From contig NZ_RCDI01000003.1 in assembly GCF_003675875.1 (NCBI RefSeq), positions 496,001 to 560,000 of the forward strand: a stretch of 64,000 nucleotides of DNA, read 5' to 3'. The first letter of the stretch is position 1. The number at the start of each line of letters is the position of its first letter. The position numbers and the translations under genes were made by a program. Source of the stretch: Halostella limicola. Its GTDB lineage: Archaea > Halobacteriota > Halobacteria > Halobacteriales > Natronoarchaeaceae. Under the pieces are notes generated by a model. That model made no database searches, was not told the DNA's origin, and saw only the letters and a list, made by a program, of their open reading frames with translations. Of the stretch, positions 1 to 64,000 are shown one piece after another.

Positions 1-117
1 CGCCTCGTCCTCCACGCGCCGGGCCTCCGACACCGAGAGCGCGCTCCACTCGGTCACACCCAGTCGCTCGACTGTCGCGACGCACTCCGCCAGCCCGGGG
101 TCGAGGTCCGTTCGCAT
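1..117 (-). CDS. N-terminal fragment of an unidentified protein, possibly an alpha/beta hydrolase
   Basis: A reading frame opens with ATG at 117 on the minus strand and runs off the window edge, so only 39 residues are visible (beginning MRTDLDPGLAECV). The acidic N-terminus with the phrase WSALSVSEARRVEDE resembles the starts of haloarchaeal esterase/lipase-type alpha/beta hydrolases as I remember them, but no catalytic motif is in view. It diverges from kynureninase, with 63 bp between the two starts. A hydrolase here would be suggestive, because kynurenine formamidases can have this fold, but that link is inference. Confidence 0.45.
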   Translation of the reverse strand, partial: MRTDLDPGLAECVATVERLGVTEWSALSVSEARRVEDEA

Positions 118-180
118 GCGGTGGCGGACGTACCCACCGGGGTACAAAGGTACTTGCCCCTGACCCCGGTGTCTCCCGTC

Positions 181-1470
181 ATGGACCGCGCGTTCGACGC
201 CGACCCGACGGTCGCGGCGGAGCGGGACGAGGCGGACCCGCTCGCCGGGTTCGCGGACCGCTTTCACGTCCCCGAGGGCGAACTGTACATGGACGGGAAC
301 TCGCTCGGGCCGCTGTCGACGGACGCGGAGCGGACGCTCGAGCGGGTCGTCGACGAGTGGCGCGAGCTACGGATCGAGGGCTGGACCGAGGCCGACCCGC
401 CGTGGTTCCGCTACGCGGAGCGCCTCGGCGACCGGCTCGCGCCGCTGGTCGGCGCCGACGGCGAGGAGGTGGTCGTCGCGAACTCGACGACGGTGAACGT
501 CCACACTCTGGTCGGCACGTTCCTCGACGAGGCGGGCGGTGACGGGAAGGTGATCGTCGACGAACTCGACTTCCCGACGGACCACTACGCCGTCCGGGCA
601 CAGCTCCGCCAGCGCGGCCTCGACCCGGACGAACACCTCGTCGTCGTCGAGAGCCGCGACGGGCGGACGATCGAGGAAGACGACGTCGTCGCGGCGATGG
701 ACGAGCACGACGACGCCGCGGTGCTGTTCCTGCCCTCCGTCCTCTACCGGAGCGGCCAGTTGCTCGACGTGGAACGGCTGACCCGCGCGGCACAGGAGCG
801 GGGCGTCTTCGCCGGGTTCGACCTCGCGCACTCGGTGGGCGTCGTCCCCCACGACCTCTCCGACTGCGGCGTCGACTTCGCGACGTGGTGCAGCTACAAG
901 TACCTCAACGCCGGACCGGGGGCCATCGCGGGCCTGTACGTGAACGAGGAGCACTTCGGCGCGACCCCCGCGCTCGCCGGGTGGTGGGGCCACGAGAAGG
1001 AGACGCAGTTCGAGATGAACCCGACCTTCACGCCCGCCGACTCCGCCGGCGCGTGGCAGATCGGGACGGTGCCGATGCTCAGCGCCGCGCCGCTGGAGGG
1101 GTCACTGGACGTGATCGCCGACGCCGGCATCGACGCCGTGCGGGAGAAGTCGCTCGCGCTCACAGACTACCTGATCGATCTGGCGGACGCACGCCTCGCG
1201 GACCTCGGGTACGCCATCGGCACGCCCCGCGACCCGACCCGTCGCGGCGGTCACGTCGCGCTGGAACACGAGCGCGCCGAGCGGATCAGTCGGGCGCTGC
1301 GCGACCGGGGCGTCGTCGTCGACTACCGACCGCCCAACGTCGTCCGCGTCTGCCCGTCGCCGCTGTACACCTCCTTCCACGACGTCTACGAGGCGGTGCG
1401 CCACTGCTGGGAGGTCGTCGCCGACCGTGAGTACGAGCGATACGGCGCGGACGGCGACGACGTCACCTGA
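181..1470 (+). CDS. kynU: Kynureninase (L-kynurenine hydrolase)
   Basis: PLP enzyme of fold type I that cleaves L-kynurenine to anthranilate and alanine in tryptophan breakdown. The 429-residue protein shows the family landmarks: the N-terminal substrate loop YMDGNSLGPLS, the PLP-aspartate strand FDLAHSVG, the Schiff-base lysine K240 in CSYKYLNAGPG, and AGWWGHE after it. Length matches bacterial kynureninases. I chose the ATG at 181 because the in-frame GTG at 121 would add 20 residues that do not look like the family. It ends directly against the convergent MaoC-like gene with no spacer. Confidence 0.93.
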   Translation: MDRAFDADPTVAAERDEADPLAGFADRFHVPEGELYMDGNSLGPLSTDAERTLERVVDEWRELRIEGWTEADPPWFRYAERLGDRLAPLVGADGEEVVVANSTTVNVHTLVGTFLDEAGGDGKVIVDELDFPTDHYAVRAQLRQRGLDPDEHLVVVESRDGRTIEEDDVVAAMDEHDDAAVLFLPSVLYRSGQLLDVERLTRAAQERGVFAGFDLAHSVGVVPHDLSDCGVDFATWCSYKYLNAGPGAIAGLYVNEEHFGATPALAGWWGHEKETQFEMNPTFTPADSAGAWQIGTVPMLSAAPLEGSLDVIADAGIDAVREKSLALTDYLIDLADARLADLGYAIGTPRDPTRRGGHVALEHERAERISRALRDRGVVVDYRPPNVVRVCPSPLYTSFHDVYEAVRHCWEVVADREYERYGADGDDVT

Positions 1471-1959
1471 TCAGGGCGACTCCGGGTCGTCGCCGTACGC
1501 GTCGCGGCGCTTGAACAGGAACTTCATGTCGCCCTCGAACAGCGTCTCGCCCTCCTGGTTCTCCGTGTGCCCGTCGATCACCGCGAGGCCGGCGTCGTCC
1601 CGGGAGTCGAGTTCGCGCTTCTCGATCACTTCGAACTCCGCGGCGATCGTGTCGCCGATGGTGAGGGGGTTCGGGATGTCCATGTAGTTCATCCCGAGGA
1701 AGGCGATGACGGTGCGCTCGACGAACCCGCAGCGCTGGACCAGCCCCGTCGTGAGGATGAAGGTCATCGGGCCGTGGCCGATGCGCTCGCCGAACGGCCC
1801 GTCCTCGCTGTACTCCGCGTTCGTGTGGAGTTCCGTCCAGTCGTCCGCGAACATCGAGTGGAAGACGAAGTCCGACTCCGTCACCGTGCGACCGGCGCTC
1901 TCGAACGTCTGGCCCTCCTCCAGGTCCTCGAAGTAGTGGGGTTCGTAGCTGAACGCCAT
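1471..1959 (-). CDS. MaoC-like hot-dog fold dehydratase/hydratase
   Basis: A 162-residue single hot-dog domain protein. The MaoC/R-hydratase signature is recognisable: a DWTELHTNAEY helix start carrying the Asp/His pair, followed by the GERIGHGPMTFILTTGL segment. Family members hydrate enoyl-CoA thioesters or act as thioester-binding dehydratases; the substrate cannot be read from sequence. It is convergent with kynU (stop codons abut) and divergent from the thiolase operon, whose promoter lies in the shared 122-bp gap. A role in acyl-CoA turnover with that operon is plausible but inferred. Confidence 0.85.
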   Translation of the reverse strand: MAFSYEPHYFEDLEEGQTFESAGRTVTESDFVFHSMFADDWTELHTNAEYSEDGPFGERIGHGPMTFILTTGLVQRCGFVERTVIAFLGMNYMDIPNPLTIGDTIAAEFEVIEKRELDSRDDAGLAVIDGHTENQEGETLFEGDMKFLFKRRDAYGDDPESP

Positions 1960-2040
1960 GCGTCCGGGTTCGACGATCAGGGTTAAAAATGATAGTGATA
2001 GGTCGGCAGGCCGTCACTCGCCGGCGCGATATCTGTCCCC

Positions 2041-2068
2041 TTTCCTGCCTCTTTTTTAGTGCAGGAAA
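2041..2068. promoter_or_regulatory. Inverted repeat enclosing the TATA box of the acyl-CoA operon
   Basis: The arms TTTCCTGC (2041-2048) and GCAGGAAA (2061-2068) are perfect 8-bp inverted repeats separated by 12 bp. The spacer holds the T-rich TATA element CTTTTTTAG. The start codon at 2082 lies about 27 bp from the TATA centre, which fits a leaderless transcript. A dimeric regulator bound here would block TBP, so this is a good operator candidate for repression. Confidence 0.6.
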
Positions 2069-2081
2069 CGAGGCCCGTCGT

Positions 2082-3266
2082 ATGACAGAGGCGTACGTCG
2101 TCGGCGCGGGCCAGTCGGCGTTCGGCGCGTTCCCGGAGGAGAGCTACCGGTCGCTGTTCCGCGAGGCCTACGAGTCGGCGCGGGACAGCGTCGAGAAGGG
2201 CCTCGATCCGGACGATATCGACGAGGCGGTCGTCGCCACGCTCGGGGTCGGCGGCCGCCAGATCGGCCTCTCGGGGCCGGCCGTGACCGAACACGTCGGC
2301 CTCCACGGCGTCCCCTGCACGCGCGTCGAGAACGCCTGCGCGGCGGGCGGGTACGCGATGCGGCAGGCCGTGCAGGCCGTCCGCAGCGGCATGGCCGACG
2401 TGGTGCTCGCCGGCGGCTACGAGGTGATGACCGACCTCTCCGGCGATATGGCGAAGTACTGGCTGGGCGTCAGCGGCGAGACGGAATGGGAACGGCTCGC
2501 CGGCACCACGTTCGCGGGCGTGTACGCCCAGATGGCCAGCGCGCACATGGCCGCCCACGGGACGACCGAGGACCACCTCTCGAAGGTCGCGGTGAAGAAC
2601 CACGCGAACGGCGCGAAAAACGAGAAGGCGCACCTGAACTTCGAGTGCTCGCTTTCGGACGCCCGCGACGCGCCGGCTGTCGCCGACCCGCTCAACCTGT
2701 ATCACTGCTGCCCGACCAGCGACGGGGCCGCCTGCGTCGTCGTCGCGAGCGAGCGCGTTGCCGACGAGTTCGCGGACGACCCCGTCCGGATCGCCGGCGT
2801 CGGCGCGGCCAGCGACAGCGTCGGCCTCCACCAGCGCGACGAGTACGACGGCATCCCGGCGTCGCGGCGGGCCGCCGAGACCGCCTACGAGCGCGCCGGC
2901 GTCGGACCAGACGACCTCGACTTCGCGGAGGTCCACGACTGTTTCGCCATCGCCGAACTGCTGGCCTACGAGGACCTCGGCTTCTGCGAGCGCGGCGAGA
3001 GCGGTGACCTCGTCGAATCCGGCCGCACCGAACTCGACGGCGAGTTCCCGGTCAACCCCTCCGGCGGCCTGAAGTCGAAGGGCCACCCCATCGGCGCGAC
3101 GGGAACGGGGCAGATAGCGGAGGCGTTCGAGCAGTTGACGGGCCAGGCAGGCGATCGACAGGTCGCGGACGCCGAGCGCGCGCTCACCCACAACGTGGGC
3201 GGGAGCGGCGGCGCGGCGGTGGTGCACGTGCTCGAACGTGCCGCCGCCGAGGAGGTGGGACGATGA
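2082..3266 (+). CDS. Thiolase (acetyl-CoA acyltransferase family), archaeal type
   Basis: A 394-residue thiolase expected to make or cleave beta-ketoacyl-CoA. The nucleophile is Cys86 in ENACAAGGYAM. The two histidine motifs follow: VHDCFAIAE and SKGHPIGATGTGQ. The last loop reads HNVGGSGGA, where many classical thiolases carry a second cysteine, so this belongs to the archaeal/SCP2-like branch. ATG at 2082 fits the TATA box at 2050-2058. It overlaps the next gene by 4 bp (ATGA), and that gene encodes an HMG-CoA-synthase-like domain fused to DUF35. The same three modules form the thiolase/HMGCS/DUF35 complex described in methanogens. Confidence 0.9.
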   Translation: MTEAYVVGAGQSAFGAFPEESYRSLFREAYESARDSVEKGLDPDDIDEAVVATLGVGGRQIGLSGPAVTEHVGLHGVPCTRVENACAAGGYAMRQAVQAVRSGMADVVLAGGYEVMTDLSGDMAKYWLGVSGETEWERLAGTTFAGVYAQMASAHMAAHGTTEDHLSKVAVKNHANGAKNEKAHLNFECSLSDARDAPAVADPLNLYHCCPTSDGAACVVVASERVADEFADDPVRIAGVGAASDSVGLHQRDEYDGIPASRRAAETAYERAGVGPDDLDFAEVHDCFAIAELLAYEDLGFCERGESGDLVESGRTELDGEFPVNPSGGLKSKGHPIGATGTGQIAEAFEQLTGQAGDRQVADAERALTHNVGGSGGAAVVHVLERAAAEEVGR

Positions 3267-4690
3267 CCGGCATCGCCGGCGTCGGGGCGTACGCCCCCCG
3301 GTTCCGCGTCACCGCCGAGGCGTTCGAGGATGCGTGGGGCCGGTTCGACGCGAGCGGCGTCGAGCGGAAGGCCGTCCCGGACGCCGACGAGGACGCGCTC
3401 ACGATGGCCTACGAGGCGGCGATCCGCGCCCTCGACGCGGCGGACGTCGACGCTGCCGCGGTCGACGCCCTCGCGTTCGCGACGACCACGCCGCCGCTGG
3501 AGGAGACGGACCTGACCGCCCGCCTCGGCGCGATGCTCGGCGTCGGCGAGACGGCGGTGCGGCGCTCTTTTTCGGACAGCACGCGGGCGGGCACACAGGC
3601 GCTCTCGATCGCGTTCGACGCCGCGGCGCGCGGCGACGTGACCCTCGCCGTGGCGAGCGACTGCCCGACGGGCCATCCCGACAGCGCGGAGGAACACGCG
3701 GCCGGCGCGGGTGCGGCCGCGTTCGTTGTCGCTGACGACGGCCCGGCGACGCTCCGGGACCGCGCGGAGTACGCGACCCCCGCACCGGGCACGCGCTTCC
3801 GGCGGCGCGGGAGCGAGGACGTCGAGGGGCTGGACGTGACGGAGTACGACCGGACGACGTTCCGCGAGGCGCTCTCGGGGGCCGTCGGCGCGCTTGACGC
3901 CGACCCGGAGCCGGACGCCGCGGCCGTGCAGGCCCCCAACGGCGCGCTCCCGTACCGCGCTGCCGGCGATCTGGGCGTCGACAGCGAGACGATCCACGCC
4001 TGCGCGACCGTTCAGGACCTCGGCGACACGGGCGCGGCGAGCGTCCCGCTCTCGCTCGCGCGAGCGCTCGCTGACGGTGGGGAGACGGTGCTCGCGGCGT
4101 CTTACGGGAGCGGCGCCGGCGCGGACGCCCTCGTCGTCGACGCGCCGGCGGCCGTCCCCGCCGACCTCGCACTCGACGGCGAGGCGGAGCTCTCCTATTC
4201 CGCCTACCTCCGCCGGCGCGGCGACATCACGGGCGGCCCGCCCGCAGGCGGCGGCGCGTACGTCAGCGTCCCGTCGTGGCGCAGAACGATCGACCAGCGC
4301 TACCGGCTGGTCGCCGGGAAGTGTCCCGAATGCGGCGAACTCACCATCCCGCCGGAGGGCGCGTGCAACGGCTGTCACGCGCTGGTCGAGTTCGAGCGGA
4401 TGCCGCTGCCCGGAACGGGCACCGTCGAGGGCGCGACGACCATCGGGTCCGGCGGTGCGCCGCCGGAGTTCGCCGACCAGGCCGCCCGGTCCGGCGAGTT
4501 CTCGGTCGCCGTCGTCGCGTTCGACGGGCCGGACGGCGAGCAGTCGGTCAGCCTCCCGGCGCAGGTGGTCGGCACAGGCACAGACGACGCGTCGGTCGGC
4601 GACCGGGTCGAGGCGACGATCCGCCGGATCTACGAGCAGGAGGGCGTTCCGCGGTACGGGACGAAGGTTCTCCCGATCACCAATTCTTAA
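3263..4690 (+). CDS. HMG-CoA synthase-like (thiolase superfamily) domain fused to zinc-ribbon/OB-fold DUF35; catalytic Cys missing
   Basis: 475 residues in two parts. Residues about 1-310 are a 3-ketoacyl-synthase III/HMG-CoA-synthase-like fold opening with GIAGVGAYAPRFRV. Residues about 335-475 are a DUF35 module with a rubredoxin-like zinc ribbon (C354, C357, C368, C371) followed by an OB fold. In archaeal HMG-CoA synthases the nucleophile sits in an ACKAGT-type motif; here the same place reads STRAGT, with Thr107 instead of Cys. That argues against ordinary acetyl transfer and for a scaffold or CoA-channel role. It is the second gene of the operon, overlapping the thiolase by 4 bp. A true HMG-CoA synthase for isoprenoids is probably encoded elsewhere. 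Confidence 0.8.
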   Translation: MTGIAGVGAYAPRFRVTAEAFEDAWGRFDASGVERKAVPDADEDALTMAYEAAIRALDAADVDAAAVDALAFATTTPPLEETDLTARLGAMLGVGETAVRRSFSDSTRAGTQALSIAFDAAARGDVTLAVASDCPTGHPDSAEEHAAGAGAAAFVVADDGPATLRDRAEYATPAPGTRFRRRGSEDVEGLDVTEYDRTTFREALSGAVGALDADPEPDAAAVQAPNGALPYRAAGDLGVDSETIHACATVQDLGDTGAASVPLSLARALADGGETVLAASYGSGAGADALVVDAPAAVPADLALDGEAELSYSAYLRRRGDITGGPPAGGGAYVSVPSWRRTIDQRYRLVAGKCPECGELTIPPEGACNGCHALVEFERMPLPGTGTVEGATTIGSGGAPPEFADQAARSGEFSVAVVAFDGPDGEQSVSLPAQVVGTGTDDASVGDRVEATIRRIYEQEGVPRYGTKVLPITNS

Positions 4691-4715
4691 CAGCCGTCCC
4701 GGCGCGGTATCTCTC

Positions 4716-5618
4716 ATGAACGTCGGTGTACTTGGTTCCGGAACGATGGGTCGCGGTATCGCGCAAGTGGCGGCGGTCGCCGGTCACGAGGTGTCCATGC
4801 GCGACATCGAGGAAGCGATCCTCTCGGACGCGATGGAGAGCGTCGAGTCCGCGCTGGAGGGCGGCGTCGAGCGCGACAAGGTAGACGAGTCGGAGAAGGC
4901 GGCGGCGCTCGACCGCCTGTCGACGACCACCGACCTCGCCGAGGCGGTCGCGGACGCGGACATCGTCGTCGAGGCGGTGCCCGAGGAGATGGACCTGAAG
5001 CGGGAGACGTTCGCCGAGACGGAGGAGCACGCCCCCGCCGACGCCGTCATCGCGACCAACACCTCGTCGCTGTCGGTGACCGCGGTCGCGAGCGCGCTGG
5101 AGGACCCCTCGCGCGCCGTCGGGACGCACTTCTTCAACCCGCCGTACGTCATGGACCTGGTCGAGGTGGTCGTCGCGGAGACGACGAGCGAGGCGACCGT
5201 CGAGTTCGCCGAGGAGTTCGCGGAGGGCCTCGGCAAGGAGCCGATCGTCGTGCGCGACTCGGCCGGGTTCGCCACCTCGCGACTCGGCGTCGCGCTGGGC
5301 GTCGAGGCGCTCCGGATGCTGGAGGAAGGCGTCGCCGGCCCGCACGAGATCGACCGGTCGATGGAACTCGGCTACAACCACCCGATGGGGCCGATAGAAC
5401 TCACCGACGTGGTCGGTCTCGACGTGCGGCTGGACATCCTGGAGTACCTCCGCGAGGAGCTCGGCGAGCGGTTCCGTCCGCCCCAGATCCTCCGGCGGAA
5501 AGTCCAGGCCGGCAAGCTCGGGAAGAAGACCGGCGAGGGCTTCTACGTCTGGGAGGACGGCGAACCGGTCGCGCCGTCCGGAGAATACGCCGCGGAAAGC
5601 GGGGGTGCGGACCGATGA
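4716..5618 (+). CDS. 3-hydroxyacyl-CoA dehydrogenase (3-hydroxybutyryl-CoA dehydrogenase type)
   Basis: A 300-residue NAD-dependent enzyme that oxidises (S)-3-hydroxyacyl-CoA to 3-ketoacyl-CoA. The Rossmann motif GVLGSGTMGRGIA is at the N-terminus. The catalytic region GTHFFNPPYVMDLVEV contains the essential histidine. The C-terminal dimerisation domain contains NHPMGPIELTDVVGLD and ends with KTGEGFYVWED. The length is that of stand-alone HBDH enzymes. ATG at 4716 follows the fusion gene by 25 bp, and the stop overlaps the enoyl-CoA hydratase start by 4 bp, so all four genes read as one beta-oxidation operon. Confidence 0.93.
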   Translation: MNVGVLGSGTMGRGIAQVAAVAGHEVSMRDIEEAILSDAMESVESALEGGVERDKVDESEKAAALDRLSTTTDLAEAVADADIVVEAVPEEMDLKRETFAETEEHAPADAVIATNTSSLSVTAVASALEDPSRAVGTHFFNPPYVMDLVEVVVAETTSEATVEFAEEFAEGLGKEPIVVRDSAGFATSRLGVALGVEALRMLEEGVAGPHEIDRSMELGYNHPMGPIELTDVVGLDVRLDILEYLREELGERFRPPQILRRKVQAGKLGKKTGEGFYVWEDGEPVAPSGEYAAESGGADR

Positions 5619-6418
5619 CCGACGTCGGCGACGACTGCGAGACGGTCCGAGTGCGGGTCGGCGACGAGGCCGAGGGCGTCGCGACGGTCGTCATCGACCG
5701 CCCGGACGCGCGCAACGCCCTGAACGCGCAGGTGCGGTCGGAGCTGAAGACCGTCCTCCCCCAACTGGAGGCCGACGACGCCCGGGTCGTCGTGCTGACG
5801 GGCTCCGAGGAGTCGGGCGCGTTCGTCGCCGGCGCGGACGTGAAGGAACTCCGCGAGCGCGACGCGGTGGAACAGCGGCGGGCGAGCGAGCGTCCGCGGG
5901 TGTACGAGGTCGTCGACGACCTGCGGATGCCCGTGATCGCCCGCGTCAACGGCCACGCGCTCGGCGGCGGGTGCGAGCTCGCGCTGGCCTGCGACGTGCG
6001 GATCGCTCACGCCGACGCGATGCTCGGGCAGCCGGAGATCACGCTCGGCATCATGCCCGGCGGCGGCGCGACCCAGCGACTTCCCCGGATCGTCGGCGAG
6101 GGGCAGGCGATGCGCCTGATCCTCTCGGGCGAACTGATCGACGCCGAGGAGGCGGCCGACATCGGCCTCGCCGACGAGGTGCACGGCGACGACGACTTCG
6201 ACGAGCGGGTGTACGACCTCGCGGAGACGATGGCGGGTCACAGCCCGATCGCGCTCGAACACGCGAAACAGGCCGTACAGGCCGCGTCTCGGATGGATCT
6301 CCGGAACGGCATCGAGTACGAGGCGGAGCTGTTCGCCCAGCTGTTCGCCACCGAGGACAAGAACGAGGGCATCGACGCGTTTCTCGAAGACCGCGAACCG
6401 GAGTGGCGCGGCAAGTAA
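5615..6418 (+). CDS. Enoyl-CoA hydratase/isomerase (crotonase family)
   Basis: A 267-residue crotonase-fold protein expected to hydrate trans-2-enoyl-CoA to 3-hydroxyacyl-CoA. Visible landmarks are RPDARNALN near the N-terminus, the oxyanion-hole segment FVAGADVKEL, the GHALGGGCELALACDVRIA core and the QPEITLGIMPGGGATQRLPR segment bearing catalytic acids. The C-terminal helix ends in DREPEWRGK, a common ending in the family. Last gene of the operon, overlapping the dehydrogenase by 4 bp. An AT-rich stretch follows at 6446-6500. Confidence 0.93.
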   Translation: MTDVGDDCETVRVRVGDEAEGVATVVIDRPDARNALNAQVRSELKTVLPQLEADDARVVVLTGSEESGAFVAGADVKELRERDAVEQRRASERPRVYEVVDDLRMPVIARVNGHALGGGCELALACDVRIAHADAMLGQPEITLGIMPGGGATQRLPRIVGEGQAMRLILSGELIDAEEAADIGLADEVHGDDDFDERVYDLAETMAGHSPIALEHAKQAVQAASRMDLRNGIEYEAELFAQLFATEDKNEGIDAFLEDREPEWRGK

Positions 6419-6489
6419 GGGTCCCGGATCGCTCCCGCTTTGTCCTGGATAATTTTAGATCTTCACTCCGTAGTTCGTCGAAAGCTTGT

Positions 6490-6499
6490 TAATATATTA
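6490..6499 (+). promoter_or_regulatory. AT-rich palindromic promoter element
   Basis: TAATATATTA is a perfect 10-bp palindrome in the AT-rich spacer between the acyl-CoA operon and the first pilin-like gene. It fits an archaeal TATA box, with a transcription start expected near 6520 and a short leader before the SD-preceded GTG at 6577. Confidence 0.4.
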
Positions 6500-6576
6500 G
6501 GTGGATGTAGTAAGTAAATGAACTCAATCCGGCGAGTAATAACGACCGTTTGGCTCCGTGTCGGGAGGTCCGGACC

Positions 6577-8163
6577 GTGACGTTCGACCGCCGCCGCGCA
6601 CAGAGCACGGTGCTCGCCGTCGTCCTGCTGGTCGGCGTCGTCGGGACCATGTCGATCGGCCTCGTGCTGATGGCGAACGCCTCCATCGAGAACACCCAGC
6701 AGGCGGCGGAGGACGACCGCATCGAGCAGGCGTTCCTCTCGCTCGACGGCCACGTCGACGCCGTCGCCCGGAGCGACAACGGGACCACGCGGTCCGTCGA
6801 CCTCGAACTCTCCGGGAACGAGGGGGCCGTCCGCAAGGAGGGGACCGGCAGGATCGTCGTGAACACGAGCAACCGGTCCTCCCCAGTGATCGACCAGCCG
6901 CTCGGGGCCATCGAGTACGAGAGCGGCGAGACGACGCTCGCCTATCAGGCGGGTGCCGTCTGGCGAAACAGCGGCAACGACACGACGATGGTGTCCCGAC
7001 CGGACCTCGATTACCGCGGCCGAAACACGTTGACGCTTCCGATCACGAGCTTCGAGGGCGATGAGCACCTCTCGGGCGGCGAAGTGACGATCCGGAAGAA
7101 CCGCACCGTCTCGCCGCTTTCCGAAGTCACCTTCGTAGAGGGAGAGACGGTCACTATCAACATCACTAGCCAGTACTACGTCGGCTGGGAGCAGTACTTC
7201 CGCGAGAACGTCAACGACGTCGCGATCCAGAGCGTGGATCACGACGAGAACCGCGTCATCGTCCAGCTCGGGCAACGCGAACTGGACGGGAACTTCGAAA
7301 CCGGCGTCGTCGCGGCCGGTGACGTCGACACCGGAAACGGGGGCGGTCCGAACGCTCCTCTCCAGTCCGAAGTTATCACGACGGGAACGTTCTCCGGCGA
7401 TATCTCCTGCTCCAGCGGTAGCGGAGACGATTGCGTGACTGAAGGTGCGTCAGTCGACATGATGGCTCTGGATGGGGCGATCCAGCAACGGCTCCGAACC
7501 GCGAGCGGGAACGCTTCGATCGAGACGACGATTCCTTCCACCGGAGCGACACTCGATGCTGGAACGTACTACGTTGACGACGATATCTACCTGGACGGCA
7601 GTGAACTCGAACTCGATCTGGAAGACGGGAACGTCACACTCCTCGTGAATGGGAGCCTCGCGCTTGAGAACGGTAATATCCGGGTCACGAACGGCGACGC
7701 GTCTGATTCGTACGCTCGCGTCTATACGAACGGTGATATGGCGATGTCCAACGGGAACGCCGCTGTCACGGTCGAAGACGATAACCCGGGTCGGTTCCAG
7801 ATGTACGGAACCTCGGAGTTTCAGTTCGCTATGGGGCAGTCTAACAACCCCGGATTCCAGGGTGTGATCTACGCCCCGAGAGACGACCCGGCGAGCGGCC
7901 AGAACGATGCGGTCGACGAATACGGCCTCTCCTCGGCGTCTTGTGACGATCCGACGAAAGATATCTGCATCGGTTCGGGTAGCGGTACCGTCTCCGGTAG
8001 TATCATCGGCGGCCCGATGGAACTCCACCAGTCGACGACCTTCGAGTACGACAGCCAGGTCCGAAATATCGAACCGCGGTTACCTGACACGGGCGTCGTC
8101 CCGCCGCCGATCACCTACCTCCACGCTTCGGTCCACGAAGTCGACATCGAGAGCGCGGACTGA
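6577..8163 (+). CDS. Large type IV pilin-like surface protein (DUF7289 type)
   Basis: 528 residues. The start is GTG at 6577, because GGAGGT at 6564-6569 sits 7 nt upstream. The N-terminus MTFDRRRAQSTVLAVVLLVG is a class III (type IV pilin/archaellin) signal: basic residues, then a polar cleavage point, then one hydrophobic helix. The rest is a large acidic, Asn/Thr-rich extracellular domain with many N-glycosylation sequons, and ends in a beta-rich region before HASVHEVDIESAD. The shared core (GAIEYESGE, GNDTTMVSRPDL, SQYYVGWEQYFRE) is repeated in the next gene. I assign it to the haloarchaeal family I know as DUF7289. Role in adhesion or pilus biogenesis is inferred. Confidence 0.72.
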   Translation: MTFDRRRAQSTVLAVVLLVGVVGTMSIGLVLMANASIENTQQAAEDDRIEQAFLSLDGHVDAVARSDNGTTRSVDLELSGNEGAVRKEGTGRIVVNTSNRSSPVIDQPLGAIEYESGETTLAYQAGAVWRNSGNDTTMVSRPDLDYRGRNTLTLPITSFEGDEHLSGGEVTIRKNRTVSPLSEVTFVEGETVTINITSQYYVGWEQYFRENVNDVAIQSVDHDENRVIVQLGQRELDGNFETGVVAAGDVDTGNGGGPNAPLQSEVITTGTFSGDISCSSGSGDDCVTEGASVDMMALDGAIQQRLRTASGNASIETTIPSTGATLDAGTYYVDDDIYLDGSELELDLEDGNVTLLVNGSLALENGNIRVTNGDASDSYARVYTNGDMAMSNGNAAVTVEDDNPGRFQMYGTSEFQFAMGQSNNPGFQGVIYAPRDDPASGQNDAVDEYGLSSASCDDPTKDICIGSGSGTVSGSIIGGPMELHQSTTFEYDSQVRNIEPRLPDTGVVPPPITYLHASVHEVDIESAD

Positions 8164-8240
8164 CGCGACCCCGCTCCCGTTTCGGCGGCTGTGACCCGTT
8201 TCGCCGGGAGCCGAACTTACCGTATCTCTCGTTCGTTCGT

Positions 8241-8262
8241 AAATATCCGGTAAACGATATTT
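8241..8262. promoter_or_regulatory. Inverted repeat in the promoter of the second pilin-like gene
   Basis: AAATATC (8241-8247) and GATATTT (8256-8262) form a perfect 7-bp inverted repeat with an 8-bp spacer, next to a TTTATCC TATA-like element at 8261-8267. The start codon is at 8326. The repeat may be an operator or an extended TBP/TFB region. Confidence 0.4.
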
Positions 8263-8325
8263 TATCCCCGGTTCCTACAATTCACTGACAACTATCTCGG
8301 TTCGCCAGTCGGACCGAACTCGACT

Positions 8326-10053
8326 ATGACCGGAAACTCTCGGAACCGCGCTCAGGCGTCCGTTGTCGCCGTCGTTCTCCTCGTCGGCGTCGTCAGCATC
8401 GGCACGCTCGGGGTTCTGTTGTTCGGCGGGGCCGTGGTCGACCAGCAGAAAGACGCCGCGGAGGAGGAGCGCGTCGAGCAGTCGTTCAGGGTGCTCGACA
8501 GCAACGTCGAAAGGGTCGCCGCGGGCGAGTACGACGACAGGGCGACCGTCGACCTCGACGTCGGGGGGACCGACGGCGCCGTCCGGCGTGGCGACACCGG
8601 TCGGGTCGTCATCCGGACGAGCGACCGCGGCGAACTCGTCAACCGGTCTATCGGGTCCATCGAGTACGAGAACGGGGGCCACAGCGTCGCCTACCAGAAC
8701 GGCGGAGTCTGGCGCGGAACGGGCAACGACACGACGATGATCAGTCGCCCGGACCTCACCTACGACGTGTCCCGGTACGACGAGAACCCGACGCTGACCG
8801 TCCCGATCGTCGACCTGCAGGGCGACAGGCGGCTCTCGTCCGGGGAACTGACGCTCGGCAACGAGGGGTCGACCTCCAGGATCGAGAACACCTCGGTGGT
8901 CGAGGGCGAGCTCGTCACGCTCGACGTCCGGAGCGAGTACTACGTCGGCTGGGCGGAGTACTTCCGGTCGGTGACGACCGAGGACGCGGTCGACGTCGAC
9001 CACGCGAACCGGACGACGTCCGTCGAACTCCGCTCGCCGACCGCGCAAGAGCCGGTTCGAGGCGGGGTCGTCTCCGGCGGGTCAGGGAGCGAACTGAACA
9101 TCGGCCAGGACGACACCCTCATCGACAGCTACAACTCCAGCGAGGGGCCGTACGTCGACGGAGACAACGACGCCCGGGTGATCCTCGGCGGCGACCTCAC
9201 GATGAAGCAGAACGCTCGCGTCGAGGGCGACGTGGTCGTGGGCGAGGACGCGACGTTCAAGCAGACGGCGTTCGTCGACGGGAACCTCTCCTACGGCGAC
9301 ACCCTCGACGCACAGAGCGACGACAGCCACTGGAACGGGACCGTCGACGACGAGGTGAACGTCTCCTCGCACACGGCAGTCGACGTCCTGATCGACCAGC
9401 GACGCGAGCGGCTGTCGGACCCCGCGAACAACAGCAACGACGCCGCGGCCGACATCTCCGGGGGGCAACTGACGGACTGTGACCCCGAGTGCCGACTGGA
9501 GAGCGGCTCGTACGTCCTCGACGAGATCGACCTCGAAGCGGGCGATGAACTCGTGTTCGACACCGCGGACGGCGACATCGACCTCGTCGTCAACGACAGC
9601 GTCGACCTCGCCGCCGGCGGGGGCGGCGACGACGGCGCGACGATCCGCGTCACAGACGAGTCGAACCGGGTGGACGTGTACGTCGACGGGGAGAGCGGCG
9701 ACAACCTGAACCTGAAGGGCGGAACCGACGTCACGGTGCCCAACGACCGCTCTACTGCGCTGTGGTTCTACATGAATCCCGACTCGACGGTGAACTTCAA
9801 GCAGGATACCCAGTTCGTCGGCGTGGTGTACGGCCCGGGTCCCGGTGGGAGTCCGGGGACGACGATCACGATGAAGCAAAACGCCGTCGTCCACGGCGCG
9901 TTAGTGGGCGAGGTCGACTCGCTGGAACAGAACACGACCGTCCACTACGACGAGGCCCTCGCCGCGACGGACCCCGTCGACTACGGTCACGCGGTGCCGC
10001 GCCTCACCTTCCTCTACGTCACGGTCCACGAGGTCTCCGTCGAAGCCGAATGA
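8326..10053 (+). CDS. Large type IV pilin-like surface protein with bactofilin-like repeats, paralogue of the upstream gene
   Basis: 575 residues with the same architecture as its upstream neighbour: a class III signal (RNRAQASVVAVVLLVGVV), the GSIEYENGG, GNDTTMISRPDL and SEYYVGWAEYFR blocks, and a long acidic domain. The second half contains recurring short beta units built on K/E-Q-N/T (LTMKQNARVEGDVV, ATFKQTAFVDGNL, ITMKQNAVVHGALV, SLEQNTTVHYDEA), spaced like rungs of a right-handed beta-helix as in polymer-forming bactofilin-type domains. It ends with LTFLYVTVHEVSVEAE, nearly the same ending as its paralogue. A 4-bp ATGA overlap links it to the next gene. Surface polymer or pilus-tip function is inferred. 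Confidence 0.72.
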   Translation: MTGNSRNRAQASVVAVVLLVGVVSIGTLGVLLFGGAVVDQQKDAAEEERVEQSFRVLDSNVERVAAGEYDDRATVDLDVGGTDGAVRRGDTGRVVIRTSDRGELVNRSIGSIEYENGGHSVAYQNGGVWRGTGNDTTMISRPDLTYDVSRYDENPTLTVPIVDLQGDRRLSSGELTLGNEGSTSRIENTSVVEGELVTLDVRSEYYVGWAEYFRSVTTEDAVDVDHANRTTSVELRSPTAQEPVRGGVVSGGSGSELNIGQDDTLIDSYNSSEGPYVDGDNDARVILGGDLTMKQNARVEGDVVVGEDATFKQTAFVDGNLSYGDTLDAQSDDSHWNGTVDDEVNVSSHTAVDVLIDQRRERLSDPANNSNDAAADISGGQLTDCDPECRLESGSYVLDEIDLEAGDELVFDTADGDIDLVVNDSVDLAAGGGGDDGATIRVTDESNRVDVYVDGESGDNLNLKGGTDVTVPNDRSTALWFYMNPDSTVNFKQDTQFVGVVYGPGPGGSPGTTITMKQNAVVHGALVGEVDSLEQNTTVHYDEALAATDPVDYGHAVPRLTFLYVTVHEVSVEAE

Positions 10054-10649
10054 CTGATTTGGAACCGCGACCACCTCCGCTCATGACCGACGGCGACGAG
10101 ACGCCTTCGCCCGACATCGACGACCTGCTCGACGAACTCGAGGACTTGGAGGAATCGGTCGACTCGGCGTCGGAGCGAGCGCAGGTCCGGGAGACGATGC
10201 GGCTGGCCCGGCGGGTCGACACCGGGTCGGGCGTCTTCGGCAAGGTCGTCAAGGGATTCGACCGCGGCGACGTGGCCGAGGCGCTCGTCGGGAGCGTCGT
10301 CTTCGGGATCCCGATGCTCGTCGAGGGCGGGACGCTGGAAGTCGGCGCATTCATCGCGACCCACGCGGGCTACTACCTCGCGACGCTCGCGTTCGGCGTC
10401 GCGCTGGTGATCGGCATTCTCTACGTCGCGGAGATACAGGACGTACGGGTTCACAACCCGCTGTTCGGCGTGATCCCGCGCCGCCTCGTCGGCGTCCTCG
10501 GCGTCGCCTTCAGCACGGCGCTGGCGATGATGACCGCCTGGGGCCGCGTCGACTGGGGGGAGCCGACGGTCGCGTTCTCGCAGGTGACCGTCTGTTTCGT
10601 CGCGATGGCGATCGGCGCCGCGCTCGGCGACATCCTCCCCGAGGGTTAG
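10050..10649 (+). CDS. DUF2391 family integral membrane protein
   Basis: 199 residues if started at the ATG overlapping the previous stop (10050), or 188 if started at 10083; no strong SD decides. The N-terminal 55 residues are acidic and helical (DIDDLLDELEDLEESVDS). After a basic stretch come about four hydrophobic segments: ALVGSVVFGIPMLVEGG, YLATLAFGVALVIGILYVAE, LVGVLGVAFSTALAMM and VCFVAMAIGAALGDILP. This matches the two-by-two helix pattern of DUF2391. The function is unknown. It is convergent with the lipoprotein gene, overlapping it by 4 bp. Confidence 0.75.
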   Translation: MTDLEPRPPPLMTDGDETPSPDIDDLLDELEDLEESVDSASERAQVRETMRLARRVDTGSGVFGKVVKGFDRGDVAEALVGSVVFGIPMLVEGGTLEVGAFIATHAGYYLATLAFGVALVIGILYVAEIQDVRVHNPLFGVIPRRLVGVLGVAFSTALAMMTAWGRVDWGEPTVAFSQVTVCFVAMAIGAALGDILPEG

Positions 10650-11290
10650 TGCTCGACGCCGTCGAGCAGGGTGAACACCGCCTCCTCGTCGTCGATCCGC
10701 TGGGGGTAGATGCCGATGGGGATGACGAAGTCGCCGTCGTGGTCCGTCTGGCCGACGTGGACGTACACGTCGACCGTGGTGCCGTCGAGGTCCGCCTGCC
10801 CCTCGAACTTCGAGATCTCGACCGTTTCGCCGAGCATCTCCGTTTCACGGGCGTCGACCTCCTCGCCGACGGAGAGGCCCTCGTACTTGCCCTGTACCTG
10901 CTGAACGAGTTCCCTGTTCGACATCTCGCCGACGGGGTTGAACGTCTTCCCCAGGATCTCGACCTTGGGGGTGGTGAAGGCGACGAACACTGCGGCCCGC
11001 TTCTCCATGCCGAGGATCGAGATCTTGCGCTCGTACTGGCTGATGTAGTTGACCGCTTTGATGTCGCGCTCCTGTCCCCCGCCCTCGACCGTCCGCGTCA
11101 CTTCCATCTCCTCGCTCTCCTGATCGCCGCTCTGCTGGTAGTCGGTCTCCTCCAGCGCGGCGTCGTTCACGGTAGCGGGTGAGGCCTCGAACTCCTGGGC
11201 CTCCTCGCCGGTGATGAATCCGAGACAGCCGGAACCGGCGACGACGGTCCCGCTCAGCGCAGCAGCGAACGCTCGACGTGACAGGGTCAT
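10646..11290 (-). CDS. Tat-exported lipoprotein, DUF6517 type
   Basis: 214 residues. The N-terminus has SRRAF (twin-arginine) and a hydrophobic stretch ending in the lipobox GSGCLG (Cys22), so it is probably folded in the cytoplasm, exported by Tat and anchored outside by a lipid. The mature part alternates strands with phrases such as NYISQYERKISILGMEKRAAVFVAFTTP, which I associate with the haloarchaeal DUF6517 family. No enzyme motif is visible. The gene stands alone, 127 bp downstream of cysS on the same strand. Confidence 0.75.
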   Translation of the reverse strand: MTLSRRAFAAALSGTVVAGSGCLGFITGEEAQEFEASPATVNDAALEETDYQQSGDQESEEMEVTRTVEGGGQERDIKAVNYISQYERKISILGMEKRAAVFVAFTTPKVEILGKTFNPVGEMSNRELVQQVQGKYEGLSVGEEVDARETEMLGETVEISKFEGQADLDGTTVDVYVHVGQTDHDGDFVIPIGIYPQRIDDEEAVFTLLDGVEH

Positions 11291-11417
11291 GAGTGTGGGT
11301 GTGGGTTACCGACGATGCCGTATATACTGTTTGCCATAAGAATTTAGACGGGTGTTGCTGCGCTTCAGAGCGAGGCCTCGCCGGGATCGTGGACGGAGCG
11401 CCGTTCCGGGTCGCCGG

Positions 11418-12902
11418 TCAGCGTCGGAACGACGGCCCGTCGTCGGAGTCCTCGACGGTGACGCCGAGCGCCTCCAGTTCGTCCCGGAGCTCGTCGGCGC
11501 GGTCGTAGTTGCCGGCCTCGCGCTCCCGCTCGCGGAGGTCGAGTACCAGTTCGATCGCCTCGTCGGCCAGGCGCGCGTCGCCCGACGCGGACTCGTCGCC
11601 GAAGGCGAGGCCGAGCACGTCGCCCCCGAACTCCTCGAACGCCTCGACGGCCTCGCGGAGCGAGCGGTAGTCGTACGAGTCGCGGTCGTCGACGTGGCGG
11701 TTGACGGCGCTCGCGAGTTCCAGCAGGGCGGCGAGCGCCTCGCGGGTGTTGAAGTCGTCGTTCATCGCCGCGGCGAACGACTCGCGGGCCTCGGCGACGG
11801 CGGCCCGAAGGTCGTCGTCGGCGACCTTGGTCCGGGCATCGACGCCGTCGACGGCGTCGACAGCGCGGTCGTACGCGCGGTCGAGGCGCTCCCACCGGTC
11901 GCGGGCCTCCGAGAGCGTCTCCTCGGAGAACGTCGCGCGGTTGTGGTATGCCGTCGAGAGCAGGAAGGTGCGGACGACGTTCGCCCCTTCCTCGGCGACC
12001 ATCTCCTCGACGGTGGCGAAGTTGCCCAGCGACGATGACATCTTCTCGCCGGCGGTCTCAAGCAGGCGGACGTGGACCCAGTAGCGGGCGAACTGCTCGC
12101 CGGTCGCCGCCTCGCTCTGTGCGATCTCGTTCTCGTTGTGCGGGAAGACGAGATCCTGCCCCGCGACATGGATGTCGATGGTGTCGTCGAGGTGGGTCGT
12201 GGACATGGCCGAGCACTCGATGTGCCACCCCGGCCGGCCCTCGCCCCACGGCGAGTCCCACGTCTGGGCCGTCTCGGCCGCCTCCTCGGCGGCCGCGGCG
12301 TCGTCGTGGCGGTGCTCGGCCACGTCGTCGGCGTCGAGGCCGCCGGCCTTCCAGAGCGCGAAGTCCGCGGGGTTGCGCTTCTCGCTGCGGGCGTCCTCGG
12401 CCCCCTGCGCCTCCATCTCCTCGACGTCCTGGTTCGAGAGTTTGCCGTACTCCGGGTACTCGCTGACGTCGAAGTACACCGAGCCGTCGGCCTCGTAGGC
12501 GTACCCCTTCTCGACCAGCGTCTCCACCATGTCGATGATCTCGGGCACGTGCTCCGAGACGCGGGGGTAGACGGCCGCGCGCTTGAGGTTGAGCGAGCGC
12601 ATGTCGTCGAGCGTCTCCGCGACGTAGCTCTCGGCGACGTCCGCCTCGCTGTCGCCGTCCTCGCCGACGCGGGCAGTGATCTTCTCGTTCACGTCGGTGA
12701 AGTTCTCGACGTGGCGGACGTCGTAGCCCTCGTGTTCAAGCCAGCGGTGGATGACGTCGGTGTGCGTCCACGCGCGGGCGTGACCGACGTGGGCGGGGTC
12801 GGAGACCGTCAGGCCGCAGAGGTAGAGGAGAACGGAGTCGGGGTCCTGCGGCTCGAACGGCTCCTTCTCGCCCGTCAGCGTGTTCGTCACGTGTACGGTC
12901 AT
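11418..12902 (-). CDS. cysS: Cysteinyl-tRNA synthetase
   Basis: 494 residues, class I aminoacyl-tRNA synthetase that charges tRNA-Cys. The first zinc/substrate cysteine is in LYLCGLTVSD. The HIGH box appears as HVGH (DPAHVGHARAW), the WHIECSAMS block carries further zinc ligands, and KMSSSLGN stands for the KMSKS loop. The C-terminal helical DALR-type region follows. The haloarchaeal insert around residues 160-205 is rich in Ala, Asp and Glu. The gene is monocistronic with its own promoter in the 202-bp gap shared with the divergent copper protein gene. Confidence 0.96.
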   Translation of the reverse strand: MTVHVTNTLTGEKEPFEPQDPDSVLLYLCGLTVSDPAHVGHARAWTHTDVIHRWLEHEGYDVRHVENFTDVNEKITARVGEDGDSEADVAESYVAETLDDMRSLNLKRAAVYPRVSEHVPEIIDMVETLVEKGYAYEADGSVYFDVSEYPEYGKLSNQDVEEMEAQGAEDARSEKRNPADFALWKAGGLDADDVAEHRHDDAAAAEEAAETAQTWDSPWGEGRPGWHIECSAMSTTHLDDTIDIHVAGQDLVFPHNENEIAQSEAATGEQFARYWVHVRLLETAGEKMSSSLGNFATVEEMVAEEGANVVRTFLLSTAYHNRATFSEETLSEARDRWERLDRAYDRAVDAVDGVDARTKVADDDLRAAVAEARESFAAAMNDDFNTREALAALLELASAVNRHVDDRDSYDYRSLREAVEAFEEFGGDVLGLAFGDESASGDARLADEAIELVLDLREREREAGNYDRADELRDELEALGVTVEDSDDGPSFRR

Positions 12903-13104
12903 CGGCGTTTCCTACCCGCTCACACCCTTTGTAACCGTCGGAACGGGGTCGAAACGGCGGGTTCGCCCCGGCGCTCCTGGTCGCGAACCCGGCGGCGTCC
13001 GCCGGGTAATCCCGGCTTGCGCCGCTGGCCCCCACCGTTCCCCAGACGAATCCGGGACAACTGTCTTCCCCCTTTATTCTCGCGACGCCGCCAGTACCGA
13101 GCGG

Positions 13105-13950
13105 ATGTCACCGCACGACTGGCGAGACGCCGGCGGCGACGCATCGCGACGCCAAGTTCTCAAGTACGCCGCGAGTACGGGTGCCGTCGCCGGGTTCGGA
13201 GGCACGGCGATGGCGCAGGACGACGGCGACGCGAGCGGCGAGGGTCAGGAGGACCCCGTCCACCCCGCGTTCGGGTTCGCGGCGCTCTCGGACGACGTGG
13301 AACCGCCCGTGGAGGTCGCACAGGAGGTCAGCATGGAGACCGAACCGCGCGAGGACCGCCCGAACCCGGAGTTCTACTTCGACCCGACCGGGCTGTACGT
13401 CGAACCCGGCGACACGGTGCGGTTCTCGGCGAACTCGCCGTTTCACAACGTGATGGCGTATCACCCCGGCTTCGCGCAGACCCGGCGCGTCCCGGAGGAG
13501 ACGCCGCCGATATCGTCGCCGATGTTCGCCGAGGGCGCGTACTGGCTCTACACGTTCGACCGGCCGGGCGTGTACGACCTCTACTGCGGCCCGCACGAGT
13601 TCCTGGGAATGGTCGTCCGCGTCGTGGTCGGCGAGGCGTCGGGGCCGGGAGCCGAACCCGTGCCCGAGCCCTCGTTCACCGGGGGCGGACAGGCGCCAAC
13701 GCCCGGCGGCGGAAACGAGTCCGAGGGTCCCGGCAACGCCACAGAAGCGCCCGGCAACGCGTCTGACGGCAACGAGTCCACCGCGGGCGAAGCCCCGCAG
13801 GGAGAACAAACGCTGTCGCCCCCGGCCGGTCTCGCCGCGTCTATCCTCCGGGACGACGCGCTCGCGCCGGAGAACGTGGTCGACGCGGGGACCGTCGCCT
13901 GGGACGACATCGCGGACGAGAACAAGGAGTTCTCACCCGGCGGCGAGTGA
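13105..13950 (+). CDS. Tat-exported blue copper (plastocyanin/halocyanin-like) protein
   Basis: 281 residues. ASRRQVLKYAAS followed by a hydrophobic run ending TAMAQ is a Tat signal. Residues about 80-175 form a cupredoxin domain with the type 1 copper ligands His114 (SPFHNV), Cys161, His164 and Met169 (YCGPHEFLGM). The C-terminal third is a low-complexity Gly/Asn/Ser/Glu linker with repeated GNAT/GNAS sequons, then a short conserved tail (DDALAPENVVDAGTVAWDDI). It probably carries single electrons at the cell surface. The gene is divergent from cysS; no oxidase partner is adjacent. Confidence 0.85.
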   Translation: MSPHDWRDAGGDASRRQVLKYAASTGAVAGFGGTAMAQDDGDASGEGQEDPVHPAFGFAALSDDVEPPVEVAQEVSMETEPREDRPNPEFYFDPTGLYVEPGDTVRFSANSPFHNVMAYHPGFAQTRRVPEETPPISSPMFAEGAYWLYTFDRPGVYDLYCGPHEFLGMVVRVVVGEASGPGAEPVPEPSFTGGGQAPTPGGGNESEGPGNATEAPGNASDGNESTAGEAPQGEQTLSPPAGLAASILRDDALAPENVVDAGTVAWDDIADENKEFSPGGE

Positions 13951-14310
13951 TCGCCCTCGGCCCGTCGTCGCGCTCCCGGCCGGCGGCGGGCCCCTTGGTA
14001 ATACGGGATTACCGGCTCTAGGGCGGACTTTCCGCGCCGCCCGAACCGTTCCATCGGACGTAACTGAGAGAAATCGTCGTCTACCTTTATCCACGTAACG
14101 AGCCAAGAAGGAATTGCCTCGGGGCGGGCGACTAACCCGGGCGTACCGGTCGCCACGGCGAGTAAACGACAGCGTACGAAGGTCCCCGCGGTCCCCGCCC
14201 GAGAACACCCTACCCATGATGACGCTACCGCACCGAACGCGTCGACCCGAACAGCACTCCGAACAGTTTCGAACCGCCGCACCGCCCTCCCGAGAGAGGT
14301 GGACGCCCGC
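13951..14310. other. 360-bp intergenic region with a 17-bp inverted repeat
   Basis: No convincing gene on either strand. It contains GGTAAT-acggg-ATTACC (13997-14013), a perfect 6-bp inverted repeat with a 5-bp spacer located 47 bp after the copper protein stop. A TATA-like CTTTATCC lies at about 14091-14098. The remainder is GC-rich without clear elements until the SD-like GAGAGGTG before the start at 14311. Confidence 0.5.
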
Positions 14311-14649
14311 ATGAGCGGTCGGACGATCGACCTCGCCGCCTGGTCCGCCGCGGCGGACGACGCGGACCGCCTGTTCGCCGCGCTGGAGTCCCCGCGCCGT
14401 CACGACGCCATCGCGGAACTCGCGCGGCGCGACACGCCGGCGGACCTCTCGGACCTGGCGTCGACGCTCGCCGGGTCCTCCGACCACCCCGACGAGGAGC
14501 GGGTGGCCATCCGCCTGTGGCACGTCGACCTCCCGAAGCTCGCCGACCTCGGCCTCGTCACGCTCGACTACGAGGCCCGTACCGCGGAGCTGACCCCCGA
14601 CGGTCGGCGGGCGGCATCGGTCGCTGCACGGCCCGGGACCGTTCAGTAG
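14311..14649 (+). CDS. Small winged-helix DNA-binding protein (DUF7344 type)
   Basis: 112 residues. ATG at 14311 is preceded by GAGAGGTG about 10 nt upstream; the GTG at 14299 is too close to that SD. The fold reads as a winged helix: DRLFAALESPRRHDAIAELAR (helix 1), DLSDLASTLAGSS (helix 2), VAIRLWHVDLPKLADLGLVTLD (recognition helix and wing), then ELTPDGR. This is the pattern of the many haloarchaeal DUF7344 regulators. The target is unknown. Its 3' end overlaps the convergent gene by 7 bp. Confidence 0.75.
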   Translation: MSGRTIDLAAWSAAADDADRLFAALESPRRHDAIAELARRDTPADLSDLASTLAGSSDHPDEERVAIRLWHVDLPKLADLGLVTLDYEARTAELTPDGRRAASVAARPGTVQ

Positions 14650-15137
14650 TCCCGATCCGGCACTTCTCCGAGCGCGTCCTCGACGGTCCGAACGGCGTCC
14701 GCGCTCGCGCGCCGCTCCACGACGACCAGCAGCGCGTCGTCCGCGGTCGCCGCCGCCTCGACCGTGACGCCAGTCGCGGCGAGTCGGCGGAGGACTGTCG
14801 CAAGCGCCGGTGGGTCCACGTCGCCGGTCGCGAGCACGCCCGTCAGCGACCCGCCGGTCGGCGCCATCGCGGCGTCGCCGACGACGAGCAGGGCGCTCGC
14901 AGCGTCGTCGGTGCGGCCCAGCCCGCTCTCCATGGTCACCCGGGCCGTCCGGGCGTCGGTCTCATAGGTCGGCAGCTCCTCGGCGAACCGGCGAAGCGCG
15001 GTAGCGATCGCGTCCGCGTCCCCGTCCACGTCCAGGTGGCGGGCCGCCGCGGTGTAGTTGATCACGCCGGCCCGCAGCCCGTCGAGGAGGAACGGTCGGG
15101 CTCGAACCGCCTCCCGCGTTCGTTCGGCCAGTGACAT
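14643..15137 (-). CDS. Conserved haloarchaeal protein, DUF7523 type
   Basis: 164 residues. The N-terminus SLAERTREAVRARPFLLDGLRAGVINYTAAARHLDV looks like a helix-turn-helix or regulatory helix bundle. The second half has two ACT-like strand-helix units ending with ADDALLVVVERRASADAVRTVEDAL. I recognise this as the conserved haloarchaeal DUF7523 family; its role is not known to me. The gene is divergent from cbiX (194 bp between starts), which suggests co-regulation with cobalamin or siroheme genes. Confidence 0.7.
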   Translation of the reverse strand: MSLAERTREAVRARPFLLDGLRAGVINYTAAARHLDVDGDADAIATALRRFAEELPTYETDARTARVTMESGLGRTDDAASALLVVGDAAMAPTGGSLTGVLATGDVDPPALATVLRRLAATGVTVEAAATADDALLVVVERRASADAVRTVEDALGEVPDRDY

Positions 15138-15331
15138 ACGCTACCCAGCGCACGCCCGCGAGATAAATCCGATCGCCGCCCGACCGGAGTCCGGCCTCGG
15201 ATCTCCGTAGCTCCTTCGCCTCCGGCCGACTCCGCTATCGGGTCCGATCTCCGGGAGCGAGACGATCCTTTCGCGCTTCGACAACGTTTCTTTGCGAAGT
15301 ACCTAAGTTCCGTTACTCCTTCCGGCCTAGT

Positions 15332-16204
15332 ATGCAAGCGCTGGTCATCGTGGCTCACGGCTCGCACCTGAACCCGGACTCCAGCACGCCGACCTACCGC
15401 CACGCGGACACCGTCCGCAAGACGGGCGCGTTCGACGAGGTCGTCACCGGGTTCTGGAAGGAGGAACCGCACTTCCGGGAGGTGCTTCGCACCGTCGAGA
15501 GCGACGAGGTGTACGTGGTCCCGCTGTTCATCAGCGAGGGCTACTTCACGGAGGAGGTCATCCCGCGGGAGCTCCGCGTCGACGACGACGTCGGCCTCGA
15601 CGACCCGGACCCCGGGTGGGAACCGCGCAGCGGCGCGCCCGAGGACGTGGACAAGACGGTCCACTACTGCGGTCCCGTCGGGACCCACGACGCGATGAGC
15701 GACGTCATCGTCCAGCGCGCCGAGAGCGTCACCGGGGACGCGGAGGTGGGCGAGGGATTCGGCCTCGCCGTCGTCGGTCACGGCACGGAGCGCAACGAGA
15801 ACAGCGCGAAGGCCATCGAGTACCACGCCGACCGCATCCGCGAACGCGGTCGCTTCGACGAGGTGAAGGCGCTGTTCATGGACGAGGACCCCGAGGTCGA
15901 CGACGTGACGGACTTCTTCGAGAGCGACGACGTGGTCGTCGTCCCGCTGTTCATCGCCGACGGCTACCACACCCAGGAGGACATCCCCGAGGACATGGGC
16001 CTGACCGACGACTACCGGACGGGCTGGGAGACGCCGGGCGAGGTCGACGGCCACCGCATCTGGTACTCCGGCGCGGTCGGCACCGAGGACCTCATGGCCG
16101 ACGTGGTGCTCGAACGCGCCGGGGAGGCCGGCGCGGACGTCAGCGACGCCATCGAGACGGTGCGCGAACTGACCGGCGGCGTCCGACCCCCGGCCGACGA
16201 TTAA
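15332..16204 (+). CDS. cbiX: Two-domain CbiX-type sirohydrochlorin cobalt/iron chelatase
   Basis: 290 residues with two CbiX domains in tandem. The first starts VIVAHGSHLNPDS (metal/acid-base His9) and the second LAVVGHGTERNENS (His150). Each repeats the VVPLFISEGYFTEEVIP / VVPLFIADGYHTQEDIP block, where a second histidine in domain 2 can bind metal. Chelatases of this family insert Co(II) or Fe(II) into sirohydrochlorin for cobalamin or siroheme. Two-domain forms resemble class I chelatases or the N-terminal part of Deinococcus DR2241. A DR2241-type gene lies 3.8 kb downstream. A B12-dependent mutase is encoded at 60-62 kb. Confidence 0.88.
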   Translation: MQALVIVAHGSHLNPDSSTPTYRHADTVRKTGAFDEVVTGFWKEEPHFREVLRTVESDEVYVVPLFISEGYFTEEVIPRELRVDDDVGLDDPDPGWEPRSGAPEDVDKTVHYCGPVGTHDAMSDVIVQRAESVTGDAEVGEGFGLAVVGHGTERNENSAKAIEYHADRIRERGRFDEVKALFMDEDPEVDDVTDFFESDDVVVVPLFIADGYHTQEDIPEDMGLTDDYRTGWETPGEVDGHRIWYSGAVGTEDLMADVVLERAGEAGADVSDAIETVRELTGGVRPPADD

Positions 16205-16287
16205 GACGCGACCGGTGTCGCTGTAGCCTTTTTCTCGGCGAGAAAAGACGCGTACCTTTTAATTACCGACTCCCCGTTCCCCCGGTC

Positions 16288-16653
16288 GTGAGTGAGGATT
16301 GGGACCCGGACGAGGTACTCGACCTCCTGAGCGACGAGTACGCTCGCTCAATCCTCGCGGAGACCAGTGTAGAACCAATGTCCGCGAAAACCCTGCGCGA
16401 CCGATGCGACGCGTCGCTGCCGACGGTCTACCGTCGCATCGAACGGCTGAAGGAGCACGAACTCATCGAGGAGCAGACGAAGGTGGACCCGGACGGGGGT
16501 CACCACAAGGTGTACTCCGCGACGCTGTCGTCGTTCTCGATCGAACTGGCCGACGGGGAGTACGTGGGGGAGATCGAACGCACCGACCGCGCGTCCATGC
16601 TGGACGCGGACGACACCGCGGACCGCCTCACCTACATGTGGGAGAACCTCTGA
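16288..16653 (+). CDS. Winged-helix transcriptional regulator (ArsR-like)
   Basis: 121 residues from the GTG at 16288. The helix-turn-helix is clear: PDEVLDLLSDEYARSILAET (helix 1), SAKTLRDRCDASLPTVYRRI (helices 2-3), ERLKEHELIEEQTKVDPDGG (wing). The C-terminal part is a small acidic dimer or ligand region. A TTTTAATTA element at 16257-16265 provides a TATA box about 25 bp upstream, so the transcript is essentially leaderless. It lies 2 bp before a small membrane protein gene; such regulator plus DUF7521-type pairs recur in haloarchaea and may act as a membrane sensor module. Confidence 0.85.
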   Translation: MSEDWDPDEVLDLLSDEYARSILAETSVEPMSAKTLRDRCDASLPTVYRRIERLKEHELIEEQTKVDPDGGHHKVYSATLSSFSIELADGEYVGEIERTDRASMLDADDTADRLTYMWENL

Positions 16654-16655
16654 TC

Positions 16656-16964
16656 ATGCTGGCGAACACCCCCATCGGTTGGGCGATCCTCGTCGTCTCG
16701 TTCGCCGCCACGGCCGTCGGGACGTACGTGGCCTATCAGGCGTACCGCGGCTACCGTCGCCACCAGAGCCGTCCCATGCAGTACCTCTCGATCGGCCTCG
16801 TGTTGCTGCTCGGGGTCTCGTTCGTCTCGGCGTTCTTCGGGTCGCTCCTGTTCCGCGGCGGCGTCGCCCCCTCGGAGTACCGCCGCCCGTTCACGCTACT
16901 CGTCCGGTCGTTCCAGCTCCTGGGGGTGAGCTTCATCGCCTACTCGCTGTACCGCCGCTCCTGA
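16656..16964 (+). CDS. Small three-helix membrane protein, DUF7521 type
   Basis: 102 residues with three hydrophobic segments (GWAILVVSFAATAVGTYVAY, YLSIGLVLLLGVSFVSAFFG, TLLVRSFQLLGVSFIAYSLY) separated by basic loops (YRGYRRHQSRPM). It is expected to be an integral membrane protein, translationally coupled to the regulator just upstream. I associate the pattern with DUF7521. Its 3' 69 bp overlap the end of the convergent LolA-like gene; which of the two is correctly ended is discussed there. Confidence 0.72.
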   Translation: MLANTPIGWAILVVSFAATAVGTYVAYQAYRGYRRHQSRPMQYLSIGLVLLLGVSFVSAFFGSLLFRGGVAPSEYRRPFTLLVRSFQLLGVSFIAYSLYRRS

Positions 16965-18176
16965 CCCGCTCGCGCAGCCTATCGACTCGGCGACGCGGAC
17001 GAGGGACGACCGGGCCAGTCCGTCCCCCGACACGCTCAGGGTCCGTCCGTCGCAGGTCCACGTCAGAACGCGCATTCTGCCCGCCTCCGAGTACGTCCCG
17101 CTTCGGCCGTTCACCTCGACCTCCTCGCCGGTCCTGTTCCCGTCGTACGTCGTGTTTTGTACCGTCACGACGACCTCCGCCGACCCGTTCCCGTAGGTCA
17201 GCGACACCGACTCGTCGGCGCCGTCGATCCGCCGTGTCCCCTGCAGGGAGAAGCCGTCCGGGAGGTCGGGGTCCGGGACCTCGACGTCAGCCGCCTCGAC
17301 GAGCGCCGCGCGCGAGTCGTACGACTCGACGTCGGGATACGTCCGCTCGTTCACCGTCACGTTCTCGGGCGGGTCGAACTCGAACGTCGAGTCGTTCAGG
17401 CCGGGGTCGAACGTCACGTTCGAGTACGTCTGGGTCACCTCGTACGACCCGTCGGGCCGGTCCCACGTCTGGTAGTACTTGAGCGGGAAGTACCGCTCGC
17501 TGTCGATCCAGAGCGTCTGGGTCACGTTCGACAGCAGCATCTCGCCGCGCCCCCGGAGCGTCCCGTTGATCTCGACGACGTACGTCTCCCGGCCGTCGAC
17601 CGTCTCGGTCCCGAGGTAGCTGACGTCGTACTCCGTGGCGTTCGGCGGCGGGACGTTCCCGACCGCCGGGTCGCTGGTCACCGGACCAGGGGGTTCCGGG
17701 AGCGGGGAGACGCCACGTTTCGGCTCGTCGTCGCCGTCGTCACCGCCGGCGTCGATCTGGGCGAACAACTCGTCGAGGTGCTCGGACATGTTCCCCCGTT
17801 CGAAGCTCCCCTCGTCGAGGGTCAGCCGCGTCGCCTCGCCGGCCTGTGGATCGTACTGCCACATGACGGACCCGTTGGCGTACGTCTCCCGGTAACCCCC
17901 CGAACCGTCGTAGACCCGCTGGTAGACGTATCGGGTCCCGGGACGCTGTTTGACGTGTAGCCGCATCCGGTCGGTCCGGTTCGGCGTCTCCATCACTATC
18001 GTCACGTTCGCCGAGACCCCCTCTATCGATTCGTACCGCTCCGCGGCGTTCTCGCCTATCGGCTCGTCCGCCGTTCCGGCGTCGCCCCCGAAGACGACGT
18101 ATACGCCGGCGGTGGCCAGACAGACGACCGCGACGGCGACCGCCGCGCGCTGGAGCGGAGTCTGCAGTGCGCACAT
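16896..18176 (-). CDS. LolA-like/DUF4367-type secreted protein with an unusual C-terminal extension
   Basis: 426 residues. One hydrophobic segment near the N-terminus (AAVAVAVVCLATAGVYVVFG) gives a signal anchor. Residues about 40-290 look like a LolA/LppX-type half-barrel (YESIEGVSANVTIVME, GSVMWQYDPQAGEATRL, SERYFPLKYYQTWD, FEFDPPENVTV). The last 130 residues resemble DUF4367 (LTYGNGSAEVVVTVQNTTYDG, RVLTWTCDGRTLSVSG). The paralogue at 18610-19815 stops right after VTVAESMVC-D. This one continues past VRVAESIGC for about 25 residues into the antisense of the membrane gene, which suggests loss of the original stop. Probably extracellular lipid-facing function; unproven. Confidence 0.75.
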   Translation of the reverse strand: MCALQTPLQRAAVAVAVVCLATAGVYVVFGGDAGTADEPIGENAAERYESIEGVSANVTIVMETPNRTDRMRLHVKQRPGTRYVYQRVYDGSGGYRETYANGSVMWQYDPQAGEATRLTLDEGSFERGNMSEHLDELFAQIDAGGDDGDDEPKRGVSPLPEPPGPVTSDPAVGNVPPPNATEYDVSYLGTETVDGRETYVVEINGTLRGRGEMLLSNVTQTLWIDSERYFPLKYYQTWDRPDGSYEVTQTYSNVTFDPGLNDSTFEFDPPENVTVNERTYPDVESYDSRAALVEAADVEVPDPDLPDGFSLQGTRRIDGADESVSLTYGNGSAEVVVTVQNTTYDGNRTGEEVEVNGRSGTYSEAGRMRVLTWTCDGRTLSVSGDGLARSSLVRVAESIGCASGSGAAVQRVGDEAHPQELERPDE

Positions 18177-18609
18177 TCGTTGTTAAAAGTAACTCGGACG
18201 TGAACTAAAAACGCTTGCTTCGACCGCCGCGGCGAACCGCCGGTGGGATCGAGACGGAGCGACGGACCGATCGCGGCCACGCGGCGGGGCGGACACGGGC
18301 GTCGGAAGCGTCGGGGGGTGGGGCGAGCGGGCGGCGAGATTCAGGGAGGGAGAGAGTGCGTCAGCGGGATTCAGGGCGGGAGAGAGCGCGTCAGCGGGGT
18401 GGGCGGATTGAGCGAGAGAGACGTCGGCGGTCGCGGGATGCGCGAGCGGCGAAGCGTCAGCGGGGCGAAGACTGGGGGGACCGGTGGACGGCATCGGCGG
18501 GCGGCGTCGGCGAGTGGAGGGCCGAAGTCGTCAGCGGGTGGGGCGTCAGGGTGGTAGGGCGTCGGGGGCGGGGGCTACCAGCGAGGGTCGCCGCGTCCGG
18601 CCGACCCGA
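18177..18609. repeat. 433-bp purine-skewed spacer with a 30-bp tandem repeat
   Basis: No supported gene. Two adjacent 30-bp units (18338-18367 and 18368-18397), each beginning GATTCAGGG and ending GCGTCAGCGG, match at 28 of 30 positions. Further GTCAGCGG copies occur downstream at about 18456 and 18531. The plus strand is strikingly rich in G and A. The spacer separates two paralogous LolA-like genes, so it may be a remnant of the duplication. Minus-strand frames here are compositionally biased (repeated ADALSP phrases) and I do not call them. Confidence 0.6.
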
Positions 18610-19815
18610 TCAGTCGCAGACCATCGACTCCGCGACTGTCACGAGACGGTCGCGCGGCTCCGGTCCGATGACGGCGTAGGTGTTCCCCTCGCAGGTCCAG
18701 ACGACCATGCTCTCGTTGCCGACCGACTGGAACACCCCCTCGCGGTCGCCGATCGCGACCGACTCGCCGTCGTCGGCCATCGCCTGCGTGCCGTTGATCT
18801 TGTTGACGACTATCTCGTCGGCGCCGTCGGCGTAGACGACGCGGACGTTCGTCGTCCCGTCCTCGGTGAGGGTGGCGCTCTCGAACGAGTAGTTCCCCCG
18901 CAGCTCGGGGTCGGGGACCGACGTCGAGACGTTCGTGACGAGGTCCTCGCGGGAGTCGAACTCGGTGACGTTCGGCGCGGTGAACTCCGAGCGCTGGGCG
19001 TCAGCGGGCGGGTCGAGGACGAACGTCGAGTTCGGGATCGACCAGTTCAGGATCGCGTCCTCGTACTCGACGACCGTCGTCGCGTTGACCCCGTTCCCGA
19101 ACGACAGCTCGAGGCGCGACGGGAAGTACGTCTCGGCGTCGACCCACATCGTCACGTTCGAGCCGAACCCCTCGCTCCCGTTCGGCACGACCGAGAGGCG
19201 ATGGGTGCGCTCGCCGTCCAGGTCCACGGTGTCCTCGTAGCTCAGTTCGGCGTCATCGACGAGGTACTCGACCATCGACGCCGACCGGTTGGGGTCGGCC
19301 CCCTGGTCCGGGAAGACGGTGTACTCGTTGGTCTGCGGGTCGTACACGGCGCTCACGCTCTCGTTCACGACGGTGATCGTCCCGGCGCGTTCGTCGGGCG
19401 CGACGACTTCCTGCCGGTACTCGCCGGTGTCGGTTCGGACCCACACCTGTGCGGTCGTGTTTATCTCGTTCCCGTCGTACGTCGCCGTGGTCCGCTGGAC
19501 GGCGACGTAACTGTCGATCGACTCCATGCGCTGCTCGAAGCGCTCGACGACTTCCTCGCCGGAGGGCTCGCCGTCGTCCGTCGTCTCCGCCGACTCGTTT
19601 CCGGCCGTGTCGTTCTCGGTCGTGTCGTCGTCGGCTTCCTGGGACGCGTTCTCGGCCTCTTGCGATCCGTCGTCGGCCTCCTGGATCGCGTCTGCGGGGG
19701 CGTCAGTCGTCGCGTCGGCCGGCGCGTTGCTGCTCCCGACGGTGCCGAGACAACCGCTTAGCGCGATCATCCCGACCGCGAGCAGCACCGCGGCGGAGGG
19801 CTTTCGGGTTACCAT
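18610..19815 (-). CDS. LolA-like/DUF4367-type lipoprotein, paralogue of the gene at 16896-18176
   Basis: 401 residues. Lipobox IALSGCLG with Cys22 as the lipid anchor; no twin arginine, so Sec export is likely. Residues 25-85 are an acidic Asp/Glu/Ala/Thr-rich stalk with the repeated phrase QEADDGSQEAENASQEADDD. Then comes a LolA-like barrel (VVERFEQRMESIDSYVAVQ, WVDAETYFPSRLELS, FVLDPPADAQ) and a DUF4367-like end (VWTCEGNTYAVIG, LVTVAESMVCD). Domain order and phrases match the gene at 16896-18176, so the pair arose by duplication. It could carry lipids or lipoprotein parts at the membrane surface; that is inference from fold. Confidence 0.78.
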   Translation of the reverse strand: MVTRKPSAAVLLAVGMIALSGCLGTVGSSNAPADATTDAPADAIQEADDGSQEAENASQEADDDTTENDTAGNESAETTDDGEPSGEEVVERFEQRMESIDSYVAVQRTTATYDGNEINTTAQVWVRTDTGEYRQEVVAPDERAGTITVVNESVSAVYDPQTNEYTVFPDQGADPNRSASMVEYLVDDAELSYEDTVDLDGERTHRLSVVPNGSEGFGSNVTMWVDAETYFPSRLELSFGNGVNATTVVEYEDAILNWSIPNSTFVLDPPADAQRSEFTAPNVTEFDSREDLVTNVSTSVPDPELRGNYSFESATLTEDGTTNVRVVYADGADEIVVNKINGTQAMADDGESVAIGDREGVFQSVGNESMVVWTCEGNTYAVIGPEPRDRLVTVAESMVCD

Positions 19816-19967
19816 GCAGTTTGTGGGTCCCCGTCGGCGGTATTAAACCGGGACCAGCCCTTTCTCTCGCGGAAACCCGACGCAAATTATTTATAGGCCT
19901 TCCAGAACCCGGGGCGGTACCGCCCGGAATAGCCGACTTTATCCATCCGCTATCCTTCGGAGTAGGT

Positions 19968-21038
19968 ATGCAACCCGAGCAGGTCGAACGGCTCCGCGAG
20001 GCCGCGGACGACGGCGTCAGTTTCGACGGGCTCGACATCGACCGCGACGGCGACGGCTACCGGTTCGCGGTCCCGGGCGACGAGCGCGCGGGCCTCGACG
20101 CCGACGGGTTCCGCGACGCCGCGGCGGACGCCGCCGCCCACGTCACGAACTGGGACTTCTGGACCGAGGCGGCGCCCTCTCACGGCGCGCGCCGGGCGTT
20201 CCTCCGCTGGCTTGAGGGCGCCGACGAGCGCTCCGTTCCCGAGCGCTACGACGCGCTCGCCGACGGCGTCGTCCGCCACTGGGGGGAGCTCGAACTCACA
20301 GCGACGCTCGGGGACGACGGTCGCCGGCGGTACGACCTGCGTCACGAGGCCGACGGCGGTCGGCCGGTCGAGGACCTGGACGCCTTCGAGGACCCGCTGG
20401 AGGCCCGCGAACTCGTCACGTACGACGAGAAGGGCCGGTACCGCCCGCTGAAGACCGCGCCGACCCTTCGGACCGGGTGGGTCTTCCCCGACCTCGACGC
20501 CCGGGACCTGGTCGCGACGGTCGGGCACGTCTACCCGGCGACGATCGAGAACTGGCACCGCGAGCGCGAGGGCGACCTCGACGTCTCGCACTGGCGCGAG
20601 ACGGCCGAGCGCCAGACGGGCATCTACGACATCGTCGACGAGCTCGACCGCGAGGCTGTCGAGCGCATCGCCGCGACCTGTTGCGTCGACTCCCAGTGTC
20701 TCAAGCGCCGGGAGTGGGACTACGACGAGGACGCCCAGCTAGACGTCGACGGCGGCGACGGGGAGTTCCCCTGCCGGGAGCCCTGCTCGCTGGTGATCGC
20801 CGCCGCGCGCAAGTGGACGACGCTGGAGCGCGAGGAGAGTCGCACCTACGAGTTCGAACTCACGCCGAGCGAGAAGGAGCAGATCGAGGAGATAATCGAC
20901 GCCGTGGCCGACGGCGAGACCGACGAGGTCCGCGAGGCCGACGTGTACGAGGGCGCGAACCGCTATCGTGCTCGATACCTTCGGGAGAAGCTGTTCGACG
21001 ACGAGGGGAACCTCGCCGGCGTGCCGACCGAGGACTAA
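19968..21038 (+). CDS. DR2241 family protein (CbiX-associated, with Fe-S type cysteine motif)
   Basis: 356 residues from the ATG at 19968. The C-terminal third has four cysteines in two groups, ATCCVDSQCLKRREW and FPCREPCSLVIAAARKW, consistent with a [4Fe-4S] site like the DR2241 iron-sulfur domain. The middle (LKTAPTLRTGWVFPDL, YPATIENWHRER) fits the DR2241 stabilising domain. In Deinococcus these domains sit on the same chain as CbiX modules. Here the chelatase is a separate gene at 15332-16204, with unrelated genes between. A role in cobalt insertion or redox control of the chelatase is inferred from that fusion. Confidence 0.8.
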   Translation: MQPEQVERLREAADDGVSFDGLDIDRDGDGYRFAVPGDERAGLDADGFRDAAADAAAHVTNWDFWTEAAPSHGARRAFLRWLEGADERSVPERYDALADGVVRHWGELELTATLGDDGRRRYDLRHEADGGRPVEDLDAFEDPLEARELVTYDEKGRYRPLKTAPTLRTGWVFPDLDARDLVATVGHVYPATIENWHREREGDLDVSHWRETAERQTGIYDIVDELDREAVERIAATCCVDSQCLKRREWDYDEDAQLDVDGGDGEFPCREPCSLVIAAARKWTTLEREESRTYEFELTPSEKEQIEEIIDAVADGETDEVREADVYEGANRYRARYLREKLFDDEGNLAGVPTED

Positions 21039-21616
21039 TCCCGGACGAGTATCGCCGCGGCCGCGGCGACGCCGACGAGGACGACGCCCACGCCGACGAC
21101 GGCTATCGGCCCCTCGACCACGGTCGCGGCCAGAAACGCGACCAGGAGCGCGACGCCGGCGAGGGCGAGCACCGGCGTCGTCCCCGCGCCGGGCGTCGGG
21201 AGAGCGGACGACGGCGACGAGCCGTTCGAGTCCGTCTCGGCCGCGCCCGCGGGACTGGCGAGCGCCTCGTCGACGACCACGGAGTCGTCCGCGTCGTCGG
21301 GCTCTCGAACCGTCACGTCGGCGTACGCCGTTTCGGCGCCGTACGCGGTGACGATCTTCAGCTTTCCTTCCGCGGGGAACGGGCCGTCGACGTTCACTCG
21401 CACCGTGCGGACGGACTCGGTCTCCACGAAGTGGTTCGTCGCTTCGAGCGTCGCCGCCCGGCTCAACCCGTCCATCAGGTTGAGGTGGACGTGGACGGCT
21501 CGCCCGTGGTTCACCAGTTCGACGTCGAACGCGCCGGCGGTCTCGAACGACGGCGTCTCCACTGAGATGGCGTGTAGGTCGTCGTCGCTCACGTGGACCG
21601 ACAGCGTCTCTGGCAC
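21035..21616 (-). CDS. Membrane-anchored conserved protein, DUF7524 type
   Basis: 193 residues from the GTG at 21616, giving MPETLSVHVSDDD; a TTG at 21643 would add nine unconvincing residues. The N-terminal 115 residues form a beta-rich domain (FDVELVNHGRAVHVHLNLMD, RTVRVNVDGPFPAEGKLKIVTAYG) resembling an immunoglobulin-like sandwich. A Ser/Pro/Gly linker leads to two hydrophobic helices at the C-terminus ending AAAAAILVRD. It is likely a membrane protein with one soluble beta domain. I match it to haloarchaeal DUF7524; function unknown. Convergent with the DR2241 gene by a 4-bp overlap. Confidence 0.68.
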   Translation of the reverse strand: MPETLSVHVSDDDLHAISVETPSFETAGAFDVELVNHGRAVHVHLNLMDGLSRAATLEATNHFVETESVRTVRVNVDGPFPAEGKLKIVTAYGAETAYADVTVREPDDADDSVVVDEALASPAGAAETDSNGSSPSSALPTPGAGTTPVLALAGVALLVAFLAATVVEGPIAVVGVGVVLVGVAAAAAILVRD

Positions 21617-21649
21617 GGCTACCCAGTCAACCCCCGGGAGCAAAAAGTT

Positions 21650-21844
21650 TCAGGCCGGGGCGTCCTCGCGCATGTCCGGCGGCAGGAGGTTCGGAATGCC
21701 GTCCTCGATGGGGTACGTCTCGCCGCACTCGGTGCAGACGAGTTCGCCCGTCATTATCTCCCCGTCGTCGCGCTCTCCGGCGTCGAGTTCGAGGTCGTGC
21801 TTGTCCATCGGGCAACAGAGTATGTCCATGAGTGATTCTTTCAC
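21650..21844 (-). CDS. Trm112-like zinc-ribbon methyltransferase partner
   Basis: 64 residues. The GTG at 21844 is chosen over the ATG at 21829 because AGGTGAG sits 6 nt upstream and the resulting MKESLMDILCCPMDKHDLEL matches Trm112-type N-termini. The four cysteine positions are CCP and CTEC (LVCTECGETYPIEDGIPNLLP), typical of Trm112/UPF0434. In haloarchaea Trm112 binds and stabilises several tRNA, rRNA and protein methyltransferases. It could be co-transcribed with the DUF7524-type gene that follows 33 bp downstream. Confidence 0.88.
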   Translation of the reverse strand: MKESLMDILCCPMDKHDLELDAGERDDGEIMTGELVCTECGETYPIEDGIPNLLPPDMREDAPA

Positions 21845-21949
21845 GACGAACTCACCTGATGGTCGACACCATGGTCCCCCCGGCAAAAAGCGTGCCGGGT
21901 CGCGACGGTCCCGCAACCTATTTGTTCCGAGACTCCGGCGGGAGAACGT

Positions 21950-22312
21950 ATGAGCGACGAGACGCTTTACGACCGGATCGGCGGCGAGGACGCCGTCGCG
22001 GCGGTCGTCGACGAGTTCTACGAGCGCGTCCTCGACGACGACCGGTTGGCCGGCTACTTCGACGACGCCGAGATGGCCGACCTGCGCGAACACCAGACGA
22101 AGTTCCTCTCGGCCGTGACGGGCGGCCCGGTCGAGTACACCGGCGAGAGCATGCGCGAGGCCCACGCCCACCTCGACCTGACCGAGGAGGACTTCGCGCG
22201 CGTCGCCGAACACCTGGAGGACAGTTTGCGCGCGTTCGACGTCCCCGACGAGGGCGTGGACGAGGTGCTCGGGGCCGTCGCGGACCTGAAAACGGATATC
22301 CTCGCGAGGTAA
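21950..22312 (+). CDS. Group I truncated hemoglobin
   Basis: 120 residues, the normal length. TLYDRIGGEDAVAAVVDEFYERVL is the canonical start, with Tyr24 at the expected distal B10 place. The heme-contact segment HQTKFLSAVTGGP and the proximal histidine in REAHAHLDL (His72 or His74) are present. Such globins bind O2 or NO and often detoxify NO. It is divergent from the Trm112-like gene and convergent with purA, 16 bp from its end. No partner reductase is adjacent. Confidence 0.9.
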   Translation: MSDETLYDRIGGEDAVAAVVDEFYERVLDDDRLAGYFDDAEMADLREHQTKFLSAVTGGPVEYTGESMREAHAHLDLTEEDFARVAEHLEDSLRAFDVPDEGVDEVLGAVADLKTDILAR

Positions 22313-22328
22313 GGAGCGCGGACGCTGC

Positions 22329-23705
22329 TCAGAAGGGCCGCTCGACGATCACGGTCTCGTCGCGGTCCGCGCCGACGCCGACGGCGTAGATCGGCGTGTC
22401 GAGTTCGTCGCTAAGGTACTCCAGGTACTCCTGTGCGGCGTCCGGGATCGCGTCGTAGCCGTCGGCCGCGACGGCCGCCCAGTCGACCTCGTCCCAGCCG
22501 TCGAACGACCGGAGGTTCGGCTCGCAGCGGCCCCACTCCTCGGTCGTCGAGGGCATGGTGAACACCTCCTCGCCGTCGAGATCGTAGGAGTGGCCGACCT
22601 TCACCTCGTCGAGGCCGGCGAGGACGTCGAGGTGGTTGACCGCGAGGCCGGTGAAGCCGCTGACCCGCGCGGCGTGGCGGAGCATCGGCACGTCGAGCCA
22701 CCCGACGCGGCGGGGGCGGCCGGTGACGGTGCCGTACTCGCCGCCCTCCTCGCGGATGTAGGTGGCCAGCTCCTCGTCGTCGCCCTCGCCCTGTTCCTCG
22801 TAGTCGGGCGTGTCGCCGACGACGCCGCCGAGCTCGGTCGGCATCGGGCCGCTCCCGACCCGCGAGAGGTAGGCCTTGACGATGCCGATGACCTCGCCGC
22901 CGCCGACGACGCCGGGGCTGAGACCGGTGCCGGTCGCCGCGCCGCCCGCCGTCGGGTTCGAGGACGTGACGTACGGGTAGTTGCCGTGGTCGATGTCGAT
23001 GATGGTCCCCTGCGCCCCCTCGAACATGACGTTCTTCCCGTCGTCGATCGCGTCGGCGAGGAACTCGCCGGCGTTGACCGTCATGTCGTTTTCCTCGAGG
23101 CGGCGGCCGAACTCGCGGTACTCCTCGAACAGCGCGTCGACGTCGAACGCCTCGGGGTCGTCGAGGTCTTCGACGTCGACGCCGTACACCTCCTCGACGA
23201 GCGCGCGCTTCTGCGGGACGGCGTACTCCAGTCGGTCTCGCAAGACGTCGCCGTCGAGCAGGTCGCCGACGCGAACGCCGCGGCGGCCGGCCTTGTCCTC
23301 GTACGTCGGGCCGATGCCGCGGCCCGTCGTGCCGACTTCCTGGTCGGACTCGCTTTTCACGTCCTCCTCGATGCCGTCGAGCACGCGGTGGTACGGCAGG
23401 ATGACGTGGGCGCGGCGGGCGACCCGCACGTCCGGGTCGAGGCCGCGCTCGCGGAGGTCGTCTATCTCGTCGAACAGCGTCCGGGGGTTGACGACGCAGC
23501 CGTTGCCGAGCACCCCCACCTTGCCGCGAACCGCCCCGCTGGGGACCAGCGAGAGCTTGTACTCGGTGCCGTCTTCGACGACGGTGTGGCCGGCGTTGTC
23601 GCCGCCCTGATACCGGGCGATCACGTCGGCCTCGTCGCAGTAGAGGTCGACGATGCCGCCCTTGCCCTCGTCGCCGAGTTGGGCACCCACGATGGTAACG
23701 GTCAT
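22329..23705 (-). CDS. purA: Adenylosuccinate synthetase
   Basis: 458 residues. GTP-dependent ligation of IMP and aspartate in AMP synthesis. The N-terminus VGAQLGDEGKGGIVD carries the P-loop-like aspartate and lysine; GGDNAGHTV holds the catalytic histidine. TTGRGIGPTYEDK and EGAQGTIIDIDHGNYPYVTSSN are family blocks. It is somewhat longer than bacterial enzymes because of a haloarchaeal insert (EEQGEGDDEELATYIREEGG). Own promoter in the 166-bp gap to the aldo/keto reductase. Confidence 0.96.
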   Translation of the reverse strand: MTVTIVGAQLGDEGKGGIVDLYCDEADVIARYQGGDNAGHTVVEDGTEYKLSLVPSGAVRGKVGVLGNGCVVNPRTLFDEIDDLRERGLDPDVRVARRAHVILPYHRVLDGIEEDVKSESDQEVGTTGRGIGPTYEDKAGRRGVRVGDLLDGDVLRDRLEYAVPQKRALVEEVYGVDVEDLDDPEAFDVDALFEEYREFGRRLEENDMTVNAGEFLADAIDDGKNVMFEGAQGTIIDIDHGNYPYVTSSNPTAGGAATGTGLSPGVVGGGEVIGIVKAYLSRVGSGPMPTELGGVVGDTPDYEEQGEGDDEELATYIREEGGEYGTVTGRPRRVGWLDVPMLRHAARVSGFTGLAVNHLDVLAGLDEVKVGHSYDLDGEEVFTMPSTTEEWGRCEPNLRSFDGWDEVDWAAVAADGYDAIPDAAQEYLEYLSDELDTPIYAVGVGADRDETVIVERPF

Positions 23706-23871
23706 AACAGGGTTCGATTCTCTCTACCCCGATAAACCGATTACGATAGCACCGGCCGTGGCGGGAGAAAGTATCCACGATCGCGTATCAACAGTTCGAC
23801 TGACCCGACCCCCGTTGCATCCCCGTGGTGTGGTGTGCGGTAACCCTCGACGACTCACCGACGGGGCCCGC

Positions 23872-24861
23872 TCACCACCGATGATGGACGTGTTCCCGGA
23901 CGTACTCCTCGTACACCTCGTCGACGGCCGCGCGCTGGTCGTCTGACGGCGCGGGCAGGTCCGCCGCCGCGACGTTGTCGCGGATGTGCTCGGGGCTCGT
24001 CGACCCGGGGATGACCGTCGAGACGGCGTCGTGGTCGAGGATCCAGCGGAGGGTGAACTTCGCCATCGTCGCGCCCTCGGGCACGGCGGGACGGAGTTCG
24101 TCCACCGCGCCGAGGCCGGTCTCGAAGGGGACGCCCGCGAACGTCTCGCCCACGTCGAACGCCTCGCCGTCGCGATTGAAGTTGCGGTGGTCGTTCTCGG
24201 GGAACTCCGCGTCCCGCGAGAGCTTCCCCGTCAGGAGGCCCGACGCCAGCGGAACGCGGACGATGACGCCGACGTCCTCCTCCTTCGCGCGCTCGAAGAA
24301 CAGGTCGGCGGGGCGCTGGCGGAACGGGTTGAAGATGATCTGCACCGTCTCGACGCCGGGGTACTCGATGGCCTTGAGGCCTTCCTCGACGCGCTCGACG
24401 GAGACGCCGTAGTGGTCGATACGGCCTTCCTCTTTGAACCCCTCCAGCGCCTCGAACACCTCGGGCCGGTAGTACACGTCCGTCGGGGGGCAGTGCAACT
24501 GGACGAGGTCGAGCGTCTCCTCGCCGAGGTACTCGCGGCTCCGGTCGACGTGGTCGCGCAGGTTCTCCTCGGTGTAGCGCTCGGCCGTGTGCGGGTCGAG
24601 GCGGCGGCCCGCCTTCGTGGCGACGTACACGCGCTCGTCGCGATCGTACTCCTCTAGCACCTCGCGGATGATGCGCTCGCTCCGGCCGTCGCCGTACACG
24701 TCCGCGGTGTCGACGAAGTTCACGCCCTCGTCGAGCGCCGCCCGAACGGCCTCGCGGCCGTCCTCCTCGGAGACGTCACCCCAGTCCCCGCCGATGTTCC
24801 AGGTGCCGAGTCCTACTTCCGTCACGTCCCAGCCGGTCGTCCCGAGCGTTCGTCGATCCAT
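23872..24861 (-). CDS. Aldo/keto reductase
   Basis: 329 residues from the ATG at 24861 (MDRRTLGTTGWDVTEVGLGTWNIGG). TIM-barrel oxidoreductase using NADPH. Visible are NFVDTADVYGDGRSE with catalytic Asp and Tyr, YVATKAGRR with the lysine, and VQLHCPPTD with the histidine. The C-terminal cofactor-binding segment is STVIPGSTSPEHIRDNV. The substrate is not predictable. It diverges from the winged-helix gene across a 201-bp region holding a clear inverted repeat. Confidence 0.9.
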   Translation of the reverse strand: MDRRTLGTTGWDVTEVGLGTWNIGGDWGDVSEEDGREAVRAALDEGVNFVDTADVYGDGRSERIIREVLEEYDRDERVYVATKAGRRLDPHTAERYTEENLRDHVDRSREYLGEETLDLVQLHCPPTDVYYRPEVFEALEGFKEEGRIDHYGVSVERVEEGLKAIEYPGVETVQIIFNPFRQRPADLFFERAKEEDVGVIVRVPLASGLLTGKLSRDAEFPENDHRNFNRDGEAFDVGETFAGVPFETGLGAVDELRPAVPEGATMAKFTLRWILDHDAVSTVIPGSTSPEHIRDNVAAADLPAPSDDQRAAVDEVYEEYVREHVHHRW

Positions 24862-24934
24862 GTGCGTAGTGGACCGCGCGACGCCCGTAAGTGTACGTAC
24901 AGGGGCAAGCGCGGCGCCCGAACCTCTCCAACTT

Positions 24935-24960
24935 GATCTATTTATCATTGCGAATAGATC
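24935..24960. promoter_or_regulatory. Perfect 8-bp inverted repeat in a divergent promoter region
   Basis: GATCTATT (24935-24942) and AATAGATC (24953-24960) are exact inverted copies around a 10-bp spacer. The repeat lies between the aldo/keto reductase start (24861, minus) and the winged-helix protein start (25063, plus). Its size and symmetry suit a dimeric winged-helix regulator, and the neighbouring small regulator is the first candidate. Confidence 0.5.
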
Positions 24961-25027
24961 CAAAGTGTTAACCCCACGCACGGCGAAAAGTCGTATCCGA
25001 CTTTCTGGCGGAACGTGTTGACGATAA

Positions 25028-25036
25028 CCTTTAAAG
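25028..25036 (+). promoter_or_regulatory. TATA box of the winged-helix gene
   Basis: CTTTAAAGC is centred about 30 bp upstream of the ATG at 25063, which places the transcription start within a few nucleotides of the start codon. Confidence 0.5.
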
Positions 25037-25062
25037 CCCCGAAAGACAAGTTAACAAATGCC

Positions 25063-25368
25063 ATGATAGATAGACTTGAGAAAGAGGTCGATATGCTCGA
25101 ACGTCATCTTCAGGTCCTGAAGATGGTCATCGAGAACGAGCCCATCGGTATCGTCAAGATGTCCAACGAGACGGGGTACCCCCATCACAAGGTCCGCTAC
25201 TCCCTTCGTGTCCTCGAAGAGGAGAACCTCATCGAACCCTCGAGCCAGGGCGCCATCAAGACGGAACGGACCGACGAGTTCGTCGACGAGCTCGACGACA
25301 AGCTCGACGACATCGTCGGGAAGCTCCACGACATGAAGATCGAAGAAAGCGCCGAGATCGAGAGCTAA
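25063..25368 (+). CDS. Small winged-helix DNA-binding protein
   Basis: 101 residues. A short N-terminal coiled coil (MIDRLEKEVDMLERHLQVL) precedes a winged helix: VIENEPIGIVKMSNETGYPHHKVRYSLRVLEEENLIEPS. A charged C-terminal helix (EFVDELDDKLDDIVGKLHDMKIEE) probably dimerises. Its codon use is notably less GC-rich than most of the window, and this compact type is well conserved in haloarchaea. The 3' end overlaps the convergent 875-residue gene by 4 bp. Confidence 0.82.
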   Translation: MIDRLEKEVDMLERHLQVLKMVIENEPIGIVKMSNETGYPHHKVRYSLRVLEEENLIEPSSQGAIKTERTDEFVDELDDKLDDIVGKLHDMKIEESAEIES

Positions 25369-27992
25369 AGCTCCGGCACGTTGAGGTGGAAGTCGCGTCC
25401 TCGCGATTCGACGAGGCAGAGATGATACCCCTGTTTCCGGGATATCTTCACGAAGCTCTTCTTCGAGTCCCGACTCAGGAAGCTCCCGCTCGTCGCCTCC
25501 GCGGCGGTTTCGAGCGCGCCGGGATCGAAGAACGAGGAGGTCACGACGAACGCCGCGCTCAGGTGCTCGTTGGACCCCTTCAGCCGCGAGGCGTCGCTCT
25601 CTAGCGTCGCCATCCCGTCCTGCGTGACGGGGTCGCGCGCGTCGTTCAGATCGGCCACGACCAGCGGGTTCCCCATCCGGTCGCGCAGGACGACGTCGAA
25701 CTGCTTCTGCTCGCGGACCTCGTCGCCGTTCTCCGTGTACACGAGGCTCACGTCGCCTTTCAGCTCGGCCCGGTCGATCTGGGGGATGGCGTCGTAGAGG
25801 CCCTCCAGCGATGTCGCGTGGCCGGTGTCGCGGATCTCGTACAGCAGGCCGCCGACGATCCAGTCGACGAAGTTGAACTCCAGCGTGTCGGTGAGGAACT
25901 CGTCGAACGCCTTCCCGTCGACCGCCGCCTCCTCGCTGTCGAACTGCGTGTGGTGCTCCAGGCGGAGGTTGGCGTTGACGGTCTCGGCGTCGGCGTCGCC
26001 CGCGTGGGCGTCCTCCAGGGTCGCGTCGCCTTTCGACGCGTAGCGGACGAACAGGTTCGTTCCCCGGAGCGCCTCGGCCGCGCCGATCTGTCGCCCGGCG
26101 TTCGGCGCGCCGCCGGCGGCGCGGCGTGCCTCCTCCAGTTCACGCTCCAGGCGGTTCACCTCGCTCTCCAGGCGTTCTATCTCCGCTTCGAGGTCCTCGA
26201 CCTCGCCGCGGAGCGACTCGGCCTCGTCCCGGTACTCGTCGCGCTCGACGCGGAGGTCGTCGCGCTCGCCCTGGAGGTTCGATACGCGCTGCTGAAGCTG
26301 GTCTATCTTGTCCTCGCGCTCGAGCACCTCTTGCTTGAGCGTCTCGTCGCTCCCGGCGGTGCCGGCGCCGGCGGTGTCGGACCGCGACGCGTTCGACCGC
26401 GACGCCTCCGACCCAGACGACCGTTCGCGGTCGGTCGACCGTCGCGCGCTCCCGCCTGAATCGCGGCCCGCGGGCCGGGCACCGCCCTGCTCCGCGGAGC
26501 GCCCGCGGCTGCCCGCCCGCGACTGCCGCGTCTCGGACCGTGCCGGCGACTCCTCGTCGCCGGTCGACGACCGGTCGGGGTCGAGCGACGGGATGGTCCG
26601 CGCCTCTTGCCACTCCTCCTCGCTCTCGTACGTCGGGTCGACGCCGTCGTCGTCCGACTCGGCGGGTTCGGCCGTCCCGAGGTCCGCGTCGTAGCTCTCG
26701 CGCGCGGCGTCGTTCGGGTCGGGACCGGCCGCGCCCTCGGCGCTCGCGGGATCGCTTCGCGCCGGCTCGGTCTCGGTCGCGTCGACGGCCGCCTCCGCGG
26801 CGTCGACGGCGGGCGTCGCGCCCGTCGGTTCGTCGTCCGGGCCGGCCGACGAGGCGTCGGTGACCGTCCGCCCCGTAGCGGCCTCCGCGGCGTCGGTCGA
26901 CTCGGCCCGCTCGGCGAGTTCGTCGGGGTCCGGCGCGTCGACGTCCTCCGGTTCCGCGCCCGGCACGTCGAACGACTCGCGCTCGGTCGGGTGGGTCGGG
27001 TCGGAGTCGGCCGGGCCGGCTCCGTCGTCGGTCGCCGGCTCCCGGTCCGGCGCGCTCGCTTCGTCCGGTTCGCCGCGGCCGGGCGCGGCCGGATCGCCCC
27101 TGCCCGCCGCGTTCGGGTCGGCGTTCGCCTCGTGGCCGCCCGCACCGCGCTCGCCGCCGGCCGGCTCGCGCGCGTCCGGGTTCCGGGCGGAGCCGGGTTC
27201 CGGGTCCTCACTTGCGCCGGATCGCGCCGCGTTCGCGTCGGCCTGCGGGTCCGCTCCTGCGCCCCCGGACGGTTCGGACCGGGTCGGTTCGCCGGCACCC
27301 GCGTCGGGTTCGGTGCCGGCCTCGACGTCGCCGCCGTTTGTCGCTTCTCGGCCCGCCGGCTCGTTCGCGGCCGCGTCGGCGCCCGCGCTCGTCCCGCTCG
27401 GACCGCCCGCGTCGCTCGCGGCGCCGGTTCCGTCCGCGTCCGCGGCCCCGCCGGACGGGTCGGGGACGTCCGTCACCTCGATGTCGACGTTGCGCACCTC
27501 GTAGATGCCGACCTCGTCGTTCGCGCGCTCGAAGGCCTCGTCGCCGGTGATCAGTTCCTCGCTGTTGCCGACGAACGCGCAGCTCATCGACTTGCCGCCG
27601 TAGTAGACCGTGTAGTAGTCGCCGCTGAGGACGTTCTCGCTGAGCTCGATGAAGCCGGTGAACGACCCCGACGAGAGCGTCCCGTCGGCGTCGGCGACCG
27701 GCGTGTCCTCCGTGTAGTACTTCGCCTGCTGTTCGCCGCCCTTCTCCAGCATGGTGAACAGGAGGGGAAGCGAGGGGTCCGGCGCCTCGTGTGCGGTCGC
27801 CGAGGCGGACTCGAAGTCCTCGATGGCCCCCTCGAACACGCCGACGATGCGGCCGTTCAGCATGAACAGCCACGTCCCCCGGGCGCGCACCGCACCGGAG
27901 AACTGCTCGTCCGCGAGGTCGCGCAACCCCTGGTACCCGTCGACGGGGCGGGTACTCCAGTCGTCGACCCGCTGTTCCGTGCGCGTATTCAT
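25365..27992 (-). CDS. Large conserved haloarchaeal protein with acidic linker and coiled coil (DUF7527 type)
   Basis: 875 residues from the ATG at 27992. Four parts are visible: an N-terminal alpha/beta domain, residues 1-165 (FSGAVRARGTWLFMLNGRIVGVFEG); a low-complexity acidic Ala/Pro/Glu/Asp/Gly/Arg-rich linker of nearly 400 residues; a heptad-rich coiled coil (LQQRVSNLQGERDDLRVERD and onward), roughly 565-635; and a C-terminal folded domain of about 230 residues (NLFVRYASKGDATLEDAH, QFDVVLRDRMGNPLVVADLND, SKKSFVKISRKQGYHLCLVE). I recall the N-domain as DUF7527. The C-domain strand order vaguely recalls nuclease folds but lacks a clear catalytic triad, so I assign no function. Confidence 0.72.
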   Translation of the reverse strand: MNTRTEQRVDDWSTRPVDGYQGLRDLADEQFSGAVRARGTWLFMLNGRIVGVFEGAIEDFESASATAHEAPDPSLPLLFTMLEKGGEQQAKYYTEDTPVADADGTLSSGSFTGFIELSENVLSGDYYTVYYGGKSMSCAFVGNSEELITGDEAFERANDEVGIYEVRNVDIEVTDVPDPSGGAADADGTGAASDAGGPSGTSAGADAAANEPAGREATNGGDVEAGTEPDAGAGEPTRSEPSGGAGADPQADANAARSGASEDPEPGSARNPDAREPAGGERGAGGHEANADPNAAGRGDPAAPGRGEPDEASAPDREPATDDGAGPADSDPTHPTERESFDVPGAEPEDVDAPDPDELAERAESTDAAEAATGRTVTDASSAGPDDEPTGATPAVDAAEAAVDATETEPARSDPASAEGAAGPDPNDAARESYDADLGTAEPAESDDDGVDPTYESEEEWQEARTIPSLDPDRSSTGDEESPARSETRQSRAGSRGRSAEQGGARPAGRDSGGSARRSTDRERSSGSEASRSNASRSDTAGAGTAGSDETLKQEVLEREDKIDQLQQRVSNLQGERDDLRVERDEYRDEAESLRGEVEDLEAEIERLESEVNRLERELEEARRAAGGAPNAGRQIGAAEALRGTNLFVRYASKGDATLEDAHAGDADAETVNANLRLEHHTQFDSEEAAVDGKAFDEFLTDTLEFNFVDWIVGGLLYEIRDTGHATSLEGLYDAIPQIDRAELKGDVSLVYTENGDEVREQKQFDVVLRDRMGNPLVVADLNDARDPVTQDGMATLESDASRLKGSNEHLSAAFVVTSSFFDPGALETAAEATSGSFLSRDSKKSFVKISRKQGYHLCLVESRGRDFHLNVPEL

Positions 27993-28111
27993 ACTTCGCA
28001 AAAGCCACAAGCGAAACATATACTTTCCGCCGCCGGGCCGGAAGCGTCAGCGGCGTAACCGAAAAGCGGCGGCTCGACGAGGATCGGTCGAACGTCGGTC
28101 GCGGCACGGCC

Positions 28112-28390
28112 TCAGATCCGCTGCTCGGCGTCGTCCGCCAGCTCCTCCATCCGCTTGCCGATGCGGCCGGCGCTCGAGAACTCGTCCTCGCTCATCGCGT
28201 TCGCGAGGGCGTTGCCGAGGACGAACACGGCGTGTTTGTGCTCGCTCTTGGACTTGTGGACGTGCGAGGGGTCCACGTCAAGCTGGTAGTACGGATCGAA
28301 CAGCTCGGGATCGACCTCCTCGCGCTCGGCGACGTTCTCCATGATCGTCACCATCTGCTCGTGTAATTCGAGCAACTCGTCTTTGTGCAT
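28112..28390 (-). CDS. UPF0058 family protein
   Basis: 92 residues (MHKDELLELHEQMVTIMENV, DVDPSHVHKSKSEHKHAVFVL, GNALANAMSEDEFSSAGRIG). The histidine-rich centre and all-helical pattern match UPF0058, a small archaeal family seen structurally as helical oligomers. No function is established. It is upstream of and co-directional with no close partner; the divergent potassium channel starts 203 bp away. Confidence 0.85.
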   Translation of the reverse strand: MHKDELLELHEQMVTIMENVAEREEVDPELFDPYYQLDVDPSHVHKSKSEHKHAVFVLGNALANAMSEDEFSSAGRIGKRMEELADDAEQRI

Positions 28391-28592
28391 GGGCACCTGT
28401 AGGAGTGATGCGGATTTCAACCTTTTGACCGTGCGGGGTTCGCACACGCCCGATATCGGACGCTGCCGAACTCCGAACCCCGGATGTATAAGTGATCCGA
28501 TTGGTACGGTGACGGGGCGACCGCGGGCGCGGAGGCGGTCTGGTCGTCAGACCTCCGTCGCGGACGGCAACGTTTTTCCGCCAGTCGGCGGT

Positions 28593-30230
28593 ATGAGCGG
28601 GCGAATGAGCAAGTGGCGACGGCGCACGGCGCTGTACCTCCTCTCGCTGGCCGCCGTCATGGCGACCTACGCCGTCGCGTATCACGTCGGCATGGCCGTC
28701 TTCGAGGGGCGGCCCTCGTCGTTTTTCCACTCCGTGCAGGTCGTCGTCGAGACGTTCACCACGACCGGGTTCGGGTCGGACGCCCCGTGGTCGTCGCCGT
28801 GGATGAACCTCCTCGTGGTCCTGATGGACCTGACCGGCGTGTTCCTCATCTTCCTCGCCCTCCCGGTGTTCGTCTTCCCCCTCTTCGAGGAGGCGCTCGC
28901 GACGTCCGCGCCGCGGGCCGCCGAAGACACGGCCGACCACGTCGTCGTCTGCGAGTACACCCCGCACGGCGAGGCGCTGGTCGAGGAACTGGAGACCAGC
29001 GACCAGGAGTACGTCGTCGTGGAGTCCGACGAGGAGGTCGCCGCGGAACTGTACGAGGACGACCTCTCCGTGATCCACGGCGACCCCGAGTCGACGGAGA
29101 CGCTCCGGCGCGCGAACGCCGACGCGGCGACCGCCGTCGTCGCCGACGCCGACGACGAGCGCAACGCGAGCATCGTCCTCTCCGCGCGGGAGGTCTCGCC
29201 GAACGCGCGGGTCGTCACCCTCCTCGAAGACCGGGCGAACGAGCCGTACCACCGCCTCGCCGGGGCCGACACGGTGCTCTCGCCCGAGCGGATCCTCGGC
29301 GGGAGCCTGGCGGACAAGATCACGGGGTCCATCGACGCCCCGGACGTGGTCGGCGACGACTTCGAGATCGCCGAGCTCACCGTCCAGCGGGACAGCGCCG
29401 TCGCGGGCCAGCGCCTGAAAGAGAGCGGAATCCGGGAGGGGACCGGAGTGAACGTCGTCGGGATCTGGGAGCGCGGCGAGTTCCGGAGCCCGCCGTCGCC
29501 CGACACGGTCCTGTCGGGGGGGACGGTGCTTTTGGCCGCCGGGCGGGTGCGGAGCCTCGAAGCGCTCCGCCGACTCACGCGGTCGAAGAAGCGCCGGCCC
29601 GCCCGGTCGAACGTGGTCGTCCTCGGCAGGGGAGAGGTCGGGTCGACCGTCGTCGACGAACTGGCGGCCGCCGACGTGGACGCGACGGTCGTCGACCTAC
29701 GGGAGATGCCGGCGGTCGACGTGGTCGGCGACGCGACCGAGCGGAGCACGCTCCGGGAGGCCGGCGTCCCGGACGCGACGACCGTCGTCCTCGCCCTCGG
29801 GAGCGACACGGCGACGACGTTCGCCACGCTCGTCGTCGACGAACTGAACCCGGACGCGGAGATCGTCTGCCGCGCGGCCGAGGGCGAGAGCGTCCCCAAA
29901 CTGTACCGCGCCGGCGCGGACTACGTGCTCGCGCTGTCGCGGGTGAGCGGCCGGATGCTCGCCTCGACGGTGCTCGACGAGGACATCATCTCGCTCGACA
30001 CGCAGGTCGAGGTCGTCCGGGCGCCCGTGCCGGCGCTGGCCGGGTCGACGCTACGGTCCGCGAACGTCCGCGAGCGCACCGGCTGTACGGTGGTCGCGGT
30101 CGAGCGCGAGGGCGAGATGATCACCGACCTCGGCCCGGAGTTCAGGTTTCGCGCCGGCGACGAGGCGATCGTCGCCGGCAGGGACGCGGACGTCAACGAG
30201 TTCACCGCGCTGACCTCGGGCGACGACTGA
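28593..30230 (+). CDS. Two-RCK potassium channel protein
   Basis: 545 residues (ATG at 28593; ATG at 28605 is also possible). Two transmembrane helices (ALYLLSLAAVMATYAVAYHV and MNLLVVLMDLTGVFLIFLAL) flank a pore loop whose filter reads TTTGFGSD at about 56-63. After the pore come two RCK/TrkA-N plus TrkA-C units. The first nucleotide-binding turn (VVVCEYTPHGEAL) has lost the GxGxxG glycines, while the second (VVVLGRGEVGSTV) keeps them. It probably gates K+ flux in response to nucleotide or ions, important for a salt-in organism. Monocistronic. Confidence 0.88.
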   Translation: MSGRMSKWRRRTALYLLSLAAVMATYAVAYHVGMAVFEGRPSSFFHSVQVVVETFTTTGFGSDAPWSSPWMNLLVVLMDLTGVFLIFLALPVFVFPLFEEALATSAPRAAEDTADHVVVCEYTPHGEALVEELETSDQEYVVVESDEEVAAELYEDDLSVIHGDPESTETLRRANADAATAVVADADDERNASIVLSAREVSPNARVVTLLEDRANEPYHRLAGADTVLSPERILGGSLADKITGSIDAPDVVGDDFEIAELTVQRDSAVAGQRLKESGIREGTGVNVVGIWERGEFRSPPSPDTVLSGGTVLLAAGRVRSLEALRRLTRSKKRRPARSNVVVLGRGEVGSTVVDELAAADVDATVVDLREMPAVDVVGDATERSTLREAGVPDATTVVLALGSDTATTFATLVVDELNPDAEIVCRAAEGESVPKLYRAGADYVLALSRVSGRMLASTVLDEDIISLDTQVEVVRAPVPALAGSTLRSANVRERTGCTVVAVEREGEMITDLGPEFRFRAGDEAIVAGRDADVNEFTALTSGDD

Positions 30231-30281
30231 CTCGGGGATGGCGGGTGACGAAAGCAGAGCGGCCGAGAGGACCGAACCGGC

Positions 30282-30872
30282 TCAGGCCGCCGCGCGCGCC
30301 GAGTCGCCGAGCAGGCGGCGCGCGGTGACGACGACCCATCCGCCGAAGGCGAGCGCGCCGGCGTACTCCGCCGCCGCGAACCACCGCGGTGCGACCGATC
30401 CGACCCACGTGGCCCACGCGAGGACGTGGGCGTTCGCGAGCCACACCGTCGCCAGCCCCCGCCGGACGCGACCGGCGAGCGCCTCGCCGGTGCCCCACAC
30501 CCACAGGAACAGCGTCGCCCCGACGTAGTGCGTGACGGCGACGACGCCGTGGCCCGCCTTCGGCAGGTGGAACACCCCGACCATCGCCATCGCCGCCACC
30601 GTGACGAGAAAGAGGCCGACCCCGACCCGCTGAACGAGGTTTCCGGCGTCCGCGAGCAGCGCGTACGCGAAGGGGACCCCGAGCGCGCCGGCCGCGATCA
30701 GCACGCCGTTGAACAGCCAGTACGTCCCCGTCCCGGGCCGACCCATGTCCGAGAGGGCGGCACCGGCCCAAGTGAACGACGACGAGACGAGCGTCGCCAC
30801 GAGGATGCCGCCGAGCGCCAGCGCGGCCGAGGCGAGGCCCGTCGCCGCCGCGATCCGTCGAGTTTCTGTCAC
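30282..30872 (-). CDS. DUF998 family membrane protein
   Basis: 196 residues with six hydrophobic helices (AAATGLASAALALGGILVAT through FGGWVVVTARRLLG). The loop FTWAGAALSDMGRPGTGTYWLFN after helix 1 is the hallmark of DUF998. No catalytic residues can be named. It is convergent with the potassium channel gene and divergent from the VOC gene. Confidence 0.85.
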   Translation of the reverse strand: MTETRRIAAATGLASAALALGGILVATLVSSSFTWAGAALSDMGRPGTGTYWLFNGVLIAAGALGVPFAYALLADAGNLVQRVGVGLFLVTVAAMAMVGVFHLPKAGHGVVAVTHYVGATLFLWVWGTGEALAGRVRRGLATVWLANAHVLAWATWVGSVAPRWFAAAEYAGALAFGGWVVVTARRLLGDSARAAA

Positions 30873-30952
30873 GGGTCCAACCTACCGCTCGACCGGTAAA
30901 TACGTTCGGCCGCCGCGAAAGAATTTTGCGGCGGTGCCGGGAAATCATATCT

Positions 30953-31303
30953 ATGTCCGGGATCGTCTTTTTCGCGGCGGAGCGGCCGTCGGCGGTCGTC
31001 TCGTTCTACACCGACGAGGTCGGCGCGACGGTGTGGCTCGAACAGGAAGGCTGTACCATCCTCCGACACGGTAACTTCCTGTTCGGGTTCTGCGAGGGCG
31101 ACGTCGCGGAGACCTGCGGGACCGTCACCTTCTACTACGACGACCGAGACGCCGTCGACGAGATGCACGACCGCCTCGCCGACCGTGCGCGCGGGCCGCC
31201 GCGGGAGAACGAGGAGTACGACATCTACCAGTTCTTCGCCGACGACCCCGAGGGTCGGACCGTCGAGTTCCAGACGTTCCTGCATCCGACGCCGGAAGTC
31301 TGA
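30953..31303 (+). CDS. VOC (glyoxalase/bleomycin-resistance fold) protein
   Basis: 116 residues. Paired beta-alpha-beta-beta-beta modules: GIVFFAAERPSAVVSFYTDEVGATVW, then CGTVTFYYDDRDAVDEMHDRL and IYQFFADDPEGRTVEFQTFLHP. The acidic residue in VEFQTF is in the usual metal-ligand place, but the first-module histidine is not evident, so metal binding is doubtful. Substrate unknown. Stands 53 bp before the glycosyltransferase gene and could share its transcript. Confidence 0.82.
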   Translation: MSGIVFFAAERPSAVVSFYTDEVGATVWLEQEGCTILRHGNFLFGFCEGDVAETCGTVTFYYDDRDAVDEMHDRLADRARGPPRENEEYDIYQFFADDPEGRTVEFQTFLHPTPEV

Positions 31304-31356
31304 GGCGATTTTGGCAAACCTAAAAACTCAAGTACGAGCGTCGGAAAGCGGGGGTA

Positions 31357-32079
31357 ATGAGCGAGAACGCGGACGAGAACGCGGCCGGCGCCGGGTCGGA
31401 CGCGTACACGTTCGACGACGTGAGCGTCGTGATGGGGACGTACAACGAGGCCGAGGCCATCAGGACGGTGCTCTCGGACATCGACGAGGTGACGGACGGC
31501 CGGGCCGAGGTGGTCTGCGTCGACGGGTCCAGCGACGAGACGCCCGAGATAGCGCGCGACCACGGCGCGACGGTGATCCGGCAGGCCCCGCAGGGGTACG
31601 GCGTCGCCGTGCGCGAGGCCGTCCTGACGCCGGACCGCCCGGTCGTCGTGACGACGGACTGCGACGACACGTACCCGATGGAGCAACTCCCGGAGTTCCT
31701 CGACCTGATCAACGAGGGATACGACGTGGTGAGCGGCGACCGGCTCTACCACGGGGCCGACGCGATGCCGGACCTCAACCGGCACGGCAACCGGGCGTTC
31801 GCCCTGCTGGCGAGCGTGCTGATGGGCCGTCGCGTCCACGACACGACGACGGGGATGCGCGCGTACCGCCGCGAGGTCGTCGAGCGCATCGAGTGGACCG
31901 AGAACACTGGCCTCTCCGCTGAGCTGCTCATTCGGCCGCTGATGCGCGGCTACGACGTGGTAGAGGTCCCTATCGACTACCGGGAACGCAAGGGCCAGAC
32001 GAAGCTCGACCCCTTCGCCGGCGGCGCGGCCATCGCGAAGTCCATCGCCAAGGTCTGTCTCGAAGAGCGGTTCCGCTGA
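31357..32079 (+). CDS. GT2 family glycosyltransferase (dolichol-phosphate hexosyltransferase-like)
   Basis: 240 residues. N-terminal GT-A fold: VSVVMGTYNEAEAIRTVL, VVCVDGSSDETPEIA, and the metal/nucleotide-sugar motif TDCDDTYPMEQL. The C-terminal part DTTTGMRAYRREVVERI and VEVPIDYRERKGQTKL is typical of enzymes that load a hexose onto dolichol phosphate for N-glycosylation or lipids. No transmembrane tail is present. Neighbouring genes include two more glycosyltransferase-like proteins, making this a small glycosylation patch. Confidence 0.88.
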   Translation: MSENADENAAGAGSDAYTFDDVSVVMGTYNEAEAIRTVLSDIDEVTDGRAEVVCVDGSSDETPEIARDHGATVIRQAPQGYGVAVREAVLTPDRPVVVTTDCDDTYPMEQLPEFLDLINEGYDVVSGDRLYHGADAMPDLNRHGNRAFALLASVLMGRRVHDTTTGMRAYRREVVERIEWTENTGLSAELLIRPLMRGYDVVEVPIDYRERKGQTKLDPFAGGAAIAKSIAKVCLEERFR

Positions 32080-32100
32080 CCGCCGTCCGCTCCTCCCGGT

Positions 32101-34232
<2,132 letters not shown>

Positions 34233-34233
<1 letters not shown>

Positions 34234-35363
34234 CAGCGCTGCGACGCGGGGAACCAGGCGAGGTCGTGGTCGGCGTCCAGATCGACCGCCACGCGCGTCC
34301 CGACGTCGACCTGGTCGGTGTGGTTGTGCATGCACTCCAGCACGTCGCCGTTGTCCAGTTCGACGCGGTAGAGGACGGTCGGCCCGAGGTAGCGGCGGTG
34401 GGTCACCACGCCGTCGACCGCCGCCCCGTTCGCCGGCTCCGCGCAGAGGTCGTCGGGACGGACGAGCACGTCGAGTTTCGTCCCTTCGTACTCCTCTGCG
34501 AGCCCGTGGATGCGGTCGCGGTCGAGCGTCCCCAGCCCGGTCTCGACGTCGTCGCCGCTGACGTAGCCGGAGAGGAAGCTCGCGTGGCCGAGGAAGCCGG
34601 CGACGAAGCGTGACTCGGGGTGCTGGAACACCTGCTCGGGCCGGTCGACCTGCTCGATGCGGCCGTCGTTCATCACCGCCACGCGGTCGCTGATCGAGAG
34701 CGCCTCCTCCTGGTCGTGGGTGACGGAGATGGCGGTGACGCCCGCCTCCTTGATGATCGCCCGCACCTCCTCGCGCATCTCGACGCGGAGGTCGACGTCG
34801 AGGTTGGAGAACGGCTCGTCGAGCAGCAGCATCTCGGGTTCGGGCGCGAGCGAGCGCGCCAGCGCGACGCGCTGTTGCTGGCCGCCCGAAAGCTCGTCGG
34901 GGCGGCTCTCGCGGTGGGCGTCGAGGCCCACGAGGTCCAGCATCTCGTCGACGCGGGCGTCGCGCTCGTCTTCCGGCCGGTCCTTGAGGCCGAACGCGAT
35001 GTTCTCCTCGGCGGTCATGTGGGGAAACAGTGCGAACTCCTGGAAGACGACGCCGACGCCGCGGCGCTCGGGCGCGACGAAGTCGCCGCGGCCGGCGACG
35101 GCCGCCCCGTCGAGCGACACCGTGCCGGCGTCGGGGCGTTCGAGGCCGGCGATCAGCCGGAGCGTCGTCGTCTTCCCGCACCCCGAGGGGCCCAACAGCG
35201 TCAGGATCTCGCCGTCGGCCACCGACAGCGAGAGGTCGTCGATGACCCGCTCGTCCCCGTAGGTCTTGGAGACGCCGTCGAGTTCCAGCACCGTCTCGTC
35301 GGTCGCCGGGTCGGGACGACTCGACCGGGATCCGTCCGTCGGGTGCAGCGTGCTATTTGACAT
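34233..35363 (-). CDS. ABC transporter ATP-binding protein, Fe(III)/FbpC-like
   Basis: 376 residues. Walker A GPSGCGKTTTL (58-68), Q-loop VFQEFALFPHMT, signature LSGGQQQRVALARSL, Walker B MLLLDEPFSNLD and the switch histidine SVTHDQEEAL. The C-terminal 120 residues are a TOBE/MOP-type domain (DVLVRPDDLCAEP, VTHRRYLGPTVLYRVEL), as in FbpC/PotA-class ATPases. It drives the permease encoded just upstream in the operon, with an 11-bp overlap. Confidence 0.92.
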
Positions 35364-36972
35364 CGTACCCCTCCTGTGAGATGATCACGAAGATGGAGAG
35401 CGCCGAGATGGCGACGAGCACCAGCGCGGGCACCGCGGCGTCGCCGTAGTAGCCGTCCTCTTGCATCTGCCAGATGTACGTGACGAGGGTCTTATAACCG
35501 GACGGACTCAGCATCAGCGTTGCCGGTAACTCCTTCATCGTCGTGAGGAAGACGAGCGCCGCCCCGCCGAGCAGGCCCGGCGCGGCGAGCGGGAGCGTCA
35601 CGGCACGGAACGCACCGATCGAGCTCCGGCCCAGCGTGCGGGCCGCCTCCGGGAGCGCGGGGTTGACCTGCAGGAACGAGGCCCGCGTCGACCCCACGGA
35701 CTGGGGCAGGAAGCGGACCACGTACGCGAAGATCAAAAGCGGGAGCGTCAGGTAGAGGCTCGGCGCGACGTTGATCCCGACGAACACCAGCGCGAGCCCC
35801 ATCACGACGCCCGGCACGGCGTAGCCGACGTAGGTGATCCGCTCGAACAGGTCGCCCAGCCGCGTGCTGTGTCGGGCCGACAGGTAGGCGACGGGAAGGC
35901 CGGCGAGAGTGGCGACGAGCGCCGCGGCGAGCGAGACGTCGACGGAGTTGGCGACGTACTCCAGTTCGAACGGAACGCCGCTGCCCGTCGCGCCGCCCCG
36001 GACGAGCCACAGCAGGAGCGTCCCGATGGGGACGGCCAGCGCGAGACCGACCACCAGCGCGGGGAACGCGAGCGCCGGCCACTTCCAGCGGCCGAGGCGC
36101 ATCCGCCCGGAGGAGTGCGCGCTCCCGCCGCTCCCGTGGAGTGTGTCATCTCCGCGGATCTGGGACTCGACGGCGAGGATCAGCACCGTCACCGCGAGCA
36201 GCTGGATCGACAGCACGGCGGCGAACTCGGGGCTGGTGGCCCACCGGGTGTAGATGATCCGGGTGAACACGGAGTAGCGCATGATCTGGGGCGTCCCGAA
36301 GTCCGACAGCGTGTACAGCGCGGTGAGCAGGGCGCCCGCGGCCACCGCGGGACGGATCTGTGGGACGACGACCCGCTTGAACGCCTCCCAACGGGTGTGT
36401 TTCAGGGTGCGGGCGGCGTCGACGAGGCTGGTGTCGAGCGTCTTCAGCGACGCCCGCGACGTGATGTACACGTACGGGTAAGTGTACAGCGTCAGCACGA
36501 GCACCGTTCCCTCCAGCCCGTAGATGCCGGGCAGTTCCTCCACGCCGAGCGGGGCGAGCAGGGACTGCACCTCGCCGTTCGGCGAGAACACCGAGACGAA
36601 CGCGAACGCGCCGATGTAACTCGGAATGACGAGCGGCAGCATCACCGCGACGGTCCAGAACCGCCTGAACGGCAGGTCGGTCCGGACCGTGAGGTAGGCG
36701 AGCGGGACGGAGATGAGCACCGACGCGACCGTCACGCTGGTGACGAGCACGACGCTGTTGACGAGCACCTGCAGGGTGAGCGGGTCGAACAGCAGCGAGA
36801 CCGGCTCCGCGACGCCGGTGCGGAACGCGGTCTCGATCAGCCAGAACAGCGGCAGCACGGAACCGGCGGCGACCGCGCCGCTCAGGAAGGTGAGACCGAC
36901 GGGGTACGATCGGGGCTCGTCCCCGGCGTCGGTCGACTCGCCCGTCGCGGTCGTTCCCGGTTCTGCGGCCAT
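35353..36972 (-). CDS. ABC transporter permease, Fe(III) type, two fused permease units
   Basis: 539 residues, about twelve transmembrane helices in two homologous halves. Each half has an EAA loop: SLVDAARTLKHTRWEAFKRVVVPQIRP and ALPEAARTLGRSSIGAFRAVTLPLAAP. This fused arrangement is typical of FbpB-class iron permeases. The order substrate-binding protein, permease, ATPase in one operon supports the assignment. The start is 6 bp after the substrate-binding protein stop. Confidence 0.92.
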   Translation of the reverse strand: MAAEPGTTATGESTDAGDEPRSYPVGLTFLSGAVAAGSVLPLFWLIETAFRTGVAEPVSLLFDPLTLQVLVNSVVLVTSVTVASVLISVPLAYLTVRTDLPFRRFWTVAVMLPLVIPSYIGAFAFVSVFSPNGEVQSLLAPLGVEELPGIYGLEGTVLVLTLYTYPYVYITSRASLKTLDTSLVDAARTLKHTRWEAFKRVVVPQIRPAVAAGALLTALYTLSDFGTPQIMRYSVFTRIIYTRWATSPEFAAVLSIQLLAVTVLILAVESQIRGDDTLHGSGGSAHSSGRMRLGRWKWPALAFPALVVGLALAVPIGTLLLWLVRGGATGSGVPFELEYVANSVDVSLAAALVATLAGLPVAYLSARHSTRLGDLFERITYVGYAVPGVVMGLALVFVGINVAPSLYLTLPLLIFAYVVRFLPQSVGSTRASFLQVNPALPEAARTLGRSSIGAFRAVTLPLAAPGLLGGAALVFLTTMKELPATLMLSPSGYKTLVTYIWQMQEDGYYGDAAVPALVLVAISALSIFVIISQEGYDVK

Positions 36973-36978
36973 GTCAGG

Positions 36979-38139
36979 TCAGACGTCGAGGCCGGCGTCG
37001 CGCATCAGTTCGAGCGTCGGGCCTAAGTCCGACAGCTGGGTCAGGTCGAGGTCCGGCGGGTTCAGCTCGTCCACGGTCGGCAGCTCGCCCACCGGCTCGA
37101 CCTCGGGGATCAGCGGGTACTCGAAGGTCGTCGTCGCGAAGTACTCCTGTGCCTCTGCCGAGAGGAGGTGGCGGACGAAGTTCGCGGCGAGCTCCGACTG
37201 GTCCGTCGAGCTGACGACCGCCGCGCCGGCGACGTTGAAGATGGCGCCGGCGTCGCCCTCGGTGAAGGCCGTGGCGATCGGCGGGTCGTCGCGGTTGTCG
37301 ACGACCCGCTGGATGTAGTAGTGGTTCGTGAAGCCCGCGCCGAGCTCGCCGTCGGCGATGCGCCGGGCGACGGTGAACTCGTCGGAGTACGCCTCGACGC
37401 CCTGGTCGATCATCCCCTCCAGCCACGCCTTCGTCTCCTCGTCGCCGTTGAGGATCCGCATCGCGGTGACGAACGCCTGGAAGGAGCCGTACGACGGGGC
37501 CCAGCCCATGACGTCCTGGAACTGGTCCGCGTCGGGGAACGCGGAGATGTCGCTCGGGACGTCGTCCTCCGAGAACTGGTTCGTGTTGTACGGGACGGTC
37601 CGCGCGCGACCGGACGTGCCGACCCACTGGTTCTCGTCGTCGCGGTAGGCGCCGTCGACCATCGTCGCCACGTCGTCGGGGAGCGTGGCCGCCAGGCCCT
37701 CGTCCGCGAGGACGCCGAGCGACCCGGCGTTGACGGAGAAGAAGACGTCCGCCGGACTCGTGTCGCCCTCCTCGGTGATCTGGTTCACGAGGTCCGTCGA
37801 GCTGTTGTACCGCGGTTCGATCGTGAAGTCGTCGTAGAGGTCCTCGATGTGGGAGACGAGTTCCCCGACCAGCGGTTCGCCGCGGCCGGAGTAGAGGGTG
37901 AGGGTACCGCTCAGATCGGGCATCTCCGACATGGGGGTGCCGCCCGGGGCGTCGCGGCCCTCGCGGCCGGAGCCGATGAGGCCCGGTCCCTCGTCGCCGT
38001 CGCTGTCGCCGCCGTCACCGTTGACTGCGTCGAGAAGCGCGCTACACCCGGCGACCGACGCCATCCCGGCCGCGCCCGCGGCGGCGAGGAAGCGGCGCCG
38101 ATTCGACGATCGCCGATCGGATCCGTCGTCTTCGCTCAT
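36979..38139 (-). CDS. Iron-type ABC transporter substrate-binding lipoprotein
   Basis: 386 residues. SSNRRRFLAAAGAAG gives a Tat signal and SVAGCSA the lipobox (Cys32). After an acidic linker, the mature domain starts GTLTLYSGRGEPLVGELVSH, the FbpA-type opening, followed by DVFFSVNAGSLGVLADEGL and YYIQRVVDNRDDPPIATAF. FbpA-type proteins bind Fe(III) with tyrosines; the YY pair near 273 is a candidate. First gene of the operon, with a 16-bp palindrome directly at its promoter, consistent with metal-responsive control. Confidence 0.88.
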   Translation of the reverse strand: MSEDDGSDRRSSNRRRFLAAAGAAGMASVAGCSALLDAVNGDGGDSDGDEGPGLIGSGREGRDAPGGTPMSEMPDLSGTLTLYSGRGEPLVGELVSHIEDLYDDFTIEPRYNSSTDLVNQITEEGDTSPADVFFSVNAGSLGVLADEGLAATLPDDVATMVDGAYRDDENQWVGTSGRARTVPYNTNQFSEDDVPSDISAFPDADQFQDVMGWAPSYGSFQAFVTAMRILNGDEETKAWLEGMIDQGVEAYSDEFTVARRIADGELGAGFTNHYYIQRVVDNRDDPPIATAFTEGDAGAIFNVAGAAVVSSTDQSELAANFVRHLLSAEAQEYFATTTFEYPLIPEVEPVGELPTVDELNPPDLDLTQLSDLGPTLELMRDAGLDV

Positions 38140-38146
38140 ACGTAGA

Positions 38147-38162
38147 TTTAGGCCTCCCTAAA
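38147..38162 (-). promoter_or_regulatory. Palindromic operator TTTAGG-N4-CCTAAA at the iron ABC promoter
   Basis: The sequence is a perfect 6-4-6 palindrome with spacer CCTC. On the minus strand a TATA box (CTATAAA, 38166-38172) lies immediately upstream and the ATG at 38139 lies 7 bp downstream, so a bound protein would sit between TATA and the transcription start. TTAGG/CCTAA half-sites resemble those of DtxR/IdeR-type metal-dependent repressors, although the spacing is shorter. The same 16-bp pattern recurs at 39381-39396. Confidence 0.7.
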
Positions 38163-38191
38163 ACATTTATAGCTACCGATTCGTCGGCGTC

Positions 38192-39364
38192 TCAGTCGTC
38201 GGCGGCGGCCGGCGCGCGGGGACGGACCTCCAGACCGTCGAGTGCGTCGAGGCAGTCGAGCCAGTCGCGCATGTACTCGCCGACGTAGGTGAAGAAGTCG
38301 CCGTTGTTGTACTGGTCCCAGTCGCCCTCGGCCAGCGCTGTCGCCATCGCGTCGAACGCCTCCGCGTAGGAGGTTGCACCGTCGCCCGCCTCGTCGATCA
38401 CGCGCCAGAGGTGCTCGTTCAGTTCGAGGCCCGGGACCTCGTTGTTCAGGTCGTCGAACGTCGACCGCGGCGCCTTGTTGTGCTCGCACAGCGGCGCGCC
38501 GTTGTAGATGCGCTTGCCGAGGAGGTCGCAGGCGCGCTTGAGGAAGACGCCGCTCCAGATGTCGTCGAACCGGCCGACGTCCCACGGGTTCTCGTCCATC
38601 GGGCACTGGTAGAACGCCGGGATCACCTCGCGGCGGAAGGCGAGGTTCATCGAGCAGACGGTGAGGTAGTTGCCCCGCTCGGCGACGAAGTCGGTCCCGT
38701 AGTCTTCCGCGCCCGTGCGCGTCTGGGCCTGCCCCTGCAGGTCGCCGTCCATCAGGATGCGCACGGCGTCGAGGTCGGGGACGTTCGTCCACAGTCCCTG
38801 CGAGGCGACGACCTCGCCGCGCTCCACGGTGGCGCTGTCCGTCTCGACGGTCTCGTCCATCGCGGAGTAGGGATACCCGCGCGGGTAGAGGCCGTGCTCG
38901 TCGAAGTTCTGGTAGAGGACGTTCACCCAGTTCTCGTCGGACGAGACGGACTCGATCTCGCCCTCGAACGCGAGGTTCGCCATGTGCCGGCCGAAGAAGT
39001 CGTAGTCCTCGTGGGGGAGCGTGTCGTCGTCGATGAAGAAGCCGTAGTCGAAATCGCCGTCCCACATGTACAGCAGGCCGAAGCTCGTCTCGGCGTGGCT
39101 CGCCGCGGGCACGACGTGGGAGTACTCCGAGACGCCGCGGTCCTCGTACCACTCCTCGCGGCGGGAGCCGTCGAACACCTCGCCCGAGACGCCCTCCTCG
39201 TCGAGCATCGCCCGCATCTCCTCGGTGTCGCAGAAGTCCTCCGTAACGAGGAGAACGTGCAGGCGGTCGAGGTCGAACCCGTGTTCGCGGGCGTTGTCGA
39301 AGTACGCCCGCATGCACTCGTACTCGCGGATGGTCGGAACGATAACGCAGATGTCGCCGCTCAT
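38192..39364 (-). CDS. RGP-like (reversibly glycosylated polypeptide family) glycosyltransferase
   Basis: 390 residues. Opens ICVIVPTIREYECMRAYF as in the plant RGP/UDP-sugar mutase family, with the acidic nucleotide-sugar motif FIDDDTLP at 110-117. Further blocks are GRFDDIWSGVFLKRACDLLG and IYNGAPLCEHNKAPRSTFDDL. No membrane helix. Archaeal members are often labelled alpha-1,4-glucan-protein synthase; the real substrate is unknown. Its promoter carries the same palindrome as the iron transporter operon that lies just downstream on the same strand. Confidence 0.78.
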   Translation of the reverse strand: MSGDICVIVPTIREYECMRAYFDNAREHGFDLDRLHVLLVTEDFCDTEEMRAMLDEEGVSGEVFDGSRREEWYEDRGVSEYSHVVPAASHAETSFGLLYMWDGDFDYGFFIDDDTLPHEDYDFFGRHMANLAFEGEIESVSSDENWVNVLYQNFDEHGLYPRGYPYSAMDETVETDSATVERGEVVASQGLWTNVPDLDAVRILMDGDLQGQAQTRTGAEDYGTDFVAERGNYLTVCSMNLAFRREVIPAFYQCPMDENPWDVGRFDDIWSGVFLKRACDLLGKRIYNGAPLCEHNKAPRSTFDDLNNEVPGLELNEHLWRVIDEAGDGATSYAEAFDAMATALAEGDWDQYNNGDFFTYVGEYMRDWLDCLDALDGLEVRPRAPAAADD

Positions 39365-39380
39365 TCGTTACCGCCCACTC

Positions 39381-39396
39381 TTTAGGGGAGCCTAAA
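39381..39396 (-). promoter_or_regulatory. Second copy of the TTTAGG-N4-CCTAAA palindrome
   Basis: A perfect 6-4-6 palindrome with spacer GGAG, 17 bp upstream of the RGP-like start codon at 39364. An AT-rich stretch (ATATTTTA on the minus strand) overlaps its upstream edge and may be the TATA box. It matches the operator at 38147-38162 in both arms while the spacer differs, which is what a shared regulator site would look like. Confidence 0.7.
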
Positions 39397-39511
39397 ATAT
39401 CTGCCTATCTCGAACTGCGGTGTTCGAGGGACCGTCACCGGCCCGTCGCGGGCGAGCGCAGCCCGACGGTCGGGCGGTAACTGACGGTGTCCGCGGTCGG
39501 CGAACGACGCG

Positions 39512-40168
39512 TTATCGGTCGGTCGCCGGCGGGTGCTCCTCCTCGGGGAGGTCGTCGATGAGGACGACGGCTTCGCCCTCGATGACGGTCCGGTCCTGGT
39601 CCTCGTCGGAGATAACCGTCGAGAGGCGGAACTGGTCGTCGCCGAGGTCCTCGATGACCTCGACCTCCGCCGCGATCCGGTCGCCGATGGTGACCGGACC
39701 CGTGAACTCCAGATCCTGCGAGAGGTAGATGGTGAGGCCGGGGAGCCGCGCGAGCGCCGCGCTGATGAGCCCCGAGACGAGCGTGCCGTGGGCGATCCGG
39801 CCGCCGAACCGGGTCGTCTCGGCGAACTCGTCGTCGAGGTGGAGGCGGTTCGTGTCCCCGCTCACGCGCGCGAAGTCGCGAACGTCGTCGTCGTCGAGCA
39901 CCTTCGAGAAGCGGACGGTGTCGCCGACGGCGATGTCCTCTGATCGCTCCACCGATCGCTCGAACTCCCAGTCGGACTCCTCGTACGCGACCGAGGGGAT
40001 CGAGGGCAGTTCCCGCTGATCCTCTTCGTCTCCGTCTTCGTGGTCGAACGCGGAGAGGGCAGCGGTGTTGGCCGCGGCGGCGCTCTTGAAGAACGACCCG
40101 GTCATCCGCGCCCAGGCGTTCGTCATGGCCGACAGCGGCGTTGTGAGTTCCTGAGACTGTTTGCTCAT
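39512..40168 (-). CDS. MaoC-type (R)-enoyl-CoA hydratase linked to the PHA locus (PhaJ-like)
   Basis: 218 residues. An N-terminal 70-residue helical/acidic region (SAMTNAWARMTGSFFKSAAAANTAALSAF) looks like a phasin-like or granule-targeting helix. The hot-dog domain follows, with the R-hydratase motif FARVSGDTNRLHLDDEFA and GRIAHGTLVSGLISAAL. It can convert enoyl-CoA to (R)-3-hydroxyacyl-CoA, the PHA precursor. Divergent from phaR across 205 bp, as in the known haloarchaeal PHA clusters. Confidence 0.85.
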   Translation of the reverse strand: MSKQSQELTTPLSAMTNAWARMTGSFFKSAAAANTAALSAFDHEDGDEEDQRELPSIPSVAYEESDWEFERSVERSEDIAVGDTVRFSKVLDDDDVRDFARVSGDTNRLHLDDEFAETTRFGGRIAHGTLVSGLISAALARLPGLTIYLSQDLEFTGPVTIGDRIAAEVEVIEDLGDDQFRLSTVISDEDQDRTVIEGEAVVLIDDLPEEEHPPATDR

Positions 40169-40342
40169 TGTCGTCCCCCGGTAGGCTCTATGCTGTTAAG
40201 TGTCCTGTGGCCAGATAATTTGGATCCCGTCGGCGGTGAAACGACTGGTCTTTCGAGCGCGTCCATACCCTATCGATCCGCCTTCTACTCCTTCAAACCA
40301 CTTGTTGGTGTGTAATGGTAAGAGATGGTTTTCAGCGGAACG

Positions 40343-40349
40343 CTTATGG
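40343..40349 (+). promoter_or_regulatory. TATA-like element of the phaRP genes
   Basis: CTTATGG is centred about 28 bp before the phaR ATG at 40374, so the transcript would be leaderless. In Haloferax mediterranei PhaR is known to repress this promoter. A short repeat ACCA-cttgt-TGGT lies just upstream (about 40297-40309) and may belong to the control region. Confidence 0.4.
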
Positions 40350-40373
40350 TGTCTCCCGACCTACTGACTGTTG

Positions 40374-40700
40374 ATGACGGAGGACGACGACGACCGGACC
40401 GGGATGCCGTGGTCGCCAGCAGCGTTCGCACAGCAGATGCAACAGGCGAGCGAGCAGGCGGTGGAGTCGCAGCAGGAACTGTTCGAGCAGTTCCTCTCGG
40501 CCAACGCCGGCGGGCTGGACGCCATGACCGACCTCAGCCAGATGAGCATGGGCACGGCGACGTTCAAGACCCGTGTCCAGAGCAGCGGACGGATAAGCAT
40601 CCCCGACGCCGAGCGCGAAGCCCTCGACATCCAGGAGGGCGACATCGTGCAGACAGTCGTCGTCCCCGTGAAACGCAACAGAAGTGATAACAATGACTGA
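40374..40700 (+). CDS. phaR: AbrB-type regulator of PHA granule genes
   Basis: 108 residues. The N-terminal half is a Gln/Ala-rich amphipathic helix (FAQQMQQASEQAVESQQELFEQFL) that probably binds PHA granules. The C-terminal half is a SpoVT/AbrB swapped-hairpin DNA-binding domain (FKTRVQSSGRISIPDAEREALDIQEGDIV). This matches haloarchaeal PhaR, which senses granules and controls phaRP. It overlaps phaP by 8 bp (ATGACTGA), so the two are translationally coupled. Confidence 0.9.
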   Translation: MTEDDDDRTGMPWSPAAFAQQMQQASEQAVESQQELFEQFLSANAGGLDAMTDLSQMSMGTATFKTRVQSSGRISIPDAEREALDIQEGDIVQTVVVPVKRNRSDNND

Positions 40701-41178
40701 CACCAACCCCATCCAGACCGCATTCGAGTTCCAGCGCACCGCCGTCGAACAGACCCAGCAGGCGACCCACGACGCCGTCGAGGCCCAGAAGGCCCTCGTC
40801 CAGACGCTCGCCAACAGCGTCGAGCCCGTCGCGGCCCTGCAGGCCCAGACCAACGACGTGAGCCAGCAGGCCGCCCACGCCTACCTCGACGCCGTCGAGT
40901 CCTCGCTCCCCGAGGACGCCGCCGACTTCGACGAACTGCGTCAGGCCGTCGACGACGGCTTCGAGTCCGTCGACGACGTGCAGGCCGACGCCTGGGAGTC
41001 GTTCGGCGAGATGCTCGACGAGAGCGTCGCCGCCTTCGACGAGGCCGCCGACAACTACACCGACGCCGTCGACACCACGTTCGACACGTTCCTCAACGCA
41101 CACGAGCAGGTCGAGGACAGCGTCGAGCAGGTCGCCGAGAACGCCGAGGACGTCGCCGAAGACGTCGCGGCCAACTGA
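40693..41178 (+). CDS. phaP: Phasin, PHA granule-coating protein
   Basis: 161 residues, almost entirely amphipathic helix: FEFQRTAVEQTQQATHDAVE, FESVDDVQADAWESFGEMLD, FLNAHEQVEDSVEQVAENAED. Haloarchaeal PhaP coats granules and fixes their number and size. The start is the ATG at 40693, inside the end of phaR; the reading frame upstream would add only MIT. 43 bp separate it from phaE. Confidence 0.88.
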   Translation: MTDTNPIQTAFEFQRTAVEQTQQATHDAVEAQKALVQTLANSVEPVAALQAQTNDVSQQAAHAYLDAVESSLPEDAADFDELRQAVDDGFESVDDVQADAWESFGEMLDESVAAFDEAADNYTDAVDTTFDTFLNAHEQVEDSVEQVAENAEDVAEDVAAN

Positions 41179-41221
41179 GGCCACACCTTTTCACCTTCGA
41201 CCACGTTCTTTCAATACAATA

Positions 41222-41773
41222 ATGGCAGACTCGTTCAACCCTGACGACGCGGCGCAGAACTGGAACAGCTTCGTAGAACAGATGAACAAGCAGTTCATGG
41301 ACGCCTTCGAGCAGAACGTCGAGGCCCAGGCGGAGTTCGTCGAGTCCTGGACAGAGACGCTCGAGGCGAACGCGGACGACCAGGAGCTCACCGAGGGCGT
41401 CAAAGGCTACGCCCGCGCCTACGAGGCGTGGATGGACGCCGCCCAGCAGATGGTCGAGCGCGTGAACGACTCGATGGAGGGTGAGGACGTCGAGGTCGAG
41501 GAGTTCCGCGACATCTGGCTCAACACCGCCAACGAGGCGTTCAAGGAGGCGATGAGCACGACGGCGTTCGCCGCGGCGACCGGCGAGTCCGTCCAACAGG
41601 CGCTCGACCTCCGACAGCAGGCCGGCGAGGCCTCCGAGTCCACGCTCAGCGAACTCGGCTTCGCCACCGAGGGCCAGATCGTCGAGGTCGGCGAGCGCCT
41701 CGTCGAACTGGAGCGCCGCCAGCACGCCGTCGAACAGAAGCTCGACCGCATCGTAGAGGAACTCGAAGAATGA
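41222..41773 (+). CDS. phaE: PHA synthase subunit PhaE (class III, haloarchaeal)
   Basis: 183 residues, helical and acidic ([45 protein letters not shown]). The C-terminal coiled coil ([26 protein letters not shown]) is typical of PhaE. It is the non-catalytic partner that activates PhaC. Short compared with bacterial PhaE, normal for haloarchaea. Its stop overlaps the phaC start by 4 bp. Confidence 0.92.
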
Positions 41774-43323
41774 ACCCGTACGCCGACGCCATCGACCTCC
41801 AGCGACAGGCCTGGGAGAACGCAACCGAACTCGTCGAGAAGACGGGCGCGGCGCCGGACGCCGCCGACACCGTCGCGGACGTCGACGTCGGCCAGACGCC
41901 GAAAGAGGTCGTCTACGAGGAGAACAAGCTCCAGCTCTACCACTACGAGTCCAAGACGGAGGAGCAACACGACGTCCCGATCCTCATCGTCTACGCGCTG
42001 ATCAACCGGCCGTACATCTTGGACCTCCAGCCCGACCGCTCGGTCGTCCAGACGCTGCTGGAGAACGGGTTCGACGTGTACATGATCGACTGGAACGAGC
42101 CGTCGAAGCTCGACGCCTCGCTCACGCTCGACGACTACGTCAACCGCTACATCGACAACTGCGTCGACGAGGTGCGCGAGCGATCCGGCCAGGACTCGAT
42201 CAACATCCTGGGCTACTGCATGGGCGGCACGATGAGCGTGATGTACGCCGCGCTCCACCGCGAGAAGGTCCGCAACCTCGCGCTGATGGCCGCCGGCCTC
42301 TGCTTCGCCGGCGACGGCGGCGTGCTCGAACTCTGGGGCGCCGACGAGTACTACGACCCCGAGAAGGTCGCGGAGACGTTCGACAACGTCCCCGCCGAGT
42401 TCCTGGACCTCGGGTTCGCGCTGATGGACCCCATCGCCAACGGCGTGACGAAGTACGTCCGCCTCTACGAGAACATCGAGGACGAGGACTTCGTCCAGAA
42501 CTTCGCGCGCATGGAGGAGTGGCTGGGCGACGGCATCGACGTCGCCGGCCAGACGTACGTGGAGTTCCTCCGCGACGTCTACCAGGAGAACAAGCTCTAC
42601 GAGAACGAACTGGAGCTGAACGGCAAGCGCGTCGACCTCGACAACATCGACATGCCGATCCTCCAGATCGTCGCGGAGTACGACCACCTCATCCCGCCGG
42701 AGGCCTCCAAGCCGTTCAACGACGTCATCCCGAGCGACGACGTGACGACGATGGAGTTCCCCACCGGCCACATCGGGATGTCCGTCTCCTCCAGTTCCCA
42801 CGCGGAGCTGTGGCCCGACGTCTGCGAGTGGTTCGAGGAGCGCTCGCAGGTCGAAGCGGACGCCGACGAGGACCAGGGGCCGGGCGAGTCCCGCTCCGAC
42901 GAGGAGATCGAGGAGATGGCCGAGACGGACATCCAGGAAGAACCCGCGGAGCCGGGCGAGATGCACGTCGACGAGGAGACCGTCGAGGAACTCGTCGACG
43001 AGACGGACGACGAGACGACCGAGGCCGAGGCGACGACCGAACCGGAGGAGCCGGACGCCGCCCTCGCCGAGGACGTCGACGCGGACGAGAGCGAGGCCGA
43101 AGTCGTCGCCGAGGAAGGGACGGACGTCGAGTCGACCGCGACCCTGCAGGACATCGAGGGCGTCGGCCCGTCCTACGAGGAGGAACTCCGCGGCGCCGGT
43201 ATCGAGAGCGTCGCCGACCTCGCCGCGGCGGACGCCGCCGCCCTCGGCACCGACGCGGACGTGCCGGCCAGCCGCCTCGAAGACTGGATCGAGCAGGCCC
43301 GCGAACTGCTCGACGAGGAGTGA
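41770..43323 (+). CDS. phaC: Class III PHA synthase PhaC with a C-terminal helix-hairpin-helix fusion
   Basis: 517 residues. The alpha/beta-hydrolase core (1 to about 355) has the lipase-like box GYCMGG with nucleophile Cys150, and the triad is completed by Asp305 (AEYDHL) and His334 (TGHIGM). It polymerises (R)-3-hydroxyacyl-CoA. Beyond the core, about 100 acidic, disordered residues (Glu/Asp/Ala/Thr) lead to a 61-residue domain (457-517) with the hairpin [20 protein letters not shown], a helix-hairpin-helix of the kind that binds DNA or proteins. Haloarchaeal PhaC proteins usually have only a modest tail, so this fusion is unusual. Confidence 0.93.
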
Positions 43324-43377
43324 CGGCGCGGGGCGCCGCGGCGACACCCTTACACGACCTCCCTGACTGGGGGAATC

Positions 43378-43384
43378 CTTATAC
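43378..43384 (+). promoter_or_regulatory. TATA box of phaB
   Basis: CTTATAC lies in the 153-bp gap after phaC. A transcription start near 43406-43408 gives phaB its own mRNA with a leader of about 70 nt, in which the hairpin at 43412-43463 falls. Confidence 0.45.
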
Positions 43385-43411
43385 GGCGACTGCTTGATTG
43401 TGTACCTAGCG

Positions 43412-43463
43412 ACAGGAACGGCGGGCGCTCGATCCGAAACGCTCGGTCGTTCGCCGTCCCTGT
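43412..43463 (+). promoter_or_regulatory. Long leader hairpin before phaB
   Basis: ACAGGAACGGCG (43412-43423) and CGCCGTCCCTGT (43452-43463) pair over 12 positions with one mismatch, around a 28-nt loop. The structure would begin within a few nucleotides of the predicted mRNA 5' end and finish 13 nt before the phaB ATG. It could control translation or mRNA stability. Confidence 0.45.
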
Positions 43464-43476
43464 ACCGGCTCCAACC

Positions 43477-44220
43477 ATGAAAATGGACGACCGCACCTGT
43501 TTGATCACGGGATCGGGGAGGGGTATCGGCCGCGGCATCGCGGAACATCTCGGTCAGGAGGGGGCGAACGTCGTCGTCAACTACCGGTCGTCTGAGTCGT
43601 CCGCGCTGGAGGCCGTCGAGACGATAGAGGAGTCCGGCGGACACGCCATCGCCGCGCAGGCCGACGTCACCGATCGGGACGACGTCGACGCGATGCGCGA
43701 GACGATCCACGAGGAGTTCGGCCCGCTCGACGTCCTCGTGAACAACGCCGGGATCACGAAGGACACTCGCTTCACCAAGATGACCCGCGACGAGTGGGAT
43801 CAGGTGATGAACGTCAACCTCGGGGGGACGTTCAACTGCACGCAGGCGTTCTACGACGACATCTGGAACGCCGACGAGGGCCGCCTGATCAACATCTCCA
43901 GCATCGTCGGCAAGCAGGGCAACTTCGGGCAGGCCAACTACGCCACCGCGAAGAGCGGCCTGTTCGGCTTCACCCGCACCATGGCGCTCGAACTCGCCAA
44001 CGGCGGGTCGACCGCGAACTGCGTCGCGCCCGGGTTCACGCGAACGGACATGCTGGAGACCGTGCCCGACAAGGTCCAGGAGAAGATCGTCGCGGAGATC
44101 CCGCTCGGTCGCTTCGCGGAGATCGAGGACATCGCCGCGACCGTCCGCTTCCTCGCCAGCGAGGAGTCGTCGTACATCACCGGCGAGGTGCTGGACGTCA
44201 ACGGCGGGATGGATCTGTAA
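43477..44220 (+). CDS. phaB: Acetoacetyl-CoA reductase (SDR family)
   Basis: 247 residues. Rossmann motif CLITGSGRGIGRGIAEHL (TGxxxGxG), the LVNNAG strand, catalytic Ser in NISSIVGK and the YxxxK pair Tyr155/Lys159 in NYATAKSG. It ends EVLDVNGGMDL like FabG/PhaB. Position directly after phaEC argues for NADPH-dependent reduction of 3-ketoacyl-CoA to the (R)-3-hydroxyacyl-CoA used by PhaC. Between it and the next gene lie 254 bp of GC-rich sequence with CTCGCTCCGCTCG-type short repeats and no gene. Confidence 0.88.
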   Translation: MKMDDRTCLITGSGRGIGRGIAEHLGQEGANVVVNYRSSESSALEAVETIEESGGHAIAAQADVTDRDDVDAMRETIHEEFGPLDVLVNNAGITKDTRFTKMTRDEWDQVMNVNLGGTFNCTQAFYDDIWNADEGRLINISSIVGKQGNFGQANYATAKSGLFGFTRTMALELANGGSTANCVAPGFTRTDMLETVPDKVQEKIVAEIPLGRFAEIEDIAATVRFLASEESSYITGEVLDVNGGMDL

Positions 44221-44443
44221 CAACGACCCATTTTTCGCCTCGGGTCGCCTTCAGTGACCGCTCACGGCAAAAAGCTCGGCCGAAAACGCCGCTCGCTCAC
44301 TCGCTCCGCTCGTTTGCTCGCGGCTGCATCACTCGTTCGCAGGCCTGCCCTTCCCCGAGTCCCGCGCCGCTCGCCGCGATTGCTCGCGCCGCGCTCGGCC
44401 GTTTCTCGAATCCCGTACTGGAACGCCTACCTCCATCACCAGT

Positions 44444-44452
44444 CTATAAATT
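44444..44452 (+). promoter_or_regulatory. TATA box of the thiolase/OB-fold pair
   Basis: CTATAAATT is centred 27 bp upstream of the ATG at 44475, predicting a leaderless transcript separate from phaB. Confidence 0.55.
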
Positions 44453-44474
44453 ACTCCCCGGTGAGCGTTCACCC

Positions 44475-45626
44475 ATGGAACGCGTAGCAATCATGGGCGC
44501 GTCGATGACCCAGTTCGGGCAGCGCGACGCGTGGGTCGAGGAGCTACTCGCCCAGGCCGGCGACGAGTGCCTCCGGGCGGCGGACGTCGACCCGGACGAG
44601 TTGGACCACCTGTACGTGTCGAACATGGCGAGCGGCGAGTTCGAGGGCCAGACGGGGATCATGAACGCCCTGGCGCACGACCTCGGCGCCATGCCGGTGT
44701 ACACCCAGCGCATCGACCAGACGAGTTCGAGCGGCGGCGCGGGGGTCTACGCAGCGTGGCAGTCGGTCGCCAGCGGCGCCAGCGACATGACGATGCTGGT
44801 CGGGGCGGAGAAGATGACGCACAAGTCCACCGCGGAGTCGACGGACATCATCGCCTCGATCACCCACGACGTCGAGTACAAGGTCGGCGTCACCCTCCCG
44901 AGTTTCGCCGGGATGACGGCGCGACACTACCTGGAGAAGTACGACGCGCCCCGGGAGTCGCTGGCGAAGGTCGCGAGGAAGAACCACAGGAACGGCGTCG
45001 ATAACCCTCACGCGCAGTTCCAGAAGGAGGTCGACCTGGAGACGATCCTGGAGTCGCCGATCATCGCCGACCCGCTCCGGCTCTACGACTTCTGTCCCAT
45101 CACGGACGGGAGCGCCGCGCTCCTGCTCTGTCCGGAGTCCGTCGCGGAGGAGTACACCGACGACTACTCGGTCATCACCGGCGTCGCCGGCGCGACCGAC
45201 ACCCACGTCGTCCACGAGCGCGACGACCCGACGACGATGGGCGGCGTCGTGGAGAGCGGGAAGGAGGCCTACGAGATGGCCGGGGTCGGCCCGGAGGACG
45301 TCGACGTCGCGGAACTGCACGACATGTTCACCATCCTCGAGTTCCTCCAGATGGAGGGGCTCGGCTTCGCGGAGCCGGGCGAGGCGTGGAAGGCCGTCGA
45401 GGAGGGGAAGACGGAGATGGACGGCGAACTCCCCGTCAACACCTCCGGCGGCCTCAAGTCCAAGGGCCACCCGCTCGGCGCGAGCGGCGTCGCGCAGGTG
45501 TACGAGATACACAAGCAGATGATCGGCGACGCGGGCCCGCGGCAGGTCGAGGCAGACGTGGGTCTCGCCTGCAACGTCGGCGGGTTCGGTAACTGCGTCA
45601 TCACCACTATCCTGGAGGAAGCATGA
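44475..45626 (+). CDS. Beta-ketothiolase catalytic subunit with Ser in place of the nucleophilic Cys (BktB alpha-like)
   Basis: 383 residues, thiolase fold. Where the other thiolase in this window has Cys86 (ENACAAGG), this one reads DQTSSSGG with Ser84. The histidines remain (AELHDMF, SKGHPLGASG), and the last loop is CNVGGFGN. I recall that Haloferax mediterranei BktB, a two-subunit beta-ketothiolase for PHBV synthesis, has such a Ser-His-His arrangement, so this may be active rather than dead. The next gene encodes the OB-fold partner, overlapping by 4 bp. Position after phaB supports supply of C4/C5 monomers. Confidence 0.85.
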   Translation: MERVAIMGASMTQFGQRDAWVEELLAQAGDECLRAADVDPDELDHLYVSNMASGEFEGQTGIMNALAHDLGAMPVYTQRIDQTSSSGGAGVYAAWQSVASGASDMTMLVGAEKMTHKSTAESTDIIASITHDVEYKVGVTLPSFAGMTARHYLEKYDAPRESLAKVARKNHRNGVDNPHAQFQKEVDLETILESPIIADPLRLYDFCPITDGSAALLLCPESVAEEYTDDYSVITGVAGATDTHVVHERDDPTTMGGVVESGKEAYEMAGVGPEDVDVAELHDMFTILEFLQMEGLGFAEPGEAWKAVEEGKTEMDGELPVNTSGGLKSKGHPLGASGVAQVYEIHKQMIGDAGPRQVEADVGLACNVGGFGNCVITTILEEA

Positions 45627-45988
45627 GTTTCGACGCACACCGCTGTCCGAACGGCCACGTAACGTACCCGGGCCATCCCCGCTGTCCGGAGTGCGGAGAG
45701 GCACAGACCGAGACTATCGACATCAGCGACGAGACCGGCGAGGTCGTCACGTGGACGAAAAGCACCGCGACCCCGCCCGGCGTCCGGGAACCGAACACGA
45801 TGGCGATCGTCGAGTTCGAGGTCGACGGCGAACCCGTCCGCGCGCTCGGACAGGTGACTACCGACGACGTGGAGACCGGCGACGAGGTCGAACCCGTCTA
45901 CGTCGACGAACTCCGGGAGCCCGGCGCGGGGATTCGGAATCCGGAGAGCCAGGAGTGGGACGGGTATCGCTTCGACCCCGTCCAGTGA
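45623..45988 (+). CDS. Zinc-ribbon/OB-fold (DUF35) subunit of the beta-ketothiolase
   Basis: 121 residues. N-terminal four-ligand zinc ribbon HRCPNGHVTYPGHPRCPECGE, followed by an OB fold (GEVVTWTKSTATPPGVREPNTM, VRALGQVTTDDVETGDEVEP). DUF35 proteins pair with thiolase-fold enzymes and help bind CoA. The stop lies within a duplicated sequence block that continues into the intergenic region. Confidence 0.88.
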   Translation: MSFDAHRCPNGHVTYPGHPRCPECGEAQTETIDISDETGEVVTWTKSTATPPGVREPNTMAIVEFEVDGEPVRALGQVTTDDVETGDEVEPVYVDELREPGAGIRNPESQEWDGYRFDPVQ

Positions 45989-46073
45989 GCGCGCCGGCGC
46001 GAACTACGGGGTCGAAGCGAATGAGAGGTCCCGTCCAGTGAGCGCGCCGGCGCGAACTACGGGGTCGAAGCGA
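45977..46073. repeat. Direct duplication of 44 bp at the 3' end of the DUF35 gene
   Basis: Copy one (45977-46020) and copy two (46030-46073) are identical over 44 bp with a 53-bp period. Each contains the perfect palindrome CGCGCCGGCGCG, which could form a hairpin, and the first copy includes the gene's stop codon. The duplication is recent enough to show no change. Confidence 0.85.
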
Positions 46074-46107
46074 AGGAGCGATCCGAACTGAGTGCCGTTT
46101 TATCGGC

Positions 46108-46155
46108 TCTCCGCGGATCGAAGCGAACGGTCTCCGCGGACCGAGGCGAAAACGG
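46108..46155. repeat. Imperfect tandem repeat downstream of the DUF35 gene
   Basis: Two adjacent units, 46108-46130 and 46131-46155, both begin TCTCCGCGGA and end with a GCGAA...ACGG core. They also share GTCGAAGCGA-like words with the 44-bp duplication just upstream, so the whole 45977-46155 stretch seems to be built from copies of related short words. No gene is visible here. Confidence 0.7.
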
Positions 46156-46213
46156 TCGCAGTGAACGAGGCCGCAGGAAACGTCAGCCCCGGGCTACCGG
46201 GAGATCCGTCGTC

Positions 46214-46873
46214 TCACTCCTCGTCGCCGTCGTCACCGGTCCCATCGCTGCCTTCGTCGCCCCCCTCGTCGCCCTCGCGGTACTGATCGCGAAGCGAGTC
46301 CAGTTCGGCGTCGACATCCACTTTCACCCCGTCGTCGATCCCCTCGGCGTCGTCGCTCTCGTCGTCACCCTCGTACTCGTCGAGCGTGTGTTCCTGCTCC
46401 GTCGACTCCTGGAGGCGGCGGTCTATCTCGCGGCGGAGTTCGCGGGCGTCCTCGAGCACGGGGCGTGCGGGGGAATCCTCGGGGAGTTCGCCGTTCTCGA
46501 ACGCGGTCTGGAGGTCTTCGAGGGCGCTGTCGACGCGCTGGAGGGTCGTGCGGCTCACGTCGGTCGCCCGGTCTCGGGCGTCCGCGGCCCTGTCTCGCGC
46601 GTCGCCGCCGCGCTGGCTGACCTCCTGGCCCTTCCGGGCCAGACGGAGGCCGCGCTGGAGCGCTTCGAGGATGCGGATGTTCGCCTCCAGAACGGCGACG
46701 ATGGCGGGGATGGCGGCCTCGTCGGCGAACCGCAGTACCTCGTTCGGCCGGGGCGGTCGCGGGAGACCGAGGGGGCCGCGCCGGGGTCCGACGTCGCCGC
46801 GGAGGTCCCGCAGCGCGTCCGCGAGGTCGTCGGCGGCGCGGGCGAGGTCGTCGTCGGGCGTCGCGTCGCTCAT
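46214..46873 (-). CDS. Conserved haloarchaeal helical protein (possibly DUF7547)
   Basis: 219 residues from the ATG at 46873. Landmarks: an N-terminal helix (DDLARAADDLADALRDLRGDV), a basic proline patch (RRGPLGLPRPPRPNEVLRF), a hydrophobic helix (DEAAIPAIVAVLEANIRILEAL), an Arg/Asp-rich coiled coil with the repeat GDARDRAADARDRATDV, and a highly acidic tail. No catalytic motif. I recall a haloarchaeal family with this start as DUF7547 but am not certain. Monocistronic. Confidence 0.68.
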   Translation of the reverse strand: MSDATPDDDLARAADDLADALRDLRGDVGPRRGPLGLPRPPRPNEVLRFADEAAIPAIVAVLEANIRILEALQRGLRLARKGQEVSQRGGDARDRAADARDRATDVSRTTLQRVDSALEDLQTAFENGELPEDSPARPVLEDARELRREIDRRLQESTEQEHTLDEYEGDDESDDAEGIDDGVKVDVDAELDSLRDQYREGDEGGDEGSDGTGDDGDEE

Positions 46874-47086
46874 ACCCCCGGGTTCGGCGGGCAGTCCCAA
46901 AAACCGACTGGTCGCCCCGATCTCCTCCGATCCGAAGAGTTCAAACCTATTCCGGCCGTAACGTTATCCACGTAAACCAGTTTACGAGTTGCCGTTCAAT
47001 CCTCGTATCACTGCGACGAATCGGCAATTCGATGAAAAATTTGAGCCACAATCTTTATTATATCCTGCACACGAACTATTGAAAGA

Positions 47087-47752
47087 ATGCACACTGAGCA
47101 CGGCGGGGGCGTTCCCGAGGGGACGACGTTCTCTCAGGAACTCGCGGCGCTGAAACGAGAGGGGAGTAACATCCTTGTGGTGGGGACCGCGACGGACGAC
47201 GCCCACGTGCTCGCCTGCCGTCGCCTGCTCGGTCAGTCGCAAGACGATCCGCGGCGACGGCTGTTCGTGTTCACCGACGGCCACAGCGCCTGCGAGCGCC
47301 TCCCCGAGAACGGCTGCGGTCCCGTCCGGATCGTTCGGCAGGGCGACGAGGCGGCGTTCGCCGACCGCCCGGACGTCTCCGAAGCCGTCGTCGACAGCCG
47401 GATGCTGAGCGCGCTCGGCACGGAGATAATCGCCGGCGTCAACGAGTTCGAGGACGAGGTAGACGGGTTCGACCCCGCCGAGCTCCGCGTCTGCGTCGAC
47501 TCGGTTGCACCGCTTCTCGAGGAGCATCCGCCCGAGAACGTGTTCCGTCTGCTCCACATGGTGACCTCCCGCATCCGGCAGGCGTCGGGCATGGGGCATT
47601 TCCACCTCGACGTCGGCAAGGATTCCGACGCCGTTCACCTGCTGGAGCCGCTGTTCGACGCCGTCGTCGAGGTCCGCGAGCAGGGCGGGAACGTCGAACA
47701 TCGCTGGCACCTCCGCGACCAGGAGGTATCGAGCGGCTGGATCGACCTCTGA
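47087..47752 (+). CDS. RecA/KaiC-like fold protein without Walker A (DUF7504 type)
   Basis: 221 residues. Strand-turn patterns follow a RecA-like fold (GSNILVVGTATDDAHVLACRRLL, RRLFVFTDGHSACERLPENG, ELRVCVDSVAPLLEEHPPENVFRLLHMV, GMGHFHLDVGKDSDAVHLLEPLFDAVVEVRE), but the first turn is VVGTATDDA instead of a P-loop, so ATP hydrolysis is unlikely. Haloarchaea have many such proteins near signal transduction genes. TATA box at about 47053-47062 (TTTATTATAT). Function unknown. Confidence 0.75.
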   Translation: MHTEHGGGVPEGTTFSQELAALKREGSNILVVGTATDDAHVLACRRLLGQSQDDPRRRLFVFTDGHSACERLPENGCGPVRIVRQGDEAAFADRPDVSEAVVDSRMLSALGTEIIAGVNEFEDEVDGFDPAELRVCVDSVAPLLEEHPPENVFRLLHMVTSRIRQASGMGHFHLDVGKDSDAVHLLEPLFDAVVEVREQGGNVEHRWHLRDQEVSSGWIDL

Positions 47753-47888
47753 CTGCCTGACCGACTGGATCCGCAGCTCCGGACGCTGCTCTACGCTCAG
47801 GAACCCTCACGGTGCCGCGATCCCGGGACGCGTCGCTGGCGGGCGTTAAAATACTGTGTTCTGTTGCCGATACCGTTGCGGTTTCGCC

Positions 47889-48083
47889 TTACAGGCGTTC
47901 GAGGTTCGTCGCGCGCGGGCCCTTGTCGGCCTGCTCGATGTCGAACTCGACTTCCTGACCTTCCTCCAGGTCGGGGCCGCCGACGTCCTCCATGTGGAAG
48001 AACACGTCTTCGTCTGCGTCCTCAGTGTCGATGAAACCGTAACCGCCAGTGTCGTTGAAGAAATCGACCGTACCTTTCGCCAT
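47889..48083 (-). CDS. Cold-shock domain protein (CspA family)
   Basis: 64 residues. The RNP motifs are GGYGFID (RNP1) and VFFHMEDV (RNP2), on an OB fold; KGTVDFFND and GPRATNLERL close the domain. RNA chaperone. Much more acidic than bacterial CspA. A strong TATA box, TATTATAAG on the minus strand, lies at 48108-48116, 27-30 bp upstream, with almost no leader. Confidence 0.94.
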   Translation of the reverse strand: MAKGTVDFFNDTGGYGFIDTEDADEDVFFHMEDVGGPDLEEGQEVEFDIEQADKGPRATNLERL

Positions 48084-48199
48084 TGCATCTCGATAGAGAA
48101 GGCGCTCACTTATAATACTTTCCTGCGGATCGGAGGTGAGCGCGAGCGGCCGGAGGCAGGAGGTTCATTATCCCCGGGCGTGACGGGAAAAGCGATCGA

Positions 48200-50002
48200 A
48201 TGACCGAGAGCCAGCACGTCACCGTCGGCGAGCACCGGTCGGCGGGCGACGACAGCGACGGCGACCCCGTCACCCTGCCGGTGGTGCAACTCCTCACCGG
48301 CCGCGGGTTCGTCACCGGCAAGTCGGGGTCGGGGAAGTCGAACACGGCGAGCGTCATCGGCGAGGAACTGCTCGAAGCGGGCTACCCGCTGCTGATCGTC
48401 GACACCGACGGGGAGTACTACGGCCTGAAGGAGGAGTACGAGCTGCTGCACGCGGGCGCCGACGAGGAGTGCGACATCCAGATCGGCGCGGAGCACGCCG
48501 AGAAGATCGCCACGCTCGCGCTGGAGGAGAACGTCCCCGTCATCCTCGACGTCTCCGGCTACCTCGACGAGAACGAGGCCTCGGAGCTCATCCGCGAGAC
48601 GGCGCGGCACCTGTTCACCAAGGAGAAGAAGCTGAAGAAGCCGTTCCTGCTGGTCGTCGAGGAGGTCCACGAGTACATCCCCGAGGGCGGCGGCCTCGGC
48701 GAGACGGGCCAGATGCTCATCAAGATCGGCAAGCGGGGGCGCAAGCACGGCCTCGGCATCCTCGGCATCAGCCAGCGCCCCGCGGACGTCAAGAAGGACT
48801 TCATCACGCAGGCTAACTGGCTCGTCTGGCACCGCCTCACCTGGGAGAACGACACGAAGGTCGTCGGCCGCATCGTCGACAAGGAGTACGGCGAGATGGT
48901 GTCGGACCTGGGCGACGGCGAGGCGTTCCTCCAGACCGACTGGACGGAGGCGGACGTGCGCCGCATCCAGTTCCGCCGGAAGCGGACGTTCGACGCCGGC
49001 GCAACGCCCGGCCTCGACGACTTCGAGCGCCCGGAGCTGAAGTCGGTCAGCGACACGCTGGTCGGGGACCTCCAGGACATCACCGAACAGCAGGAGCAGG
49101 AGCGCAACCGCGTGGCAGAACTGGAGTCGGAGCTCGAACGCAAGGAGGAGCGCATCGCCGAGCTGAAAAGCGAGCTGGAGTCGGCCCGCGACGTCTCCGC
49201 GGCGGCCCGGAAGATGGCGAACGCCCTCCGGCACGGCGACGTGGCCGCCGAGGACGACACCCAGCAGACGCAGCTGCCGACCGAAGAGACCGACGACCGC
49301 CAGCGCAAGCGGATCGAGCGACTGGAAGCCGACCTGGAGGCAACCCGCGAGCGGATCGAGGAGCTGGAGGCCGAGAACGAGCGCCTGCGCGACGAGAACG
49401 AGCGGTTGGCCGAGCAGGCCGAGAACTCCGAGAACCCGGAAGTCGAGACCCTGGAGGAGCGCGTCGACGAACTGGAGACGGCGCTCGCCCAGAAGGAGAT
49501 CAAGCTGGAGCAGTACCGGGAGTACGCACAGGAGCAGTGGGCGTCCGACGGCGCGTCGGAGGCCGGCGCGCCGGACCGAACGGCCTCCAGCACGGAAGAC
49601 GACGCCCGGACGAGCGCGGACGGCGGTAGCGGCGCGGCGGCGCGCGGTACCGGGGCGAGTGGAGACGCCCCGGTAGTCAGCGACGGGAACGGCGCCGAGG
49701 ACGGGCGCGCCACCGCAGACGACATGGCGCTGCTCCGGTCCGACCCCGTCCAGCGCCGCATCGCGCTCGCCCGCAGGGACTCGCTGTGCAACGAGGAGTA
49801 CGCGTGGGACGTCCTGACGCTCCTGGCCAGCGAGGGGCCGCTCCGGCCCCGGCAGATCGAACCGCGGGTCGACGCGCCGATGGAGTCGGTTCGGAGCCTG
49901 CTGACCGAACTCCGGACGGACTCGCTCGTCGCCCGCGACGACGACGGGGCGTACGATTTCGACCGTCGTCGGCTCCGCCGCATCCGCGACGACGAGGCGT
50001 GA
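48200..50002 (+). CDS. HerA/FtsK-like ATPase with coiled coil and C-terminal winged helix
   Basis: 600 residues. N-terminal ATPase (to about 270): Walker A GKSGSGKS (40-47), Walker B FLLVVEEVHEY, and ISQRPADVKKD, the usual HerA sensor motif. A long coiled coil follows (about 290-440: ELESELERKEERIAELKSELES, RLEADLEATRERIEELEAENE), then a Gly/Ser/Ala/Asp linker, and a winged helix (YAWDVLTLLASEGPLRPRQIE, MESVRSLLTELRTDSLVARDD) at the end. A NurA nuclease, the usual HerA partner, is not adjacent. Probably a DNA-associated ATPase or pump; role uncertain. Confidence 0.82.
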   Translation: MTESQHVTVGEHRSAGDDSDGDPVTLPVVQLLTGRGFVTGKSGSGKSNTASVIGEELLEAGYPLLIVDTDGEYYGLKEEYELLHAGADEECDIQIGAEHAEKIATLALEENVPVILDVSGYLDENEASELIRETARHLFTKEKKLKKPFLLVVEEVHEYIPEGGGLGETGQMLIKIGKRGRKHGLGILGISQRPADVKKDFITQANWLVWHRLTWENDTKVVGRIVDKEYGEMVSDLGDGEAFLQTDWTEADVRRIQFRRKRTFDAGATPGLDDFERPELKSVSDTLVGDLQDITEQQEQERNRVAELESELERKEERIAELKSELESARDVSAAARKMANALRHGDVAAEDDTQQTQLPTEETDDRQRKRIERLEADLEATRERIEELEAENERLRDENERLAEQAENSENPEVETLEERVDELETALAQKEIKLEQYREYAQEQWASDGASEAGAPDRTASSTEDDARTSADGGSGAAARGTGASGDAPVVSDGNGAEDGRATADDMALLRSDPVQRRIALARRDSLCNEEYAWDVLTLLASEGPLRPRQIEPRVDAPMESVRSLLTELRTDSLVARDDDGAYDFDRRRLRRIRDDEA

Positions 50003-50043
50003 CCGGGGAAAACGCTTTGCCCGCGACGCCCCTTCACCGTCGC

Positions 50044-50328
50044 ATGGACGCCGATCCCGACGCCGTGCGCGAGCGCGCGACGGTGACGCACCTCGAACCG
50101 CCGCTGCTGGACATCGAGGAGGAGATGTGGTCCGCGGAGGACCCGGAAACCGGCTGCGTCGGCTACGGGCGGGTCGAGGCGGAGGCGGTCGGCAATCTCG
50201 TCGCCGTCGTCGCCGAACGCGCGGGCGAGTCCGAGGTCGGGTACGTCAAGCTCCCCGGCGAGGTCGTCGAGCGGACGTGGCGCGGGGAGCGCGACGGCGT
50301 CGTCTCGAAGCTGTCGGACCTCTTCTGA
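50044..50328 (+). CDS. Small conserved hypothetical protein
   Basis: 94 residues from the ATG at 50044, 41 bp after the ATPase gene, so possibly in the same transcript. Sequence VTHLEPPLLDIEEEMWSAEDPETGCVGYGRVEAEAV suggests a compact beta-rich fold; no motif I can name. It has typical haloarchaeal codon use and composition, supporting real coding. Confidence 0.6.
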   Translation: MDADPDAVRERATVTHLEPPLLDIEEEMWSAEDPETGCVGYGRVEAEAVGNLVAVVAERAGESEVGYVKLPGEVVERTWRGERDGVVSKLSDLF

Positions 50329-50376
50329 CCGTTTCGACTCGAAAGGCTTGTACCGCCGAGCGGCGCTCGATCAGGT

Positions 50377-51324
50377 ATGTCGCTGTTGTCGGCGCTGACG
50401 ACGGCTATCTTGCCGGTTCTCTCCGTGGCGGGCGTCGGGTTTCTCCTCGGTCGGTACCGCGAAGTAGACGTGGATCCCCTCGCGGTCGTCACGCTGTACG
50501 TCCTCATGCCGGCGCTCGTCTTCCACAGCCTCGTCACGACGCCGATCTCGGGCGCGACCGCGGCGACCCTGTTCGCCGGCGTCGGCGCGTTCACCGCCGT
50601 CATGGTCGTCGCCTCGGAGGCCGTCGGGCGACTCGTCGGCGAGCAGTCGCCGACGCTCGGCTCGCTGGTCCTCTCTAGCACCTTCCCGAACGCGGGCAAC
50701 TACGGCATCCCCCTGTCCGCCTTCGCGTTCGGCGCGATCGGCCGGAGCACGGCGGTGCTGTACATCGCCGCCCAGTCGGTGCTGATGTACACGCTCGGCG
50801 TCTACGTCGCCTCCCGCGGCGCGTCGACGTCCGCCCGCGACGCCGTGCTGACCGTGTTCAGGCTCCCGCTCGTCTACGCGGTCGTCCTCGCGGGCATCGC
50901 GCAACTGCTCGGCGTCGTCCCGCCGGCCGACTCCACCGTGATGCAGACGCTCAAGCTCACGGGCGACTCGTCGATCCCGGTCATGCTGCTCCTGCTCGGC
51001 ATCCAGCTGGCGAACACGACCTACGGGACGGCCGTCATCCGCACCGCGCCCGCCGTCGCGTTGAAACTGTTCGTCGCGCCGGTGGCCGCCCTCGGCGTCG
51101 CGCTCGCAGTGGGCCTCGACGGCCCGGTCGGCCGGGTGTTCGTCCTCGAGTGCGCGATGCCCGCCGCGGTGACGCCGCTGATGCTCACTGTCGAGTTCGG
51201 TGAGGGCGGCGGGGAGGTCTCCGCCGCCGAGTACGTGAGCACGGCGATCATGGTCTCGACGCTCGCAAGTGTGGTGACGCTCACCGCGCTCATCGCGGTG
51301 CTGAGGTCGGGGACGTTCCTCTGA
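50377..51324 (+). CDS. AEC family (auxin efflux carrier-like) transporter
   Basis: 315 residues with ten hydrophobic helices in two five-helix halves. The crossing-helix motifs FPNAGNYGIPLSAFAFG and ECAMPAAVTPLMLT hold the conserved proline and small residues characteristic of AEC/bile-acid-symporter-like carriers. It probably exports or imports small organic acids; the substrate is not readable. Confidence 0.88.
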   Translation: MSLLSALTTAILPVLSVAGVGFLLGRYREVDVDPLAVVTLYVLMPALVFHSLVTTPISGATAATLFAGVGAFTAVMVVASEAVGRLVGEQSPTLGSLVLSSTFPNAGNYGIPLSAFAFGAIGRSTAVLYIAAQSVLMYTLGVYVASRGASTSARDAVLTVFRLPLVYAVVLAGIAQLLGVVPPADSTVMQTLKLTGDSSIPVMLLLLGIQLANTTYGTAVIRTAPAVALKLFVAPVAALGVALAVGLDGPVGRVFVLECAMPAAVTPLMLTVEFGEGGGEVSAAEYVSTAIMVSTLASVVTLTALIAVLRSGTFL

Positions 51325-51487
51325 GCGACAGCGTTCGGGAGACGCGATGCTGGTCGGGGAGGGTCCATCGAGAACTCGTCACTATCAGCCATTGTTCCGA
51401 GAAGCACTTAAACGGGCTTCGTCACGGCGCGACGTCTCGTTCAAACCCACGCTCGGCTCCTCGTCCTCACTGTCGTTCGGACAGAAG

Positions 51488-51561
51488 AGCCAGGGGTGGG
51501 ATTTGAACCCACGAATTCTCGATTACAAGTCGAGTGCTTGAACCGCCCAAGCTCCCCTGGC
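51488..51561 (-). tRNA. tRNA-Thr (anticodon TGT)
   Basis: Full cloverleaf on the minus strand. The acceptor stem pairs GCCAGGG with CCCTGGC, plus discriminator T. The anticodon stem is CTCGA/TCGAG with loop CTTGTAA, giving anticodon TGT at 51525-51527. The T arm is GTGGG-TTCAAAT-CCCAC. No intron and no encoded CCA. The D arm uses GGCGGTTCAAGC-type spacing. Confidence 0.93.
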
Positions 51562-51572
51562 GCGGGCGAGAG

Positions 51573-52061
51573 TTAGCGGTCACCCTTTGAGTGATTGTCG
51601 CTTTCATCCGCGAGCGACTTCTCCATCGTGACCCGGTGCACGTCGTACCCCTCGCGCCGGTAGAACCGGCGGGCGGCCGCGTTGTCCGCCAGGGCTTCGA
51701 GCGAGACGACGTCCGCGCCGGCGCTCGCGAGCGCGCGCTCCGCGGCGTCGAGCAGCGCCGCGCCGACGCCGGCGCCCCGCGCGTCGGGGCGGACGTAGAG
51801 GTTCTGGACGTGCCCTCGCCGCACGTCCTGTTCGTAGGAACTGCTCCCGGGTTCGAAGGTGACGAACCCGAGCAGGTCGCCGTCGTCGCGGGCGACGCGC
51901 GCGCAGTCGGTGACGATGGCCCGGGCGACGGTCTCCCGCACCGCCTCGCGGTTCCCCTCGGCGGCGAGGTGGGAGCCGTGCGCTCGCTGCTCGGTCGCGA
52001 GTGCCACCCACTGCTCGACGATGGCGTCCAGGTCGTCCGTCGTGGGTCGTTCGACGTCCAT
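51573..52061 (-). CDS. GNAT family N-acetyltransferase
   Basis: 162 residues from the ATG at 52061 (MDVERPTTDDLDAIVEQWV). The acetyl-CoA site is VQNLYVRPDARGAGVGAALLDAAE (V/I-x-x-x-x-R-x-x-G-x-G/A), followed by SLEALADNAAARRFYRREGYDVHRV, the usual B motif. Substrate unknown. Ends 11 bp upstream (in transcription terms) of the tRNA-Thr. Confidence 0.9.
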   Translation of the reverse strand: MDVERPTTDDLDAIVEQWVALATEQRAHGSHLAAEGNREAVRETVARAIVTDCARVARDDGDLLGFVTFEPGSSSYEQDVRRGHVQNLYVRPDARGAGVGAALLDAAERALASAGADVVSLEALADNAAARRFYRREGYDVHRVTMEKSLADESDNHSKGDR

Positions 52062-52231
52062 CGCGGTCGGTACGTGGAGAATCTGACAGCCGCGCTCAAA
52101 GGTCTTACCCCGGGATATCGCATCGGTCACACGGCGATCGGCGCGGCGAATTTCTGGTACGCCTGTCGAATCGCTCTAGGAAAAGTTATTATGAGTTGGG
52201 TGTGCCAAGGTGTCATGAGGAGTGTTGCCAA

Positions 52232-53344
52232 ATGGGTGTATCAGAAACGTACGCGCGCGGTCGACGGTTCTTCGTCGAGCAACCGCTGGCGCTCGCCGTG
52301 GCGCTGGTGGGACTCTACATGGCCTGGTTCCTCGCCGAAGGACTGCTGGCCGGGCGCATACTGTTTTCCGACATAGCGTCCCTGGCATGGGACGGGCTGA
52401 TGCGGGGCCTGATCGTCGGCCTCGCCGGTATCGGCCTCTCGATGACGTACAGCATTCTCAACTTCGCGAACTTCGCACACGGCGACTACATCACCATCGG
52501 CGCGTTCACCGGGATGGCCGTGTCGTACTTGGTGGCCGGCTTCGGCGATGCCGATGCCGGGTCGCTGTTGCTCGTGGGCTCCGGCGGCTCGGTGTACGGC
52601 GGCGCGCTCGGCGTCGGGATCGCGACGTCGCCGCTGGCGGTCGTCGGTGGACTCCTGATCGCGGGCGTCGCCACCGTCGCGCTGGCGCTGGTGATCGATC
52701 GCTTCGTCTACAAACCGATCCGCGACGAGGGCGGCATCACGCTGCTTATCACGAGCATCGGCGTCGCGTTCGCGCTCCGGTATCTCATCGTGTTCGTCTT
52801 CGGACCCGGCGTTCGCGGCACGACGGCTGCGGGACAGCAGCCGTCGATCAGCCTCCTGTTTATCGACGGGAGCGTCCGCGTCAACGCCCACGACGTGACG
52901 CTGCTCGTCGTGTCGGCCGCGCTGATGCTCGGCGTCCACCTGCTGCTCCAGCGGACGAAACTGGGCAAGGCGATGCGCGCGATGTCCGACAACGAGGACC
53001 TGGCGCGGATCACGGGCATCCCGACCGAGCGCGTCGTCAAGTCGACCTGGATCATCGGCGGAGGCCTCACCGGTGTCGCCGGCTACATGTTCGTCCTCTG
53101 GAAGGGGACCCTCGGCTTCAACGACGGCTGGCTCCTGCTCTTGCTCGTGTTCGCGGCTGTCATCATGGGCGGCATCGGGTCGATATACGGCGCTATCGCC
53201 GGCGGCATCGTCATCGGGATGACGGCGTCGCTCTCCATCATCTGGATCCCCTCCGAATTCGGGCGGGCGGCGGCGTTCGTCGTGATGATCCTCATCCTGC
53301 TGTTCAAACCGCAGGGGCTCTTTAGCGGGGGGACGACAGCATGA
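52232..53344 (+). CDS. livH: Branched-chain amino acid type ABC permease LivH
   Basis: 370 residues, about nine transmembrane helices. MTYSILNFANFAHGDYITIGAF is the LivH N-terminal signature; MRAMSDNEDLARITGIPTERV is the permease coupling loop. The ATG at 52232 follows GAGGAG by about 10 nt. First gene of livHMGF; all junctions overlap. The substrate-binding protein is encoded convergently at the far end. Confidence 0.92.
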   Translation: MGVSETYARGRRFFVEQPLALAVALVGLYMAWFLAEGLLAGRILFSDIASLAWDGLMRGLIVGLAGIGLSMTYSILNFANFAHGDYITIGAFTGMAVSYLVAGFGDADAGSLLLVGSGGSVYGGALGVGIATSPLAVVGGLLIAGVATVALALVIDRFVYKPIRDEGGITLLITSIGVAFALRYLIVFVFGPGVRGTTAAGQQPSISLLFIDGSVRVNAHDVTLLVVSAALMLGVHLLLQRTKLGKAMRAMSDNEDLARITGIPTERVVKSTWIIGGGLTGVAGYMFVLWKGTLGFNDGWLLLLLVFAAVIMGGIGSIYGAIAGGIVIGMTASLSIIWIPSEFGRAAAFVVMILILLFKPQGLFSGGTTA

Positions 53345-54732
53345 CGGGGAGCGGTCTTCGCGCCCAGGCGAGAGACCTGCTGAACCGCGACGTTGGGCTC
53401 GTGCTGGCGGTGCTCGGCGGCATATATCTCGCGTACATCCTCGCCGGAGTCGCCTTCGGATTCGGCCTCCGCGGCCAGCTCAACTCGATAGCGAATCTCA
53501 CCTTCTACGTCGCAGTGTTCGGCATGCTGGCGCTCGCGCTGAACCTCCACTGGGGGTACACCGGCCTGTTCAACATCGGCGTCATCGGGTTCATGGGGAT
53601 CGGCGTCTACGTGACGGCGATCTTCGCCAAGCCGCCCGCGGCGCAGGGCGGGGCGGCGCAGGTCGGCGGGTTCGGCCTGCCGCTCGGCGTGGCTGCCGTC
53701 CTCGGCGTCCTCGGGGCCGCGCTGTTCGGCCTCCTCGTCGGTCTGCCGGCGCTGCGCCTCAGGGCGGACTACCTCGCGATCGTCACGATCGCGTTCTCGG
53801 AGATCATGCGGTTCACCTTCATGTCGGGCACGTTCCAGACGTTCGACGTGCCGGACACCGTCGATCTCACCGTCGCGGGGGTGACCCTGTTCAGCTACGA
53901 CCCGGCCGCCGATACGGTCGGACTCGGCGGCGGACGGGGGCTCATCCTCAACTACGCGGATCCCCTGGAAGCGCTGTTGAAGACGCTGTTCCTCTGGGAT
54001 CCCTACCTCGCGCTGGTGGATATCGTCGCCGTCGCGATCCCGAACAATCCCAAGCCAGTGGTCGACGGCCTCGTCTACGGACTGGTGCTGCTCGGCGTCG
54101 TCGGCCTCTACTACTGGCTGCTCACGTGGACCGGGGAGTCGCCGTTCGGGCGCGTCCTCAAGGCGATCCGCGAGGACGAGGACGTCGCGAACTCGCTCGG
54201 GAAAGACACCAACATGTTCAAGCTGAAGTCGTTCGTCCTCGGCTGCGCGCTGATGGGCTTTGCCGGGGTCCTCTGGTACGCCGGCCGCGGGAGCATCACG
54301 CCCCCGTCGTTCCGGCCCAACATCACGTTCTTCGTCTGGATCGCGCTGATCATCGGCGGCGCGGGGTCGAACACGGGAAGCGTCCTCGGCGGCGCTGTCT
54401 TCGCGGCGCTGCTGTACGAGGGGCCGCGGTACTTCAAGAACCTCGTCGAGGCGGCGGTTGACATCCCGGACGGCCCCGGGAGCTTCGGCCAGGCGATGGC
54501 TCCGCTGGGCGCCTCGCTCGACCCGGTGCCGTTCCTGGTGTACACGCTGAATAGCATCAGCCAACTCCGACTCGTGATCATGGGTCTCGTGCTGATCTGG
54601 CTGATGCACAACCGCCCCGAGGGGATGCTCGGTCACCGCAAGGAGATCGCCGCCAGCGTCGATCTCTCGCGCCCCGACCGCGGCGGGCCGGACGAGGACG
54701 TCGCGGTGGCCGACGGGGGTGAGCGGCGATGA
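53341..54732 (+). CDS. livM: Branched-chain amino acid type ABC permease LivM
   Basis: 463 residues. Landmarks: ALNLHWGYTGLFNIGVIGFMGIG, LRADYLAIVTIAFSEIMRF and the cytoplasmic loop FGRVLKAIREDEDVANSLGKDT that contacts the ATPases. Longer than bacterial LivM through extra loops between helices. Overlaps livH and livG by 4 bp each. Confidence 0.92.
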   Translation: MTGSGLRAQARDLLNRDVGLVLAVLGGIYLAYILAGVAFGFGLRGQLNSIANLTFYVAVFGMLALALNLHWGYTGLFNIGVIGFMGIGVYVTAIFAKPPAAQGGAAQVGGFGLPLGVAAVLGVLGAALFGLLVGLPALRLRADYLAIVTIAFSEIMRFTFMSGTFQTFDVPDTVDLTVAGVTLFSYDPAADTVGLGGGRGLILNYADPLEALLKTLFLWDPYLALVDIVAVAIPNNPKPVVDGLVYGLVLLGVVGLYYWLLTWTGESPFGRVLKAIREDEDVANSLGKDTNMFKLKSFVLGCALMGFAGVLWYAGRGSITPPSFRPNITFFVWIALIIGGAGSNTGSVLGGAVFAALLYEGPRYFKNLVEAAVDIPDGPGSFGQAMAPLGASLDPVPFLVYTLNSISQLRLVIMGLVLIWLMHNRPEGMLGHRKEIAASVDLSRPDRGGPDEDVAVADGGERR

Positions 54733-55562
54733 GCGAAGTCACGGAGTCCCCAGACGAAGCGGCGGTCGAGGCCGACCGGTCCGCGGAGCGCGACCGATAC
54801 CCCCTGCAGGTGCAGAACCTCCAGAAGACGTTCGGCGGCATCAACGCCGTCGACGACGTCTCGTTCCAGGTCGCGGAGGGGACGCTGACGGGACTGATCG
54901 GTCCGAACGGCGCCGGCAAGTCGACGACGTTCAACCTCATCACGGGGATGCACGACCCCGACCGGGGGACCGTACGGTTCAACGGACAGGACATCACCGG
55001 TCTCGCTCCCCACGAGATCGCGAACCGCGGGCTCGTCAGGACGTTCCAGATCGCCCGCGAACTGGAGGAGATGACCGTGCTTGAGAACATGATGCTCGCG
55101 CCGAAGGCCCAGCGCGGCGAGAAGCTCTGGCGGTCCCTCACTCCCGGCGTCCGCGACGACGTCAAGCGTCAGGAGCGGGAGCTGCTCGACCGCGTCTGGG
55201 AGGTGCTCGACTTCTTCGAGATCGATCACCTCGCGGAGGAGTACGCGGGGAACCTCTCGGGCGGCCAGCGGAAGCTGCTGGAGATGGCCCGCGCGCTGCT
55301 GACCGACCCCGACATGCTCCTGCTCGACGAGCCGTTCGCGGGCGTCAACCCGTCGCTCGAGAAGCGGCTGCTCGAACACGTCCACGAGCTCCGGAAGGAC
55401 GGGTACACCTTCCTCATCGTCGAGCACGACATGGACCTCATCATGAACAACTGCGAGCGAGTGATCGTCATGCACCAGGGGAAGATACTGATGGAGGGAA
55501 CGCCGGCGGAGGTCAAGTCGAGCGAGGACGTCATCGAGGCGTACCTCGGAGGTGAGGTCTGA
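54729..55562 (+). CDS. livG: ABC transporter ATPase LivG
   Basis: 277 residues. Walker A GPNGAGKSTTFNL, signature LSGGQRKLLEMARAL, Walker B MLLLDEPFAGVNPS, switch IVEHDMDLI, and the LivG-typical RGLVRTFQIARELEEMTVLENM. Its stop and the livF start share one base (TGATG). Confidence 0.94.
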   Translation: MSEVTESPDEAAVEADRSAERDRYPLQVQNLQKTFGGINAVDDVSFQVAEGTLTGLIGPNGAGKSTTFNLITGMHDPDRGTVRFNGQDITGLAPHEIANRGLVRTFQIARELEEMTVLENMMLAPKAQRGEKLWRSLTPGVRDDVKRQERELLDRVWEVLDFFEIDHLAEEYAGNLSGGQRKLLEMARALLTDPDMLLLDEPFAGVNPSLEKRLLEHVHELRKDGYTFLIVEHDMDLIMNNCERVIVMHQGKILMEGTPAEVKSSEDVIEAYLGGEV

Positions 55563-56266
55563 TGGCCCTGCTCGAAGTCCGTAACCTGGACGCCGGTTAC
55601 GGCGACCTCCAGATCCTCTCCGACGTGGACTTAGACGTCGCGGAGGAGGAGTACGTCACCATCGTCGGCCCCAACGGTGCGGGCAAGTCCACGGTGATGA
55701 AGTCCGTCTTCGGCCTGACGAGCCACATGGGCGGCACTGTGACGTTCGCGGGCGAGGACATCACCGCCGCCCCGCCGGAGGACATCATCCACAAGGGGCT
55801 CGGCTACGTGCCGCAGAACGACAACGTGTTCGCGGCGCTCTCGGTCCAGGAGAACCTGGAGATGGGCGCGTACATCCTCGACGAGGTGCCCGAGGAGTCG
55901 CTTCGGATGGTGTACGACCGCTTCCCCATCCTCGAGGAGCGCAAGGACCAGAAGGCCGGCACGATGAGCGGCGGACAGCAGCAGATGCTCGCCATGGGGC
56001 GTGCCCTGATGCTCGACCCCGACCTCCTGTTGCTCGACGAACCGAGCGCCGGCCTCGCGCCGGACCTCGTCGACGAGATGTTCGACAAGGTCGACGAGAT
56101 CAACGAGGCGGGCACCGCGATCCTCATGGTCGAGCAGAACGCCAAGGAGGCGCTCCGGCGCTGCGACCGCGGCTACGTGCTCGCGAACGGCGAGAACAAG
56201 TTCGTCGACAGCGGCACCGCGCTCCTGAACGACCAGGAGGTCCGCCAGGAGTTCCTCGGCGGGTAG
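55562..56266 (+). CDS. livF: ABC transporter ATPase LivF
   Basis: 234 residues. Walker A GPNGAGKSTVMK, signature MSGGQQQMLAMGRAL, Walker B LLLLDEPSAGLAPD, and MVEQNAKEALRRCDRGYVLANG as in LivF. Last gene of the operon, ending 115 bp before the convergent livK end. Confidence 0.94.
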   Translation: MALLEVRNLDAGYGDLQILSDVDLDVAEEEYVTIVGPNGAGKSTVMKSVFGLTSHMGGTVTFAGEDITAAPPEDIIHKGLGYVPQNDNVFAALSVQENLEMGAYILDEVPEESLRMVYDRFPILEERKDQKAGTMSGGQQQMLAMGRALMLDPDLLLLDEPSAGLAPDLVDEMFDKVDEINEAGTAILMVEQNAKEALRRCDRGYVLANGENKFVDSGTALLNDQEVRQEFLGG

Positions 56267-56380
56267 CGTCCCTCTTCCGTCGAGGCCGTCTTTCGGTCGG
56301 CGCATCGTTGACGCGGACCGCGATCCGACCCGACGGTAGGAACCGTCGAACGAGGCGGCAAAAAACGTCGCTCGGCCGCG

Positions 56381-57697
<1,317 letters not shown>

Positions 57698-57768
57698 ACA
57701 GAGTCATATTCAACGCTGTCTTATAAGTGTGACTGCTGTAGCGACCCTCCCCACCGGCGCGGCCGGGG

Positions 57769-58335
57769 TCAGACTTCCCGGCACTCGGTACAGACCAGCT
57801 GACCGTTGTACTCCCGGAGCGTGTCCGCCAGCGCGCCGCAGGTCTCGCAGACGCTCTGGTCGGAGTACTCCTCGCCGTTCGACCCGGCCGCGATGCGGCT
57901 GTCATGCTGGTTCTCGGCCGACGAGGTGGCCCGCGTCGGGTCCTCCGGGCGGCGGAACGACGCCGCGGCGGCGATGACGTCGCGCTCGCTCAGGACGCCG
58001 ACGATCTCCCCGTTTTCCGTCGCCACGAGTCGGCGGACGTTCTCCCGCGACATCTTCCCGGCCGCGGTCCGGAGCGCCTGGTTCGGCGAGACGGTGAGGA
58101 CGGGTTCGGACATCACGGAGGCCACGGTCAGCTCGCCGGGGGTCGCCTCGTCGGCGACGACGCCGAGGACGTCCCACTCCGTGAGGATGCCGACGGGGTC
58201 GCTCCCCCGGAGAACGACCACGAACCCCGTCTCCTCCTCGCGCATCAGTTCGACGACGTCGAGGACGGTGTCCGATTCGCTGACGCCGACGTACTCTCTG
58301 GTCATCACGTCTCGAATCGTCACGTCGCTCTCCAT
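57769..58335 (-). CDS. CBS-pair protein with C-terminal zinc ribbon
   Basis: 188 residues. Two CBS motifs: TIRDVMTREYVGVSESDTVLDV with GILTEWDVLGVV, and TVASVMSEPVLTVSPNQALRTA with GVLSERDVIAAA. A Ser/Asn/Arg linker leads to VCETCGALADTLREYNGQLVCTEC, a four-cysteine zinc ribbon. CBS pairs bind adenine nucleotides. Probably a regulatory or energy-sensing protein; partner unknown. Confidence 0.88.
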   Translation of the reverse strand: MESDVTIRDVMTREYVGVSESDTVLDVVELMREEETGFVVVLRGSDPVGILTEWDVLGVVADEATPGELTVASVMSEPVLTVSPNQALRTAAGKMSRENVRRLVATENGEIVGVLSERDVIAAAASFRRPEDPTRATSSAENQHDSRIAAGSNGEEYSDQSVCETCGALADTLREYNGQLVCTECREV

Positions 58336-58521
58336 ATGCGAACTGTTACCACGACCGGTCTAAAATCTACCCCCGCTACCTTTATGCGATTCTGCGTCGA
58401 AGTTCCGCGATCGAAGGCGATTCGGGGCGGAGCGGCGCCACGCCGCGGACGGCGTCGCGGGGGACTACTGGCGGCAGTGCTGGGGACGTCAGGTCACGGA
58501 GAAAGGAGCGTCGGGGAGCGA

Positions 58522-58842
58522 TCAGGCCGGGTTCTTGCCGGGGTCGTCGCCCTTCGGGTGGTACTCCCAGAAGCCGCCGGCGCGCATCGCGCGGCCGACG
58601 CCCTTGTGGAACGAGACGATGTCCTCGAACTCGTCTTCCTCGACGTGTTCGAAGACGTCCGCGACGCTGACGACGCGGCGGTGGTTCAGGCGGAGCGGTT
58701 CGTCGGCGTGTTCCTCGACGAACTCGTCGACGTCGAGCGGGAAGTCCTCCTCGTCGTCGAGTTTCTTCGCGAGGATGGCCATCCCGTACTTCCGCATCCC
58801 TTCGCTGCCCTTCTCGTCGTCGGGGTCGTGCGGCCAGTCCAT
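58522..58842 (-). CDS. DUF5785 family protein
   Basis: 106 residues from the ATG at 58842 (MDWPHDPDDEKGSEGMRKYG). The body MAILAKKLDDEEDFPLDVDEFVEEHADEPLRLNHRRVVSV and end GRAMRAGGFWEYHPKG match the haloarchaeal DUF5785 family. Function unknown. A single gene, 103 bp before the CoA-transferase end. Confidence 0.8.
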   Translation of the reverse strand: MDWPHDPDDEKGSEGMRKYGMAILAKKLDDEEDFPLDVDEFVEEHADEPLRLNHRRVVSVADVFEHVEEDEFEDIVSFHKGVGRAMRAGGFWEYHPKGDDPGKNPA

Positions 58843-58945
58843 ACGGTGGTGTGTGAACGGGCGGCGCAAAAGGATTTCCATACCGACGGTCGCGCCCCCC
58901 CGGCGGCGCTTGCCCCGTCGGCGACTCACCGCTCAGCCCCGCCGC

Positions 58946-60112
58946 TCAGTCGTCGCCCGGCGTCGAGGTCCGCCGGAGGATCTCGTCGCGGTGCTCGTCG
59001 AGCAGCGGCGCGCGACCGTCGGGCGCCGGCGGCGTCTCGGTCATCTTGATCGGCGACCCGGCGACGGTGACCCGCTCGTCGGCGCCGGGCTGCTCCACGT
59101 CGACGAGCATCTCCCGGTCGCGGACGTGCGGGTCCGCGAAGATGTCGGCCGTGTTCTGCACGGGCGCGACCGGGATGCCGTCGAGGGCGTCGACGACCGC
59201 GTCGGTCGTCCGCTCGGCGGTCCACGCGGCGATCGTCTTACGGAGGTCGTCGCGGTTTCGCAGGCGACTGCCCGGGTCCGGGTAGTCGGCCGCCAGGTCC
59301 GGACGGTCCATCGACTCGCAGAGCGACTCCCAGTGGTTGTCCCCGAACGCCGCGACGACGACGTGACCGTCGGCCGTCTCGAAGGCGTTGTACGGAAACA
59401 GCGTCGGGTGGGAGTTGCCCTGCCGCGTCGGCGACTCCCCGGTGTAGGAGTACTGGTACACCGTCCGCTCGCACAGCGAGACGATGGCGTCGTACATCCC
59501 GGTGTCGACGAACTGCCCCTCGCCCGTGCGCTCGCGGTGGTGGACGGCGGCGAGGATCCCGACCGCGTTCAGCGCCGCGGTGAACAGGTCGCCGATGCCC
59601 GGCCCGACCTTCGTCGGCGGGCCGTCCTCCCGCCCGGTGATCTCCATGACGCCCCCGAGCGCCTGCGCGACGAGGTCGAACGAGGGCTGGCCCTGCCGGT
59701 GGGTCTCCCCCGTGCGCGGGTCACCGAAGCCGCGGATGGCGCTGTAGATTATCTCGGGATTCCGCTTCTTCAGCGTCTCGTAGCCCAGGTCGAACTTCTC
59801 CATCGTCCCCGCGCGGTAGTTCTCCACGACGACGTCCGCGCGCTCGACTAGATCGAGGAAGGCCTCGCGGTCCTCGTCCGCGCCGAGGTCGAGCTCCAGA
59901 CTCCGCTTCCCGCGGTTGACGCTCTGGAAGTAGCCGCCGTAGGCCTCCTCCTCGGGGTCCTCGGCGAACGGCGGGTTCGACCGGATGAGGTCGCCGCCGG
60001 GCCGTTCGATCTTTACCACGTCCGCGCCCATGTCCGCGAGCAACATCGTGCAGTACGGTCCGGCGAGCACCTGCGTCAGGTCCAGCACGCGCAGGTCGTC
60101 GAGCGCTCCCAT
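58946..60112 (-). CDS. Class III CoA transferase (probable succinyl-CoA:mesaconate CoA transferase)
   Basis: 388 residues. CaiB/BaiF-type start VLDLTQVLAGPYCTMLLADMGADVVKIE, catalytic aspartate Asp175 in PGIGDLFTAAL, and RTGEGQFVDTGMYDA. Members swap CoA between acids. It is divergent from the mutase/ammonia-lyase/hydratase genes of the methylaspartate cycle, in which mesaconate must be activated to mesaconyl-CoA. I therefore assign that role by context, not by residues. Confidence 0.85.
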   Translation of the reverse strand: MGALDDLRVLDLTQVLAGPYCTMLLADMGADVVKIERPGGDLIRSNPPFAEDPEEEAYGGYFQSVNRGKRSLELDLGADEDREAFLDLVERADVVVENYRAGTMEKFDLGYETLKKRNPEIIYSAIRGFGDPRTGETHRQGQPSFDLVAQALGGVMEITGREDGPPTKVGPGIGDLFTAALNAVGILAAVHHRERTGEGQFVDTGMYDAIVSLCERTVYQYSYTGESPTRQGNSHPTLFPYNAFETADGHVVVAAFGDNHWESLCESMDRPDLAADYPDPGSRLRNRDDLRKTIAAWTAERTTDAVVDALDGIPVAPVQNTADIFADPHVRDREMLVDVEQPGADERVTVAGSPIKMTETPPAPDGRAPLLDEHRDEILRRTSTPGDD

Positions 60113-60148
60113 GTCCTCCCTTCTGACGGGGGGTGGGAAAAAACTTGG

Positions 60149-60154
60149 TTATAG
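60149..60154 (-). promoter_or_regulatory. TATA box of the CoA transferase gene
   Basis: On the minus strand CTATAA is about 39 bp before the ATG at 60112, giving a leader of roughly 10-15 nt. Confidence 0.4.
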
Positions 60155-60187
60155 ATCGTTACCTTTGTGGTTCCTTCTCACACGCAT

Positions 60188-60230
60188 ATGAAAAGGCCAT
60201 TAAGGAATATTATCATGAAAAACCATTAGG
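60188..60230. promoter_or_regulatory. Two imperfect direct repeats in the methylaspartate-cycle divergent promoter
   Basis: ATGAAAAGGCCATTAAGG (60188-60205) and ATGAAAAACCATTAGG (60215-60230) are imperfect copies offset by 27 bp. They lie just upstream of the TATA-like TTTAATG at 60231-60237 for the mutase genes. Direct repeats spaced by two to three helical turns suit an activator or repressor acting on both divergent units. Confidence 0.45.
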
Positions 60231-60266
60231 TTTAATGCTCCCCCGCTGGTCCGTGGTGGTACCGAC

Positions 60267-60704
60267 ATGGCCAAGACAGTCATCCTCGGCGTTATCGGGT
60301 CGGATGCCCACGTCGTCGGCATCACGATCCTCGAACAGACGTTGGACGCGGCCGGATTCGACGTCGTCAATCTCGGCGTTCAGACCTCCCAGGAGGAGTT
60401 CGTCAGCGCGGCGAACGCCCACGACGCCGAGGCTGTACTGGTCTCTTCGCTCTACGGGCACGCCGAGCAGGACTGCCGGGGGTTCCACGAGACCCTCGCG
60501 GAAGCCGAGGTCGACGCGCTCACCTACATCGGCGGCAACCTCGCGGTCGGGCAGGACGACTTCGAGGAGACGCGCGAGAAGTTCCGCCGCTTCGGCTTCG
60601 ACCGGGTCTTCGACTCGGAGACCGACCCCGAGCAGGCCATCGCCGCCCTGCGACAGGACCTCGGTCACCGGACGTCGGAGACGGACGAGCGGGTCAGCGC
60701 GTAG
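60267..60704 (+). CDS. glmS: Methylaspartate (glutamate) mutase, B12-binding subunit S
   Basis: 145 residues. Cobalamin-binding fold with the His-on ligand motif DxHxxG (Asp13, His15, Gly18), then VLVSSLYGH and YIGGNLAVG. With subunit E it rearranges glutamate to (2S,3S)-3-methylaspartate using adenosylcobalamin. First gene of the cycle operon. It is 6 bp upstream of subunit E. Confidence 0.94.
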   Translation: MAKTVILGVIGSDAHVVGITILEQTLDAAGFDVVNLGVQTSQEEFVSAANAHDAEAVLVSSLYGHAEQDCRGFHETLAEAEVDALTYIGGNLAVGQDDFEETREKFRRFGFDRVFDSETDPEQAIAALRQDLGHRTSETDERVSA

Positions 60705-60710
60705 CTCCTC

Positions 60711-62153
60711 ATGATACGCGACGAACGCCTCCCCTCCGACGAGTTGCAACGCATCGACGAGCGCGTCCGGGGCGACTGGCCGACGGGCGACGACGTGGAC
60801 TTCGAGGAAGCGGTCGCCTTCCACGAGTCGCTCCCGGAGAGCAAGCGGTTCGCCCACGTGCTGGAGACGGCCGACCGGCCGCTGCTCCAGCCGCGGGCCG
60901 GCGTGCCGCGCCTCGACGACCAGATCGAACTGCTCCGGCACCTCGAGCAACACGGCCTCGCCGACCTGCTGCCGACGACCATCGACTCGTACACGCGCGA
61001 CAACGAGTACGAGAAGGCCCGGCAGGGCCTCGAAGAGGCGCGCGAGTCGGGCGAGGACACCCTCAACGGCTTTCCGGCGGTCAACCACGGCGTCGACGGC
61101 TGCCGCGAGCTGATCGAGGCGCTCGACCGACCGATCGAGGTCCGGCACGGCACGCCCGACGCTCGACTGCTCGCCGCGGTCACGTTCGCGGGCGGGTTCC
61201 AGAGCTTCGAGGGCGGCCCCGTCTCCTACAACATCCCGTACACGAAGGAGGACGACCTCGAGACGACCATCGAGCACTGGCAGTACGTCGACCGCCTCGC
61301 CGGCGCGTACACCGAGCGCGGCGTCCGGATCAACCGCGAGCCGTTCGGCCCCCTGACCGGGACGCTCGTCCCGCCGTGCATCGCCATCGCGGTGATGCTC
61401 GTCGAGGGCCTGCTCGCCGCGACCCAGGGCGTCCGCTCGCTCACGCTCGGCTACGGGCAGGTCGGCAACGTCGTCCAGGACGTCGCCGCCCTCCGCGCGC
61501 TGAAGGACCTCGGCAACGAGTACCTCCCGGACGAGGTCACCGTCACCACGGTCTTCCACGAGTGGATGGGCGGCTTCCCGCCGGACGAGGCCCGCGCAAA
61601 CGGCGTCATCAGCCTCGGCGGCGCGACGGCGGCCATCGCCCAGCCCGACAAGGTCATCACGAAATCCCCCCAGGAGTTCCAGGGCGTTCCCACCAAGGAG
61701 GCGAACGCCGCGGGGCTCCGCACGACGCGACAGCTGATCGACATGCTCATCGAGCAGGACATCGACATCGACGGCATCGACGAGGAACAGGAACTGATCG
61801 AGCGCGCCACGCGCGACCTGATGGACGCGGTGTTTCGTCACGGCGACGGCGACGTCGCCCGCGGGGTCATCCGCGCGTTCGAGTCGGGCGCGCTGGACGT
61901 CCCCTTCGCCCCGAGCGACAGCGCGGCGGGGGACGTCCTCCCGGCGCGCGACGACGACGGCCGGGTCCGCATCTTCACGTTCGCGGACCTGAACGTCGAC
62001 GAGGAGATAAAGGAGATCCACGGCGCGCGGCTCGACGACCGCGCGCGGACCGAGGACCGCGACCGCTCGTTCACGATGGTCGCGGACGACGTGGACGCGA
62101 TAAGCGACGGGAAGCTCATCGGCCGCCCGGGAGGTGAGTCGGATGCGGATTGA
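60711..62153 (+). CDS. glmE: Methylaspartate (glutamate) mutase, catalytic subunit E
   Basis: 480 residues, TIM-barrel subunit that binds glutamate and the S subunit. Recognisable blocks are GRELIEALDRPIEVRHGTPDARLL with the nearby FEGGPVSYNIPYTKE, LTGTLVPPCIAIAVMLVEGLLAATQGVRSLTLGYGQ, and VFHEWMGGFPPDEARANGVISLGG. Length is normal. Its last 11 bp overlap the ammonia-lyase gene. Confidence 0.94.
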   Translation: MIRDERLPSDELQRIDERVRGDWPTGDDVDFEEAVAFHESLPESKRFAHVLETADRPLLQPRAGVPRLDDQIELLRHLEQHGLADLLPTTIDSYTRDNEYEKARQGLEEARESGEDTLNGFPAVNHGVDGCRELIEALDRPIEVRHGTPDARLLAAVTFAGGFQSFEGGPVSYNIPYTKEDDLETTIEHWQYVDRLAGAYTERGVRINREPFGPLTGTLVPPCIAIAVMLVEGLLAATQGVRSLTLGYGQVGNVVQDVAALRALKDLGNEYLPDEVTVTTVFHEWMGGFPPDEARANGVISLGGATAAIAQPDKVITKSPQEFQGVPTKEANAAGLRTTRQLIDMLIEQDIDIDGIDEEQELIERATRDLMDAVFRHGDGDVARGVIRAFESGALDVPFAPSDSAAGDVLPARDDDGRVRIFTFADLNVDEEIKEIHGARLDDRARTEDRDRSFTMVADDVDAISDGKLIGRPGGESDAD

Positions 62154-63414
62154 GGCCGTCCGCGCCGTCCCCGGCGTCTCTGGGTTCTTCTTCGACGACC
62201 AGAAGGCAATCACGGAGGGCGCGACGCAGGACGGGTTCACCTACGAGGGCGACCCCGTCACGCCCGGGTTCGAGCGCATCCGCGAGGCCGGCGAGGCGCT
62301 CACGGTCGACCTCGAACTGTCCGACGGTACGGTTGTCAGCGGCGACTGCGCCGCGGTCCAGTACTCCGGCGCCGGCGGGCGCGACCCGCTGTTCCGCGCG
62401 GAGCGCTATGCCGACGCGATCGAGGGCCGCGTCGCCGACGCGCTGACCGGCCGGACGCCGACGGCGTTCGCCGAGAACGCGTCGGTCGTCGAGGACCTCC
62501 CGCCGGTCGAGAGCGGCGGCGACCGCCTGCACACGGCCCTCAGGTACGGCGTCTCGCAGGCGCTGCTCGCCGCGGCGGCCCACGCGCGAAAGACGACCCG
62601 GACCGAGGTGCTGGCGTCGGCGCTCGGGACGACGCCCGCCGACCGCCCGGTCCCGGTGTTCGGCCAGTCCGGCGACACCCGCTACGAGAACGCCGAGAAG
62701 ATGCTCGTCAAGGGCGTCCCCGTCCTCCCGCACGGACTGTTCAACAGCACGGAGAAGATCGGCGAGGACGGCGAGAAGCTGGTCGAGTACCTCGACTGGC
62801 TGTCGACCCGCGCCGGCGAACTCGGCCCCGAGAGCTACGCGCCGCGGTTCCACGTCGACGTGTACGGCACCTTCGGGCAGGCGTTCGGTCCGCCGTACGA
62901 CCGCGCGGAATTGGCCGACTACTTCGCCGACCTGCGCGAGGCGGCAGCGCCGTACCCCGTGCAGGTCGAGGGGCCGATGGACGCGGGCGGCCGCGAGGAA
63001 CAGATCCGCGAGATGGCGGAACTCCGCGACGGCCTCGCGGACGCCGGCGTCGACGTGGACATCGTGGCCGACGAGTGGTGCAACACCTTCGACGACGTGC
63101 AGGCGTTCGTCGACGCCGGCGCGGCCGATGTCGTGCAGGTGAAGACGCCGGACCTCGGCGGCATCCAGCGCTCCGGTGAGGCCGTCCGCTACTGCGAAGG
63201 GACCGACACCCGCGCCTACCTCGGCGGGACGTGCAACGAGACGGTGACCTCCGCCCGCGCCTGCGCGCACGTCGCCCTCGCGACGGACGCCGCACAGGTC
63301 CTCGCGAAGCCCGGCATGGGCTTCGACGAGGGGTTCATGGTCGTCACCAACGAGATGCGCCGGGCGCTCTCTCGCCGCGGCGGAGTGGGTCGGGAGGTGG
63401 CAGCCGATGACTAG
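62143..63414 (+). CDS. mal: Methylaspartate ammonia-lyase
   Basis: 423 residues, enolase superfamily. Converts 3-methylaspartate to mesaconate and ammonia. Metal and catalytic regions: FHVDVYGTFGQAFG, PVQVEGPMDAG, DIVADEWCNTFDD and VVQVKTPDLGGIQ with the catalytic lysine. ATG at 62143 is preceded 5-6 nt upstream by GGAGGTGA, preferred over the GTG inside that SD. It ends in a gene junction containing an 8-bp inverted repeat and a mini-frame before the next gene. Confidence 0.94.
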   Translation: MRIEAVRAVPGVSGFFFDDQKAITEGATQDGFTYEGDPVTPGFERIREAGEALTVDLELSDGTVVSGDCAAVQYSGAGGRDPLFRAERYADAIEGRVADALTGRTPTAFAENASVVEDLPPVESGGDRLHTALRYGVSQALLAAAAHARKTTRTEVLASALGTTPADRPVPVFGQSGDTRYENAEKMLVKGVPVLPHGLFNSTEKIGEDGEKLVEYLDWLSTRAGELGPESYAPRFHVDVYGTFGQAFGPPYDRAELADYFADLREAAAPYPVQVEGPMDAGGREEQIREMAELRDGLADAGVDVDIVADEWCNTFDDVQAFVDAGAADVVQVKTPDLGGIQRSGEAVRYCEGTDTRAYLGGTCNETVTSARACAHVALATDAAQVLAKPGMGFDEGFMVVTNEMRRALSRRGGVGREVAADD

Positions 63415-63511
63415 CGAGAACGGAGCGTTAGCGACGTTCTCGGAATTGCGAGCGGGGAGTACAGCGACCCGCGAGCGAGGGAATCGCGGTACCGGAGGTG
63501 ACCGCGAATGA
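63407..63511 (+). CDS. Possible 34-residue bridging ORF between mal and the hydratase
   Basis: ATG at 63407 overlaps the mal stop by 8 bp, and its TGA overlaps the ATG of the next gene (ATGA). The frame encodes a 34-residue polar peptide without a known motif. The 5' part contains CGAGAACG (63415-63422) and CGTTCTCG (63435-63442), which pair into an 8-bp stem. It might pass ribosomes between genes, or be a chance frame in GC-rich DNA; I consider chance at least as likely. Confidence 0.2.
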   Translation: MTSENGALATFSELRAGSTATRERGNRGTGGDRE

Positions 63512-64000
63512 CTGAGTGGACGGACTCCGAGACGTTCGCCGCGGCCTTGGACCGGGCGGAGACGCTGGAGAAGGGCAACTACTTCGAGGCGTTCGCGGAG
63601 GGCGACACGCTCTCGCACGACGCAGGCCTCCGCCTGACCCGCCACGGCAACGACCAGTGGATGAGCCAGACGCTCAACCACGACCCGGCGTACTGGCGGA
63701 CCGACGCCGCCCGCGAGCGCGGGTTCGAGGAGCCGCCGATCCACCCGGACTACCTCGTCGCCGCGACCATGGGGCCGAGCGTCGAGGACCTCAGCGAGAA
63801 GGGCGGCTACTTCCTCGGCCGCGACGACGTTACCATCCACGACCACGAGGTGTACCCCGGGACCGAACTCCGCGTGGAGTCGACCGTGCAGGCGACGCGC
63901 TCGTCGAGCTCCCGCCCGGACTACGGCATCGTCACGTGGGAGACCCGGGGGATCGACGCCGACGGCGGCGACGTTCTCCTCTCCTACGAGCGCACGAACA
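63508..64000 (+). CDS. Mesaconyl-CoA hydratase, N-terminal part (MaoC family)
   Basis: The visible 164 residues start MTEWTDSETFAAALDRAETLEKGNYFEAF, with SD GGAGGTGA a few bases upstream. The hot-dog domain shows HDPAYWRTDAARERGFEEPPIHPDYLVAATMG, in which the Asp and His in an NHDPAYW-type motif are as in mesaconyl-CoA (beta-methylmalyl-CoA) hydratases. It hydrates mesaconyl-CoA to beta-methylmalyl-CoA, the next step after the CoA transferase. The window ends inside the gene. Confidence 0.88.
   Translation, partial: MTEWTDSETFAAALDRAETLEKGNYFEAFAEGDTLSHDAGLRLTRHGNDQWMSQTLNHDPAYWRTDAARERGFEEPPIHPDYLVAATMGPSVEDLSEKGGYFLGRDDVTIHDHEVYPGTELRVESTVQATRSSSSRPDYGIVTWETRGIDADGGDVLLSYERTN

Follow-up and report, generated by a model that had tools for sequence, protein, structure and literature searches.

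The question raised by this locus of Halostella limicola is what a helix-hairpin-helix (HhH) domain does at the end of a polyhydroxyalkanoate (PHA) synthase. In a window of 64,000 nucleotides (the whole stretch of DNA that was analysed), a sequence-only reading had described one open reading frame as a synthase with a complete catalytic core, continued for about 160 residues by an acidic linker and a terminal HhH domain, and had suggested that this fusion could tether the synthase or the nascent granule to the nucleoid, or bind another partner, and so aid granule partition at division. The frame in question (41770-43323, forward strand, 517 aa, ATG start) encodes the class III PHA synthase subunit PhaC, as established by a core match above the TIGR01836 cut-off of 365.3 bits, by the catalytic triad and the lipase-like box GYCMGG (42211-42228), and by the adjoining phaE, whose stop codon overlaps the phaC start in the ATGA at 41770-41773. 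The box and the three catalytic residues Cys150, Asp305 and His334, all of which had been read from the sequence, are invariant in an alignment of 45 relatives. In a Foldseek search with the whole PhaC model, where the core dominates the matches, the best PDB entries were the PHA synthases 9knk, 5t6o, 5xav and 5hz2. The continuation past the core measures 159 residues and ends in an HHH_5 domain, and both the coordinates and the architecture first described for the protein were correct (TIGR01836, PF14520).

The gene lies in the known haloarchaeal pha cluster phaJ-phaR-phaP-phaE-phaC, where a phaJ-like gene on the opposite strand is followed by phaR, phaP, phaE, phaC, an SDR reductase, a thiolase-like ORF and a small OB-fold protein (Table 1). 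The genes 3' of phaC are likely to be monomer-supply genes, and the thiolase-like and OB-fold pair resembles the two-subunit haloarchaeal beta-ketothiolase of PMC7137286.

Table 1. Features of the phaC locus in the window, and the two phasin-like proteins with an HhH domain encoded elsewhere in the same genome (positions given with genome and contig).
Feature	Position	Strand	Basis
MaoC-type (R)-enoyl-CoA hydratase, phaJ-like	39512..40168	-	PF01575 79.7 bits
phaR-like AbrB-domain regulator	40371..40700	+	MazE/AbrB-family matches weak, below cut-off; gene order
phaP, haloarchaeal phasin without HhH	40684..41178	+	gene order phaJ-phaR-phaP-phaE-phaC; similarity to HhH-bearing phasin-like protein
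phaE, class III synthase partner subunit	41222..41773	+	PF09712 34.9 bits; overlaps phaC start
PhaC catalytic core (residues 18-358), class III alpha/beta-hydrolase domain	41821..42843	+	TIGR01836 PHA_synth_III_C 432.5 bits; Foldseek
Catalytic Cys150 of PhaC	42217..42219	+	invariant, 45-sequence alignment
Catalytic Asp305 of PhaC	42682..42684	+	invariant, 45-sequence alignment
Catalytic His334 of PhaC	42769..42771	+	invariant, 45-sequence alignment
Acidic linker (residues 359-457), predicted disordered	42844..43140	+	pLDDT, composition
Short conserved module in linker (RSDEEI..., residues 375-411)	42892..43002	+	8/81 PhaC linkers and small proteins L024, L033, L037
C-terminal helix-hairpin-helix domain HHH_5 (residues 458-512)	43141..43305	+	PF14520 above gathering score
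SDR 3-oxoacyl/acetoacetyl-CoA reductase (phaB/fabG-like)	43477..44220	+	TIGR01830 302.6 bits, above cut-off
Thiolase-like ORF	44475-45626		sequence reading and gene order
Small OB-fold (ChsH2_C-like) protein	45623-45988		overlaps end of thiolase-like ORF
L160, PhaP-like protein with HhH	G000:C3:299151-300098	-	HHH_5 (38.2 bits) and PhaP homology
L161, PhaP-like protein with HhH	G000:C2:545366-546313	+	HHH_5 (34.8 bits) and PhaP homology

The HhH fusion is not unusual and is the normal form of haloarchaeal PhaC. Class III PhaC was found in 161 of 292 haloarchaeal genomes that were at least 90% complete, and the domain was present in 80/80 PhaCs retrieved from named genomes with a query that included the tail (81/81 with the window sequence). 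As a check on that query, a second set was drawn by the core model alone: the best 30 PhaCs by this model all have HhH-like tails, and 38 of 40 further ones, the shortest frames listed included, carry the domain. The two PhaCs with no translated HhH (L201 and L202) are second copies in genomes that hold another PhaC with a longer frame; in L202 (G218:C16) the linker is interrupted by an in-frame stop, after which the HhH can still be read, and for L201 (G256:C1) the domain was not found in the downstream DNA examined. How widely such fusions occur was a check proposed with the initial description, together with the tail's absence from close relatives as the outcome that would speak against it, and in every PhaC of the named set the tail is there. 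The notion that the fusion is an artefact of annotation or assembly, with two genes read as one, could draw on the weak conservation of the linker and on the stop in L202, but has a negligible probability given a single unbroken frame in 38/40 tail-independent and 80/80 named loci; it was rejected because one frame is found in essentially all relatives. In contrast, bacterial class III PhaCs from plasmids of Rhizobium, Sinorhizobium, Bosea and Priestia megaterium, the last annotated as class III (n = 4), share the catalytic core with the window protein, which is about 40% identical to them over residues 41 to about 360-380, but are only 362-369 aa long and have neither linker nor HhH.

The two parts of the haloarchaeal tail behave differently. 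In an AlphaFold2 model built from 45 relatives, linker residues 369-455 are mostly below pLDDT 50, while HhH residues 461-517 are modelled at pLDDT 90-97. The linker of the window protein has 99 residues, about 45% of them D+E and one K/R, and across the 81 PhaCs it ranges from 5 to 128 residues with means of 38% D+E and 1.4% K+R; linkers longer than 128 residues occur in PhaCs outside the named set. The majority residue fraction in the same 81 sequences is 0.59 for the HhH as opposed to 0.21 for the linker. Since linker length varies and the HhH does not, what selection maintains is the terminal domain, whose tether has no set length. The short, acidic RSDEEI... module of the linker turns up again in small haloarchaeal proteins with no other relation to PhaC (L024, L033, L037), close to their C-terminus; a hydrophobic segment of TM-like character is present in at least L024 and L037.

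The terminal domain itself scores 39.5 bits against PF14520 within the full-length protein and 45.7 bits when taken by itself (gathering cut-off 27 bits). Residues G464, G466, L473, L484 and W506 are invariant in 81/81 PhaCs, the window protein included, with both glycines falling in the GxG hairpin (G464-V-G466); the second hairpin of the usual HhH pair has no GxG motif in PhaC. In Halostella and its family dN/dS is about 0.2-0.45 for the HhH compared with 0.08-0.21 for the core, values that show purifying selection on the HhH. When the HhH by itself was searched against PDB sequences, the best match was haloarchaeal L32e, which is uninformative on function.

The same domain is found on a second kind of protein, a putative component of the granule coat. 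The genome of the window encodes two PhaP-like proteins whose C-terminus is an HhH (L160 and L161), each of 317 residues and mainly helical, and the N-terminus of such HhH-bearing phasin-like proteins is homologous to the PhaP of the window (BLASTP E=2e-10, 30% over 169 columns). Because of this homology to PhaP, the phasin-HhH proteins are expected to sit on granules. A census with profiles from L160/L161 and from a divergent group, in which the HhH was then confirmed locus by locus, found phasin-HhH proteins in 27/292 haloarchaeal genomes; all 27 are PhaC-positive, against 161/292 overall (hypergeometric P = 3.6e-8, a value that ignores shared ancestry). The occurrence of one domain on PhaP-like proteins in PhaC-positive genomes only connects the HhH with granules, and on this basis it is plausible that haloarchaea have a counterpart of the Caulobacter phasin PhaH. 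Matches to the phasin-like profile A4 were also seen in five genomes (G104, G117, G288, G009 and G015) with no class III PhaC match. A fold model of the phasin-HhH proteins from a 7-sequence alignment was poor (mean pLDDT 56) and was set aside. Literature on 'phasin' and 'helix-hairpin-helix', judged by title and abstract, described no haloarchaeal phasin-HhH protein, and the family is apparently new to the literature.

The HhH subfamily extends further. A small protein of the window genome, L152 (G000:C3:270987-271613, +), combines the N-terminal motif DVGVTVERE with an acidic stretch and a PhaC-type HhH. Proteins of this kind were found in 131/145 genomes, PhaC-negative ones among them, so the HhH subfamily is not PHA-specific. 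The window genome has 18 HHH_5 matches in all, most of them apparently in DNA or ribosome proteins. In a tree of the PhaC, phasin and small-protein domains the three were mixed and their relationships were not separated, the domain being too short.

Both the HhH observation and the nucleoid-tether idea are already in print for haloarchaeal PhaC. In Haloferax mediterranei PhaC, the C-terminal part has been described as disordered and as containing an HhH DNA-binding domain that has no known function and that bacterial PhaC lacks, and the same account draws attention to the Caulobacter HhH phasin PhaH, with its proposed granule-nucleoid link (PMC12028471, 2025). A 2025 review states that PhaH binds DNA via its HhH, that deletion of phaH disorganises granules, and that PhaM and PhaF serve the same role with other DNA-binding domains (PMC13052382). 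The long C-terminus is reported from 18 further haloarchaeal strains of 12 genera, and its truncation is reported to lower PHA accumulation (PMC7137286; PMC2939530, both citing Han et al. 2010) and to reduce enzyme function as well (PMC7137286; PMC2939530). Adding the PhaC3 C-terminus to the inactive PhaC2 did not restore synthesis, with data not shown in that paper, and PhaC2 has further defects besides its C-terminus (PMC2939530).

What the HhH would hold on to is therefore the point at which explanations part. The preferred reading, to which we assign a probability of roughly 0.4, is that the HhH serves for docking at the end of a flexible, acidic tether and holds the granule to a partner that is most likely the nucleoid. 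This is consistent with an HhH that stays intact, confidently modelled and under purifying selection at the end of a disordered stretch whose length and sequence vary freely, with the tail being absent from bacterial class III PhaCs, with the two PhaP-like HhH proteins of the window genome and the PhaC-positive status of all such genomes, and with the precedent of DNA binding by PhaH (PMC13052382). DNA is nevertheless the least certain part of it. In 135 distinct PhaC HhH domains, K/R averages 0.04 over the three positions that follow GxG, and Tyr stands at +3 in 121/135, where haloarchaeal TopA, RadA and L32e have Thr or Lys; the basic or Thr residues found beside the hairpin in DNA-acting haloarchaeal paralogues are thus missing, and the domain carries a net charge of about -10.5 per 55 residues. 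Examination of hairpin and charge gave no feature specifically favouring DNA binding. Net charge as decisive proof against DNA binding was rejected, the acidic TopA tail and RadA both acting on DNA, and binding of DNA or nucleoid by the PhaC HhH is plausible by analogy. Also counting against a nucleoid tether are the second hairpin without GxG, the acidic linker, which would repel DNA although a salt-in cytoplasm screens charge, the presence of HHH_5 tails on ribosomal and NADH dehydrogenase subunits, and a co-occurrence statistic blind to common descent. Of the suggestion first made from the sequence, the tether or docking role fits the disordered, variable linker, the conserved domain and the putative phasins; its DNA-binding part found no specific support in the sequence.

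Ranked close behind is a purely protein-protein role, a tentative alternative in which the HhH would assemble the synthase or keep it on the granule with no DNA contact, its partner being PhaE, PhaP, another HhH or another granule protein. The acidic hairpin with almost no Lys/Arg and with its conserved Tyr and Trp would suit such a role, and the phasin-like proteins, bearing the same HhH subfamily, could share the partner. The reported truncations argue in the same direction, and away from the nucleoid, by suggesting that the tail contributes to activity or assembly, alongside granule placement or in its stead; because they lowered PHA accumulation, the tail is probably not for partition only. 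Protein docking is less easily reconciled with bacterial class III cores that work with no such tail, or with the failed rescue of PhaC2, itself otherwise defective. It is rather improbable that the tail is an extension of a generic kind, serving stability or solubility, and the HhH a promiscuous haloarchaeal tail with no granule-specific partner: the small acidic proteins, some in PhaC-negative genomes, the many HHH_5 matches of the window genome and the unsettled domain tree would all accord with this, but five invariant positions in 81 sequences, purifying selection on the HhH and the finding of phasin-like fusions in PhaC-positive genomes only would not.

Under the nucleoid-tether reading, PhaC and PhaE would sit on the nascent granule with the HhH heads pointing outward, and these heads, on their acidic tethers, would hold the granule to its cellular partner. 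In a subset of species the HhH-bearing PhaP-like proteins would add further heads to the granule coat, a coat role and an HhH docking function that we infer for them. If the nucleoid were the partner, as with Caulobacter PhaH, even placement and inheritance of granules would follow. The broader claim, that one HhH module shared by the synthase and the phasin-HhH family tethers granules to the nucleoid (or to one another), is more doubtful; if true, archaea would have a system for positioning granules that is convergent with PhaH of Caulobacter. In the literature searched, no study working out archaeal granule placement and sharing at division turned up, and the present analysis adds the phasin-HhH family, with which the idea of a shared module for granule docking becomes open to test. 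With a separable, conserved terminal domain and HhH-bearing phasin-like proteins, a direct genetic test is possible in Haloferax mediterranei, an industrial bioplastic producer.

Set against known systems, the window PhaC is an ordinary member of the known haloarchaeal type. It is like Haloferax mediterranei PhaC (AF-I3R9Z4; the subtype of Han et al. 2010) in its core, triad and gene order and in the HhH at the end of a long C-terminus, and differs from it only in the length and sequence of the linker. The ribosomal L21, S2 and NuoE models and haloarchaeal L32e, which have no link to PHA, carry HHH_5 on proteins that do not act on DNA, as may also be the case for PhaC. Cupriavidus PhaM and Pseudomonas PhaF are granule proteins whose DNA-binding C-terminus places granules on the nucleoid, but their tails are histone-like and not HhH, while that of the window PhaC is acidic. 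Caulobacter crescentus PhaH is, like the window PhaC, a PHA-related protein with an HhH and a proposed nucleoid contact; it is a phasin, whereas the window protein is a synthase, and it is L160 and L161 that, by the description of PhaH, share its domain plan.

Follow-up and report, generated by a model that had tools for sequence, protein, structure and literature searches.

A hairpin in the likely conserved, structured leader of phaB in Halostella and related haloarchaea

A hairpin lies directly upstream of phaB in Halostella limicola, and the locus raises the question of whether it is a working part of the message or an accident of the DNA. The window analyzed here is the whole 64,000-nucleotide stretch of contig NZ_RCDI01000003.1 (positions 496,001 to 560,000, forward strand), and coordinates refer to it. 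For Haloferax volcanii, PMC7531240 gives the proportion of leaderless mRNAs as 72%. At the present locus, the original prediction was that a PHA gene bears a structured leader ~70 nt in length, possibly a translational switch.

The features of the locus are listed in Table 1. The name phaB was given to the SDR reductase gene for its place after phaE and phaC. The repeat search found arms that are 76% complementary over 21 nt and separated by a 10-nt spacer. In the predicted fold, an A–C mismatch separates 5 basal pairs from a run of 10, and a second mismatch separates these from the last 4 pairs. The 12-bp arm with one mismatch that had been described earlier corresponds to the basal part (43412–43423 with 43452–43463, interrupted by the single A–C mismatch), and the stem continues beyond it. 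The hairpin starts ~5 nt downstream of the transcription start predicted from the TATA box and finishes 13 nt before the ATG, both as originally placed, and it lies 88 nt downstream of the phaC stop codon. The TATA score is the highest within 150 nt of the ATG, and the TATA spacing predicts a phaB leader of ~70 nt. The GGGGGAAYCCTT block of the predicted promoter is common to the phaB upstream regions of all five Halostella. Inspection of the stretch between the hairpin and the ATG revealed no Shine–Dalgarno-like sequence.

Table 1. Features at the phaB locus (window coordinates)
Feature	Position	Strand	Basis or remark
AbrB-like candidate regulator	40371–40700		in PHA cluster
Small open frame	40684–41178		no NCBIfam match
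phaE	41222–41773		upstream neighbor of phaC in cluster
phaC, class III PHA synthase subunit, upstream neighbor	41770–43323	+	TIGR01836, 432.5 bits, above cutoff
Predicted promoter, GGGGAA block and TATA hexamer CTTATA (43378–43383)	43370–43383	+	TATA score 9.6
Promoter-proximal block ACTGCTTGATTGTGTACCTAG, spanning predicted start	43389–43409	+	by eye; start near 43407 from TATA spacing
5′ arm of leader hairpin	43412–43432	+	repeat search, fold
Apical loop between arms	43433–43442	+	repeat search, fold
3′ arm of leader hairpin	43443–43463	+	repeat search, fold
13-nt stretch from hairpin to ATG	43464–43476	+	sequence
phaB, acetoacetyl-CoA/3-oxoacyl reductase, SDR family, 247 aa	43477–44220	+	PF13561, PF00106; TIGR01830 above cutoff

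In the fold of 43412–43520, the ATG is held in a weak hairpin of 4 pairs, whose partner is the beginning of the coding region. The phaB N terminus reads ATG-N3-ATG-G (Met-X-Met-Asp) in 5/5 Halostella (43472–43488 in the window), and the real start could be either of the two ATGs; the two ATGG strings are able to pair, giving the weak 4-pair hairpin across the start codon. Two other ideas about the region were tried and rejected. The PhaB protein might have extended N-terminally over the hairpin, but the open frame measures 259 aa in G001 and 265 aa in G003, which is too short to take in all of it there. Nor is the hairpin a mobile repeat; its only full match in the genome is itself, and the eight other matches are 16–21 nt long with E values of 0.05–0.66.

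Taken alone, the hairpin is moderately unusual. The fold of 43412–43520 has a z score of −2.21 (5/200 shuffles equally good), that of 43378–43476 a z score of −1.01 (30/200), and that of −66 to −9 relative to the ATG a z score of −3.19. The leader-only shuffle test gave p = 0.033 for this genome and 0.010–0.033 across all five Halostella phaB, whose hairpin energies range from −24.5 to −32.5. Ranked by raw energy, 144/855 upstream regions (−75 to −1) of predicted genes from five Halostella genomes equal or outdo that of phaB in folding. Such common strong folds favor the first rival explanation, in which the hairpin was made by chance or mutation: GC-rich DNA folds readily, and template switching during replication could keep the arms complementary while the RNA goes unused. 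According to PMC8794818, template switching can both create and maintain hairpins.

Predicted leaders of other genes provide a background. Among 45 predicted leaders of 45–85 nt from the fetched Halostella regions, only four reach −0.44 kcal/mol per nt, namely three of phaB and one of an L1-like gene; two Halostella phaB leaders fall outside this list because of their TATA score or predicted gene start. The notion that every leadered gene has such hairpins was ruled out, as the mean z score of the 45 control leaders is only −0.50. The leader of the L1-like gene (G000 C4, about 635137–635776, outside the window) has the strongest fold of the 45 (z −4.6) and is the sole other one at phaB-level energy per nt. 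The product of this gene is, judging from its sequence, presumably ribosomal protein L1. L1 genes have structured, autoregulated leaders that mimic an rRNA site to which their own product binds; if this holds, the L1 leader is an unplanned positive control. It differs from the phaB leader in that nothing suggests binding of PhaB to its own leader.

Comparisons of arms across orthologs gave mixed ranks. In the arm-permutation test, the native arms rank 2/120 in Halostella and 2/720 in Haloarchaeobius, with a tie counted. Little weight is placed on this result, because the apex was picked from the native fold and phaB ranks only 26th of 69 ortholog groups in native-minus-chimera arm pairing. By the hairpin energy of the weakest member, phaB is 2nd of 69 groups, most controls having 3 species and phaB 5. 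The hairpin is made convincing only through the comparison between species.

PhaB matches were found in 9/9 genomes of the family of Halostella and, at E ≤ 1e-100, in 144/293 genomes of the order; the upstream regions of 71 phaB loci and 13 more were examined. The 5′ ends follow three designs: a hairpin leader, a predicted leaderless or nearly leaderless start, and a weakly folding leader that is termed f4-type here. The hairpin leader occurs on phaB in 5/5 Halostella, 6/6 Haloarchaeobius, and 2/2 Halorubellus, and in both f10 genomes that have phaB (leader p 0.120 and 0.047). Shorter versions are present in 8/9 f14 genomes that have phaB. In g2 and g3, sister genera in the family of Halostella, the leaders are short and their small hairpins are not significant when taken singly (p 0.19–0.46; 4 species). 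In most other f7 genera, phaB is predicted to be leaderless or nearly so, with a TATA-like site ~29–36 nt upstream of the ATG. The f4-type leaders, in genus g21 and its relatives, are ~40 nt long and fold weakly (−2.5 to −6.2 kcal/mol, p 0.28–0.89 for eight of them). The phaB leaders of g21 (L087–L094) are near-identical over ~50 nt (GGCTGTGCTTTGCCAGATTAGGTGATGAGCGTACGAAGCAACAGGGCTC), and what is conserved there is sequence, not shape.

Within Halostella, the predicted phaB leaders are 70, 71, 68, 54, and 57 nt long. The first hairpin pair lies 3–6 nt past the TATA-predicted start in all five, a spacing of ≤6 nt that is also seen in 36/45 control leaders. Loops and arms vary in sequence between lineages, and the Halostella leaders share only the short apical string CG[AG][AT]CCG[AG]. 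A leaderless phaB mRNA, which would have undone the original proposal, is unlikely in Halostella because a good TATA-like site is absent at −40 to −26; across 16 hairpin-bearing species, the best scores in that interval are −2.5 to 5.5 versus 7.1 to 9.6 upstream. The structured leader of about 70 nt is supported by prediction, and its hairpin recurs in orthologous leaders.

Whether the fold is kept while the sequence drifts was addressed by a drift test, in which the observed substitutions between paired leaders were moved to random same-base positions and the products were refolded, in both directions. The test asks how often a randomized history yields a fold as good as that of the real one. 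The pairs were picked after the hairpins had been seen, with manual choice of some leader lengths, and on this basis the geometric-mean p was ≤0.05 in 6/11 phaB pairs (0.031, 0.040, 0.007, 0.033, 0.023, and 0.050). The remaining five pairs gave 0.071, 0.057, 0.288, 0.245, and 0.116. When 10 phaB pairs were each represented by the larger of their two p values, Fisher's method gave 1.8e-3. A rerun with a different random seed left 5/11 pairs at ≤0.05. As controls, 49 pairs were taken from different genes in these genomes (Halostella only); none reached p ≤ 0.05, and the corresponding counts were 0/8 for leaderless phaB pairs and 0/4 for f4-type pairs. The phaB leader thus keeps its fold as its sequence changes, better than drift alone would have it, and a conserved, structured phaB leader is likely.

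Pair by pair, the support is smaller. In a fixed register, 10/23 varying pairs in four two-sequence alignments still pair, four of them with both sides changed. Alignment A4 has two both-sided and two one-sided pairs with five pairs not kept, A5 three one-sided pairs with none broken, A6 one both-sided pair with five not kept, and A7 one both-sided and one one-sided pair with three not kept. The alignment of four Haloarchaeobius sequences (A3) contains three both-sided pairs, and 88% of its cells are paired, a level reached by 9/500 shuffles. The pair counts leave out the five-sequence Halostella alignments, in which the arms were badly placed, and alignment A2, in which two sequences are one base off in the 3′ arm. 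Column-by-column covariation is therefore modest. The basal stem tends toward sequence conservation, whereas the apical part re-pairs in a shifted register; pair counting underrates the apical part because re-pairing in another register earns no credit. The compensatory changes sought in orthologous leaders are accordingly seen by the drift test, which allows re-pairing, and only to a modest extent column by column.

These comparisons bear directly on an origin by chance or mutation. Between the most similar pair of Halostella leaders, differences are concentrated in the apical part and re-pair in a shifted register, as such an origin might produce, and the same signal on both strands also suits it. 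However, the retention signal appeared in 0/49 control upstream pairs of the same genomes, hairpin leaders recur on one gene across several families, and the Halostella hairpin holds its place between the predicted start and the ATG despite the change in leader length. Template switching by itself leaves both the link to the leaders of one gene and the 0/49 controls unexplained, and an accidental hairpin seems unlikely to us. The letters of the hairpin vary between species yet its ability to fold stays, so it probably serves for control or protection.

The strand test, which sets RNA with its G–U pairs against the symmetry of DNA, failed to separate the two forms: the sense strand folds lower than the antisense strand in 12/23 leaders, and the drift signal is similar on both. 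Because the signal is equal on the two strands, the RNA form of the hairpin is one that we infer rather than read from this test.

Our best explanation, in which we have moderate confidence, is that the phaB mRNA carries at 43412–43463 a selected, constitutive 5′-terminal stem-loop, with a role in message protection, in setting translation, or in both. The TATA box at 43378–43383 would direct transcription to begin ~5 nt ahead of the hairpin. A single stem-loop would make up almost the whole leader, leaving 13 unpaired nt before the AUG, and its folding ability would be retained by selection while the sequence drifts. The hairpin may close the 5′ end and shield the message from 5′-end-dependent decay, and/or it may set the rate of Shine–Dalgarno-independent initiation on the open stretch beside the AUG.

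The anatomy of the leader probably fits such a constitutive guard or rate-setting element better than the switch that was originally suggested, because nearly the whole leader is hairpin, the hairpin begins beside the predicted 5′ terminus, and the start codon is left free of it. As a regulated switch, the hairpin would be altered by a metabolite, a protein, or a small RNA, and access to the start codon would change with it. The leader belongs to a storage-polymer gene, the need for which presumably varies with carbon supply, and conserved folding would be expected of a switch as well. Yet the hairpin takes in neither the start codon nor the preceding 13 nt, and the minimum-energy and centroid folds yielded no alternative structure in which the start would be hidden and then released; for these reasons, the switch is left without positive support. 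When Rfam models were run against the window, only a tRNA at 51488–51561 reached the gathering score, and the leader had no match. Arm and loop sequences differ between lineages, the apical string being shared only within Halostella, and no conserved ligand pocket is evident in the loops. We consider a switch distinctly unlikely.

The dyad could also be a DNA operator bound by a dimeric regulator, for example the AbrB-like protein encoded within the cluster at 40371–40700. Its position just downstream of the predicted start and the equality of the strands in the strand test are in line with this, and in genus g16 of f14, where an operator is conceivable, the basal stem is conserved in sequence. 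That genus is the only place where the arms are conserved; between Halostella species they differ, and a conserved half-site was not found. Arms that drift even within Halostella while their complementarity stays are unlike an operator that is read by sequence, and the upstream block at 43389–43409 is a better operator candidate, which makes an operator in the hairpin very unlikely. The closeness of the hairpin to the phaC stop codon might suggest a terminator or a processing element for that gene, but this is scarcely credible, as no T run follows the 3′ arm, the predicted promoter sits between phaC and the hairpin, and the hairpin recurs beside the start of phaB.

Bacterial mRNAs of the Escherichia coli ompA type carry 5′-terminal stabilizing stem-loops. 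The favored 5′-terminal element of phaB resembles them in having a stem-loop predicted to begin a few nucleotides from the 5′ end, a single-stranded stretch before the start codon, and a shape more conserved than its sequence; it differs in being archaeal, in lacking a visible Shine–Dalgarno sequence, and in having a 5′ end that is predicted. The phaB hairpin would join these known 5′-terminal stem-loops, and its recurrence on one gene is of interest. As far as a gas-vesicle review (PMC4390858) describes them, structures in haloarchaeal untranslated regions often stabilize mRNA or bind regulators, and leaders of gas-vesicle genes reduce translation relative to leaderless versions. The gas-vesicle genes are thus similar in having a haloarchaeal untranslated region with secondary structure, but their stabilizing stem-loop lies between gvpA and gvpC and is not 5′-terminal. 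Among titles and the beginnings of abstracts, with subscription journals thinly covered, no report of a phaB leader hairpin was recognized.

A wider reading, which we advance tentatively, is that haloarchaeal phaB has two interchangeable 5′ ends, one leaderless and the other a 5′-terminal hairpin with a short open stretch, and that the hairpin has repeatedly arisen or been remodeled in several families as a 5′-end guard, selected for shape alone, of a message that has a leader. Initiation without a Shine–Dalgarno sequence on leadered mRNAs and 5′-end protection are poorly understood in haloarchaea, and a gene whose mRNA is predicted to lack a leader in certain genera but to carry a hairpin leader in others offers a natural comparison for both. 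If the reading is true, leaders with conserved structure and diverged sequence would form a set for testing the effects of shape alone. phaB is also a target of bioplastic engineering, and its leader could serve as a tuning part.

Two further observations concern the surroundings of the hairpin. The block at 43389–43409, which Halostella species have in common, is possibly an initiator or an operator. In the Halostella congeners (L012, L013, and L014), it forms an imperfect inverted repeat, CTRGTTG and CAACYAG separated by 6 nt. A similar string, GTTGAAnGTGT, occurs just upstream of the ATG in the predicted-leaderless f7 genera, and the two are possibly a shared operator or initiator. In the upstream gene, residues 458–512 at the C terminus of PhaC run from an acidic stretch into a helix-hairpin-helix domain (PF14520, score above cutoff), which is odd in a PHA synthase.
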